The notes beneath the pieces are model-generated. The model saw only the letters and a list, made by a program, of their open reading frames with translations. It was not told the origin of the DNA and did no database searches. The position numbers and the translations under genes are program-made. 37,148 bases of DNA from a virus, in the IMG/VR virus record IMGVR_UViG_3300032223_000741, positions 1 to 37,148 of that record. One strand, given 5' to 3'. Shown piece after piece: positions 1-37,148 of this stretch (positions are counted from its first letter, which is position 1; every line of letters begins with the position of its first letter).

Positions 1-11
1 CCCCCCCCCCC
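1..11. repeat. Homopolymer run of 11 C (11 G on the coding strand)
   Basis: The run of eleven C is also present at 37026-37036. It encodes the glycines just before motif X of the methyltransferase. Poly-G runs of this length are typical slippage sites in bacterial phase-variable genes. A 7-C run at 128-134 lies in the same gene. Confidence 0.9.
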
Positions 12-123
12 AACTTGGGTATGTTTATCCATGACTCTTGGTGGTTCCCACTCATATTGCTTTTCTTTTGGTCTGCTAGGCCAGATGCTTCTTGTCTGCT
101 TATGTTTGCAATACGTCTCAAGA
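1..123. repeat. Terminal direct repeat (copy 1), contig overlap
   Basis: Bases 1-123 are identical to 37026-37148. A gene (the C5 methyltransferase) reads through the join in frame once one copy is removed, so the repeat is best explained as the overlap of a circular assembly, not two biological copies. The unique circle is then 37,025 bp. Circular assembly is compatible with circularly permuted or headful-packaged ends, or with cohesive ends joined in the cell. The sequence does not say which. Confidence 0.93.
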
Positions 124-758
124 TTCGCCCCCCCTTGTCCAGATTTGCTAATGTGTTCCAATTTGTTCCTTGATCCAAGCACTCTCCTGCTGTTGGAGTG
201 GGCCATGATAAAGACTCTTTTTCTTTGGTGAGGCGCGCCACATTCACTCGCACTAAAAACTCCTGCCGTTGCTTTGTAACCCACTCTTTCCAACTCTCGG
301 AGGACATGAAGCAGAACTTGCGTTCCTGCTGGATCATTCCATCCTTCTCCATTGAGTTTTGAGGAGATGATTCCTTCAACATTTTCAAGGAAAACAATGG
401 AAGGTCTGCTCCTTCTAATTCCGTCCAGAATGTAGGGAAAGAGATGGCGAGGGTCTTCATCTCCATTTCGCTTTCCTGCACAACTGAATGGCTGGCAAGG
501 GAAGCCTCCAGAGATGATGTCCACCTTTCCAAGAAACTCATCCCATGGGAAGGTTTTAAGATCCGTCCAGATAGGAGCGCAGTCCAAGAGTCCCGCTTCC
601 ATTTTTGAGACCAAGTTCGCGCAGGCGAAGGCTTCGATCTCACTAAAAGCGATTGTCCGCAGATTTCCGATTGCTCGGCTAAGTCCGAGATCAATTCCTC
701 CGTATCCCGCACAAAGGGAGATATGTGTAATTGTTTCGGGAGTATCCACATGGCTCAT
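1..758 (-). CDS. C5-cytosine DNA methyltransferase, N-terminal 252 codons (gene continues at 37025-36941)
   Basis: Transfers a methyl group from SAM to cytosine C5 in DNA; in phages this typically protects against host restriction or mimics host methylation. Starting at ATG 758 and joining across the circle to TAG at 36941 gives 843 nt and 280 aa. Visible motifs: motif I SLCAGYGGIDLGL (about residues 14-26), motif IV GGFPCQPFS with catalytic Cys88, motif VI FLENVEG (Glu125), motif VIII QRKRVFIMAH (about 178-187), and motif X LLGNGVVPATAELAF (about 256-270) in the distal part. The target-recognition segment between VIII and X is short, about 70 residues, so the target cannot be predicted. The start overlaps the upstream HTH gene as ATGA. 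An 11-G run lies directly before motif X. Confidence 0.93.
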   Translation of the reverse strand, partial: MSHVDTPETITHISLCAGYGGIDLGLSRAIGNLRTIAFSEIEAFACANLVSKMEAGLLDCAPIWTDLKTFPWDEFLGKVDIISGGFPCQPFSCAGKRNGDEDPRHLFPYILDGIRRSRPSIVFLENVEGIISSKLNGEGWNDPAGTQVLLHVLRELERVGYKATAGVFSASECGAPHQRKRVFIMAHSNSRRVLGSRNKLEHISKSGQGGANLETYCKHKQTRSIWPSRPKEKQYEWEPPRVMDKHTQVGGG

Positions 759-1000
759 GCGAGGCAAAGCTCCTGTTGTGCGAAGACGCAGTTGCGGATG
801 AAGTAGGAGGCATAGCGCTTCCTGTTGACGCCAATCACGATCTGCTCCTCAATCTCGTATCCTTCCTTGCGGAGTTCATGGATACGGGCGGCAAGTCGGA
901 AACATCCGTATTGCGCGAGGGCATCCAAGGCGGTGATGCGGTTGCCGGCGAGAAGGTGATCAAGGATCACTTTGGCCTGCGTAGGGTTGCTGTGACTCAC
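755..1000 (-). CDS. Helix-turn-helix protein, 81 aa
   Basis: Small, probable DNA-binding protein. The segment DALAQYGCFRLAARIHELRKEG (about residues 25-46, written here only to mark its extent) looks like the phage helix-turn-helix family in which LDAL..YGC.RLAARI is the recognition region. The start is GTG at 1000, chosen because GGGAGGT lies just upstream, one of the few good Shine-Dalgarno sites in the window. It overlaps the exonuclease stop by 4 nt and its own stop overlaps the methyltransferase start as ATGA, so the three are probably translationally coupled. It may regulate the early operon or assist replication; the sequence does not decide. Confidence 0.75.
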   Translation of the reverse strand: MSHSNPTQAKVILDHLLAGNRITALDALAQYGCFRLAARIHELRKEGYEIEEQIVIGVNRKRYASYFIRNCVFAQQELCLA

Positions 1001-2004
1001 TTGGCACCTCCCTTCTTGTCCTGCACAAGAGCCGTGGTTCCATCGCCAACAACAATGTCAACGGGGAGGGGATTGCTGGTAAAGGAAGCCCATGCCTTTT
1101 GCATCTTGCCGGCGTCCACCTTGAGGAAGTCAGCGGCCTTGGCGAATCCGAGTTCCTTAACGACATGGTTCAGAACATCCTCAACCGAGGCGACCGAGGC
1201 GGCACCCTTGCGAGTCTGGAGCTTCCAACCGGGGACAGAACTGCCGGTTTCCAGCTTGGCTTTAAGTGCCTCCTTGATGCCCCAATCCTCAAAGATGCCT
1301 TCCAACTTCTTGAAGGCGTCCATGTATGCCTCTGGACGGGTCAGGGCATCCTCCTGGGTGAATGCCAACTTCTGCTCTGCCAGAGTGATCGTCTCACGGG
1401 CAGGCATGACCCAGACAGGGCATTCCTTCCGCTTCGCGCACCAGTTGCAGAACTGGTTCTCGCGGGGGTTCTCGGCATTCGCCTTGATCCTCTCAATCAG
1501 CGGATAGATCAACTCTGCCGCCGACTCGCGGGTGAAACTCGTTGCGAATGCTTCGGAATCGTCGTTGTCAATCGGGACAATGACTGCCTGACACTCCTCG
1601 GCATCCTCCTGCTCCATGAGGGCGAGTGAATAAAACGCCATCTGGTGAAGGTAGGAATCGGGCGACTGCACCCCACTCTTCCAATCTACTAGGACAAGCT
1701 GCCCATCCTGCGTATTCCCCCAGAGGTCAACCGTGCCGAAGCTGATCTGATTGAGGTCGTTGTCAAGAAGCTGAACCTCCTCTTCAATACCCTGCACCGA
1801 GGCAATGTAGTTCCGCGCCCTGTCTGCCGCCCTCTTGAGGAGGGGGTCAGTAGGGGTCTCGCGGCGATGGAAGGCATCCGCCAACTTCTCATGGAGTTCG
1901 GTTCCACGATTAGCGGCCTTGCCAACGGGCTTGCCCGTGAAGTGTAGACACTCGTTCTTTTTATCCAAAGACGAAGGCGAGAGGGTAGCGTGATGCCGGC
2001 TCAT
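997..2004 (-). CDS. PD-(D/E)XK exonuclease (RecB/Cas4-like), RecT partner
   Basis: 335 aa. The N-terminal half carries a RecB-like nuclease core: RGTELHEKLADAF (about 33-45), GTVDLWG (about 90) and VLVDWKSG (about 104-111) with D and K in the expected places, followed by YLHQMAFYSLAL, the usual QxxxY region. A cysteine group (NQFCNWCAKRKECPVW, about 183-198) resembles the C-terminal Fe-S or zinc cluster of Cas4/AddB-type nucleases, although only three cysteines are visible here. It lies directly downstream of the RecT-like gene with a 4-nt ATGA overlap, the layout of a two-component phage recombination (exonuclease plus annealase) system. It probably resects double-strand ends for RecT. Confidence 0.85.
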   Translation of the reverse strand: MSRHHATLSPSSLDKKNECLHFTGKPVGKAANRGTELHEKLADAFHRRETPTDPLLKRAADRARNYIASVQGIEEEVQLLDNDLNQISFGTVDLWGNTQDGQLVLVDWKSGVQSPDSYLHQMAFYSLALMEQEDAEECQAVIVPIDNDDSEAFATSFTRESAAELIYPLIERIKANAENPRENQFCNWCAKRKECPVWVMPARETITLAEQKLAFTQEDALTRPEAYMDAFKKLEGIFEDWGIKEALKAKLETGSSVPGWKLQTRKGAASVASVEDVLNHVVKELGFAKAADFLKVDAGKMQKAWASFTSNPLPVDIVVGDGTTALVQDKKGGAK

Positions 2005-2828
2005 GCTGCCTCCTCCATGCTGGCGCCGACTGCGAACTCAATGACCTGGGGCCATGACTTCTTGAGCCTGCGGAGAATCGCCGGCTTGATGTCAGCGAGG
2101 TATTCCGCATCCGAGGGAATGGCGTCCTTGCTCTTGAGGAATCCAAGGATCGCTTCCTCGGAAACCTTGTCGGTCTCCGCAAGCTCGTAGATGGAATCCA
2201 GCGGGTCTTCCTTCTCGGCCTTTGGCGCCTCAACTACCTGGACGATCTCGCCTTCAATGACCTTCTCCTCCACAGGAGGGAGTGCCGCCTTGACTGCTTG
2301 GAATTTACCAAGGGGCTTGGAATCAAAGTCCTGCACCTCTTCAGCGAGGTAGACCCCGTTGAGACAGGCAGGGAAAACGGCGCGGACACCCTCTGCCACC
2401 GTCCTCGCGGACAGCATGGCGGTCGGGTACTGCTTCCATGTCTGCTTGCCTGTAAGACCGGCTGCATTAGCCCTCTCCATAGTCCATGAGACTTGAAGGG
2501 TGCCGCCGGCAGGGTGAGAAAACTCTGCCGTGCATTCGTGGTCGTTACGGACAAGCCATTGAATCTTGCCACCGGCATTCTGAAACCTCGCAAGCGCAGC
2601 CTGCGACTTGAGGGCAGGGCGTCCCTGGATTATGTCAAACTCTGCCGCTACCGAAGCGGGGTGCCGTCCCTCGGACTGCGCCACCAGCATCAGGGCGATT
2701 GCCTGATCTGGCGTCTTGATGCCGAAGAGACCTGACTTGGCGACTGCTGCCGCCATGCGCTCCATGTCGGAGAATGGGATGACTTCTGCTTGCTTGACCG
2801 CAAGTGCGGTCTGGGATGAATTACTCAT
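2001..2828 (-). CDS. RecT-like single-strand annealing protein
   Basis: 275 aa. The segment ALMLVAQSEGRHPASVAAEF...IIQGRPALKSQAALARFQNAGG (about 46-87), then FSHPAGGT, TMERANAAGLTGK and MLSARTVAEGVRAVFP, matches the RecT-like phage recombination proteins. The last 80 residues are acidic and low-complexity before a helical end, perhaps a partner-binding tail. The role is annealing of complementary single strands during phage recombination or replication, working with the exonuclease next door. No clear Shine-Dalgarno site precedes ATG 2828. Confidence 0.8.
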   Translation of the reverse strand: MSNSSQTALAVKQAEVIPFSDMERMAAAVAKSGLFGIKTPDQAIALMLVAQSEGRHPASVAAEFDIIQGRPALKSQAALARFQNAGGKIQWLVRNDHECTAEFSHPAGGTLQVSWTMERANAAGLTGKQTWKQYPTAMLSARTVAEGVRAVFPACLNGVYLAEEVQDFDSKPLGKFQAVKAALPPVEEKVIEGEIVQVVEAPKAEKEDPLDSIYELAETDKVSEEAILGFLKSKDAIPSDAEYLADIKPAILRRLKKSWPQVIEFAVGASMEEAA

Positions 2829-2861
2829 AGCTTCGGGTGTTCTCTAGAAGGTTCGTCCGGG

Positions 2862-3005
2862 CTACTTGAGGTCAGGGGACTGCAATCCCTTGGCCTCTCT
2901 CTCGTTGTAGGGTTCGTAGTCGTCACGGGCGGTGATGCGACCAATAAAAAAGGCAATCAATCCTGATAGGAAGAATGCCCCGGTGGTGATGTAGTCTGGT
3001 GTCAT
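2862..3005 (-). CDS. Small membrane protein, 47 aa
   Basis: ATG 3005 to TAG 2862. The N-terminus holds one hydrophobic segment (TTGAFFLSGLIAFFIGRI, about residues 7-24), then a charged tail rich in D, E, R and K (RDDYEPYNEREAKG). The predicted topology is a single-pass protein with a cytoplasmic tail. No family recognised. It fills the gap between the RecT gene and the tiny genes downstream of the excisionase-like gene, in the same direction, so it is probably expressed early. Confidence 0.5.
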   Translation of the reverse strand: MTPDYITTGAFFLSGLIAFFIGRITARDDYEPYNEREAKGLQSPDLK

Positions 3006-3055
3006 GTGATGTCGGTATGTTTTCGGGTTGTTGTGTTTTGGGTTGGACTAACGGA

Positions 3056-3157
3056 CTAACGTTGCAAAAAGGTGTTGTAGGTCATGTAGTGGGGGCGCCG
3101 GTCATGGTTCTGTGCGGCAAGCCATGAGCGAATGTTTTGAATGAGTGCCGCGATCAT
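3056..3157 (-). CDS. Putative 33-aa peptide
   Basis: ATG 3157 overlaps the stop of the preceding 26-aa reading frame as ATGA, and the stop is TAG 3056. The product (starting MIAALIQNIRSW) is a basic, amphipathic peptide with no recognised family. The only support is the tight overlap with its neighbour and the otherwise empty stretch. Confidence 0.35.
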   Translation of the reverse strand: MIAALIQNIRSWLAAQNHDRRPHYMTYNTFLQR

Positions 3158-3234
3158 TTGAAACGGGTGGCAGCAAGTGACAGGACGAGCATGGTGAACA
3201 GGGCGCCGCAGGCGATGATGTCGAGCTTGGTCAT
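3154..3234 (-). CDS. Putative 26-aa membrane peptide
   Basis: ATG 3234 follows the excisionase-like stop by one base (TAA-A-ATG) and ends at TGA 3154. The product (MTKLDIIACGALFTMLVLSL...) is almost all one hydrophobic helix. The call rests on spacing and composition only. Confidence 0.35.
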   Translation of the reverse strand: MTKLDIIACGALFTMLVLSLAATRFK

Positions 3235-3235
3235 T

Positions 3236-3433
3236 TTAGGCGGCGTTTGCTTCAATGAATGAATCAATGTCGGTTGACTTGAGCAGTCGGGTTCCCCCAA
3301 CGAGGTAGCTTTTAAGTTTCTTTGAGGTCATCCACGCATAGATTGTGGAGCGAGTGACCGAAGCGTATTCAGCGGCTTCCGCAGGGCGCAGATAAGCCTT
3401 CTGCTTATTGCTGGTAGTGTTTGTTATTGTCAT
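3236..3433 (-). CDS. Excisionase/MerR-like HTH protein, 65 aa
   Basis: The sequence LRPAEAAEYASVTRSTIYAWMTSKKLKSY..GGTRLLKSTDIDSFI is the standard single-HTH excisionase family (HTH_17 type): a helix-turn-helix, then a wing with GTRLLKSTDID. ATG 3433 is chosen over a TTG at 3484, because the longer form would encode the inverted repeat that overlaps the promoter. It is the first gene of the leftward early operon and lies close to integrase, so it may act as excisionase, as the lytic-side regulator, or both. It is divergent from the RHH-like gene at 3525. Confidence 0.8.
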   Translation of the reverse strand: MTITNTTSNKQKAYLRPAEAAEYASVTRSTIYAWMTSKKLKSYLVGGTRLLKSTDIDSFIEANAA

Positions 3434-3435
3434 CG

Positions 3436-3470
3436 TGCATCGTTTGTAGACAAATGATGCAAACGATGCA
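3436..3470. promoter_or_regulatory. Operator: 11-bp perfect inverted repeat
   Basis: TGCATCGTTTG at 3436-3446 is the exact reverse complement of CAAACGATGCA at 3460-3470, with a 13-nt spacer. The two halves lie over the -10 and -35 of the promoter for the excisionase-like gene, where a bound dimer would block RNA polymerase. The likely ligands are the excisionase-like protein itself or the divergently encoded RHH-like protein. Confidence 0.75.
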
Positions 3471-3471
3471 A
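3443..3471 (-). promoter_or_regulatory. Putative early leftward promoter (leaderless type)
   Basis: On the minus strand, TTGCAT (3471-3466), 17 bp, then TACAAA (3448-3443). The first T of the -35 lies 38 nt before ATG 3433, so the message would begin within a few bases of the start codon. It overlaps both operator halves. Confidence 0.55.
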
Positions 3472-3524
3472 CAAGAAAAAACAAAATAATTGCATTCAGA
3501 TTTAATCAGGCTGATCTTTACAGC

Positions 3525-3734
3525 ATGAGACTAGGAAAGAACCATTCGGTCAGGATTCCAGAGGTAGTTGATGCCTATCTGGAGTCTCTTCGTGCCGAAA
3601 GGGGGCCAGGAACAAAGATGAGTGAAATTATCCGACCTATTCTATGGGAATGGTATAAATCCGAAATGGATCAGGTTGGAAAAAAGATCAAGCTGCCAAA
3701 AACCCAAAAAACTCCTAAAGCAAAGGCAGCGTAG
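3525..3734 (+). CDS. Ribbon-helix-helix-like regulator candidate, 69 aa
   Basis: One of only two plus-strand genes. HSVRIPEVVDAYLESLRAE (about 7-25) reads as the strand and first helix, and MSEIIRPILWEWYK (about 32-45) as the second helix, of an Arc/MetJ-like fold. The tail is lysine-rich. It is divergent from the early leftward operon across an intergenic region with a strong operator, and convergent with integrase. It is the best candidate for the lysogeny repressor, since no CI-like protein was found; this is inference from position. A TTGCAT at 3490-3495 lies 35 nt before the ATG, without a good -10. TTTAAT at 3501-3506 is an alternative -10. Confidence 0.65.
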   Translation: MRLGKNHSVRIPEVVDAYLESLRAERGPGTKMSEIIRPILWEWYKSEMDQVGKKIKLPKTQKTPKAKAA

Positions 3735-3794
3735 TTCGATTCCCTTGTGGAACCCCAATAGAAGGCTACCAGTTAACACTTTTGTAATCAAGCC

Positions 3795-4847
3795 CTACAA
3801 TGCCCACCATGCGGCGGCATCCCGCCGGCTAATTGCATTAGCATAAGTCTCGTAGAGTAGGCGAGGGGAGGTATGCCCCATCTCAAAGGCAGTCTTGGAA
3901 GCGTCTCGGAAGTGTGCCAAATGATACGAGGCAAACGAGTGGCGAAGTGCATTCTGCGGGAAGCGATCACCTCCCAGCTTGGCTTCCACAGGCATCCCTC
4001 GGTGATGCCTCCATTCCTTGCTGACTCCAACCAACGGGCCTTCTCCCTTGGGAAGGTGGCGAAGCACGGCATCCTGTAGGGTGATTGACCGAGGCCGCAT
4101 TGCCTTTCCCTGCTTGCTCTGGTGCTTGTTGACGTTGATCTCTTGGTACTCCTCATCAATGCAGTCGTAGGTCATCCTCGACATCTCGCACGTCCGAAGG
4201 CCGGCGAAGCCTCCCAGGACGATCTTGCATTTGATCCACGGGTCATCAATGGGCAAGGCAAGCAGTCCCTTCATTTGGGCAACCGTGAGGATCTGTTTCC
4301 TTGCATCGGAGTCGGTCTTATCGGGAGTCGTGGCATCCTCAAATGGGGAGGCGGGAGCGATCTTGCGGATCTCCTTCCAGTTGAAGAACTGCCGAGCTTG
4401 GGAGAAGTGGTTCCAGATGGTTCGGATGGAGTAGTCAAGCCGGCTTACCCAATCGTCAATATCGTCTCCCGTCACCTTGTCGGGCGTAAGGTCTCCGAAG
4501 GTCAGGACAAACCGCTTGAGGCAGGCACGAGCCTGCTTGATCCCGTCTTCGGATAGACCGTCAATCTTGAGGTGGGCGAGGTAGAGAGAGGCAAGCCCCC
4601 CAATCTTGTCCGAGGTATTGCCCTTGGAAACCCGTTGCTTGAGGTCGTCAAGACGCGATACCGCCATGAACCTAGCGATGAAGCGAAAAGCAGATTCTTG
4701 GTGCTTAAAGAACTTTCTACCCCGATGACCGGCGTTCATGTCGGGGGGAAGATCGACGGCCCACCTCCCTTCCGATGGGTAGAATCGGGGAGTCAACCGG
4801 CGTGATCGTTGTTTGGAAGTCGCTGACACTTGCTGACACTTTGCCAT
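3795..4847 (-). CDS. int: Tyrosine recombinase (phage integrase)
   Basis: 350 aa. Catalyses site-specific integration between attP and a host attB. The N-terminal part (about 80-165) is the core-binding SAM-like domain (GLASLYLAHLKIDGLSEDG...). The catalytic domain shows Arg218 in GFAGLRTCEM, a lysine in KHQSKQGK (about 241-248), Arg302 in NALRHSFASYHLA, His325 in EMGHTSPRLL and the probable nucleophile Tyr335 in LYETYAN. The first histidine of the usual HxxR box is Asn299, a substitution that seems tolerated in some relatives. Its first codons overlap two arm-type repeats of attP, so Int binding could repress its own gene. Confidence 0.93.
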   Translation of the reverse strand: MAKCQQVSATSKQRSRRLTPRFYPSEGRWAVDLPPDMNAGHRGRKFFKHQESAFRFIARFMAVSRLDDLKQRVSKGNTSDKIGGLASLYLAHLKIDGLSEDGIKQARACLKRFVLTFGDLTPDKVTGDDIDDWVSRLDYSIRTIWNHFSQARQFFNWKEIRKIAPASPFEDATTPDKTDSDARKQILTVAQMKGLLALPIDDPWIKCKIVLGGFAGLRTCEMSRMTYDCIDEEYQEINVNKHQSKQGKAMRPRSITLQDAVLRHLPKGEGPLVGVSKEWRHHRGMPVEAKLGGDRFPQNALRHSFASYHLAHFRDASKTAFEMGHTSPRLLYETYANAISRRDAAAWWAL

Positions 4848-5009
4848 GTTTTCTCATTTTTGCAAATGTTGTGTCATGCTGTCTGAAAGCCCATTCTATC
4901 AGGGTCTATGGGCCATTCTCTCAAAAGTAGAAAATGGCGGTGAGGGAGGGATTCGAACTTATACTTTCCTCTGTGTAAAGTGTCAGTAAAAACGGAACCG
5001 CTGACACTT
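4822..5009. other. attP: attP region with four arm-type repeats
   Basis: The nonamer CTGACACTT occurs at 4823-4831 and 4833-4841 (direct, inside the first codons of int), at 5001-5009, and inverted at 4978-4986. The copies at 4978-4986 and 5001-5009 form an inverted repeat around a 14-nt spacer. The copies flank a tRNA-Ser 3'-end core at 4935-4958 on both sides, which is the layout of arm sites around a core in lambda-type attP. The interval has no gene. Confidence 0.75.
4935..4958 (-). other. attP core: 24-bp tRNA-Ser 3' end
   Basis: Read on the minus strand the core begins GTTCGAATCCC and ends CTCACCGCCA: T-loop, 3' half of the T-stem, 3' acceptor strand, discriminator G and CCA, typical of tRNA-Ser. 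Upstream bases (ATAAG where GAGGG is needed) do not complete the T-stem, and no 5' half is present, so it is not a tRNA gene. Carrying the tRNA 3' end lets an integrated phage restore the host gene. The predicted attB is the 3' end of a host tRNA-Ser. Confidence 0.8.
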
Positions 5010-5038
5010 GCGCGAGGGTTCCATACCCTCCCTCATTG

Positions 5039-5485
5039 TCAGTTTGTAAGACGCATTCGAAAATAAAACGCTTTGCTGCCGGCATACTTTTCAGCGGGAT
5101 GGTAGAGTTTGAATCCACATCCGATCAAGGAGTTTGCCGACGCCAGATTCCACGCAAGGACATAGGTGACGATCTCTTTGTACCCATGCCGTCTTGCCAT
5201 GCTGATACGGGCTTTAATGAGGCGCTTTTGGAGTCCCTTGCCCCGATACTTTGGAGTGACGCCAGATCGAACCATGTAGGCGAGACCCTTGTTGCTGGGG
5301 TGCCGGCACCCGCGCAGACCAGCAAAAGCCACTCCTTTGCCATTCTCGTTGCGGATTACCCACCACCAGCAATCCTCTAGGTCAGTTGCCGCATCCTCGC
5401 TGAAGGCGATACGATCAAGTCGCAAAACCTCCTTTGCCGTTTTGGGCGGCAATTTCCACGGGGTTGCTTCGCATCGGAGTTTCAC
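5039..5485 (-). CDS. GNAT-family N-acetyltransferase
   Basis: 148 aa. Acetyl-CoA-dependent acetyltransferase; substrate unknown. Motif A is VTPKYRGKGLQKRLI (about 76-90, with the R-G-K-G pyrophosphate loop), followed by ARRHGYKEIVTYVLAWNLASANSLIGCGF, the usual motif B end in which NxxSxxxxxxxGF is typical. The start is GTG 5485, which overlaps the stop of the HTH gene by 4 nt. Located next to attP, it is the last gene of the leftward transcript before the attachment site, a common place for genes expressed by the prophage or carried as accessory cargo. Confidence 0.85.
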   Translation of the reverse strand: MKLRCEATPWKLPPKTAKEVLRLDRIAFSEDAATDLEDCWWWVIRNENGKGVAFAGLRGCRHPSNKGLAYMVRSGVTPKYRGKGLQKRLIKARISMARRHGYKEIVTYVLAWNLASANSLIGCGFKLYHPAEKYAGSKAFYFRMRLTN

Positions 5486-5733
5486 ACAATTCGGTAATGC
5501 GGCACGGGGTAGAGCTTATCGCCTGTGTTCACATTGAACTTGGCACCTTCAATTAGGCCAAGTTTGACGGCCTCTCGGAGATACTTCCTGACTTGCGTTT
5601 CGCTTTTGCCGGTCTCCTTGGCAATTTGAGTGGCAGACTTAAAGCCTGGTGGCACTTTATCTTCTGTTCTCTTGCCAGCGGCGGCTAGGATCTGGAGCCA
5701 ATCGTTTGCGGTTTTTACAGGGGCAGTCGCCAT
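5482..5733 (-). CDS. Winged-helix/HTH protein, 83 aa
   Basis: SATQIAKETGKSETQVRKYLREAVKLGLIEG (about 33-63) has the shape of a helix-turn-helix with recognition helix SETQVRKYLREAVKLG, followed by a short beta wing (KFNVNTGDKLYPVPHYRIV). Probably a DNA-binding regulator. It overlaps the metallophosphoesterase by 19 nt and the GNAT gene by 4 nt, so it belongs to the same transcript. Target unknown. Confidence 0.7.
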   Translation of the reverse strand: MATAPVKTANDWLQILAAAGKRTEDKVPPGFKSATQIAKETGKSETQVRKYLREAVKLGLIEGAKFNVNTGDKLYPVPHYRIV

Positions 5734-6464
5734 GTCTCGTTAGGGTTGCGTTGGGTTATGTGGAGTGAGCTTTGATTCAATTCCTCGCAGTATTCGCCCC
5801 ACAGGAATGCTTGCGTCCATGCAAGGGTGGCGCGATGGGTGTTGGCATAATCCATAGCCCCTCGTTGAGTAAGGGTGCCAATGTTGTAGCCGGTGCCTCC
5901 GTTGATTGTTCTAGCTGACTGAATGGATACCTTATGGGTATGCCCAAATACCGCTTTGCGACGGGTGGCGTTACACATCATTTCGGCCTGATCTCTTGCC
6001 GCCATTTCGTTAAAAATTGACCCATGCGAAAATCCAATATCGGCAATGTCAACGCATTGGAAAACGCCATCGTAGGGGACGAGACGGGCTTTGAGCTTTT
6101 GGCAAGTCTGCTCCATAGCCTCAACGATTTTGTGGGCAGCATAGGCAACCGGGGCATTGGGTGATGACCTAGCCTTAAACGCTCTCACCTCATGGTTGCC
6201 TGCCAATACGATCTGGGGGCGCAATTCGCGTAGATGTTGCAGGCCGGTGTCTATGTCAGGGATAAGCGGCTCCGCTTCCGAGACTCCTTTTGCCCCACTC
6301 ATCAGACTTGTGAGGTCTACGAAGTCACCGCAATGGATTGTGGTTATCGGCTTGAATCGCTCCTTAAAGGTCATCACGGCTTTCCAGGCTTCCTTATCTA
6401 CATATCGAGCATGACTGCAGGAAATCGCCAAAATCCTGCGCCAGCGGTGGGTTATATTTGCCAT
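5715..6464 (-). CDS. Calcineurin-like metallophosphoesterase
   Basis: 249 aa. Contains the metal-binding series of the family: ISCSHARY (DxH position replaced by S-x-H), IHCGDFVD (GD), LAGNHEVRA (GNHE), GFSHGS (H) and FGHTHK (GHxH). Phage members hydrolyse phosphodiesters or phosphomonoesters, sometimes nucleic-acid ends; the substrate here is unknown. Replacement of the first conserved Asp by Ser in the DxH motif is notable and may change metal use. Start ATG overlaps the upstream stop as TGATG. Confidence 0.85.
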   Translation of the reverse strand: MANITHRWRRILAISCSHARYVDKEAWKAVMTFKERFKPITTIHCGDFVDLTSLMSGAKGVSEAEPLIPDIDTGLQHLRELRPQIVLAGNHEVRAFKARSSPNAPVAYAAHKIVEAMEQTCQKLKARLVPYDGVFQCVDIADIGFSHGSIFNEMAARDQAEMMCNATRRKAVFGHTHKVSIQSARTINGGTGYNIGTLTQRGAMDYANTHRATLAWTQAFLWGEYCEELNQSSLHITQRNPNETWRLPL

Positions 6465-6784
6465 CAGTCCTTGGATTGTTTGCGACGGGGCCTGGGGGGG
6501 TGATCGCTTGCAAGGTCTTTGAGAAGGGATGAGGCGTCTCGGAGGCTGATCTCCTCGGCTTCCATCATTAGCGAAAGGGCGCTAATCGCCTTGATGCGCT
6601 GGCGTAAATGGTAGAAGTAGCTCACCAGGTCGAGCGTCTCGTTCTCTAGCTCGTTGGCATACCAACCGGCGCCGGCAGACCAGAAGGCAGTCTTGTGTTC
6701 AGCCTGCCCCTTGAGGTACTTGGCAATACCCTTGGCGGCGGCGTCTTCCCATATCTGGGAAGCATCATTTTCGGGAGTGATCAT
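6464..6784 (-). CDS. Conserved phage protein, 106 aa, unknown function
   Basis: The start is taken at ATG 6784, overlapping the endolysin stop as ATGA. The middle (GWYANELENETLDLVSYFYHLRQRI) is an acidic helix pair with E-x3-E-x2-D spacing, faintly like all-alpha NTP pyrophosphohydrolases of the MazG type, but the second metal-binding helix cannot be shown. The C-terminus is basic and proline-rich. Function not assigned. Confidence 0.6.
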   Translation of the reverse strand: MITPENDASQIWEDAAAKGIAKYLKGQAEHKTAFWSAGAGWYANELENETLDLVSYFYHLRQRIKAISALSLMMEAEEISLRDASSLLKDLASDHPPRPRRKQSKD

Positions 6785-7341
6785 GCTGGCAGGAATGTGT
6801 CGGCAAGTGCGTTGTTGCGGTTGATCCATCCCTTGAGGAAGCGTTCTTTGTTCCCGCCTACGGCTATAGCTCGGTAATGCCTGTCAACTTTGTTGATGAC
6901 GGCACGAGCGAGGTCTTCAACCGGGGTGACTCGAAAAGTTGCTGCCCTGGTGTTGTCGCCCATTACCCCGTCTATCACGACCTCCTCCCCGTAGTCTTGG
7001 AGGGAGCGTTGCAGGAGTCTCACGGCAGGCTTCTGTCCTAGGTTGAGGAAGTAGTTACCCATGATGGGCAGAAGGAGCGAGGGAAGCCCCTCGGTCTTCA
7101 CCCAATAGGTGTAGTACCCATCAACGATGCTTTGTGGCGTGAGGTCTTCAACGATGTTGGGAATGCCGTCATCACGGGTGGTCAGACCAGCAATGGTGAT
7201 CCCGGCGCCGTCTCCTAGCTCCTCGGCTTTGATATTGCCGGCATGGTCAGTCTCAACTTCCCATTCCAAGCAGAAGTCTAGCCAGCGTTTGAAAGCCTCT
7301 GACTCCTCGGAGGCGGCGTCTTTGATGTCTCGAATCTTCAT
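6781..7341 (-). CDS. Endolysin, GH108-like N-acetylmuramidase
   Basis: 186 aa. The N-terminal part (WLDFCLEWEVETDH...GAGITIAGLT, about 20-53) resembles glycoside hydrolase family 108, where a Glu in a WEGG-like motif is catalytic; here the motif reads WEVE, with Glu28 the candidate. The C-terminal part (PAVRLLQRSLQDYG...DGVMGDNTRAA, about 105-134) resembles the PG_binding_3 domain that accompanies this family. No signal peptide is visible, so export should need a holin. It is in the lysis block just after a holin-like gene (4-nt overlap). Confidence 0.8.
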   Translation of the reverse strand: MKIRDIKDAASEESEAFKRWLDFCLEWEVETDHAGNIKAEELGDGAGITIAGLTTRDDGIPNIVEDLTPQSIVDGYYTYWVKTEGLPSLLLPIMGNYFLNLGQKPAVRLLQRSLQDYGEEVVIDGVMGDNTRAATFRVTPVEDLARAVINKVDRHYRAIAVGGNKERFLKGWINRNNALADTFLPA

Positions 7342-7610
7342 GCGTCTAAATCTCTAGGGGAGGGGGTGCGAGGTGGGCGCTCCTCGGCAAACTTTGAGGA
7401 GAGCTTGGCAGCGGAAAGACTCCCAATGGTGACGCTCAAGAGGTCAGCTAGGTTCTTGGGGCAATCGACTGAAGCGTGATGCAAAGCGTTCTGTGCAATG
7501 AAATAAGCCACCAGACCACCGATCAGGGCGACTACCACCCAAAGGGCGATACGCAATGAGGATGGGGAGCCGTTGCTTTCGCAGAGGGCTTTGCTCAACC
7601 ATTCCCTCAT
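7338..7610 (-). CDS. Membrane protein, holin candidate, 90 aa
   Basis: Start ATG 7610 overlaps the u-spanin stop as ATGA. A strong transmembrane helix (LRIALWVVVALIGGLVAYFIAQ, about 22-43) is followed by a weaker hydrophobic helix (LLSVTIGSLSAAKL, about 59-72) and a charged, proline-rich tail. The size, topology and position directly before the endolysin fit a class II holin. The 92-aa protein at 7977-8255 is the rival candidate; one may be the holin and the other an antiholin or accessory. Confidence 0.6.
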   Translation of the reverse strand: MREWLSKALCESNGSPSSLRIALWVVVALIGGLVAYFIAQNALHHASVDCPKNLADLLSVTIGSLSAAKLSSKFAEERPPRTPSPRDLDA

Positions 7611-7972
7611 AGGAAAAACCTCCAAGAAGTCTTGAGTCCAATGTAGAGGGCTATGCCGGCGGCTATTGCGATAGCCAAGCCTCTCCACCACCAAAGCTGA
7701 CCAAGGGCTTTGACTTGCTTATCATGCCAGTAGTTCGCGTCATTCTGTGCTTGGGCCAGTACCTTTGACTGCTCGACTACTTGGGCCTCGTAGTTGTTCA
7801 CCGAGGTCTCTAGCTCCTTAACAACCTCTTTGCCCTGTGCTGATACCAGAGGCTTTAGGCGCTCAAGATTGGTCTTAACAGCGACAACCGATGGGGCGGT
7901 GTACGGGTACTCAATCTTGTGAGTAGCACAACCGGCTAGAATGAGGCACCCCAGGAGGGGAAGCGTTTTCAT
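7607..7972 (-). CDS. Unimolecular spanin candidate (lipoprotein plus C-terminal TM)
   Basis: 121 aa. The N-terminus MKTLPLLGCLILAGCATHK is a lipoprotein signal with lipobox LAGC, lipidated at Cys15. The middle (about 35-95) is charged and helical with coiled-coil character (NYEAQVVEQSKVLAQAQND). The C-terminus (about 96-117, WWWRGLAIAIAAGIALYIGL) is a transmembrane helix. An outer-membrane lipoprotein linked to an inner-membrane anchor is the defining layout of u-spanins such as T1 gp11, which fuse inner and outer membranes in the last step of lysis. It lies among holin and endolysin genes. It implies a Gram-negative host. Confidence 0.75.
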   Translation of the reverse strand: MKTLPLLGCLILAGCATHKIEYPYTAPSVVAVKTNLERLKPLVSAQGKEVVKELETSVNNYEAQVVEQSKVLAQAQNDANYWHDKQVKALGQLWWWRGLAIAIAAGIALYIGLKTSWRFFL

Positions 7973-7976
7973 GGCA

Positions 7977-8255
7977 TTACTTCAGAATGTGGTCTTCAAT
8001 GCGCTTGGTGCGCTGGTCTATCTGCTGAAGCGTGGCAAGTGCCGCCGCTAAAAGTTCACGCCTCTGTGCGTTATCTACTTGGATCTCGTTAATCTTTGCG
8101 TCTTGTAATTTATTGGATTCCTCTACCCTTTCAATTCGGGCGGGAAGTACGGCATAGACCGTGAAGTAAGTAAGAAGGGCAACCGCGCCAGCACAAGCAC
8201 CGACCCCTGATAGGGTCAGCATAATTGGGTGAGGAAGCGTTGCGGTGCCGTTCAT
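7977..8255 (-). CDS. Membrane protein with coiled coil, holin candidate, 92 aa
   Basis: One transmembrane segment at about residues 12-36 (MLTLSGVGACAGAVALLTYF...) is followed by a long charged helix (about 38-90) with heptad-like spacing. It is the first gene of the lysis block and is preceded by a leaderless-type promoter with a 10-bp inverted repeat covering the -10 and the start codon. That placement argues for a timing role, hence holin or holin partner. The single TM helix with a C-terminal coiled coil resembles pinholin-like or XhlA-like accessory proteins more than a classical holin. Confidence 0.55.
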   Translation of the reverse strand: MNGTATLPHPIMLTLSGVGACAGAVALLTYFTVYAVLPARIERVEESNKLQDAKINEIQVDNAQRRELLAAALATLQQIDQRTKRIEDHILK

Positions 8256-8285
8256 TTAACATCATCTAACCAAGAGATGTTAAAT
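8254..8285. promoter_or_regulatory. Operator-like 10-bp inverted repeat over the lysis start
   Basis: ATTTAACATC at 8254-8263 and GATGTTAAAT at 8276-8285 are exact reverse complements with a 12-nt spacer. The repeat covers the spacer and -10 of the lysis promoter and the ATG at 8255. Each arm contains the TAACATC half-site seen at other late promoters. Confidence 0.7.
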
Positions 8286-8291
8286 CGGCAA
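8263..8291 (-). promoter_or_regulatory. Putative lysis-block promoter (leaderless type)
   Basis: Minus strand TTGCCG (8291-8286), 17 bp, TAGATG (8268-8263). The -35 starts 36 nt before ATG 8255, so transcription would start at about the start codon. The preceding bases TTTCTC match the promoter at 32165-32193. Confidence 0.6.
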
Positions 8292-8295
8292 GAGA

Positions 8296-8317
8296 AACCG
8301 CTATAAAATCAGCGATT
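8296..8317 (-). terminator. Weak terminator-like hairpin after the fibre operon
   Basis: AACCGCT (8296-8302) pairs with AGCGATT (8311-8317) with one G-T pair and an 8-nt loop. On the minus strand it is followed by TTTCTCTT. It begins at the stop of the gene at 8309 and ends just before the lysis promoter, so it may separate the two transcripts. Confidence 0.45.
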
Positions 8318-8530
8318 TAGTAGGTAGGCGAGACTGACCGAAATGTAGATGATGGCGCCGGTGATGTTGTCATCTGCCCAACCTTTCCGCACAAGATCGG
8401 TGCGAACCTTGTTGTACGCGATCTGGGTGCGGACAACTCCAGGGTAGTTATCCCCAGAAAGGTTCAGCACCTTACCCTTGGCAATCGGGTAGCAGCGGAT
8501 AAAGAGCCAAAGGTCGCGGAAGAGTTTCAT
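8309..8530 (-). CDS. Unknown protein, 73 aa, last gene of the fibre block
   Basis: ATG 8530 overlaps the upstream stop as TAATG. The product (MKLFRDLWLFIRCYPIAKGK...) is basic and aromatic at the N-terminus and ends in a hydrophobic segment (ITGAIIYISVSLAYLL). It may be membrane-associated and could belong to the lysis functions. No family recognised. Confidence 0.6.
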   Translation of the reverse strand: MKLFRDLWLFIRCYPIAKGKVLNLSGDNYPGVVRTQIAYNKVRTDLVRKGWADDNITGAIIYISVSLAYLLNR

Positions 8531-8721
8531 TAGGGTTCTGAAATTTCGGCACACTCGGCAGGAATCCATGTGACCTCTCCGTAAGATGCGAACACGGCGT
8601 TGTAGAACTGCTTCCCGTCCGTGACGGGAGAGCCGACCACCTCGCCAGACTCGCCAGCGACGAGGGCCGCCACCCTGTCCCAGAACTCGTCTCCTGTGGT
8701 TTTTAAGGTCAGGTTAGACAT
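8530..8721 (-). CDS. Unknown protein, 63 aa
   Basis: Start ATG 8721 overlaps the end of the fibre gene by 8 nt. The product (MSNLTLKTTGDEFWDRVAALV...) is acidic, with no motif recognised. It lies between the large fibre gene and a small hydrophobic protein; a fibre-assembly or accessory role is possible from position only. Confidence 0.55.
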   Translation of the reverse strand: MSNLTLKTTGDEFWDRVAALVAGESGEVVGSPVTDGKQFYNAVFASYGEVTWIPAECAEISEP

Positions 8722-10549
8722 AGGTAATGTTGACTAGGATATCGCCAGCGGCGACAGCAGTCGTGTCGAGAAGCGCAGAACCTGCTGTGATGGCGTAAGA
8801 AATGCCTGCTGAAAACCTCATCCCCACAAATGCCGTCGAAACATCAAGCGTTTGGTTTGCTTGGATCGCAAATTGGATGACGGGGGTTGATGTTCCGACC
8901 GTAGGAGCGGAAGCGCTATTGAAAAACTTCACATATTTTACCGCCGCCGTTGTGTTTGTCAGAATGCAAGTTCCAAGAACCCCAGTTGAGTTTTTAACAA
9001 GTGTGGCGTTGGTTCCTGAAGCGGAAATCAACGTATGGAACGCGCTAAAGCCAAAATTTTGACTGACTTGAGGTAAAACGCTAATTGTGTTGCTAACCGT
9101 AGTTGACCCAATAGTTGGGTTAATCGGTTGAAACGATGGATAGGCAGTAATCGTGGTGGTTCCAGATGTTTGAGCAACGCTGAAACGGATGCGAAAATAT
9201 CTTGCTCCATTTGTGCTGAGTCTCCAGATGCCAGCAGCATTAAAGGATGAAACAATTCCGTTAGTCGAATTGATGTCGTTTTGAACATAGGCGATTACCC
9301 ATGTTGAGTTGTCGTTTGAAAGTTCGGCGGCGATTGTCCCACCACTACCTAGTGAAGACACTTGAACCGAAACTGTTCGGTATGCGGAAACATCGGTGCT
9401 GTTAATTGCCAGCGTGTTAATAGAAACAGCACCCGTGGCAGTATAGGTTAAAGCGGGGCCAAGGTTGCCATTGACGACGATAGAACCGTCTGAGTTGACC
9501 GCAAGGGTGTTAGCGCCATTGACAATCTGTGTCTTGGCATTTCCGCTAGTCAGGTCGCCTGCGCTGGGCTGTACGGCGAAGGTGCCAGCGTTGGTGACGG
9601 CGTGAGACGGCACAGAGGCAAGGGAAACTGGAACAGTCTGGTCGCTGGCGATGTTGACGGGAGTAGAGTTAGCAATCGTCGCCGCGCCTTTTGCAGGAAT
9701 GTTTGCTACCGAATTTTTGATTGCGGTGCTGTTTGTAACTTCGGGGCCGTCCGTCGCTAAAGTCACCCGCTGGGTCGTGGCCGTAACAACACCGCTGCCT
9801 AGCTGAATTGCGGCAGTCCCATCCACTTTAACTGCGGTGGAGTTGCCACCCTGCACATTCGCAGTTACGGTGCCTGATACAGGTTGAGTGGCCTGATAGA
9901 AGGTGCCAGAAACTGGGACGGTGCCAGATATTGCAACCGTTCCCGATACGGGTTGAGTAACTCCCGATCCGTCAACAGGGATTCGACCAGAGATAGGTAC
10001 AGGGATGTTTCCCGTGTTGGTCGCAATGGTAGAGAGTGAAGTGTTTCCCGTTGTTTGATTAGCCGAAGTAGCTGCACCACTAGGCAACGGCATGGTTGAC
10101 GCCGAAACAGGCACCGGCGAGGCTCGAAGCTGGGTATCCGTCAATCCCCCCGTAGTAATTAACCTTCCGTTCACATCGGTCTGGAGTGTGGAAGAAGCCC
10201 CGCTGGTGTAGGTCGGAAGGGTGGCGTTATAGGCTGCACTTGCACCACCGACGCCACCTCCACCACCTCCACCACCCGTGACGGCAACGCTACCCGTGGC
10301 AAGCTGGGTTTTGACCGCCGCAATATCAGCAGCACTTGCCGTCTCAATTCCCGTAATCGTAGAAAGCTGCCCTTGAATAATTGAAAGGTCGGCGGCACTT
10401 GCGCCGAGTGCGTCAACCATCAACCGACCCGTGGTCTTGTCAATCAGCAGGGGCGCAGCGGGGCCGGTCTGCTCAATCGCAGGGAGAGCGTCACCGGCAG
10501 TCCAGCGGATCGCGGGACGCTGAAGGTGCGGATTGAGGAAGTCTGACAT
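8714..10549 (-). CDS. Tail fibre or spike protein, 611 aa, repeat-rich
   Basis: Very rich in Ser, Thr, Ala, Val and Gly, as in beta-rich fibre shafts. A run of eight glycines (about 93-100) acts as a hinge after the N-terminal helical part. The middle has degenerate repeats of the type QPVSGTVxxSGTVPVSGT (about 195-235), seen in many fibre-like phage proteins. The C-terminal 170 residues look like a globular beta domain. No enzymatic motif is visible, so it is more likely a structural fibre than a depolymerase. It lies downstream of the T7-type fibre gene and probably attaches to or extends it. Confidence 0.75.
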   Translation of the reverse strand: MSDFLNPHLQRPAIRWTAGDALPAIEQTGPAAPLLIDKTTGRLMVDALGASAADLSIIQGQLSTITGIETASAADIAAVKTQLATGSVAVTGGGGGGGGVGGASAAYNATLPTYTSGASSTLQTDVNGRLITTGGLTDTQLRASPVPVSASTMPLPSGAATSANQTTGNTSLSTIATNTGNIPVPISGRIPVDGSGVTQPVSGTVAISGTVPVSGTFYQATQPVSGTVTANVQGGNSTAVKVDGTAAIQLGSGVVTATTQRVTLATDGPEVTNSTAIKNSVANIPAKGAATIANSTPVNIASDQTVPVSLASVPSHAVTNAGTFAVQPSAGDLTSGNAKTQIVNGANTLAVNSDGSIVVNGNLGPALTYTATGAVSINTLAINSTDVSAYRTVSVQVSSLGSGGTIAAELSNDNSTWVIAYVQNDINSTNGIVSSFNAAGIWRLSTNGARYFRIRFSVAQTSGTTTITAYPSFQPINPTIGSTTVSNTISVLPQVSQNFGFSAFHTLISASGTNATLVKNSTGVLGTCILTNTTAAVKYVKFFNSASAPTVGTSTPVIQFAIQANQTLDVSTAFVGMRFSAGISYAITAGSALLDTTAVAAGDILVNITYV

Positions 10550-10551
10550 GA

Positions 10552-10686
10552 CTACTTCTTTTTCTCGACGGGAGCGGGTGCTTCCTCTGCAGGAGATTCA
10601 ACGGGGGCGACGATCACCTCGGCTTCGGAGAAGGTTTCGATGGTGAGGTCGTTTGAGGATTGGGGGTGGGTTTCGAGTGTGGGCAT
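10552..10686 (-). CDS. Short acidic/proline-rich protein, 44 aa
   Basis: ATG 10686 to TAG 10552, filling the gap between two tail genes with 2-4 nt on either side. The product (beginning MPTLETHPQSSNDL, ending APVEKKK) is Glu/Pro/Ala-rich and resembles the Pro/Ala-rich C-terminus of the upstream 71-aa protein. No family recognised. Tight packing in the operon supports it. Confidence 0.5.
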   Translation of the reverse strand: MPTLETHPQSSNDLTIETFSEAEVIVAPVESPAEEAPAPVEKKK

Positions 10687-10690
10687 GGTG

Positions 10691-10906
10691 TTATGGGGTT
10701 ACGGGTGCAGGGGCGGGAACTGGATCAACAGATGCAGGCGGGTTAGCCATTTCTTCAAGGATGATCTCTGCTTGCGCGGTGATCTGGGCATCGGTGACTT
10801 TCTTGGGTACACCCTCTTCACGATAGAAGTAGGCATTGCAGACGGGGTATCCTAGCCTTGCACAAGCAGCACCCCAGACGGTTTTGAGATAGTCTTCTTT
10901 GCTCAT
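10691..10906 (-). CDS. Unknown protein, 71 aa
   Basis: MSKEDYLKTVWGAACARLGY... is a compact, mixed-charge N-terminal half, followed by a Pro/Ala/Val tail (VDPVPAPAPVTP). It is in the fibre gene block, directly after the 172-aa putative receptor-binding protein. Position would suit a fibre chaperone or accessory protein, without motif support. Confidence 0.6.
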   Translation of the reverse strand: MSKEDYLKTVWGAACARLGYPVCNAYFYREEGVPKKVTDAQITAQAEIILEEMANPPASVDPVPAPAPVTP

Positions 10907-10908
10907 GG

Positions 10909-11427
10909 TTAAGCGAGCTTCCAGAGCTTGATCGTGGTGCGCTGATTAAGACCTGCCGTTGAGTTGGTGAGCGCAACGTATTGAGAGGCTTCTCCGATTG
11001 TAAGCGTTCCTTGATAAGATTGACCTAGAAGACGAAGCTCAAAGACAGATGACGAAGAGATTGTAAATTGTCCTTCAATAGAAACCAAATGCACATTTGT
11101 TGCATACCCATCAGATCGGGAACTTCTAGTGATATACGAAGAAGATGTAGAATTGAACAAGGACAGGATTGCGATAAGTCTTCCTCCGTCTGTCGGGGCT
11201 CCAGAGCTTACAGGTGTTTGTGCTTTGAAATAGTAGGTTCCACTAGCAAGCGTGATCTGATTGGAAGCTACTGACCCGTAATTTCCCGAGTCGGCAACCT
11301 CTGTATCAACTGTCAGAGTCGTAACTGTGTTGGCTGTGATAGATTGCCCTGCTGCATTCGGAGCGCAGACCCATCCGTATTCCAAGTAAGGTTTGGCTCC
11401 AGAGCCAATGAGAGTGTCGAGATTCAT
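10909..11427 (-). CDS. Putative distal fibre/receptor-binding protein, 172 aa
   Basis: Begins MNLDTLIGSGAKPYLEYG and continues with regular beta-strand patterning (TTLTVDTEVADSGNYG, ITLASGTYYFKAQTPV, LLGQSYQGTLTI), like compact jelly-roll (C1q/TNF-like) head domains found at phage fibre tips. It directly follows the T7-type fibre with one nucleotide between them, so it may be the separate tip domain of the same fibre. Which host molecule it binds cannot be read from the sequence. Confidence 0.6.
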   Translation of the reverse strand: MNLDTLIGSGAKPYLEYGWVCAPNAAGQSITANTVTTLTVDTEVADSGNYGSVASNQITLASGTYYFKAQTPVSSGAPTDGGRLIAILSLFNSTSSSYITRSSRSDGYATNVHLVSIEGQFTISSSSVFELRLLGQSYQGTLTIGEASQYVALTNSTAGLNQRTTIKLWKLA

Positions 11428-11428
11428 A

Positions 11429-12385
11429 TCAATAGATCCTCCAAGTGCTTCCGTTGTAAATTACTGCGATACGCTTGCCCGAGACATTGCAAACAAGATC
11501 CTCACTTAATCCCTCAATGGTGCTTGCATTACGCGAGACCATTAGGTTGTTTGTTGCCCAAGTGCGTCCAGAGTCAGCAATCGTGACCATGCTTCCTAGA
11601 ACCGGAGATGCTGGAAGGGTGATCGTGAACGATGAGGATGTCGTGTCTGCCTCGATCCGGTCACCCGTGGATGCCGTGTAGTTGGCAGTCTTGCTGACCC
11701 AGGCGTTTGCGCCTACTGATCCAGCAAGGCCGGCAGGAGTCACAGAGTTGGCAACAACTCCGCTTGCAGTTGTGGCAGTCGTGGCATTGCCATTAACGCT
11801 ACCCGTGAAGCTCGGTGCCGTGATGTTGCCAGATGCGTCCCAAGTGATATTTCCATTAGCCGATAGCTTTGCAGGGGTCACAGCAGCGGCGGCGATCTTT
11901 GCAGAAGTAATTGCACCATCAGCAATAGCGGCAGCAGTCTGGGGCGTCCATGTAGGGGTTCCTCCAACTGCGCTCAAGCCAAGCACATAGGGAGCAGTAC
12001 CAGCAGCCGAGGCGGAGGAGGGGACATTGTTTGCCGTAGCCTCCTGTACGAGCATGGTCAGCTTATCAAGAGCCTTCTCCTGGGCAGATGCAGGAAAGCG
12101 ATCCCCGGTCGTGTAGCTAGTCAACTGCGTCTTGGCAGTCGAGCGAGTAATAATGACCGTAGAGGTGCTAGGAACGGCAGAAGTCGTTGTAATGCTACCA
12201 GTAGAACCGGCTCCACCAGTTACAGAGTAACCGCTACCGAGGGCAAGGGTAGTAGGCACACCGACGGCATTAACCACTACAGAAAGGTCAGCAGCGTCAA
12301 AGAAGGGGAAAGTCGTAGGATATGCCGCACTTGTGGAGGCATTTCCAGCATAACTAACTGAAGAAATCGTCGTAGAAACGGACAT
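11429..12385 (-). CDS. Tail fibre with T7 gp17-like N-terminal domain
   Basis: 318 aa. The first 120 residues (SVSYAGNASTSAAYPTTFPFF, DLSVVVNAVG, LALGSGYSVTGGAGSTG, TVIITRSTAKTQLTSYTTGD, ALDKLTMLVQEA) follow the T7 gp17 N-terminal pattern that docks fibres on the tail tube. The rest is Ala/Thr/Ser-rich shaft with AxIxDGAITSAKIA-type repeats (about 150-185), ending in a beta-rich domain. It starts a transcript: a leaderless-type promoter precedes ATG 12385. Much shorter than T7 gp17 (553 aa), consistent with the receptor-binding parts being on separate downstream proteins. Confidence 0.85.
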   Translation of the reverse strand: MSVSTTISSVSYAGNASTSAAYPTTFPFFDAADLSVVVNAVGVPTTLALGSGYSVTGGAGSTGSITTTSAVPSTSTVIITRSTAKTQLTSYTTGDRFPASAQEKALDKLTMLVQEATANNVPSSASAAGTAPYVLGLSAVGGTPTWTPQTAAAIADGAITSAKIAAAAVTPAKLSANGNITWDASGNITAPSFTGSVNGNATTATTASGVVANSVTPAGLAGSVGANAWVSKTANYTASTGDRIEADTTSSSFTITLPASPVLGSMVTIADSGRTWATNNLMVSRNASTIEGLSEDLVCNVSGKRIAVIYNGSTWRIY

Positions 12386-12393
12386 TGCCGCTA

Positions 12394-12422
12394 CTACTAA
12401 ACTCCTATGTTAGTTTCGGCAA
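12394..12422 (-). promoter_or_regulatory. Putative fibre-operon promoter (leaderless type)
   Basis: Minus strand TTGCCG (12422-12417), 17 bp containing AACTAACAT, then TAGTAG (12399-12394). The -35 starts 37 nt before ATG 12385. The -10 is weak, so an activator may be needed. Confidence 0.55.
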
Positions 12423-12431
12423 GAGGAATGT

Positions 12432-15400
12432 TTAGTCTAAAATGCCTCTGTTATGCTTAACCGGCTTTGTGCTTTGATCCATGATCCCTGCATTTCTGGC
12501 GGCATGGGTTCCTGTCTTGGCAACATTGCCCATAGCCGAGATACCTCCAAGGGCTTTGGCAATGCCATACTGACGAGCGAATAGGAACATCATGGCAACA
12601 GCATCAATAGCAGCCTTGCCTGTGGAAATGTAATCCTCTGCCTCGGCTTGCGCTGGCTTTGTAATGACCTTCTTGGCACTACGATAGGCACCCGTGAACT
12701 TATCCAAGAGGGGATTGCCGGTAGTCAGGAAAGCGTGTTTGCCTGTGATCTTGTCTTTGATTAGCCCAGAGAGACCAGCGCCCAACCAGTAAATACCGTA
12801 TGTAGGGCCAGCAACGGCAGCGGCAAGGTACTCACTCAAAGAGTTGGCGTCTTCCTTTTCTTGCTGTGAGCCTGCGAGTGCTGCGAATCCTTGGAGGATT
12901 GCGGCTTCCATTACGCCCGACAAAACCCATGCCGTTGATAGCTTCCAGGCTTTGTCGCCAATGACCTTTGCCTTTTCTCCGACTCCGTTAGCTTCACGCA
13001 AATCACGGGGGGTAGTTTTAACTTCATGGGCAACGATTCCAAACCGCTGGCGCACAGGGCCGGCAAAGTTGGCTAGGAAGCGCATAAGGGCATTCCCTGC
13101 CTCTCCTGCTGGTCGATCAATGCCAAACCCTACAGGATTGGTCTGGTGAAGGATCTCGTCAGTCTTTGCACGGGCAACCTCATGGGCTTGTGCCTCGGTC
13201 AGCCCTTCCTTGATTGCGCTATGGTATGAAGCATCATAGGCGATTGCAGAAGAGATAGCGTTAGCCTGGTGGACAAACGCTGGAATCCAAGAATGCCCAA
13301 CCTCTCCGATAGCCTTACCAGCAAGGATAGCATTGCGGATAGGCGCCGGCTTGGAACCTGCCTTGATAGCCTCTCGGTCATTGTTGCTATGGGAAGCCTC
13401 TAGGAATCGTAGCACCTCACGGGAGTTGATCATGCCATCCTTACCCCATACTGGTTTGATAGCCTGACCCGTCAGCACTCTCGTCAGAGACCCCACAAAC
13501 TCGTCAGGTGCCAGCATCATAGATGATGACATGGAAGGGATAAGGTGCTTCAGCGTGACTTTGGCATTGTAGCCAAGAACGCTTGTTCCAAGGTAGTTGG
13601 CAGCTTCACGGGCAATTTCACCATTCATGCCAAGCAACTCGCCGGCGCTTGCTTTCTCCTTTCCAATAAATCCAGAGATTTCCTTGAGGGCATCACGGTA
13701 GGAAACCTTCTTTGCCTGTGCCGCCCGGAGGACATCGGCGTTTCCAAGGATCGCCCTCATGTCTCGGTTAAGGTCAACATGGGTCAGCCAGTAGTTCACC
13801 TGACGCATATGTGCCTGATAGACCAACCAGGCATTCTCATCTCGGATTTTGGCGGCATGGTTCTGACGGGAGATGCCAAAGCTAGGCGTCATGCTGGCAC
13901 CGCCTCCATGCTCCCCATCTAAATCCTTTGCTTTGTCCTGCGACTTGGAAGTATCCCAAACCAAGGTTGCATAGTTCTTAACCCTGGGCATATCTACCCC
14001 AAAGACCTCTTTGAACTTGGCGTTGATCTCGTCGTAGTTGTCGTAGGCTTTCTTGAGGTAGTCGTAATAGGCGCGGCCTGCTGCCGTCTTGTTGACAAAG
14101 GCTTCCAACTTGTCGGCTACCTCTTGGGTCATGCCGCTATACTCAAGGGATGGACGGGCATCTGCCTGACGCCATGAAAGGAGGCGTTGAATAGCTTCCA
14201 TCTCGGAAAGGTGCAGTTTGACCTTTTCCCCGGAGTCGGGAACTTGCTCCCTGACCTCTAGATACTTGACTCTGCTGGTGGATTTAAGACCGGCAAGCGT
14301 CCTTGCCATGTATTCCAAGTCAGCGCTGGAGCCTTTCCAGGTAGAGGGGTTCTGGACATATCCCTCTGCCGTGATTCGCTCAATCTTGTTCTTTTGGAAC
14401 TTGCGGTTTTCCTCAACCTCAATGCCGGTGTCTTTGCGCCCCGATAGCTTGGAAAGCGCCATCTGGAGTTTTGTGCGGTTGACAACGCTATCCTTGGTGT
14501 CGGCTCCAAAGATTGCCTGTAAGAGACTACGGGTATCTCTGATATCGGTAGCATGGTTGCGGTCATGCTCTGCATTGGCAGCATCGTAGATCCTGCGCTT
14601 CCAGTATGCCGCTTGCTCCTGACCTAGAATATGGTCAAGCAACTGCGCCCTAGTGAAGTGCGTGTCTAGGTAGGCGTCAATGCCAGCAAGGATACCGGCG
14701 TCCTTTTCTTTGGATTGATTGATCTCCGAGGTGGTCGCTTCCTTGCCATTGATAGCCTCAATAGCTTTTTGCTGCTCGGATTTTACCCAATCACGCCTTG
14801 CGACAAGTTGCTGATTCCAATCGTAGCGCCCCTCTCGGATGATCCCCTGTAGTGACTCCAGCGCCAGCGCCGACTGCTCGGCATTCATGTCAGGGTTATC
14901 TTGCCCCTTCAGCTTGCCTTTGGAATCCCAAGGCGAGAAGTTACCGTGAATCTGGGCAAGCAGGATTTCGTTAAAAAGCTCCTGCCGGCGGGTGATGGAA
15001 TCCTCGGAGCTTAATGGGGAGTCACCAGAGTCAATGGTGTCCATTTCAGCCTGACGGGTCTTGATGTAGTTAGAGACCTCGGCTGCGGTCATATGCCAGA
15101 GGGAACCTACCTCATTGACGATGGCGTGACCTTCAGCGCCTAGCTTACCCTTGGGGCCTGTGCCTCGCTCATTCTTGGGTTGCGCGGCATCGTATAGACG
15201 ATAGGCACGGTCTACATATTCGGCTCGGAGTTGGTGGTCAATCAGGTCACTTGCCTTCTGGATAGTCTTGATCAAGAAGTCAGCCTTTGCCTTGTCGCTG
15301 CCTAGGGAAGCGTACTTGGTATAAATGTTTCCGCCCTCGCCGGTGCCAGGGTTACGCCAGTTACGAGTGAGGGATGCCCTAACTTCAGCGGGCAGGGCGG

Positions 15401-18400
15401 ACATGATAGCGTTAAGCTCAACAAGGTTGCTTTCCATGTCTTTTCGGATGACCTCGGCGCTACTGGCCTTGCCTTCAGCGAAAGCCTCCATGACCTTATC
15501 TTGCCGTGCCGTGATAGCCTCAAACCGTTTGGCGGCATTCTCAAAGATCCTCGTCCTAGCAGTAGGGGAAGAGGCAATGCGCTTCTCTAGCTCCTGTTGG
15601 ACTCGTTCCTGATCTGCACGGGTGGAAATTGAAAAACGAATGTCGTTGCTATCTGGGTTGAACCTCTGCGAAAGCGGGATTACATTGCCGGCATCGTTGT
15701 AGACAATGGGTTTTGTGTTCTCGTAGTCGGTATCACTAAACTGCACTTTGATCATGGGAGAGTCTTGCCCTTCGCTTTTCCCAGCATCTTTCCATGTCAA
15801 TTTGAGTAGTTCATTAGGATCAAAATCTGCTCCTGCGTTTTCTTCAATTAACCAAGAAAGTCCTGATGGGATGTCTTTGAATTTTACAATGATAGTATCT
15901 GGATATTTGCCAGAAACGGCATCCTGCCTTTCTCGCCAAAGCTCAACTGCTTCATCATAATCGTTCTGGTCTCCGTGATGAAATTGATCTCGTAAAAGAA
16001 CTTGCACTTCCCTTTTAGGAATCGCCTCGTCAACTAGCCTCTGCTGCTCTGCCTCGTCGCCTGACTTGACTGCCGCATCGTAAGCCTCGTCACGGGCGCG
16101 GATGGAGAAGGAGGTGTTGGAGTCCTTGTTGGAATTGTTTTCCTGCACCCAATCAAGGAACTCCCTCACAGGAATCCTTTCCAACTTCATAGAGGAACGG
16201 GGGTCAACTACACCCATGATAAAGTTCCCGTCAGGACTTAATTCGGCGTCATTCCATTCAGCCAGCAAGTCATTTACCCCGTCTCTTCCTAGCCTATTGA
16301 CCAACTGCGGAAGGGATTCTTTAGGTGCTGTCATTTGACCCTTGGGCGTCTTCAGCCAATCCATCGGAAACTTCTCCTCTGTGCCATCTGGGAATCTCAC
16401 CAAGAGATTAGTGTCTAGCGGGTCTTTGCTGCGTTCTCCGATTACCTCAACCTCTGTGCCTTTAGGGAAACTGCCCCATTGCCTAGAGATGGCCTTGCGA
16501 TTGCCTGCCTCGTCACGGTCGCGGATGGAAAAAGCTACTGAATTGCCTTTGCCTTGCTCTTGATTTCCTTGCGAGTCTGCTCCGTTGCCTTGTCCCCGAC
16601 GCGACGAATCAGATCCAAGATCGATTCCGAGCTTGGACTTGATTGCTTGTTTTGTGTAGTCGGAGATTGATCCATCTGTCTTGGCGTAACGATAGCCGGC
16701 CCTCTTTGCCGAGTCAATCATGTAAAACCATCGGACTGCTTGCAATGCAGATGGCGGCAAATCTAGTCCAGTTTCTTGTTGGAATAGTTCATTAAATGAA
16801 TTGGCAAACTTCTGGAAGATTTCATGCTCATCAACATTGACGGGTAATCCCGTTCCATCTTTGAACATTTCTGGGAAATGAGACCTGATAAACCTGGCTT
16901 CCCAGATGTCCGTTGTGGTGAATCGGTCATCCCCTGTTGTGTTTAATGTGTAGGCACCAACCTTGGGGCCAAAAATAAACATTCTTGGAATAAGCTCATC
17001 CTGCCCTGTTGCCTGCATGACAACCTCGCGAATCTTACCAATATCACCAACGCTACCTTTATATCCCGCTTCACGGTTTACTTCATTAAGTTCTTTTGTT
17101 GTTACACCCTCATGCAGAAAATCATTTACTGCTTTCCATGATCCCAACTTGGAATAGAAATCCTCAAGTGCATGGGCTGCAAATATCTTGCCGGCACCAG
17201 TAGTGGATTCCAGGGTGAATGGGTTTCCTTCGCCAACTTTTCTATTTCCCTTTGCTGACCATTCCCATTTCATGGACTTGATTGAACCTTCTTTTTTCCA
17301 AAGGTTAATCAACTGAACGGCATCTTTCAGATTTCCAGCAAGCAGAGTGTTGGGAGAAGTAATTCCCGTGAACAGGCGAAACGCATGAAGATCCTCATCA
17401 TTAAACCCTGGTATAGCATCCTGTAGGTGCGCTTTAGTTAGTTCCCAATCCTTGTGATAATAATCAATGTATTGAGGATTTTCTTTTAGCCACTCCAGGA
17501 TATGCGGAAGGCTTTTTTCTGCTGCTGTTTTGAGATTCTTTAATGATGCTTTGAGCGTGTAGCCGGCTTCCTTAAGGGCTTTAGGCCAAACATTTTGCCA
17601 AAACTCATCTTCGGCTGCATCTGCTGATTTCTTAAACTCTTCCGATTTTGCCAATGCTGTTTCAGATGCTTTGCGAATACTGAAAAGCGTTCCTTGTTCT
17701 AAACCGGCATCAGCAACTTTTTCGCCCATCAGTTCCGCTTTAGCCTTTGCCTCTGCCGGCGCAAGGCGCTCGGTGATAGGCAAACCAATTCCCTCGGCTA
17801 GATGCTGTTCAAAATTGGCGTCAATCTTACCTTCCTTGATGCCGTTGTGCAGCACCTTGGCGCGGGAAAGGATGTTGTTGAAGTAGCGTACCATTGCCTT
17901 GAAGTAACCTTTCAATGCGCTAGGCGCGGCCTCACGGTTGGCAAAGTGACCGGCGGCATACTCCTCACCAATCGAGGTGACAGCTTCGATGATCTCCTGA
18001 CGGGTAGGGGTCTCGCTGGAAAGGTATTTGTGACCCGTGGCCTCCTCGGTCTGTCTGATCCATTTGGTCATCTGCTCATCAGAGACCTTCCCGCTATCCA
18101 GGGCGCGGGTTGTGGTGGCATCTAGCCTCTCATGGATTGCGGTGCGGGGGTTAGAGTTAAGTACCCTGATGACATCCTGGTACTGATCGCCCTTGGTCAT
18201 GCCGTCCACAACAACATCAGAAAGAGCCGTGTCCTCATGGATGCCGGCAATCCTCATGCGTTCTTTCAACTGCTCAAGCGGGATGCCCTGCTCAAGCATA
18301 TCTTGGAAAGTGACCTTTTCCTTATCAGGGGTCAACTTGGTTTCGTAGGTGCGTCCCTCTACTCTTTGCTCTTTATCGGCCTGCTCAAAGTAGCGGATGG

Positions 18401-20453
18401 TTTCATGCAGGGTTTTGAGTTGCCCCTCATCATGCGCTTTGTACGCCATTGCCAAGGCTTGCATAGCGGCATCCTGATCCTTGGTGCGGTAGACCTCCTG
18501 CATCCCACCATTCCCGTCTGGGGCCATGATGACATGGGTGCCGTCATCAGTTGTGGTCAGGGTAGGGGTCTCATGGCTTTCAGCGGCATCTTTGGTCGCC
18601 TGACCATCCTTTCGAGCTTGGGAAATCCCACTAGCAATGTTCTCCGGGGTGCGCTTGCCGGCTTCCTCGGCAATGACACCCTGCACCTCGTTCAGAGGGG
18701 TAGACTGAATCTTGCTGATCTGTTCGTCGCTGAATCCGTATTTCTTCAGCGTCTTGGTATCTCCGACCACTTTGGCTAGGGCGGCAACCTGATCTGTATC
18801 GTGGTAGGTCTTGCCGGCTCCGATAGCAGACAGGAACATCATTGAACCAAGAAGTTCTGGTTGTGACTTCCACAACTCAATCAACTGCTCTTTTACTGAT
18901 GCACCAGGGTTGAAATCCTTGTCGATAGCCTGCGAGATGGCGTCACCGGCAATTTGGGATAGGCTAGAAAAATCCATGCCGGCAGTTCCAATGGCGACAT
19001 GGGCAGCATAATTTGCGGCAGTACCTTCAGCGGCAAACTGCGCTAGGGTACGCTCCACGGCAGGAAAGATTCCCGATACTCCAGGTAGAGAGATAGACAT
19101 CAGCGCCGACATGGGGGCGGCATATGCCTCTGCCATCAAAGTAGCCTTACCAATGCTCATGTTGGGGTTATTGGCTAGGATTCGCTGCTGCTGGTCGGCA
19201 ACCGTGCTTCCGTACATCAAACCAACTCCGACAATAGGATCGGCGGCAAAAGCGGCAATGTACGGGGTGGCATTCAGCGCCGAGGAAATGCTCTTGTTGA
19301 TAATCCCAGGTAGACCATACCCAAGGGGAAGGTCATTCATGCCTTGAGACGCCTGACGAAGCTCGGCGGCAATGGAGAGATTCTTAATCTTCTGCTGACC
19401 GGCCTCAATCCCTTGCGTGTCGGGGGTGGATGGCAATCCATTAACCTCGTTAATCTCGCCTTGCGCCCCGCCATGCTCTGCATCTTTGATCTGGGCGGCA
19501 GTATAGACCCGCTGCGCTGCCGTGCTTATGGAAGCCGACATATTGCCGGTAGTACGCAACAGACTTTGCCCCATATTCCAGAGGGGGTTGTTGATGGATG
19601 CAGTAGGGGCAAGCGTCTGGGCATAGGTGTTAGCCAATGCGTAGACTTGTTTGCGTTGCTCGTCAGAGTACCCAGACAACTTGTCAATCAATCCCGTGGC
19701 GCTTTCAGCAACAGGGCGGGTGATTTCGTTCCCCTTGTGAAATGTGTCCACGATCTCCTTGGCAAGCGCACCCTCTGGGGTGTTCATCTGCTGCTGAACA
19801 GGCAAATACACCTGATTAAAAATCTGCAACTGCTGCGCCTCTGGGATTCCTTTGAGACCGGCATACTCGTTCTGTTGCCACTCGCTGAAAGCGGAGAGGG
19901 GATTGCGTCCCATGCCCTGATCGGCAAACGATACGGCATCTTGGACTGCTTTATTTTGAAGGTTGGTAACTGCCTGCTTCCTAGCGTCCTCCTGTTCAAA
20001 ATGAGCCTGTAGCTTGGATCGAAAGTCGGAATCACTCTTGGTCGGTTGCCATCCCATTTGCGCGGCAAATCCTTTCTTAAATCGGTCATACCCTTCAGAT
20101 ACCTCGTCAATCGGTGCGCCGGTCAGGAAAGAAAGCGCCCTCATATTTACTGCCATATCCCTAAATGCTTGGGGATCAGCGTAAGAATTGGATTTCTTTA
20201 CTGTGTCATTTGCCATCCCACCAAGGTTGGCAGGGTCTTTCAGCATGGAAAAAACTAGACCTTGCTCCTGCTGGTATGCCTTGGTATGGGAAAGATCCTC
20301 ACCAAAGACCCGTGTATCTGTAGCCTGGTTGATTTCTTGGGGTAGGGGAGACCTAGAAAGGTCTTCAAACTTGTTGACTGCCTGCTGCGTTTGCAACTGG
20401 TCAAGGGTATCAACAGAGGTAGGTTGAGTGCTAAAAGGGTCGTTTTCGGCCAT
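12432..20453 (-). CDS. Giant internal virion protein, 2673 aa (T7 gp16 position, polyvalent)
   Basis: Takes up about 22% of the genome. It occupies the T7 gp16 position, after two other internal virion proteins and before the fibre, so it is probably packaged in the capsid and ejected into the cell. The N-terminal 600 residues are helical with a hydrophobic part (about 395-560). The middle (about 920-1610) is modular: each module begins after an F-S-I-R/S motif at 924, 1308, 1449 and 1607, as in phage polyvalent proteins that deliver several effector domains. The phrase NVIPLSQRFNPDSNDIRFSI (about 1590-1609) is typical of such proteins. The C-terminal third resembles gp16-like proteins (YYDYLKKAYDNY, VDMPRVKNYATLVWD) and ends with hydrophobic helices (about 2490-2660). 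No transglycosylase motif was recognised here. First gene of a transcript. Confidence 0.85.
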   Translation of the reverse strand: MAENDPFSTQPTSVDTLDQLQTQQAVNKFEDLSRSPLPQEINQATDTRVFGEDLSHTKAYQQEQGLVFSMLKDPANLGGMANDTVKKSNSYADPQAFRDMAVNMRALSFLTGAPIDEVSEGYDRFKKGFAAQMGWQPTKSDSDFRSKLQAHFEQEDARKQAVTNLQNKAVQDAVSFADQGMGRNPLSAFSEWQQNEYAGLKGIPEAQQLQIFNQVYLPVQQQMNTPEGALAKEIVDTFHKGNEITRPVAESATGLIDKLSGYSDEQRKQVYALANTYAQTLAPTASINNPLWNMGQSLLRTTGNMSASISTAAQRVYTAAQIKDAEHGGAQGEINEVNGLPSTPDTQGIEAGQQKIKNLSIAAELRQASQGMNDLPLGYGLPGIINKSISSALNATPYIAAFAADPIVGVGLMYGSTVADQQQRILANNPNMSIGKATLMAEAYAAPMSALMSISLPGVSGIFPAVERTLAQFAAEGTAANYAAHVAIGTAGMDFSSLSQIAGDAISQAIDKDFNPGASVKEQLIELWKSQPELLGSMMFLSAIGAGKTYHDTDQVAALAKVVGDTKTLKKYGFSDEQISKIQSTPLNEVQGVIAEEAGKRTPENIASGISQARKDGQATKDAAESHETPTLTTTDDGTHVIMAPDGNGGMQEVYRTKDQDAAMQALAMAYKAHDEGQLKTLHETIRYFEQADKEQRVEGRTYETKLTPDKEKVTFQDMLEQGIPLEQLKERMRIAGIHEDTALSDVVVDGMTKGDQYQDVIRVLNSNPRTAIHERLDATTTRALDSGKVSDEQMTKWIRQTEEATGHKYLSSETPTRQEIIEAVTSIGEEYAAGHFANREAAPSALKGYFKAMVRYFNNILSRAKVLHNGIKEGKIDANFEQHLAEGIGLPITERLAPAEAKAKAELMGEKVADAGLEQGTLFSIRKASETALAKSEEFKKSADAAEDEFWQNVWPKALKEAGYTLKASLKNLKTAAEKSLPHILEWLKENPQYIDYYHKDWELTKAHLQDAIPGFNDEDLHAFRLFTGITSPNTLLAGNLKDAVQLINLWKKEGSIKSMKWEWSAKGNRKVGEGNPFTLESTTGAGKIFAAHALEDFYSKLGSWKAVNDFLHEGVTTKELNEVNREAGYKGSVGDIGKIREVVMQATGQDELIPRMFIFGPKVGAYTLNTTGDDRFTTTDIWEARFIRSHFPEMFKDGTGLPVNVDEHEIFQKFANSFNELFQQETGLDLPPSALQAVRWFYMIDSAKRAGYRYAKTDGSISDYTKQAIKSKLGIDLGSDSSRRGQGNGADSQGNQEQGKGNSVAFSIRDRDEAGNRKAISRQWGSFPKGTEVEVIGERSKDPLDTNLLVRFPDGTEEKFPMDWLKTPKGQMTAPKESLPQLVNRLGRDGVNDLLAEWNDAELSPDGNFIMGVVDPRSSMKLERIPVREFLDWVQENNSNKDSNTSFSIRARDEAYDAAVKSGDEAEQQRLVDEAIPKREVQVLLRDQFHHGDQNDYDEAVELWRERQDAVSGKYPDTIIVKFKDIPSGLSWLIEENAGADFDPNELLKLTWKDAGKSEGQDSPMIKVQFSDTDYENTKPIVYNDAGNVIPLSQRFNPDSNDIRFSISTRADQERVQQELEKRIASSPTARTRIFENAAKRFEAITARQDKVMEAFAEGKASSAEVIRKDMESNLVELNAIMSALPAEVRASLTRNWRNPGTGEGGNIYTKYASLGSDKAKADFLIKTIQKASDLIDHQLRAEYVDRAYRLYDAAQPKNERGTGPKGKLGAEGHAIVNEVGSLWHMTAAEVSNYIKTRQAEMDTIDSGDSPLSSEDSITRRQELFNEILLAQIHGNFSPWDSKGKLKGQDNPDMNAEQSALALESLQGIIREGRYDWNQQLVARRDWVKSEQQKAIEAINGKEATTSEINQSKEKDAGILAGIDAYLDTHFTRAQLLDHILGQEQAAYWKRRIYDAANAEHDRNHATDIRDTRSLLQAIFGADTKDSVVNRTKLQMALSKLSGRKDTGIEVEENRKFQKNKIERITAEGYVQNPSTWKGSSADLEYMARTLAGLKSTSRVKYLEVREQVPDSGEKVKLHLSEMEAIQRLLSWRQADARPSLEYSGMTQEVADKLEAFVNKTAAGRAYYDYLKKAYDNYDEINAKFKEVFGVDMPRVKNYATLVWDTSKSQDKAKDLDGEHGGGASMTPSFGISRQNHAAKIRDENAWLVYQAHMRQVNYWLTHVDLNRDMRAILGNADVLRAAQAKKVSYRDALKEISGFIGKEKASAGELLGMNGEIAREAANYLGTSVLGYNAKVTLKHLIPSMSSSMMLAPDEFVGSLTRVLTGQAIKPVWGKDGMINSREVLRFLEASHSNNDREAIKAGSKPAPIRNAILAGKAIGEVGHSWIPAFVHQANAISSAIAYDASYHSAIKEGLTEAQAHEVARAKTDEILHQTNPVGFGIDRPAGEAGNALMRFLANFAGPVRQRFGIVAHEVKTTPRDLREANGVGEKAKVIGDKAWKLSTAWVLSGVMEAAILQGFAALAGSQQEKEDANSLSEYLAAAVAGPTYGIYWLGAGLSGLIKDKITGKHAFLTTGNPLLDKFTGAYRSAKKVITKPAQAEAEDYISTGKAAIDAVAMMFLFARQYGIAKALGGISAMGNVAKTGTHAARNAGIMDQSTKPVKHNRGILD

Positions 20454-20463
20454 GAGTTATGCA

Positions 20464-20492
20464 CAATTACTCTGATGTTAGTTTAGTGGCAA
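20464..20492 (-). promoter_or_regulatory. Putative promoter of the giant internal virion protein (leaderless type)
   Basis: Minus strand TTGCCA (20492-20487), 17 bp containing AACTAACATC, then TAATTG (20469-20464). The -35 starts 39 nt before ATG 20453. It sits back to back with the rightward promoter at 20503-20532. Confidence 0.6.
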
Positions 20493-20502
20493 GCGGAATC
20501 CC

Positions 20503-20532
20503 TTGACGCTATGCCGTTAGCGGAGCGATAAT
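20503..20532 (+). promoter_or_regulatory. Strong rightward promoter for the secreted protein gene (leaderless)
   Basis: TTGACG (20503-20508), 18 bp, GATAAT (20527-20532): one of the closest sigma-70-like matches in the window. The ATG at 20539 falls at the expected transcription start, with only TATCCA or so between, and there is no Shine-Dalgarno site. The message would be leaderless. Confidence 0.65.
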
Positions 20533-20538
20533 TATCCA

Positions 20539-20796
20539 ATGAAGACCATGCCGATTCTCATTGCGATGCTACTGGCAGGAAGTGCGTTTGCTGAAACGCC
20601 AATGGAAGAGTTCCAGCGAAATGTTGCACAGACACAGATTGAAATTGCAACTAGGCCGGTTGTGGTTGTTCAACAGCCCGTCTCAACACCTTCTTCAATT
20701 ACGGTCATGGAAGTGAATCCAGGCGTTTGGAAAGGTAGCGATGGGTCAACCATCCGCGACATGGGGCCGCTAGGATATACGATTTCTAAACCCTAA
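20539..20796 (+). CDS. Secreted 85-aa protein on the opposite strand (moron candidate)
   Basis: Begins MKTMPILIAMLLAGSAFA, a signal peptide with an AFA-E cleavage site, leaving a mature protein of about 67 aa that starts ETPMEEFQRN. The rest has a Val-rich stretch (RPVVVVQQPVS) and a small polar C-terminal part (VWKGSDGSTIRDMGPLGYTI). It is transcribed against all its neighbours, has its own good promoter and ends by overlapping the stop of the 635-aa gene by 4 nt. That is the profile of a moron gene expressed from the prophage. Function unknown; it is exported to the periplasm or outside. Confidence 0.75.
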   Translation: MKTMPILIAMLLAGSAFAETPMEEFQRNVAQTQIEIATRPVVVVQQPVSTPSSITVMEVNPGVWKGSDGSTIRDMGPLGYTISKP

Positions 20797-20822
20797 CCCT
20801 GCCCATTTTCGATATAGGGTTT
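20788..20822. repeat. Inverted repeat at the convergent gene ends
   Basis: AAACCCTA (20788-20795) and TAGGGTTT (20815-20822) are exact reverse complements with a 19-nt spacer. It lies where the plus-strand moron and the minus-strand 635-aa gene meet. It could be a bidirectional terminator, but there is no U-tract on either side and the loop is long. Confidence 0.4.
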
Positions 20823-22700
20823 GAATCCTACAACCTTAACGCCTTGTTTGGCTAATTCGTGCGGGGCATCTGGAGAGTATAAATCAACTCTTCCGTAGTA
20901 ATTGCGTAGACCCATTCTACGAGCCTGCTCCGGTGTTGCTCCTCGGTCATGCCATATCTTTGTCACGACTTGTCCGTTGGACAATTTGAAATCAACTTTG
21001 TCTCCAGGCTTAACGCCTGCTTGACGCAATTTATCCTCAACATCGTAGCTTGTTCCAAAGCTGTCACGGGTCAGGTGTTTGGTGAAGGCGCCAATACCGG
21101 CTTTGCTATTGTCATCAGGAGTAGAATCCCCAGGGTATCCATAGGAAGTTACCGACCATGCCTTATCACCTATAGGCTGAAAACCATCGTTAGAAGATTG
21201 CATCCATGATGGCTGTTGAGGTTTTGATCCCCTTAAAAAGTTTAAGATGCCACCCCCAGAGGAAGGTTGAACCGGCTTAATTGAGTTCTTGGCATCATCC
21301 TTCATAATGACTTGATTGAAGTTCTGCTGTGCCTCACCAAGATTACCAGGGTTTTCTGCCGACATCTTGTCCCATTGGTTCACATAATACTGGTATTTTT
21401 GAAGACCCTTTTGGACTTCCTTGTTGTATTCTGGAGTACCTTTTGCAAACCGTGCGCGATCATCTAGCGCCCCAGAAGAATACATTTGATGAATCTGTCC
21501 ATGAATGTCTGTTATGATCTGTTTGTCAAAAGGCACTCGACCTCCGTTTTTGAGAAAGTCATCGTGCTTTTTGGTCAACTCATCTAGCAATGGTTGCCGT
21601 TCATTCTGTGGAACAGTTCCGATTAGTTGATTGGTAAGGTCTTTTAGATTTGAGAAATCAGGGTCAAGGGATGGATTGTATTGCTTTACGCTTCCGATAG
21701 CACTTGCGGTTGCTGCGGCTCCTTCCTCTGTGCCAGCAACATACTTGTTTAAGAATTGGTCTCTTACTGCTTGTTTTCCGGCATCATCAAGAGCCTTAAA
21801 TCCAGCAGAAGCCTCAATAGCCTGCATGGTAAGTTTTCCATTGTTTTCATCTACCCATGAAGAAACTTTTGTTTGAGCATTGATGGTCTGCCAATTTTTG
21901 ACTCCTTGAGCAACTTTCAACTTATTTTCAAGCTCTTTGCCTCTAATCTGATCAAAACCGGGAAGCGTTGATCCTGTATCAACGGCTTGTTTTAATGTGC
22001 TGATTGCTTTGTCTGGATCAGATTGAATCCATTGATTGATTTGAGTTTGCTGCCTTGTGCCATCAATTTGTGAGTAAATCTCGTTTTTCTTGTCTTTATC
22101 AATGACATTGGAATGCAGCAATCCATCCACAAGTGAATATGCTGTTCCGTAATCTCCATTAGAAGCCAACTGATTTACTTGAGCCAAAGTATTGTCCCTG
22201 TCATTTGCAATCTGCGTTTTATTGGCAAGAATACCAACATTAGCCTGATTCATGTAACGAGCATGAATGTAGTCAGGATATACAGCTCTTTGAATGTTTG
22301 CAGGCTGCGCTTTATACCAATCGTCTACTGATTGATATGCTTGGTTGTATGCGCCAAGAAAGGTATGCGGTTGAGTAGGATCAATGCTGGTTGCAACTTG
22401 ATCCATTGCTGTTTTATTAAGCCCTTCAAACTCTGCTTTTGCCGCTGTTGCTTGAAGATCCTCCTGTTGCTTCATATAGCTATTTGCAACCTTGCCAACT
22501 TGATCTCCAACACCAGCAATAGCCTTTCCAATAAAGCCGGCATTATTGGAGTTTTGCTCCGCTGAAGAGTAAGCCCTAGCTACCTCCCTGCGCTCTTGGG
22601 TAAAGTCAACCGTAGGTATATTGACGCTATTTGTCTGCGGAGCCGACATCGAGGCGAGGTCAGGAGCATTGGGAATCTGTGCTAAAGGGATCTGTGCCAT
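20793..22700 (-). CDS. Internal virion protein with C-terminal double-psi beta-barrel domain, 635 aa
   Basis: Occupies the T7 gp15 position. The body (about 30-510) is helical and Gln/Asn/Asp-rich, as in internal core proteins. The last 121 residues differ: WSVTSYGYPGDSTPDDN, GIGAFTKHLT, LRQAGVKPGDKVDFKLSNGQ, KIWHDRG, YGRVDLYSPDAPH. This resembles RlpA/MltA-type double-psi beta-barrel domains, some of which cut or bind peptidoglycan, with conserved Asp residues in the GD and HDR positions. It may supply the cell-wall-opening activity that T7 puts in gp16. The enzyme activity is inferred. Confidence 0.7.
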   Translation of the reverse strand: MAQIPLAQIPNAPDLASMSAPQTNSVNIPTVDFTQERREVARAYSSAEQNSNNAGFIGKAIAGVGDQVGKVANSYMKQQEDLQATAAKAEFEGLNKTAMDQVATSIDPTQPHTFLGAYNQAYQSVDDWYKAQPANIQRAVYPDYIHARYMNQANVGILANKTQIANDRDNTLAQVNQLASNGDYGTAYSLVDGLLHSNVIDKDKKNEIYSQIDGTRQQTQINQWIQSDPDKAISTLKQAVDTGSTLPGFDQIRGKELENKLKVAQGVKNWQTINAQTKVSSWVDENNGKLTMQAIEASAGFKALDDAGKQAVRDQFLNKYVAGTEEGAAATASAIGSVKQYNPSLDPDFSNLKDLTNQLIGTVPQNERQPLLDELTKKHDDFLKNGGRVPFDKQIITDIHGQIHQMYSSGALDDRARFAKGTPEYNKEVQKGLQKYQYYVNQWDKMSAENPGNLGEAQQNFNQVIMKDDAKNSIKPVQPSSGGGILNFLRGSKPQQPSWMQSSNDGFQPIGDKAWSVTSYGYPGDSTPDDNSKAGIGAFTKHLTRDSFGTSYDVEDKLRQAGVKPGDKVDFKLSNGQVVTKIWHDRGATPEQARRMGLRNYYGRVDLYSPDAPHELAKQGVKVVGFKPYIENGQG

Positions 22701-22703
22701 AAA

Positions 22704-23543
22704 TTAAAACTCTCCAGCAGAAAGCCCCCATGCTTTTGTTAATTGCGTTGGTGTTGATCTTGTTCCAGCACCAAGCCCTCCTGTTGTGCTAGGTTTCATA
22801 AAGCCACCGGCGGCACTTAAAAGGCTTCCTGTTGCGCTAATGTACCCGCTGACTGCCGTGTTATTTGCGGCATCCATAGCGTTGTTGTAGGCGTAATCAG
22901 CCATAGCGCCACCCTGCCATGCGGCAACATCGGCCCCGTATTGGTATTGCTTGGCAAGCTCGGCTTGCACCTGACTCTGGTAAGTCTCAAGCGTTCCCTT
23001 CCAATCGGTGTCCAGGGCGGAAAGGTTAGTCTTGTACGCCTGATCCATGCGCGAAAGCTGCGCCATGCCAGCATTGTGAGCTTCAACCATGAGAGGGCTT
23101 CCAGTATCACCGGCAATACCACTTGCTCCATATGCGGCTTCTACTTGGCTATTTGCGGCCTGCTCCTGTTCGTAGGATCGGTTAATCTGCTCGTTACCCT
23201 GCACTTCCTGTGACCGAGCATAGTTGTGAAGCACTTCTGCGTTATTGGCGTGCATCTGACTTTGCGCCATTGCCACCTTGTAATTGAGTTGTGCTTGATA
23301 GCCGGCAATCTGTCCTTGTGCTTGGGCGCTTGCTCGGCCTAGACGGGCATTATTAGCCTGTGCCTGTGAAGAAGAATAAGCGCTATACGCCCCACCTATT
23401 GCTGAAGCTCCAGCGGCACCAATAGCAATAGAAGTAGCAGCACTTGCTCCTAGTGCTGCTGCTGTTACCCCAAAGACCTCGTACACCGGGAAGTGCCGGT
23501 GTATAGCCTCTGCAAATGTCTGTGGAGGGGTTAGGAAGCGCAT
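22704..23543 (-). CDS. Internal virion protein B-like (T7 gp14 position), 279 aa
   Basis: A hydrophobic, Ala/Gly-rich segment (AAALGASAATSIAIGAAGASAIGGAYSA, about 28-55; only its extent is meant) is followed by long polar helices rich in Ala, Gln and Asn (about 55-210). T7 gp14 and its relatives have this layout and form the channel part of the ejection apparatus in the outer membrane. It lies between the cupin-like protein and the 635-aa protein, 3 nt before the latter. Overlaps the cupin-like gene by 13 nt. Confidence 0.75.
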   Translation of the reverse strand: MRFLTPPQTFAEAIHRHFPVYEVFGVTAAALGASAATSIAIGAAGASAIGGAYSAYSSSQAQANNARLGRASAQAQGQIAGYQAQLNYKVAMAQSQMHANNAEVLHNYARSQEVQGNEQINRSYEQEQAANSQVEAAYGASGIAGDTGSPLMVEAHNAGMAQLSRMDQAYKTNLSALDTDWKGTLETYQSQVQAELAKQYQYGADVAAWQGGAMADYAYNNAMDAANNTAVSGYISATGSLLSAAGGFMKPSTTGGLGAGTRSTPTQLTKAWGLSAGEF

Positions 23544-24004
23544 GGCAATTCCTCCTTGCGGCTACCCGTCAGGCGTGGCTTTTCGTAGCAAGCCTGCTGA
23601 AATCCCTCTGGCAGAAGGCTTTCGTTAGCGGCATCGGTAAAAATGTCACAGATTTTGTCGGGGTCAGTCTCTTGGGTGACAAAACATCCCGCCCATACGG
23701 TATCTTCATGGACAAGGATCGTCCTGCGGGTGCCGGCCTTGGTGACTCCAATATGAGGGGCAACGAGTTCTTCTTTGTTGCCTTCATGGTCAACTAGGGA
23801 GCAACGCCCTTCCATGATGAAGAAAGGTGAGTCGTGCTTATGGACTCGACTGCAAACAACCGTCCCCGCCGGCATATGGATGACCCTTGTGTAGAGGTTC
23901 GGCGTAAAGATATGCTCCAAAGGCAATTCTACTTGCGGGCAGCGGGACACAACGGACTCCACAAAGTCTTGTGCCTCCCTATTATTGATGTTAGCAAGTT
24001 CCAT
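23531..24004 (-). CDS. Cupin-like small structural-block protein, 157 aa
   Basis: YTRVIHMPAGTVVCSRVHKHDSPFFIMEGRCSLVDHEG is a beta-barrel (cupin) pattern with the first motif H-x-H (HKHD) and the G-x-C-x-V turn. The later IGVTKAGTRRTILVHEDTVWAGCF fits the second motif region, but only one clear His is seen there. It lies at the T7 gp13 position, between tail tubular B and internal virion B, so it is probably needed for virion assembly. A sugar- or metal-binding role is possible. First gene of a new transcript (promoter 24015-24043). Confidence 0.65.
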   Translation of the reverse strand: MELANINNREAQDFVESVVSRCPQVELPLEHIFTPNLYTRVIHMPAGTVVCSRVHKHDSPFFIMEGRCSLVDHEGNKEELVAPHIGVTKAGTRRTILVHEDTVWAGCFVTQETDPDKICDIFTDAANESLLPEGFQQACYEKPRLTGSRKEELPCAS

Positions 24005-24014
24005 TTAAGTGCGT

Positions 24015-24043
24015 TTATTAGAAGATTAACAGATAAAAAGCAA
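24015..24043 (-). promoter_or_regulatory. Putative promoter upstream of the cupin-like gene (leaderless type)
   Basis: Minus strand TTGCTT (24043-24038), 17 bp, TAATAA (24020-24015). The -35 starts 39 nt before ATG 24004. A good -10 and no Shine-Dalgarno site. Confidence 0.6.
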
Positions 24044-24048
24044 GGAAG

Positions 24049-26424
24049 TTAGTTCTGTGTAGCCTCGCTAACTTCAAAATTCACCACAAGGGCGGCAACG
24101 GTAAGGGGAACCGGCTGCGTCTGGCGGACATAAAGATCAACGCCATCTGCCCAATTAGAGGAGGCATATGCCCTCTCGTACCCGTTCAGCACCGGGGGCG
24201 AGGAGTCCATAACATCGGTCAGGGTGCGCGAAACAAGAGGAAGCCAGTTGGTGCCATCGGTAGAGATTTCCCCGCCCGTGGACTGGTAGACCTTGAGGTT
24301 GATGCGCGGAATCCTCATGCGCCGGCCTTGTGAAGTGCCGTCCTGCAAATTGGTATCGACCCTCTGGGGAACCAGCGTTGAGGTGAAGGGCAAACCAACA
24401 AGCACCCTGGACGCAGGAATCTGTAGAGTGATGCTTCCGCTGACTACGGTGGGTTGGGACACAATAAGCGATCCTACGGCATTGTCGGCCCATACAGAGA
24501 CCGTCTTGCCCTCTAGGTGAGATAGCCCCGTGATCGTGGAGGTAGGGGAACCATAGGTCTTGAGAATGCCGGCATCCACATACCACCAGTTAGACTTGTC
24601 GGCGGTATCCAGGGAGTCACGCATACCGAGCTTGAAGCGTTCCACATAGCGTTTTGTGGAACCATTGATGGTGCGCTTGACCAGTACCCAGACTTCATCC
24701 TCGGCATTGACTCCGTTAATTGTGGCAACCGATTCAAAGGTGCCATCGGTAATATGACGGGCAAAGCCCACCACTTGCTGCTCTCGCTCGTAGGTCATAG
24801 AGACCAACTGACCATCTCCTCGGACAAACCATAGGATTGCGTCTGTTACTCGCTGGTAAGCAGTTTCTACAATGCCGTTGCGGGTGGTATGCTCGGCTAG
24901 GGCGGTGACATCGTTAGAGACCCAAGACTCGCTTGCCCAGGTGTAGACCAGTTCCCTGATCTTACGGGACATCCGCTGGATATAGAGGATTGTGTCGTTG
25001 ATGATTTGCGCCCCAAGGCTAGAGGAGCCGTAGTGGGACTGCTGACGCACATTGACATTGGTAGGGGTAATCGGGCGGGTCTGGTCACTTGCAGACATTG
25101 ACCACTCATCAAGAGTCGTGCCGATCAGGAGGGCGCTCTTACTGACAAGCCATTGGATTGCTCCGCCGGTAGTGGAGGCCAAGGTGAAAAACCAAGAGTC
25201 AGCGTCATAGGCGCCCTGCTTGAAGTTCTGGAAATCGTTGCTGTAGCTACCCCATAGCGAGGAAGGATTGCTGGCGGTGCCGGCATAAATGATGCGGCTA
25301 TCGTGGAGGGCAACGGCATTAGGGTATCCTTGGATGGATGAGAAAGCACCCTCACGCCATTGGGAAGTAGCTGCTGTGCCTCCAAGGGTCTTCAGCACCT
25401 TGGCAGTAACCGTGGTGGAATTGGTGAATCCTGTGATACGGACAAGCCCCCGGAGGGTAGGGTCAAGAGGGGAAAGCATCACCCTTGGTGCCGTGCTGCT
25501 GGTGGTGGCACTGAATCCACTCACCACAAGGCGGAATAGGGTTTCTACAGATTCCTCTCCGCTGGAGGTAGCGTTGTAGTCGCCGGCGCTCTTATAGGTA
25601 CGAACCGTCTTCCAAGTCGTGCCGTTGTCGGTAGACGCCTGCAAGTCAACTTGCGCCGTCCATGTCCCAAAGGTCTGAAGACTCCACTTGCCCAGGATCT
25701 TGATCGTCCCGCTGGTGGCATTGGTATTGTCAATGTTTTGACTGATATAGGTGGTCGGGTTCTGGTGGGCTAACTCGTAGTAGCTCCCGACATGACCACT
25801 CTGGAAGATTCCTGTGGAAGCAGTCAGCGTGATTGCCGACCCCGTGGTAGCCGACGGTGTAATCGTGGTCGTACTCGTATTCTGGTCGAGCATGGGCGCC
25901 CAATTATTCTTGATTGAGGCATCCCCAAAAGGAACCTCACCAATCGTCCAAGAAGTATCTGAAAGACGCGATAAGCGTTGGGGCGGGTAAGAAGGATGGG
26001 TAAGGTATGCAATGTTGTTGATCTGGCAGACTTGAACGGCTCGGAGGTCTGCCTCTTGGTAGGGGTGAGTTGGCGTAATGCCGGTAGCCGTATTGGTGTA
26101 ATCGACCTGGGCTGCTTCAACCGGGGTGCCGCTGTTGGTAATAAGCGCACCGTTTTTCCAGAAACGGATGTAGCCGACTCCAAGCTCCATCACGACATGG
26201 TTGGCATCAGATAGATTAAGACCAATCAGCCGGCAGCGGGTGGAGGATAGCTTGGCTTCTCCAAGGTACTCGGTGCCTGCACGACGGTTGGCAGGCCCAT
26301 AGGGAGTAATGATGAAGTTCTCCAGTACCTTGCAGGAATTGCGGTACTTCTCAAGGTTGGTGCGTGACTCCAGGTAAGGAGACCACTCTCCAGAGTTAAA
26401 GCTAGAGATCAGTTGACTGATCAT
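24049..26424 (-). CDS. Tail tubular protein B (T7 gp12-like), 791 aa
   Basis: The start MISQLISSFNSGEWSPYLESRTNLEKY, then NFIITPYGPANRRAGTEYL (about 36-54), VMELGVGYIRFWKNG (about 71-85) and WEARFI-like beta repeats later, is the standard start of gp12-type nozzle proteins in podoviruses. It forms the tail nozzle below the gp11-type adaptor. Start ATG overlaps the stop of the tail tubular A gene by one base. No long insertions or depolymerase domain were noticed. Confidence 0.9.
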   Translation of the reverse strand: MISQLISSFNSGEWSPYLESRTNLEKYRNSCKVLENFIITPYGPANRRAGTEYLGEAKLSSTRCRLIGLNLSDANHVVMELGVGYIRFWKNGALITNSGTPVEAAQVDYTNTATGITPTHPYQEADLRAVQVCQINNIAYLTHPSYPPQRLSRLSDTSWTIGEVPFGDASIKNNWAPMLDQNTSTTTITPSATTGSAITLTASTGIFQSGHVGSYYELAHQNPTTYISQNIDNTNATSGTIKILGKWSLQTFGTWTAQVDLQASTDNGTTWKTVRTYKSAGDYNATSSGEESVETLFRLVVSGFSATTSSTAPRVMLSPLDPTLRGLVRITGFTNSTTVTAKVLKTLGGTAATSQWREGAFSSIQGYPNAVALHDSRIIYAGTASNPSSLWGSYSNDFQNFKQGAYDADSWFFTLASTTGGAIQWLVSKSALLIGTTLDEWSMSASDQTRPITPTNVNVRQQSHYGSSSLGAQIINDTILYIQRMSRKIRELVYTWASESWVSNDVTALAEHTTRNGIVETAYQRVTDAILWFVRGDGQLVSMTYEREQQVVGFARHITDGTFESVATINGVNAEDEVWVLVKRTINGSTKRYVERFKLGMRDSLDTADKSNWWYVDAGILKTYGSPTSTITGLSHLEGKTVSVWADNAVGSLIVSQPTVVSGSITLQIPASRVLVGLPFTSTLVPQRVDTNLQDGTSQGRRMRIPRINLKVYQSTGGEISTDGTNWLPLVSRTLTDVMDSSPPVLNGYERAYASSNWADGVDLYVRQTQPVPLTVAALVVNFEVSEATQN

Positions 26425-27014
26425 TAGTAAATCCCGCTATAACGGCTCTTTACGAGGTCAGAGTTGATCCAGAGGGGCTTGTGGCGAGGATAGTTGTCCA
26501 CGGCATCAATCCTTCGGGCTTCTCCAAGCATCTGCTTGAAATCACCTTCAAGGCGCTGCTGGATGTCCATGCTGCCTCCTAGTGGCTTTGCTAGTTTAGC
26601 TCCGATAGCTAGGGAAAGAACCTCAACGAAGATTGGGTCAAAGAGGTTAGGGTCTACGACATCCTTGATGTAGGTGATGTAGGCCGTGGACTCGTCAGTC
26701 ATCAACTTGTCGCCAATGATTTCAAAGTCACAATTAGGTTCGTTGCTCTTAAAAGAGTTGAGCGTTTGGATACGGGCAAAATCAGAAGGCAACTGGTAAG
26801 AATAATCCCAATCAAACTCCGGGGGCGTTGCCATTGCCGCGAGTTGGGTCATGCCGACTGCCCAATTCCATTCGTGCATACGCAGGAGGGAGGCGAGCGT
26901 GGGTGCGTAGTGCAGCTTGCAGAACCGAGCTTCAATGCTTGGATCGTCCAACGACATAATCATCTGATTGCCAATTTTAGAGAGGGCAAGGTTGCAGATG
27001 GTCGTGGAATCCAT
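26424..27014 (-). CDS. Tail tubular protein A (T7 gp11-like adaptor), 196 aa
   Basis: MDSTTICNLALSKIGNQMIMSL, then LHYAPTLASLLRMHEWNWA (about 34-52), YQLPSDFARIQTL (about 73-85) and YITYIKDV...FVEVLSLAIGAKLA are the usual landmarks of gp11-like adaptor proteins, including the length near 196 aa. It joins the portal to the nozzle. Its ATG at 27014 follows the capsid terminator by about 17 nt, so it must be read through that hairpin or from a promoter I could not find. Confidence 0.9.
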   Translation of the reverse strand: MDSTTICNLALSKIGNQMIMSLDDPSIEARFCKLHYAPTLASLLRMHEWNWAVGMTQLAAMATPPEFDWDYSYQLPSDFARIQTLNSFKSNEPNCDFEIIGDKLMTDESTAYITYIKDVVDPNLFDPIFVEVLSLAIGAKLAKPLGGSMDIQQRLEGDFKQMLGEARRIDAVDNYPRHKPLWINSDLVKSRYSGIY

Positions 27015-27030
27015 TGTCTTTAGAGTTGTT

Positions 27031-27070
27031 AAAAGAAAGGGGTGGGACGCCTCGCTGGACGCCCCACCCC
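27031..27070 (-). terminator. Strong rho-independent terminator after the capsid gene
   Basis: A 13-bp GC-rich stem (27039-27051 with 27058-27070), with two wobble pairs on the minus transcript and a 6-nt loop, is followed on the minus strand by TTTCTTTT (27038-27031). It begins 14 nt after the capsid stop. This is the best terminator in the window. Confidence 0.85.
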
Positions 27071-27084
27071 CGACTTGTGATTAC

Positions 27085-28014
27085 TTACTTGGTGGTGTCG
27101 GCCAGGATCTTCACAACGCCGGTCTCAAGGAGACGGGAGGCTCCGAGAACCGCTGTGCTGCGGATCTGAAGCGCATGGGACTGCGTAGGCAGAACGTCCA
27201 TGTAGCTCTTCTTGCCACCATCCACGAACACCGCGCTGTTCTTCTGGTAGGCGATGCAGGAACGGATGTTCGATGCAACCGGCAGAAGCTCGGTACGGAT
27301 GACGTTGAAACCGAGGAAGTGATTGACATCCCCGTCAACGAGCGCACGAACGCTGTTGAAGAGATTGCTTGTCACCTCGGTTGTGGCGAGGAGGTCGGCA
27401 ACTTCCTTGGCGCTAATCACCAGGATGCGGTCTTCGGCGGGAGCCTCGGCAGCATCAAGGATCTTCTTGGCCTGACGGATCTTGGCGATGGTCAGGGAGG
27501 AGTTGGTAGCCGTTCCGCCGGCGGGGACGTAATCAACGGCAACCGTCTGTCCGCTGCCAAGGGCAACAGTCGTGGTTGTGTTGTTGAGTCCGAACCCGGA
27601 GGAGGTCGAAGCCGTGTCGGTGATCGTGGCGTTGCCGAGCAAAGCGTTGATCAGGATGGTGTCAGCCGTACGGTTGTACGCCGCAGCCTGGGACTGCATA
27701 CACTCGCTGGTGGGCAGGACAACACTTCCGAGGAAGAGGTTGTCGAACTCATCAAACGTGTTGGCGACATCGTAGGGGGTGGGGTATGCCCAACGGGCAG
27801 GCATGGTGACATCACTCACAGGAGTCGAGGCGGCACGGGAAGTGACGCTGCTCATGCTGGTGAGGCCGTACTGATTGAAACGAACTGCGGCGCCCTGGGC
27901 GGAAACGACCTTGGTCTTTTCCTTGAGGCGGGCCTCCATCTGCTGAAGGAGGTGGTTGAAGTTGGTCTCGTACTGGATCACAAAGTGATCGGGAACTTGG
28001 GTAATAGCTGCCAT
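27085..28014 (-). CDS. Major capsid protein, 309 aa
   Basis: The sequence MAAITQVPDHFVIQYETNFNHLLQQMEARL at the N-terminus (an N-arm and E-loop-like start), EDRILVISAKEVADLL (about 192-207), FLGFNVIRTELLPV (about 231-244) and VFVDGGKKSYMDVLPT...LLETGVVKILADTTK at the end are the landmarks of the HK97-fold capsid family found in T7-plan podoviruses. Ala/Thr/Ser-rich. It is the only gene between a promoter (28170-28198) and a strong terminator (27031-27070), which fits a high-copy product. It has no visible Shine-Dalgarno site; the leader is structured instead. Confidence 0.9.
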   Translation of the reverse strand: MAAITQVPDHFVIQYETNFNHLLQQMEARLKEKTKVVSAQGAAVRFNQYGLTSMSSVTSRAASTPVSDVTMPARWAYPTPYDVANTFDEFDNLFLGSVVLPTSECMQSQAAAYNRTADTILINALLGNATITDTASTSSGFGLNNTTTTVALGSGQTVAVDYVPAGGTATNSSLTIAKIRQAKKILDAAEAPAEDRILVISAKEVADLLATTEVTSNLFNSVRALVDGDVNHFLGFNVIRTELLPVASNIRSCIAYQKNSAVFVDGGKKSYMDVLPTQSHALQIRSTAVLGASRLLETGVVKILADTTK

Positions 28015-28035
28015 AATGTTTAGTGTTTAGGGGTT

Positions 28036-28158
28036 TGTGTAGGTTATCTAACTTAAACCGAGTAAATGGTTGTCTCTTGCGAGATCACTTAACTTCGGGG
28101 ATGACCAACCTACACAGATCCACAGATGGCAGTTGCCAGAGGGGTTGTCTCTCGGTTT
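28036..28158 (-). promoter_or_regulatory. Structured capsid-gene leader with interleaved inverted repeats
   Basis: TGTGTAGGTT (28036-28045) pairs with AACCTACACA (28107-28116), and AAACCGAG (28055-28062) pairs with CTCGGTTT (28151-28158). The order a-b-a'-b' is a pseudoknot topology if both form, or two alternative hairpins. A 10-bp direct repeat GGTTGTCTCT lies at 28068-28077 and 28143-28152. The innermost arm ends 22 nt before the capsid ATG at 28014. There is no open reading frame of note in 28015-28386. Confidence 0.6.
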
Positions 28159-28169
28159 GTCTATTTAAC

Positions 28170-28198
28170 CACCTAACATCCCTCTTCTAACTGGTCAA
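28170..28198 (-). promoter_or_regulatory. Putative capsid-gene promoter with long leader
   Basis: Minus strand TTGACC (28198-28193), 17 bp, TAGGTG (28175-28170). The spacer AGTTAGAAGAGGGATGT closely matches that of the promoter at 32165-32193. The leader would be about 150 nt, unlike the leaderless promoters elsewhere. Confidence 0.6.
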
Positions 28199-28299
28199 CG
28201 ATAATTCTTACAAAAAGATTGCACTATATGAAATGATTTGTCTAGGCAGCAATAGTACCCGTCACGCCTCTTGCTGAGGGTTCAAATCCCACTCCGACC

Positions 28300-28326
28300 C
28301 TTTAATAACGCATTTCCTTATTAAAG
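28300..28326. repeat. AT-rich inverted repeat, 9-bp arms
   Basis: CTTTAATAA (28300-28308) and TTATTAAAG (28318-28326) are exact reverse complements around a 9-nt loop. It lies just downstream (minus direction) of the SSB terminator and before the capsid promoter, and may be an operator or an extra stem of the terminator. Confidence 0.5.
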
Positions 28327-28329
28327 CAG

Positions 28330-28356
28330 AAACCCCCACCAGTTTCCCGGTGAGGG
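28330..28356 (-). terminator. Rho-independent terminator after the SSB-like gene
   Basis: On the minus strand CCCTCACCGG-GAAA-CTGGTGGGGG (28356-28333) forms a 10-bp stem with two wobble pairs and a GAAA loop, followed by TTTCTGCTTT. It stops the portal-scaffold-SSB transcript before the capsid promoter. Confidence 0.8.
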
Positions 28357-28386
28357 CTTCTTGCATGAACCAAACCAAGCTAAATG

Positions 28387-28698
28387 TTAGAAGGGAATAT
28401 CGTCATCGTCACGCTGCTTCTGGTATCCGTTGCCCTTGGCCTGATTGTGGGCAGAATAAGCCGGTGCAGGGGGGTAATCGTTCCGCTTTGGGGAGTTGGC
28501 ATAGCTGCCTCCCTGGGGCTTGTCGGTGATGCTGATGGTCAACATCTCCTTGCCAGACTTGGACATCTTCTCCCATGCCGCAATCTGGTACTCCACCCCT
28601 CCAAGGGTCATCTTGCCTGACCACTTGGGGGCTTTCGGATTCTCGCTCCCCTTGAGGAACATGACTCCTTTACGCTCGTTATCGAATTGATTATCCAT
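28387..28698 (-). CDS. SSB-like protein with canonical acidic C-terminal tip, 103 aa
   Basis: The last residues are RDDDDIPF, the tip by which bacterial SSB binds partner proteins (RecO, PriA, exonuclease I, DNA polymerase III chi). The N-terminal half (VMFLKGSENPKAPKWSGKM, then VEYQIAAWEKMSKSGKEMLTISI) is a small beta-rich domain like those of short phage single-strand DNA-binding proteins, shorter than the usual OB fold. A flexible Asn/Gln/Pro-rich linker joins the two. It probably coats single-stranded DNA and recruits host or phage replication and recombination proteins. It is unexpectedly placed between the scaffold and capsid genes. Overlaps the scaffold stop by 8 nt. Confidence 0.8.
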   Translation of the reverse strand: MDNQFDNERKGVMFLKGSENPKAPKWSGKMTLGGVEYQIAAWEKMSKSGKEMLTISITDKPQGGSYANSPKRNDYPPAPAYSAHNQAKGNGYQKQRDDDDIPF

Positions 28699-29593
28699 TT
28701 TTCAGAAGGTCGGAGACCAAATCGCCGGTTGCTTTGTCGCCTGCTTGCAGTTTTGAATACAGAGGGTTGGATGGGTTGGTCATAATGTCCATAGCCCGTG
28801 CCTTGCCTGCCATCATGGTTCCTGCGGTATCAGAGGAGACGATCTTGTCGTCACTCATCATCCGGGCGAGTCGGTTGAAAGCTAGGACAACAGAAGGGTC
28901 AGAGAAGCCCTTGGAGTTGACATCGACGCCGGCTACCTGGGCGGCGCGACGGGCAACGCTCAACTCGACCTCAAACTTGTCTCCCCATGCTTCAGCAAGA
29001 GCCTTGCGCCCTGCTTCAATTTCCGCTTTCTGCTGGATAGCAGCCTGCTCCGCCCTGGAAGACTCAAAGGCAGCGTATTTAGCCATGATCTTGTCCATCT
29101 GGGCAGGAGTGACGCCTGCTTCATGGGCAACCGAGTTAAACTCCTTGGCTACATTGTCATCCCACTCGTAGCCGGCAGGCAGATCCTTGGGACGCAACTG
29201 GTAGGCGTCAGCGGAATCGGGGACACCGAGCTTCTTGAGGAATGCGGCTTTCTCTTCCGGGGAAGCCTTCTCGTCAGGGATCAGGATAGCATCGGCCTTC
29301 TTGCCGAGCATCTTCTGCTGGGAGGTAAGGGTCTTGAGGACGCCGTTGATGTCCTTGAATTGACCAAGGATTTGCTTGGAGTCGGCAAGGTCTTTGGGGA
29401 GACGGTCTAGCCAACCTTCGGAAAACTCTCCCTTCTCATTGACCCAGGGCGAGTCAGTAGAGGGAGCCGGCGGTGCCTGATTGATCAGGCTATCGGCAGA
29501 GGGTTCGGGAGTGCTGACTGCTGGAGCAGGATCAGCGTTAAGAAGCGCATTGCCGTCTACGGGCGTTGCGACTTGTCCTTCGGATGTAATCAT
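28691..29593 (-). CDS. Scaffolding protein, 300 aa
   Basis: Acidic and helical, with a Pro/Ala-rich N-terminus, SPWVNEKGEFSEGWLDRLPKDL (about 47-68), and then KLGVPDSADAYQLRPKDLP (about 120-138), both recurring elements of podoviral scaffolds; the C-terminal region is helical and basic at the end (LVSDLLKNG). It lies at the T7 gp9 position, after portal and before capsid. It directs procapsid assembly and should leave before DNA packaging. Confidence 0.85.
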   Translation of the reverse strand: MITSEGQVATPVDGNALLNADPAPAVSTPEPSADSLINQAPPAPSTDSPWVNEKGEFSEGWLDRLPKDLADSKQILGQFKDINGVLKTLTSQQKMLGKKADAILIPDEKASPEEKAAFLKKLGVPDSADAYQLRPKDLPAGYEWDDNVAKEFNSVAHEAGVTPAQMDKIMAKYAAFESSRAEQAAIQQKAEIEAGRKALAEAWGDKFEVELSVARRAAQVAGVDVNSKGFSDPSVVLAFNRLARMMSDDKIVSSDTAGTMMAGKARAMDIMTNPSNPLYSKLQAGDKATGDLVSDLLKNG

Positions 29594-29778
29594 TTGATTT
29601 GATGGGTTTCGGGGTAGTTGGTCGGTATGCGGTCGGAATATCGTTCAATGAACTCCTCGCGGGAGTGTGTGGTCTTGAACCAGAGAATGTAGTCGGGAGT
29701 GAGGTCTCCTAGCTCTGGGGAGCGTTCTGGTTCGGGTAAATCAACGCTTGGGATCGGGTTTTTTCGTGGTCTTGCCAT
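29590..29778 (-). CDS. Small unknown protein, 62 aa
   Basis: MARPRKNPIPSVDLPEPERSP... is basic at the start and acidic later (ILWFKTTHSREEFIERYSDR). ATG 29778 is preferred over TTG 29796 because the TTG form only adds six residues. It overlaps the upstream 91-aa gene by 38 nt and the scaffold start by 4 nt. No family recognised. Confidence 0.55.
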   Translation of the reverse strand: MARPRKNPIPSVDLPEPERSPELGDLTPDYILWFKTTHSREEFIERYSDRIPTNYPETHQIK

Positions 29779-30016
29779 TGTTATGTTTGGTCGCAATCGC
29801 CTTCATATGGAGCAGTACGCTCCTTTGCCCGTCCCTGATTGCGGCTCGGATGGGGCAAAAGTCTCCCTTGGAATCGGGAATGAATGCCTGGGCGTTGATG
29901 CCAAAGGCTTTCTCTAGGTCAGCAATGACCAGCAGACCGGGATCGGTTTCAAAGTAACCGTAGGCGGCGGCGGTGCGCTGAATCTCAATGTCTCTGTCAG
30001 TTAGATTGTTCGGCAT
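29741..30016 (-). CDS. Bbp19-like phage protein, 91 aa
   Basis: The helix LLVIADLEKAFGINAQAFIPDSKG (about 29-52) followed by RAAIRDGQRSVLLHMKAIA (about 58-76) resembles the small Bbp19-like proteins found next to portal genes in BPP-1-type podoviruses: RDGQRS is the recognisable part. Function of that family is unknown; its place between portal and scaffold suggests a head-assembly or accessory role. Confidence 0.45.
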   Translation of the reverse strand: MPNNLTDRDIEIQRTAAAYGYFETDPGLLVIADLEKAFGINAQAFIPDSKGDFCPIRAAIRDGQRSVLLHMKAIATKHNNGKTTKKPDPKR

Positions 30017-30032
30017 AATCGGAATGGGTTCG

Positions 30033-31793
30033 TTACATCATTGAGGACATCTGCTGTTGCATCCCTTGAACCATTGGAGAATCTCCCTTGATGCTGCCCA
30101 CCTTCTGGGCGACATCGGCAGCATGGGCTTGAGCCTGCATTTCCTGCTGTTGCTGTGCGGCCTGCGCCCTCTGCTGGCGCATCTGGGCAACCTGATCTTT
30201 GGGTCGGAGGTATTCGCTATCCATTCCGGCGGCTAGGGCGCCTTCACGCACCATCTTGTCGGTGTCAAAGTTGTCAAAGGCCGAAGGGTCTTGAGTGACC
30301 TGGACAAGCATGGATGCCCTCTGGATCGTGGCATCAGTAGCACCCTGCTCCATGTTCTTAACCGCTAGGGCAATGCGGCTATTGAAGTTAACCTTTGGTT
30401 CGGGAATAAAGAGTTCCCCGGTCGGCCCTTGCTGAATGAGGGCTTCCGGGGGTGGGGGGAATGCTCCGTTCCTTGCCAAGATGCCGTAGACTCGCTGAAG
30501 GAGAGGGGTCAGGAGTTCAGTCGTGAGACGGGAGAAGGTAGGAGAGAATTGAGCTAGACGCTCGGCGTTGCGGGCGTTGACCTCGGTAGCTGTCATCCGA
30601 TTAGGGGCGCCGGCCTCCTGTTGGGTGAACATCTGGAAGAGAGGGACGCTGAAAGCATCGTTGATGTCATCCTGCTTCTGCTTCACTCGCTCTAGGCCTA
30701 TGTCGTAACGACCCTGGGTAGCCCATTCAATAGGACGGGAGTTAGGGTCAGCGGCGTTGAAGTAGGTGACGCCACCGGCTCGGAGGTCGATGGATGACTC
30801 CAAAGAATCGGGAGCGAGAATGCGTGGGAAGGCAGCCAGCTCGGCTAGACTGTCCATTTGCTTCTGCAAGAAGTTCAACTGCCTCAAGTCAGGCATGGCG
30901 ACCCATGATGGAGACCATCCATAGGCTGACTTCTGCCACTTGAGGTAACGGGTAGCCATGAAAGGCAACTCGTCATATCCAGAGTCACGCATCACAAACT
31001 TGCCCTTCTCCTCGACATAGACCGAGGCAATGGGCTTGTTGGGGCCATCTAGCTTCTTCTTGTCGCGCTGACCCTCCTCGCGGGGATAGACCGCATGGAT
31101 GATGTGGAACTTCTCTTCCATGCCCTTGCCATTGGGTTCGTTGTAGCATTTGCGAACCGTGTCGCTGACATTCTCAATGCCGAATTGCTGGACGATCTGC
31201 CTAGCAGTCATCTCAATGCGGCGGAACATGGTGTCCACATATCCCTCGTAGTTCTCGGAGATACAGAAGGTGCCTACATCAACATTGGTGAAGGTGATAG
31301 GGAGCTTCTCTCCGGGTTCCACGAAGAGGACTGCGGTGCCGAAGCATCCGCGGTCTAGGTAAAGCTCATGGATAGCCTGGTGGAAGTTGCTACGGGCAAG
31401 CGTCTCCATGACGATCTCGGTGACTTCAGCAAAGTATTCTTGGACGCCATCTCCATCTTCGATGGACTCTGGAGCTTCAAAACTGCACCAGCGGCTATCA
31501 GCCGGCGTGATGTAGCTCATGCAACCGGCGGCAAGCACTTGGTTAGCCCTGACCCCGGTGGAGTCATAGAGGCGAGACTCACGCTCGGTATTGGGCGTAA
31601 TCGAGGTAGCAAGAATGTAGCTCTTGCGGGGCATGACTAGCTCCGCGATCTGCTGCCACATTGACATCCAGTAATTGCGGTCAGCCTCTAGCTTTGACCA
31701 CCTAGCCACAATGCCGGCGGCAAGCTCGGTCTTGTTACCACCCTTGGCAGGAGTATCAACTGACTCGGCAACTGCTTCTTTGTCTTTTGCCAT
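30033..31793 (-). CDS. Portal protein (T7 gp8-like head-tail connector), 586 aa
   Basis: Forms the dodecameric DNA channel at one capsid vertex. Landmarks: LEADRNYWMSMWQQIAELVMPRK (about 35-57; extent only), SRLYDSTGVRANQVLAAGCMSYITPADSRWCSFEAPE (about 75-111), RRIEMTARQIVQQFG (about 187-201), GAPNRMTATEVNARNAERLAQFSP (about 402-425). It ends in a Gln/Met-rich tail. The start overlaps the stop of the proline-rich gene by one base. Confidence 0.92.
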   Translation of the reverse strand: MAKDKEAVAESVDTPAKGGNKTELAAGIVARWSKLEADRNYWMSMWQQIAELVMPRKSYILATSITPNTERESRLYDSTGVRANQVLAAGCMSYITPADSRWCSFEAPESIEDGDGVQEYFAEVTEIVMETLARSNFHQAIHELYLDRGCFGTAVLFVEPGEKLPITFTNVDVGTFCISENYEGYVDTMFRRIEMTARQIVQQFGIENVSDTVRKCYNEPNGKGMEEKFHIIHAVYPREEGQRDKKKLDGPNKPIASVYVEEKGKFVMRDSGYDELPFMATRYLKWQKSAYGWSPSWVAMPDLRQLNFLQKQMDSLAELAAFPRILAPDSLESSIDLRAGGVTYFNAADPNSRPIEWATQGRYDIGLERVKQKQDDINDAFSVPLFQMFTQQEAGAPNRMTATEVNARNAERLAQFSPTFSRLTTELLTPLLQRVYGILARNGAFPPPPEALIQQGPTGELFIPEPKVNFNSRIALAVKNMEQGATDATIQRASMLVQVTQDPSAFDNFDTDKMVREGALAAGMDSEYLRPKDQVAQMRQQRAQAAQQQQEMQAQAHAADVAQKVGSIKGDSPMVQGMQQQMSSMM

Positions 31794-32158
31794 TACGAGC
31801 CGAGTAGGGAACCGCTGCCGGTTGCGCTATTGGAGGAAGCATTAGCGCCACCCTGGAGGAGTGATGCTTTGAAACCGAATCGGCCTGCACCATTCTGGAG
31901 GGCTGACTGCTGCTGTGCGGCTACATCAGCCGAGGATGCAGTCGGTGGTGGTGGCGGTGGGGGGGATGGCGGTGGGGGAGCAGGGATATTGATCGCAGGA
32001 GGAGCAGGAGGTGCCGGGGGACTACCACCCTTGTTGAGCGCCAAGGTGGGCTTCTTATCACGATTCTCTTTGGGGAATGGAATCCCGCCGGCAATAGCCA
32101 TTTCGGGCGTAAGCGCCGAAACTAATTCATCAAAAAAGGCTTCTAATCTTGAAAGCAT
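31793..32158 (-). CDS. Proline-rich protein, 121 aa, upstream of portal
   Basis: Begins MLSRLEAFFDELVSALTPEM, then a long Pro/Ala-rich stretch (about 45-72, with runs such as PPPPPPP), then a Gln/Ala/Asn/Gly-rich tail. The composition is that of an extended linker, not an enzyme. Preceded by a leaderless-type promoter, it is probably the first gene of the head transcript. Its stop overlaps the portal start. A role as head accessory or translational lead-in to the portal is possible. Confidence 0.6.
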   Translation of the reverse strand: MLSRLEAFFDELVSALTPEMAIAGGIPFPKENRDKKPTLALNKGGSPPAPPAPPAINIPAPPPPSPPPPPPPTASSADVAAQQQSALQNGAGRFGFKASLLQGGANASSNSATGSGSLLGS

Positions 32159-32164
32159 TTAGCG

Positions 32165-32193
32165 GAATTAACATCCGCTTACTAACTCGGCAA
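32165..32193 (-). promoter_or_regulatory. Putative head-operon promoter (leaderless type)
   Basis: Minus strand TTGCCG (32193-32188), 17 bp (AGTTAGTAAGCGGATGT), TAATTC (32170-32165). The -35 starts 35 nt before ATG 32158. The spacer matches that of the capsid promoter at 28176-28192 in most positions. Confidence 0.65.
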
Positions 32194-32199
32194 GAGAAA

Positions 32200-32550
32200 T
32201 TATGCAAAGAAACGCTCGGTTCTTTTATGTATTTCGTCCCAAGTGTAAAACTTTAGTCGATTTCTTTTCTCAAAAGCTACCCAAGGAAGTCGGACATCTG
32301 CTGCTTCAAAGGCCCTTCGTATATTGCCGGCGTGTAAGTATACTAACCAGCAGTCAGGGTTCTCATGCTTTACCCAGGGATTGATGATGTCAGCGTGGTC
32401 AGCGTCACGCCTTACCTTCCTGCCCATGATGAAATACTGATCAGTAGAGTGAACATGACCATTGAGTAGGTGAGCTTCAAGATCCTCGGCAAAGGTTCTG
32501 ACGCAAGGCTCCTTGCTGTAGACTTCTGCTGCTACTTCAACGGGCGTCAT
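32200..32550 (-). CDS. Conserved unknown protein, 116 aa
   Basis: ATG 32550 (MTPVEVAAEVYSKEP) is preferred to a TTG at 32565. The middle contains GHVHSTDQYFIMGRKVRRDAD and NPWVKHENPDCWLVYLHAGNI, and near the end PWVAFEKRNRLKFYTWDEI; these look like a conserved phage family that I cannot name. Aromatic and His-rich. It is between TerL and the portal block, so it may belong to packaging or host-interaction functions. Overlaps the 87-aa gene by 14 nt. Confidence 0.6.
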   Translation of the reverse strand: MTPVEVAAEVYSKEPCVRTFAEDLEAHLLNGHVHSTDQYFIMGRKVRRDADHADIINPWVKHENPDCWLVYLHAGNIRRAFEAADVRLPWVAFEKRNRLKFYTWDEIHKRTERFFA

Positions 32551-32800
32551 TGTTGAGTGATTCAATGATCTTTTCCCTGTTCTGTTCTAAAAGAACGCGA
32601 ACGCTAGGGTAGTCTTTTTTATCTAATTGCAATGAAGTAAGCCTCCAAACGCCAACATAAATCCTGTGATAAATGTGATAGCTTTGATACCCACATTTCT
32701 TTGCAAACTCCCTTGTTGCGTCAAAATCGTTGTTTTCTACCCATTGGTAAAGAAGCGCACCGCATACAACCGGGTTAGGTTTAACTCGCGTTGTTTTCAT
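32537..32800 (-). CDS. Unknown protein, 87 aa
   Basis: MKTTRVKPNPVVCGALLYQWVENNDF... is helical, basic and aromatic (YQSYHIYHRIYVGVWRL). No motif recognised. It has its own leaderless-type promoter and lies directly after TerL. Confidence 0.6.
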   Translation of the reverse strand: MKTTRVKPNPVVCGALLYQWVENNDFDATREFAKKCGYQSYHIYHRIYVGVWRLTSLQLDKKDYPSVRVLLEQNREKIIESLNNDAR

Positions 32801-32806
32801 AAAGTT

Positions 32807-32834
32807 ATGTTAGGTTATAGCCTCATGCCATCAA
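32807..32834 (-). promoter_or_regulatory. Possible promoter of the 87-aa gene (leaderless type)
   Basis: Minus strand TTGATG (32834-32829), 16 bp, TAACAT (32812-32807). The -35 starts 34 nt before ATG 32800. Weakest member of the set. Confidence 0.4.
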
Positions 32835-32846
32835 GCCGATTTTAGG

Positions 32847-34154
32847 TTATCCTCTAAAGCCCATGATGACATCAGGGCGCCCCATCGACCTAGGACGCCT
32901 TGCTATAGCGGTTCGATCAACTACAAGCCCAGCCTTGATCGCTTGATGAGCTAGGGAGAATGAGTCTGACCCGTGGGATGACCAATCGTGTACCGGGACA
33001 TTCTTGATGGTGACTCCATCTCGCTCTTCCTTGGAATGGTATGCGTCGAGTGAATCAATCCCGTCTTGGCACCCATCCTCGTTGAAACTGATGCGAGGGA
33101 ATGCGTCCAAGGCAAGGTTGATGCCATCCCATACCGACATCTGGCGTGGTACAGGAACGACATTGGATAGACCTCCGAGCTTCAATGCCTCTTGCCATAG
33201 CCCTCCGTTCTCCTGGGCAGCGTCATGGGGAATGAAATGCGCCCCGTATCGGTATTGCTTCTGGGTCAGCCGGCCTGCCCAATCCGCCGGCGTCTTGCAA
33301 TCATCTCCACCTGACAGAGCTTCTAGGAAGTTAATGCGGTCTCCTACCATCTGCCAGATCCAGCATCGTTGATTGAGAGGGGCGCCTACATCAAATGAGG
33401 TGTAGACCGGGGCTTCCTTGAACCAGAGGACATCGTTACTGATGCGGCGCTGGTTGCGGGCATCTGCTAGGCTCTTGGAGTAAATCGCTCCAGGGCGACC
33501 AACATCAAAGGAACATTCGTACTCCTGATCAAAGATATGCGCCGGCGTACCGCGCTTGATGTCAGAGAGTTCTTTATCGTCTAGGATACCTGACTCTGAC
33601 GCCTTGAGTTGTAGGGTGAACCATTCTGGGTTGCCGGTAGCCTCCTTCCAGAGACGCCAGAAGGCATTGCGTCCCTTGGGGGTGCCGATGAAGGTCGCCC
33701 ATCCTTGGTAGTCAGACAAGCAGGGGCGGATGACGGCATACCATGCCTGCGGGTCAATATCAGCGAACTCGTCAATGATGACCCCATCAAGGTAGATGCC
33801 TCGGAGTCGTTCATAGGCCTCCCCGGAGTAGAGTCGGATCGTCGCCTTGTTCGGCAGGGTGATCTGAAGGTCGGCCTCGTTGATCTTGACATCTGGAATC
33901 TGTGCCGTGAATGACTTCAGATAGCCCCAAGCGATGTCTTTGGTCTGGTCACGGGTAGGGGCAAGGTATGCATAGCGCAATGCCGGCCCTTCCCTGCGAT
34001 GGGTCAATGCCCGATGCAGGAGGTCTTGAATGCAACCAAAGGTCTTGCCGCCCCTTCGATGGACAACGAGACAGGCCCAACGCTCCTTGCGCTCAAGGTA
34101 GCCTCGGAACTGATCTCTAGGTTCAAGCTCAACGATGATCTTGGGTCTTGCCAC
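32847..34154 (-). CDS. Terminase large subunit, 435 aa
   Basis: ATP-driven DNA packaging motor and nuclease. Walker A VVHRRGGKTFG (about 31-41), Walker B LDGVIIDEFAD (about 121-131) with Asp-Glu, coupling motif FIGTPKG (about 152-158) and a nuclease domain starting YTSFDVG (about 249-255), with further acidic residues in the C-terminal region. Start is GTG 34154, overlapping TerS by 26 nt; no ATG start nearby fits better. Confidence 0.93.
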   Translation of the reverse strand: MARPKIIVELEPRDQFRGYLERKERWACLVVHRRGGKTFGCIQDLLHRALTHRREGPALRYAYLAPTRDQTKDIAWGYLKSFTAQIPDVKINEADLQITLPNKATIRLYSGEAYERLRGIYLDGVIIDEFADIDPQAWYAVIRPCLSDYQGWATFIGTPKGRNAFWRLWKEATGNPEWFTLQLKASESGILDDKELSDIKRGTPAHIFDQEYECSFDVGRPGAIYSKSLADARNQRRISNDVLWFKEAPVYTSFDVGAPLNQRCWIWQMVGDRINFLEALSGGDDCKTPADWAGRLTQKQYRYGAHFIPHDAAQENGGLWQEALKLGGLSNVVPVPRQMSVWDGINLALDAFPRISFNEDGCQDGIDSLDAYHSKEERDGVTIKNVPVHDWSSHGSDSFSLAHQAIKAGLVVDRTAIARRPRSMGRPDVIMGFRG

Positions 34155-34509
34155 CGATGCGGACGATGATGTCCATTCCTCCGTTGAGTTCTACTTTGTC
34201 GGGTTCGTTCCATCCCTGGGCTTTTGCAACCATTTCCCCGTACTTCGCAGTCACAGGATGATCGGGTGCTAGTTCAATGTACCGGCTCCAAGCAGTTTTA
34301 AGGTATTCCTGACGCGATAGCTCTAGCTTTTCTTCAGCGATGGCTCGGAGTTCCTCGACCCTTCCACTTACTTCCACCTTTTTTAAGATGTTGTGGGCGG
34401 ACTTTGGATTGCCTTTGTAGCCGGCCTTTTTGGAGGCAACGGCTAGGGTTGATCCAGTAGCAAGAGCCTTGGCAAGTTTCTCTTGGCGAGGTTTAAGAGG
34501 CTTACCCAT
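34129..34509 (-). CDS. Terminase small subunit, 126 aa
   Basis: MGKPLKPRQEKLAKALATGSTLAVASKKAGYKGNPKSAHNILKK is the usual small-terminase start: helix-turn-helix RQEKLAKAL...A..ASKKAGY..., then a coiled-coil region (VEELRAIAEEKLELS). It recognises the phage packaging site and hands it to TerL. ATG 34509 is chosen because the longer frame to 34710 only reads through the separate 54-aa gene in another frame. Overlaps the 54-aa gene (ATGGGTAA). Confidence 0.8.
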   Translation of the reverse strand: MGKPLKPRQEKLAKALATGSTLAVASKKAGYKGNPKSAHNILKKVEVSGRVEELRAIAEEKLELSRQEYLKTAWSRYIELAPDHPVTAKYGEMVAKAQGWNEPDKVELNGGMDIIVRIGGKTQDHR

Positions 34510-34666
34510 ACTTGACAACGGTGCGGTTGGCTTTCTTGAGGAACACGGTGCCGTGAGGTGTCCAGTTTGAAGTTTTCTGGATAGATTCAATACCGGCGCT
34601 GAACGCCTTGAAGTTATCGCGGCGTCCATCTCCTTTGCCTTGAGTGCGTGGCTTCTGACATCCCAT
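34502..34666 (-). CDS. Small basic protein upstream of terminase, 54 aa
   Basis: ATG 34666 to TAA 34502, product beginning MGCQKPRTQGKGDGRRDNF and ending VVKYG. Basic and Gly-rich at the start; no family recognised. It overlaps the TerS start by 8 nt (ATGGGTAA) and follows a leaderless-type promoter, which supports it as the first gene of the packaging transcript. Confidence 0.55.
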   Translation of the reverse strand: MGCQKPRTQGKGDGRRDNFKAFSAGIESIQKTSNWTPHGTVFLKKANRTVVKYG

Positions 34667-34676
34667 AATTTCGGTA

Positions 34677-34706
34677 ATTTTACTGATGTTAGTTCTGAAA
34701 CGGCAA
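34677..34706 (-). promoter_or_regulatory. Putative packaging-operon promoter (leaderless type)
   Basis: Minus strand TTGCCG (34706-34701), 18 bp containing AACTAACATC, TAAAAT (34682-34677). The -35 starts 40 nt before ATG 34666. Best -10 of the minus-strand TTGCCG set. Confidence 0.65.
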
Positions 34707-34714
34707 GCACAATA

Positions 34715-34786
34715 TTAGTTTAACTCTTTCAATTTCTGGATCTCGTCGCGGAGCCTTGCGACCTCGTTGTTGTTGTTGGGGATCAT
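34715..34786 (-). CDS. Putative 23-aa coiled-coil peptide
   Basis: ATG 34786 overlaps the stop of the replication gene as ATGA and ends at TAA 34715. The product MIPNNNNEVARLRDEIQKLK... has leucine heptad-like spacing. Weak evidence; it could be a spurious frame. Confidence 0.35.
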   Translation of the reverse strand: MIPNNNNEVARLRDEIQKLKELN

Positions 34787-35646
34787 GCTGCTTGAAGGGT
34801 TCGGTTACGGTTGCGGTACTCTGATCGAATAGAGTCGGGCCACTTTGCGAAAGGGAAGGTCACGGGTGATGGGTGAACCTCAAGGGATTCGGGGTAGCGT
34901 TCAGAACGCCATCTGAATGCCTCGCTCTCATCAACGCTATGGGGTCTAGAAGCCTCGCTATCGCGTTTTCCAGCTAGTGCGGCGTAATCCATGCCTTCGT
35001 CTTCCCACCGGGCCTGATTTAGCCATGTAGCAGGGTGGGGGATGAAAGCGCCTCGCTCCTTCTGCCAATCTTGGGATTGCCGAGCCTTCCTAATGGCAGT
35101 TAGGACAGCATCAATGGGTGGCTTGGCTTTCCTCCATGAGTTCTGTGCTGCTCCCTTTCCTACCTTTCGGGGATATGCTTCCCAAAACTTCTCAAAACCG
35201 TCTGCATCATCGGCAGATGATGATTTCGTTTCTACTTCGTTTCGTTTCTCTTCTACTTCTAGCCGCGCTTTGCCGCAAGTTGCGGCGGAATGCGGCGGAA
35301 TGCGGCGGAATGCGGCGGAATTGACTCCGTCAGAGGTGGACGGGTCAGGAAACTTGCGCGTGGTGTGTCGAAGGCGCTGACTGAAGTTGGTAATGGTCAG
35401 GTAGCTCCTGCCGGCATGGTGATAGAATGCCACAAGCTCTCGCGCCTCTAGCTCGGCGAGTGATTTTGCGACATGGTTCTTGGTTCCCAGGGGAAAACAG
35501 ATTGAATCAACGATCCGGGCGTCCCCGTGGAAGTTGCCGTAATCGTCGGCCTTCATGATGAGGCGAACGAATAGGCACTCTGCTTCTGCTGATAGCCCAT
35601 CAAAACGATAGGAGTCAGTCCAATCTCTTAAAACTCTGTTCGGCAT
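34783..35646 (-). CDS. O-like replication initiation protein, 287 aa
   Basis: The N-terminal domain (MPNRVLRDWTDSYRFDGLSAEAECLFVRLIMKADDYGNF, about 1-39, extent only) is a winged-helix DNA-binding domain typical of phage O/DnaD-type initiators. The C-terminal domain contains FEKFWEAYPRKVGKGAAQNSWRKAK (about 149-173), the common 'FWxAYPRKxGKGxA' element of phage replication proteins that recruit the helicase or its loader. The linker (about 105-145) is polar and encodes four 10-bp tandem repeats followed by a purine-rich stretch, the lambda-like origin pattern. An AAGGA-like sequence lies 8 nt before the ATG. No helicase or DNA polymerase gene is present elsewhere, so the phage must use the host replisome. 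Confidence 0.8.
   Translation of the reverse strand: MPNRVLRDWTDSYRFDGLSAEAECLFVRLIMKADDYGNFHGDARIVDSICFPLGTKNHVAKSLAELEARELVAFYHHAGRSYLTITNFSQRLRHTTRKFPDPSTSDGVNSAAFRRIPPHSAATCGKARLEVEEKRNEVETKSSSADDADGFEKFWEAYPRKVGKGAAQNSWRKAKPPIDAVLTAIRKARQSQDWQKERGAFIPHPATWLNQARWEDEGMDYAALAGKRDSEASRPHSVDESEAFRWRSERYPESLEVHPSPVTFPFAKWPDSIRSEYRNRNRTLQAA
35224..35320. other. Probable replication origin (iterons plus purine-rich AT-rich tract)
   Basis: In gene direction the four 10-bp repeats (35320-35281) are followed by a short GC spacer and a purine-rich tract of about 37 bases (35260-35224, GAAAC/GAAGTAGAA repeats on the minus strand). In lambda the origin likewise lies within gene O: four iterons followed by an AT-rich, purine-rich region that melts. 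The analogy is by layout; the iterons here are shorter (10 bp against about 18-20). Confidence 0.6.
35281..35320. repeat. Four 10-bp tandem repeats (iteron-like) inside the replication gene
   Basis: TGCGGCGGAA is repeated four times without interruption, 35281-35320. The unit is not a multiple of three, so each copy is read in a different frame and the loss or gain of one would shift the frame. Confidence 0.95.
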
Positions 35647-35647
35647 A

Positions 35648-35845
35648 TTAAAATCCTTTTGCGATTATGGCTAATCGCTCTTTTAATTCATCTTCTGTGT
35701 AGAATGGTGTCATGTTTCGGGTGTTGAAAATTGCTACTGGTGCGTCAGCAATCTTTGTCTTTCTGAATAAAACCGGGTTGTAACCAGAGTCGTTATTCTC
35801 ATCAAGGTTGGGTAGATCGTGCGATGGGCCGTAAAACTGGTTCAC
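35648..35845 (-). CDS. Unknown protein, 65 aa
   Basis: MNQFYGPSHDLPNLDENNDSG... is acidic with a compact C-terminal helix (DELKERLAIIAKGF). No motif recognised. It overlaps the nuclease gene by 4 nt and ends just before the replication gene, so it is probably expressed with replication functions. Confidence 0.6.
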   Translation of the reverse strand: MNQFYGPSHDLPNLDENNDSGYNPVLFRKTKIADAPVAIFNTRNMTPFYTEDELKERLAIIAKGF

Positions 35846-36201
35846 AGGGATTCTATCGCTGCTTTGTAGTCGGTCTGATTGGGTAGGTCAGACCTTCTCA
35901 AAATGTCTAGGAAATGACCGGCTGACAGAATGACAAGCCACTTTCTCGCGTTGCGCTTGTGGGCAACGACGGGGATCTTGGTGCCGGCGTCAGTTGTCGC
36001 CTGATCATACCAGTTGTACGGGTTGCCTGATTCTACTCTTTTAACTTCAAAATGAATAGTAGGTAGCTCTGGACAAACGACATCTGGAGAATCGGTTCCG
36101 CCGCTAAACTGCTGTCCTCGACGGGCATTCATAAAGCCGGCCTCCCTCAACTGATCACGCCATTCCCTTTCTCCTCTGCAACCTTTGGCTCGGCTATTCA
36201 C
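35842..36201 (-). CDS. PD-(D/E)XK nuclease, Holliday-junction-resolvase-like, 119 aa
   Basis: Compact endonuclease: RAKGCRGEREWRDQLREAGF (about 3-22, with the early Glu in GEREW), SGGTDSPDVVCPELPTIHFEVKRVE (about 33-57) carrying the D...ExK pair, and later NARKWLVILSAGHFLDILR. The GxxGE...PDV...FEVKR pattern matches phage Hjc-like resolvases and related endonucleases. It probably resolves branched DNA made by RecT/exonuclease activity and replication before packaging. Overlaps both neighbours by 4 nt. Confidence 0.75.
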   Translation of the reverse strand: MNSRAKGCRGEREWRDQLREAGFMNARRGQQFSGGTDSPDVVCPELPTIHFEVKRVESGNPYNWYDQATTDAGTKIPVVAHKRNARKWLVILSAGHFLDILRRSDLPNQTDYKAAIESL

Positions 36202-36428
36202 TCTACCTCCTCCTCATTGATGAGTTCAACGGCAGCAAAGTAAGTGCCTGGGGGTAGCTCAAACTCCTCGTTGGCGCTTTTGACGCCCTCAAGGAATCCG
36301 ATCTGAAACGCCTGTTGCCAGCGATCCATGTGGTCAATATGTCCGCTTCCATCTTTTCCGAGGTAGCGGATGCCTTCCTGCTTCCACCTCTCTAGCCAGA
36401 GGGGGTCTTGTTCGGTGTTGTTGCTCAT
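36198..36428 (-). CDS. Unknown protein, 76 aa
   Basis: MSNNTEQDPLWLERWKQEGIRYLG... has charged helices and an acidic C-terminus (INEEEVE). No motif recognised. 4-nt overlaps with both neighbours place it in the early operon. Confidence 0.6.
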   Translation of the reverse strand: MSNNTEQDPLWLERWKQEGIRYLGKDGSGHIDHMDRWQQAFQIGFLEGVKSANEEFELPPGTYFAAVELINEEEVE

Positions 36429-36739
36429 GGGCGGTGCGTGGTATCCGCCCTGGTGAGGGCGATTTGTTGGGGGTATCCGAGTTCAATAAGAGCCTCAACC
36501 AGAGGGCCATATGGAACTTCTGTTGCGATGTATTTTAGGTAGCCGTCCAGGTGAGGCCAACGGTCTGCGACGGTGCGAAGGCCGAAGTAATCCCACCATA
36601 CGAGTTTTGCGGCGGCGCCTCTAATAGAGGGGGGGAGGGCATTGATTTTCTCGACCCATACCTCCGGGGTGCGAATACGCATATCCTTGAGCTTCTTTAG
36701 CTCCTCCTTTGGCAACTTGGAGTGTTGATTATTGCCCAT
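36425..36739 (-). CDS. Unknown protein, 104 aa
   Basis: A lysine-rich N-terminal helix (KLPKEELKKLKDMRI) is followed by a hydrophobic/aromatic core (GAAAKLVWWDYFGLR...WPHLDGYLKYI). All-helical by appearance. No family recognised. It ends overlapping the 76-aa gene by 4 nt. Confidence 0.6.
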   Translation of the reverse strand: MGNNQHSKLPKEELKKLKDMRIRTPEVWVEKINALPPSIRGAAAKLVWWDYFGLRTVADRWPHLDGYLKYIATEVPYGPLVEALIELGYPQQIALTRADTTHRP

Positions 36740-36740
36740 C

Positions 36741-36950
36741 TTATTTGCCGTTTAGGAGTTGAGTCAGACGCTTCACCTCTGCGATGAGATTGGTGTTGTC
36801 TTCAATAAGGTCGTCCATAGACGCCTGTAGCTCTGTCCTGTCCGTGTCTAGGTCTCGGAGGTAATCCGAGAGGCGCCTCAACCTGTTAAGGTCATCCTCT
36901 GGAAAGCTCGGAACCGCTGCCGGCCCGAATGAGATGCGTCCTACTTCCAT
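36741..36950 (-). CDS. Coiled-coil protein, 69 aa, next after the methyltransferase
   Basis: MEVGRISFGPAAVPSFP followed by heptad-like DDLNRLRRLSDYLRDLDTDRTELQASMDDLIEDNTNLIAEVKRLTQLL (about 19-66, extent only), predicted to be a dimeric coiled coil. ATG 36950 is chosen because GGGAGG lies 6 nt upstream. The first codons overlap the methyltransferase stop (ATGGAAGTAG). One extra G in the poly-G run would fuse the methyltransferase to this gene in frame. Confidence 0.65.
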   Translation of the reverse strand: MEVGRISFGPAAVPSFPEDDLNRLRRLSDYLRDLDTDRTELQASMDDLIEDNTNLIAEVKRLTQLLNGK

Positions 36951-37148
36951 GTTAGTTCCTCCCAAAGAGTTCTGAATGCGAGTTCTGCTGTGGCTGGAAC
37001 AACTCCGTTGCCGAGGAGTCCAACTCCCCCCCCCCCAACTTGGGTATGTTTATCCATGACTCTTGGTGGTTCCCACTCATATTGCTTTTCTTTTGGTCTG
37101 CTAGGCCAGATGCTTCTTGTCTGCTTATGTTTGCAATACGTCTCAAGA
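36941..37148 (-). CDS. C5-cytosine DNA methyltransferase, C-terminal end (motif X)
   Basis: This is the 3' part of the methyltransferase that starts at 758; 37148-37026 duplicates 123-1. The unique part, 37025-36941, encodes LLGNGVVPATAELAF, the conserved motif X that completes the SAM pocket, and ends at TAG 36941-36943. With exactly 11 G the frame is open. With 10 G it enters a frame that stops at about 36952. With 12 G it enters the frame of the downstream 69-aa gene with no intervening stop. The stop overlaps the start of that gene. Confidence 0.9.
   Translation of the reverse strand, partial: LETYCKHKQTRSIWPSRPKEKQYEWEPPRVMDKHTQVGGGGVGLLGNGVVPATAELAFRTLWEELTWK
37026..37148. repeat. Terminal direct repeat (copy 2), contig overlap
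   Basis: Exact second copy of bases 1-123. It begins inside an 11-C run at 37026-37036. The assembly was therefore cut at a homopolymer, a position where run length is hard to call. Confidence 0.93.

Follow-up and report, generated by a model that had tools for sequence, protein, structure and literature searches.

The DNA analysed in this study is a virus record from IMG/VR that is 37,148 bases long, and the whole of this stretch is referred to below as the window. The major capsid protein (MCP) gene of the window encodes 309 aa and was assigned to Pfam PF19821 (Phage_capsid_2, E 2.5e-56) and phrog_3437 (PHROG 3437). Since the gene lies on the minus strand, the sense strand of its leader is also the minus strand. 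The MCP leader RNA extends from about 28165 down to 28014 and is about 150 nt long. Reading of the sequence by eye showed no upstream ORF in the leader, as ATG is absent from 28165 up to the MCP start. The MCP gene is without a Shine-Dalgarno (SD) site, as an earlier note on this sequence had stated. This is true but is not a peculiarity of the MCP gene, because several other genes in the window (24049-26424, 26424-27014, 28691-29593, and 30033-31793, among others) also lack a clear SD site. The window phage encodes a large terminase of the ordinary kind. A predicted single-strand DNA-binding protein (SSB) gene is located directly upstream of the leader, at 28387-28698. The features of the locus are as follows; P0 to P5 are helices, a and b are the two helices proposed in the earlier note, and the groups of relatives are described below.

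27085-28014, minus strand: MCP gene, 309 aa
28015-28035, minus strand: spacer AACCCCUAAACACUAAACAUU up to the AUG, without SD site by sequence reading
28036-28045, minus strand: 3' strand of P5, AACCUACACA, the earlier arm a', 21 nt upstream of the AUG in the window
28055-28062, minus strand: 3' strand of the earlier arm b, CUCGGUUU; its UCGG is the 3' strand of P4b
28068-28077, minus strand: direct repeat, copy 2, with an ACAA bulge at 28070-28073 between P3 and P4
28074-28083, minus strand: P3 hairpin CUC-GCAA-GAG, 100% paired in 35 leaders, with a CG to UA double change
28086-28091, minus strand: 5' strand of P4, UAAGUG, pairing with CAUUUA at 28063-28068; 90% paired in group 1
28095-28098, minus strand: 5' strand of P4b, CCGA, pairing with UCGG at 28058-28061; 92.9% paired in group 1
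28103-28110, minus strand: 3' strand of P0, GGUUGGUC, overlapping the 5' strand of P5 by 4 nt (28107-28110); the overlap nucleotides co-vary with both partners
28107-28116, minus strand: 5' strand of P5, UGUGUAGGUU, the earlier arm a; supported by the swap test and by U-A to A-U and G-C to U-A double changes
28127-28138, minus strand: small hairpin within P1, UGGC-AACU-GCCA, restricted to group 1, 100% paired; double changes in 3 of 4 pairs
28143-28152, minus strand: direct repeat, copy 1, AGAGACAACC; ACAA bulge of P1 at 28145-28148, closed by A28150-U28116 and G28149-C28117, with U28118 opposite
28151-28158, minus strand: 5' strand of the earlier arm b, AAACCGAG, present and not kept as a helix with 28055-28062
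28154-28161, minus strand: 5' strand of P0, GACAAACC, pairing with 28103-28110 with an internal A.G mismatch
28173-28199, minus strand: promoter-like block GTTGACNNGTTAGNNGAGNGATGTTAG, immediately ahead of the leader, kept in most close relatives; sole match in the window, 0 expected

The arms proposed for the leader were all found in the window. Arm a (10 bp, TGTGTAGGTT/AACCTACACA at 28107-28116/28036-28045) and arm b (8 bp, AAACCGAG/CTCGGTTT at 28151-28158/28055-28062) are both exact, they interleave in the crossing order that had been claimed, and all of their strands are on the minus (sense) strand of the leader. The direct repeat GGTTGTCTCT, which reads AGAGACAACC in the sense orientation, occurs twice, at 28068-28077 and 28143-28152. 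Dinucleotide-preserving shuffling was repeated 3000 times. Exact inverted repeats of 10 bp arose in 26 of the shuffled sequences and of 8 bp in 374, and a crossing 10+8 pair never arose (0/3000), which rules out a chance origin of the arms. The window leader had a folding z-score of only -1.6.

Relatives were gathered from IMG/VR by search with the capsid protein and by alignments. Homologous leaders precede the MCP gene in three groups, whose MCPs are 67-98% identical to that of the window in group 1, 66-75% identical in group 2, and 54-58% identical to the group 2 query in group 3. In group 4, the MCP is about 45% identical, an SD site is present, and the arrangement of the leader is related but different. 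Among groups 1-3 the leader sequence diverges greatly from group to group and the pairing stays. The gene end preceding the leader reads differently in group 2, where it seemingly belongs to another gene than SSB. No useful DNA similarity between the window and described phages was found, and no MCP relative in bacterial genomes was confirmed using the first alignment.

The pairing was examined in a MAFFT alignment of 14 leaders from close relatives (group 1) and in a wider set of 35 leaders from groups 1-3. With helices a and b as proposed, 83.6% of the cells in the 14 group 1 leaders were paired, and double changes occurred in three pairs. Helix b (AAACCGAG/CUCGGUUU) had double changes in only 1/8 pairs and was broken or carried G-U in L006, L007, and L009, and it was rejected as a conserved helix because the revised helices score better. 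Its strands belong instead to two better-supported helices, P0 and P4b. With the revised helices (P0, the small hairpin, P4b, P4, and P3), 95.2% of the cells were paired and 11 of the 24 pairs were double-changed. Shuffle controls overstate significance where sequences are related, and with this reservation the group 1 leaders contained 32 double-change cells against 7 in shuffles, the covariation was 0.39 against 0.19 shuffled (0/500), and the 35 leaders contained 100 double-change cells against 36 shuffled (0/500). When the helices were slid, the covariation was at most 0.09, and the signal had gone at a slide of one base.

P0 was 95.9% paired in the 14 close relatives (double changes in 5/7 pairs) and 84.8% paired in the 35 leaders (double changes in 8/9 pairs). 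A mismatch lies in the same region of P0 in most groups: A.G in the window and L052, C.A in L110, and G.A in L108. By reading, P4b corresponds to CCGC/GCGG in group 2, and L104 has ACCG/CGGU at this place. The closing pair of P4 varies among A.C, A-U, and G-C. The P1a pairs are 100% standard across the 35 leaders and include AU to GC changes; the pair beside the first ACAA is always A-U or G-C. The check for compensatory changes in homologues, which had been put forward as a means of refutation, thus upholds a conserved RNA structure and arm a within it, and replaces arm b with P0 and P4b. From these alignments, the leader very probably contains a structured and so far undescribed RNA element for the control of capsid protein synthesis, which has been kept by compensation in 35 related phage leaders.

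Helix a, here P5, joins the strand around an invariant GUAG (the central strand M) to the strand preceding the AUG. Its two strands change together between leaders: UGUGUAGGUU/AACCUACACA in the window, GAGUAG/CUACUC in L006, GUAGGAA/UUCCUAC in L051, GUGUAGGUGG/CCACCUACAC in L104, and GAGUAGUUGG/CCAACUACUC in L110. A swap test with 50,000 permutations was carried out, in which the best partner was searched for own and foreign strands alike. The score with own partners was 254 for P5, against 209 ± 9.6 after swapping (0/50000), and 220 for P0, against 185 ± 8.4 (0/50000). A control region gave no own-partner signal. There were exceptions among the strands placed by hand: P5 is broken in L062 and mismatched in L013, and a gap is needed in L010 and L016.

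The order of the strands is P0 5', P5 5', P0 3', P5 3'. Because P0 and P5 cross, the topology is that of an H-type pseudoknot. The two crossing helices supported by covariation are P0 and P5, and helix b is not one of them. The pseudoknot-type structure claimed for the MCP leader is therefore supported with its helix a, and its second helix was wrongly drawn. The 5' strand of P5 and the 3' strand of P0 have one to about four bases in common, so that the two helices compete. Three overlap nucleotides fit both partners in 8/16 leaders, with the strands placed by hand. In nested folding of 11 leaders, the state with P5 was 3-13 kcal/mol below the state with P0. The strand overlap and the energies together suggest two competing pairings, with the pseudoknot as an intermediate or shared state. 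The lower predicted energy of the P5 state would fit a kinetic switch.

In most leaders of groups 2 and 3, the AUG follows the 3' strand of P5 after a few nt. The P5 of group 1 stops about 21 nt short of the AUG, so direct occlusion of the start is uncertain in that group. Group 4 and the pelagiphages have an SD site, and P5 as such is absent from them. By eye, alternative pairings can be drawn in group 4, namely P0 GAGCAG/CUGCUC against UGCUCCC/GGGAGCA, which change to GCGG/CCGC and CGCCC/GGGCG in L217. In many leaders of group 4, such as L144, the P1 hairpin holds CUCCUU, which is complementary to the SD sequence AAGGAG before the MCP gene; this is a possible extra SD-sequestering contact.

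Both copies of the direct repeat form one and the same asymmetric internal loop, in which ACAA faces a single pyrimidine. The loop is flanked by a G-C pair on one side and by a C.A, U-A, or C-G pair on the other. ACAA is on the 5' strand in P1 and on the 3' strand in P3/P4. The same loop is present in group 4 as ACAC or ACAA. One such hairpin precedes the MCP gene in the cultured pelagiphages HTVC010P, HTVC035P, HTVC100P, HTVC203P, Lederberg, Greip, and Skadi. The loop is AGAA or AUAA there, and the P3 and P4 stems covary when the strands are read by hand. No such hairpin was seen by eye in Baldr. A similar hairpin is present in Vibrio phage CKB-S2, ahead of its MCP gene, and in podovirus ct8d5349.

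The promoter-like block at 28173-28199 stops 11 nt ahead of the first paired base, and no sigma-70 consensus was found. Transcription probably starts shortly downstream, and the position of the block fits a transcript that would keep all arms. Group 2 has an intrinsic terminator of 12 bp ahead of the TTGAC. After a strong terminator, a conserved palindrome GGGTGTACGCACACC lies near the -10 position in group 2 (e.g., L052, about 2850-2870), and it is possibly an operator or a 5' hairpin. In many group 4 phages, a perfect hairpin (ATCAGTTTCGACTGAT) a short distance ahead of the SD site repeats the promoter sequence GACTGATACC.

A covariance model, R1, was built from the 35 leaders. In the 18 group 1-3 records searched whole, R1 gave exactly one match per genome (18/18), at the MCP start, and the matches ended at the MCP AUG wherever the leader had been read. 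The element thus occupies a fixed position directly upstream of one gene family. R1 also found the held-out leader L214 (MCP 49%) at E 2e-5. In group 4 it was weak or silent (E 0.2-1, not significant), and the four weak matches there were all at the MCP leader. A pattern of the group 4 loop was found in at least 120 viral places, and among the 80 matches listed, 70 of the 71 with enough sequence precede an MCP gene, which begins about 125-175 nt further on. The same pattern had 78 matches in about 85,000 bacterial and archaeal genomes; an MCP gene adjoins one match, and the others look like chance. As the pattern was derived from these leaders, these counts show confinement to MCP leaders and are not an independent discovery. 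The pattern search also located an MCP gene with a group 4 leader in L288 (from 712 onwards), a 56.8-kb contig of a Verrucomicrobia MAG, which is a possible hint to the host of group 4. The group 2 motif TTCGGMCCCATGTAGG had a dozen unfamiliar matches elsewhere in viral contigs, which were chance-like and had no leader around them.

No family in Rfam release 15 (4227 models) matched any leader tested from any group, at gathering or permissive thresholds. Weak matches to mir-1421, DsrA, BM-sr0117, and tRNA-Sec were far under the gathering scores and were rejected. No paper on the capsid-leader element was found in the openly accessible literature, and PMC12753301 contains nothing on it.

The leader is, in our judgement, probably a cis-acting structured RNA of about 150 nt that controls MCP translation. 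We read it in this way because its structure is kept by compensation, it is placed before one gene, and in groups 2 and 3 a strand of it abuts the start codon. Two hairpin arms, P1 and P4/P3, each present the same ACAA-opposite-pyrimidine loop, and the central strand M, which is complementary to both partners, can pair either upstream (P0) or downstream (P5). As P0 and P5 cross and overlap, either a pseudoknot with a short P5 could form or a long P5 could replace P0. P0 would form first, during transcription, and a long P5 would hinder ribosome loading at the SD-less start. The balance between P0 and P5 might be shifted by a binder of the ACAA loops, for which a phage protein is the likeliest candidate, for instance capsid protein not yet assembled. 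A phage protein is the simplest guess for the partner, since phages with different listed hosts retain the ACAA-type loop. The sequence analysis shows the conserved structure, its position, and the complementarity of M to both partners; translation as the output, the way in which the switch would turn, and the nature of the binder are what it suggests. A bolder proposal, which we put forward tentatively, is an old and so far undescribed RNA family reaching from podophages in several environments to the HTVC010P-type pelagiphages abundant in the ocean, in which ACAA hairpins sense unassembled capsid protein and overlapping helices turn capsid translation on or off. If true, this would be an assembly-coupled capsid thermostat in DNA phages.

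The leader might also be mainly an autoregulatory operator, to which free MCP or an assembly protease or scaffold would bind at both ACAA hairpins and repress translation until assembly consumes it, with P0 and P5 only shaping the site. The element was found only before this MCP family. The ACAA-type loop persists across the listed hosts (Pelagibacter, Vibrio) and even where MCP identity is only about 30%, and this persistence suggests that a conserved phage factor recognises it. However, the dual covariation of P0 and P5 exceeds what an operator needs, and we regard this reading as possible and not as the favoured one. A 5' structure that mainly shields the most abundant mRNA from decay, without regulation, is unlikely. 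A strong structure at the probable 5' end would suit such a role, as would the separate transcription unit that is likely in group 2, where a terminator is directly upstream, but a protective hairpin requires neither two conserved internal loops nor two competing covarying helices.

The compact conserved core and an overlapping helix resembling an expression platform recall a small-molecule riboswitch. This is very unlikely: the element is restricted to one phage gene, it matches no Rfam family and hence no known riboswitch class there, and only one of the 78 bacterial and archaeal pattern matches adjoins an MCP gene, the rest being chance-like. A trans-acting non-coding RNA, for example a packaging RNA like phi29 pRNA, which stands before the MCP gene by happenstance, would be conserved, present in a single copy per genome, and of about the right size. 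But the element always reaches the MCP start, in groups 2 and 3 its last helix strand directly adjoins the AUG, the phage has its ordinary large terminase, and no phi29-type packaging RNA was matched in Rfam at gathering or relaxed thresholds, so that we hold this to be highly improbable. Sites for a repressor acting on DNA, an alternative raised in the earlier note, would account for inverted repeats as such. Compensatory changes, found in 11/24 pairs among the close relatives, preserve the pairing while the sequence changes, and DNA sites rather than RNA structure are for this reason disfavoured, to the point of being extremely improbable.

Leader RNAs of this general kind are known from other systems. 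The leader of T4 gene 32 contains an autoregulatory pseudoknot that is bound by the single-stranded-DNA-binding protein encoded downstream. The MCP leader resembles it in that a pseudoknot in a phage mRNA leader precedes a gene for an abundant protein. However, the gene following the leader here is that of the MCP and not of an SSB binding it, and the overlapping P0/P5 and the two internal-loop hairpins are further differences. The RNA phages MS2, Qbeta, and PP7 have coat-protein operator hairpins, which are likewise bulged hairpins near a phage gene start, and the hairpins described here are a candidate coat-protein site. The operators have a single bulged A, whereas this DNA phage has ACAA opposite a pyrimidine together with a pseudoknot. 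The autoregulatory leaders of the ribosomal proteins S4 (alpha operon) and S15 contain pseudoknots. Alternative pairings including a pseudoknot over the start region are common to both cases, as is translation control, which for the MCP leader is suggested by the analysis. Those leaders precede ribosomal protein genes, whereas no such gene follows here and the element was found only in phages.

MCP dosage in tailed phages is mostly discussed in terms of promoter strength and gene order. A conserved, covarying RNA that precedes the capsid gene in a widespread group of phages is a concrete candidate for a post-transcriptional control point. Cultured pelagiphages (HTVC010P and relatives) and a Vibrio phage carry part of it, which makes probing in real infections feasible. 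The ACAA-opposite-pyrimidine loop, which occurs twice in opposite orientation, is a well-defined motif for structure solving or for a search model.

Several other features were noted in the window and its relatives. On the plus strand at 28240-28300, there is a lookalike of a tRNA 3' half (GGTTCAAATCC T-loop, TCCGACC end) with the 5' half missing, and ARAGORN made no call there. Near the same place, relatives have either tRNA-Trp or an unusual tRNA whose anticodon consists of two bases, antisense to the MCP gene. In many group 4 phages (L116-L170), an apparent tRNA 3' end on the sense strand is located directly before the MCP promoter. A single ORF of 2673 aa occupies 12432-20453 on the minus strand of this 37-kb phage. 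L009 (1887-3011) and L015 (566-1696) encode MCPs of 375-377 aa, about 67 aa above the others, with an insertion in the MCP.
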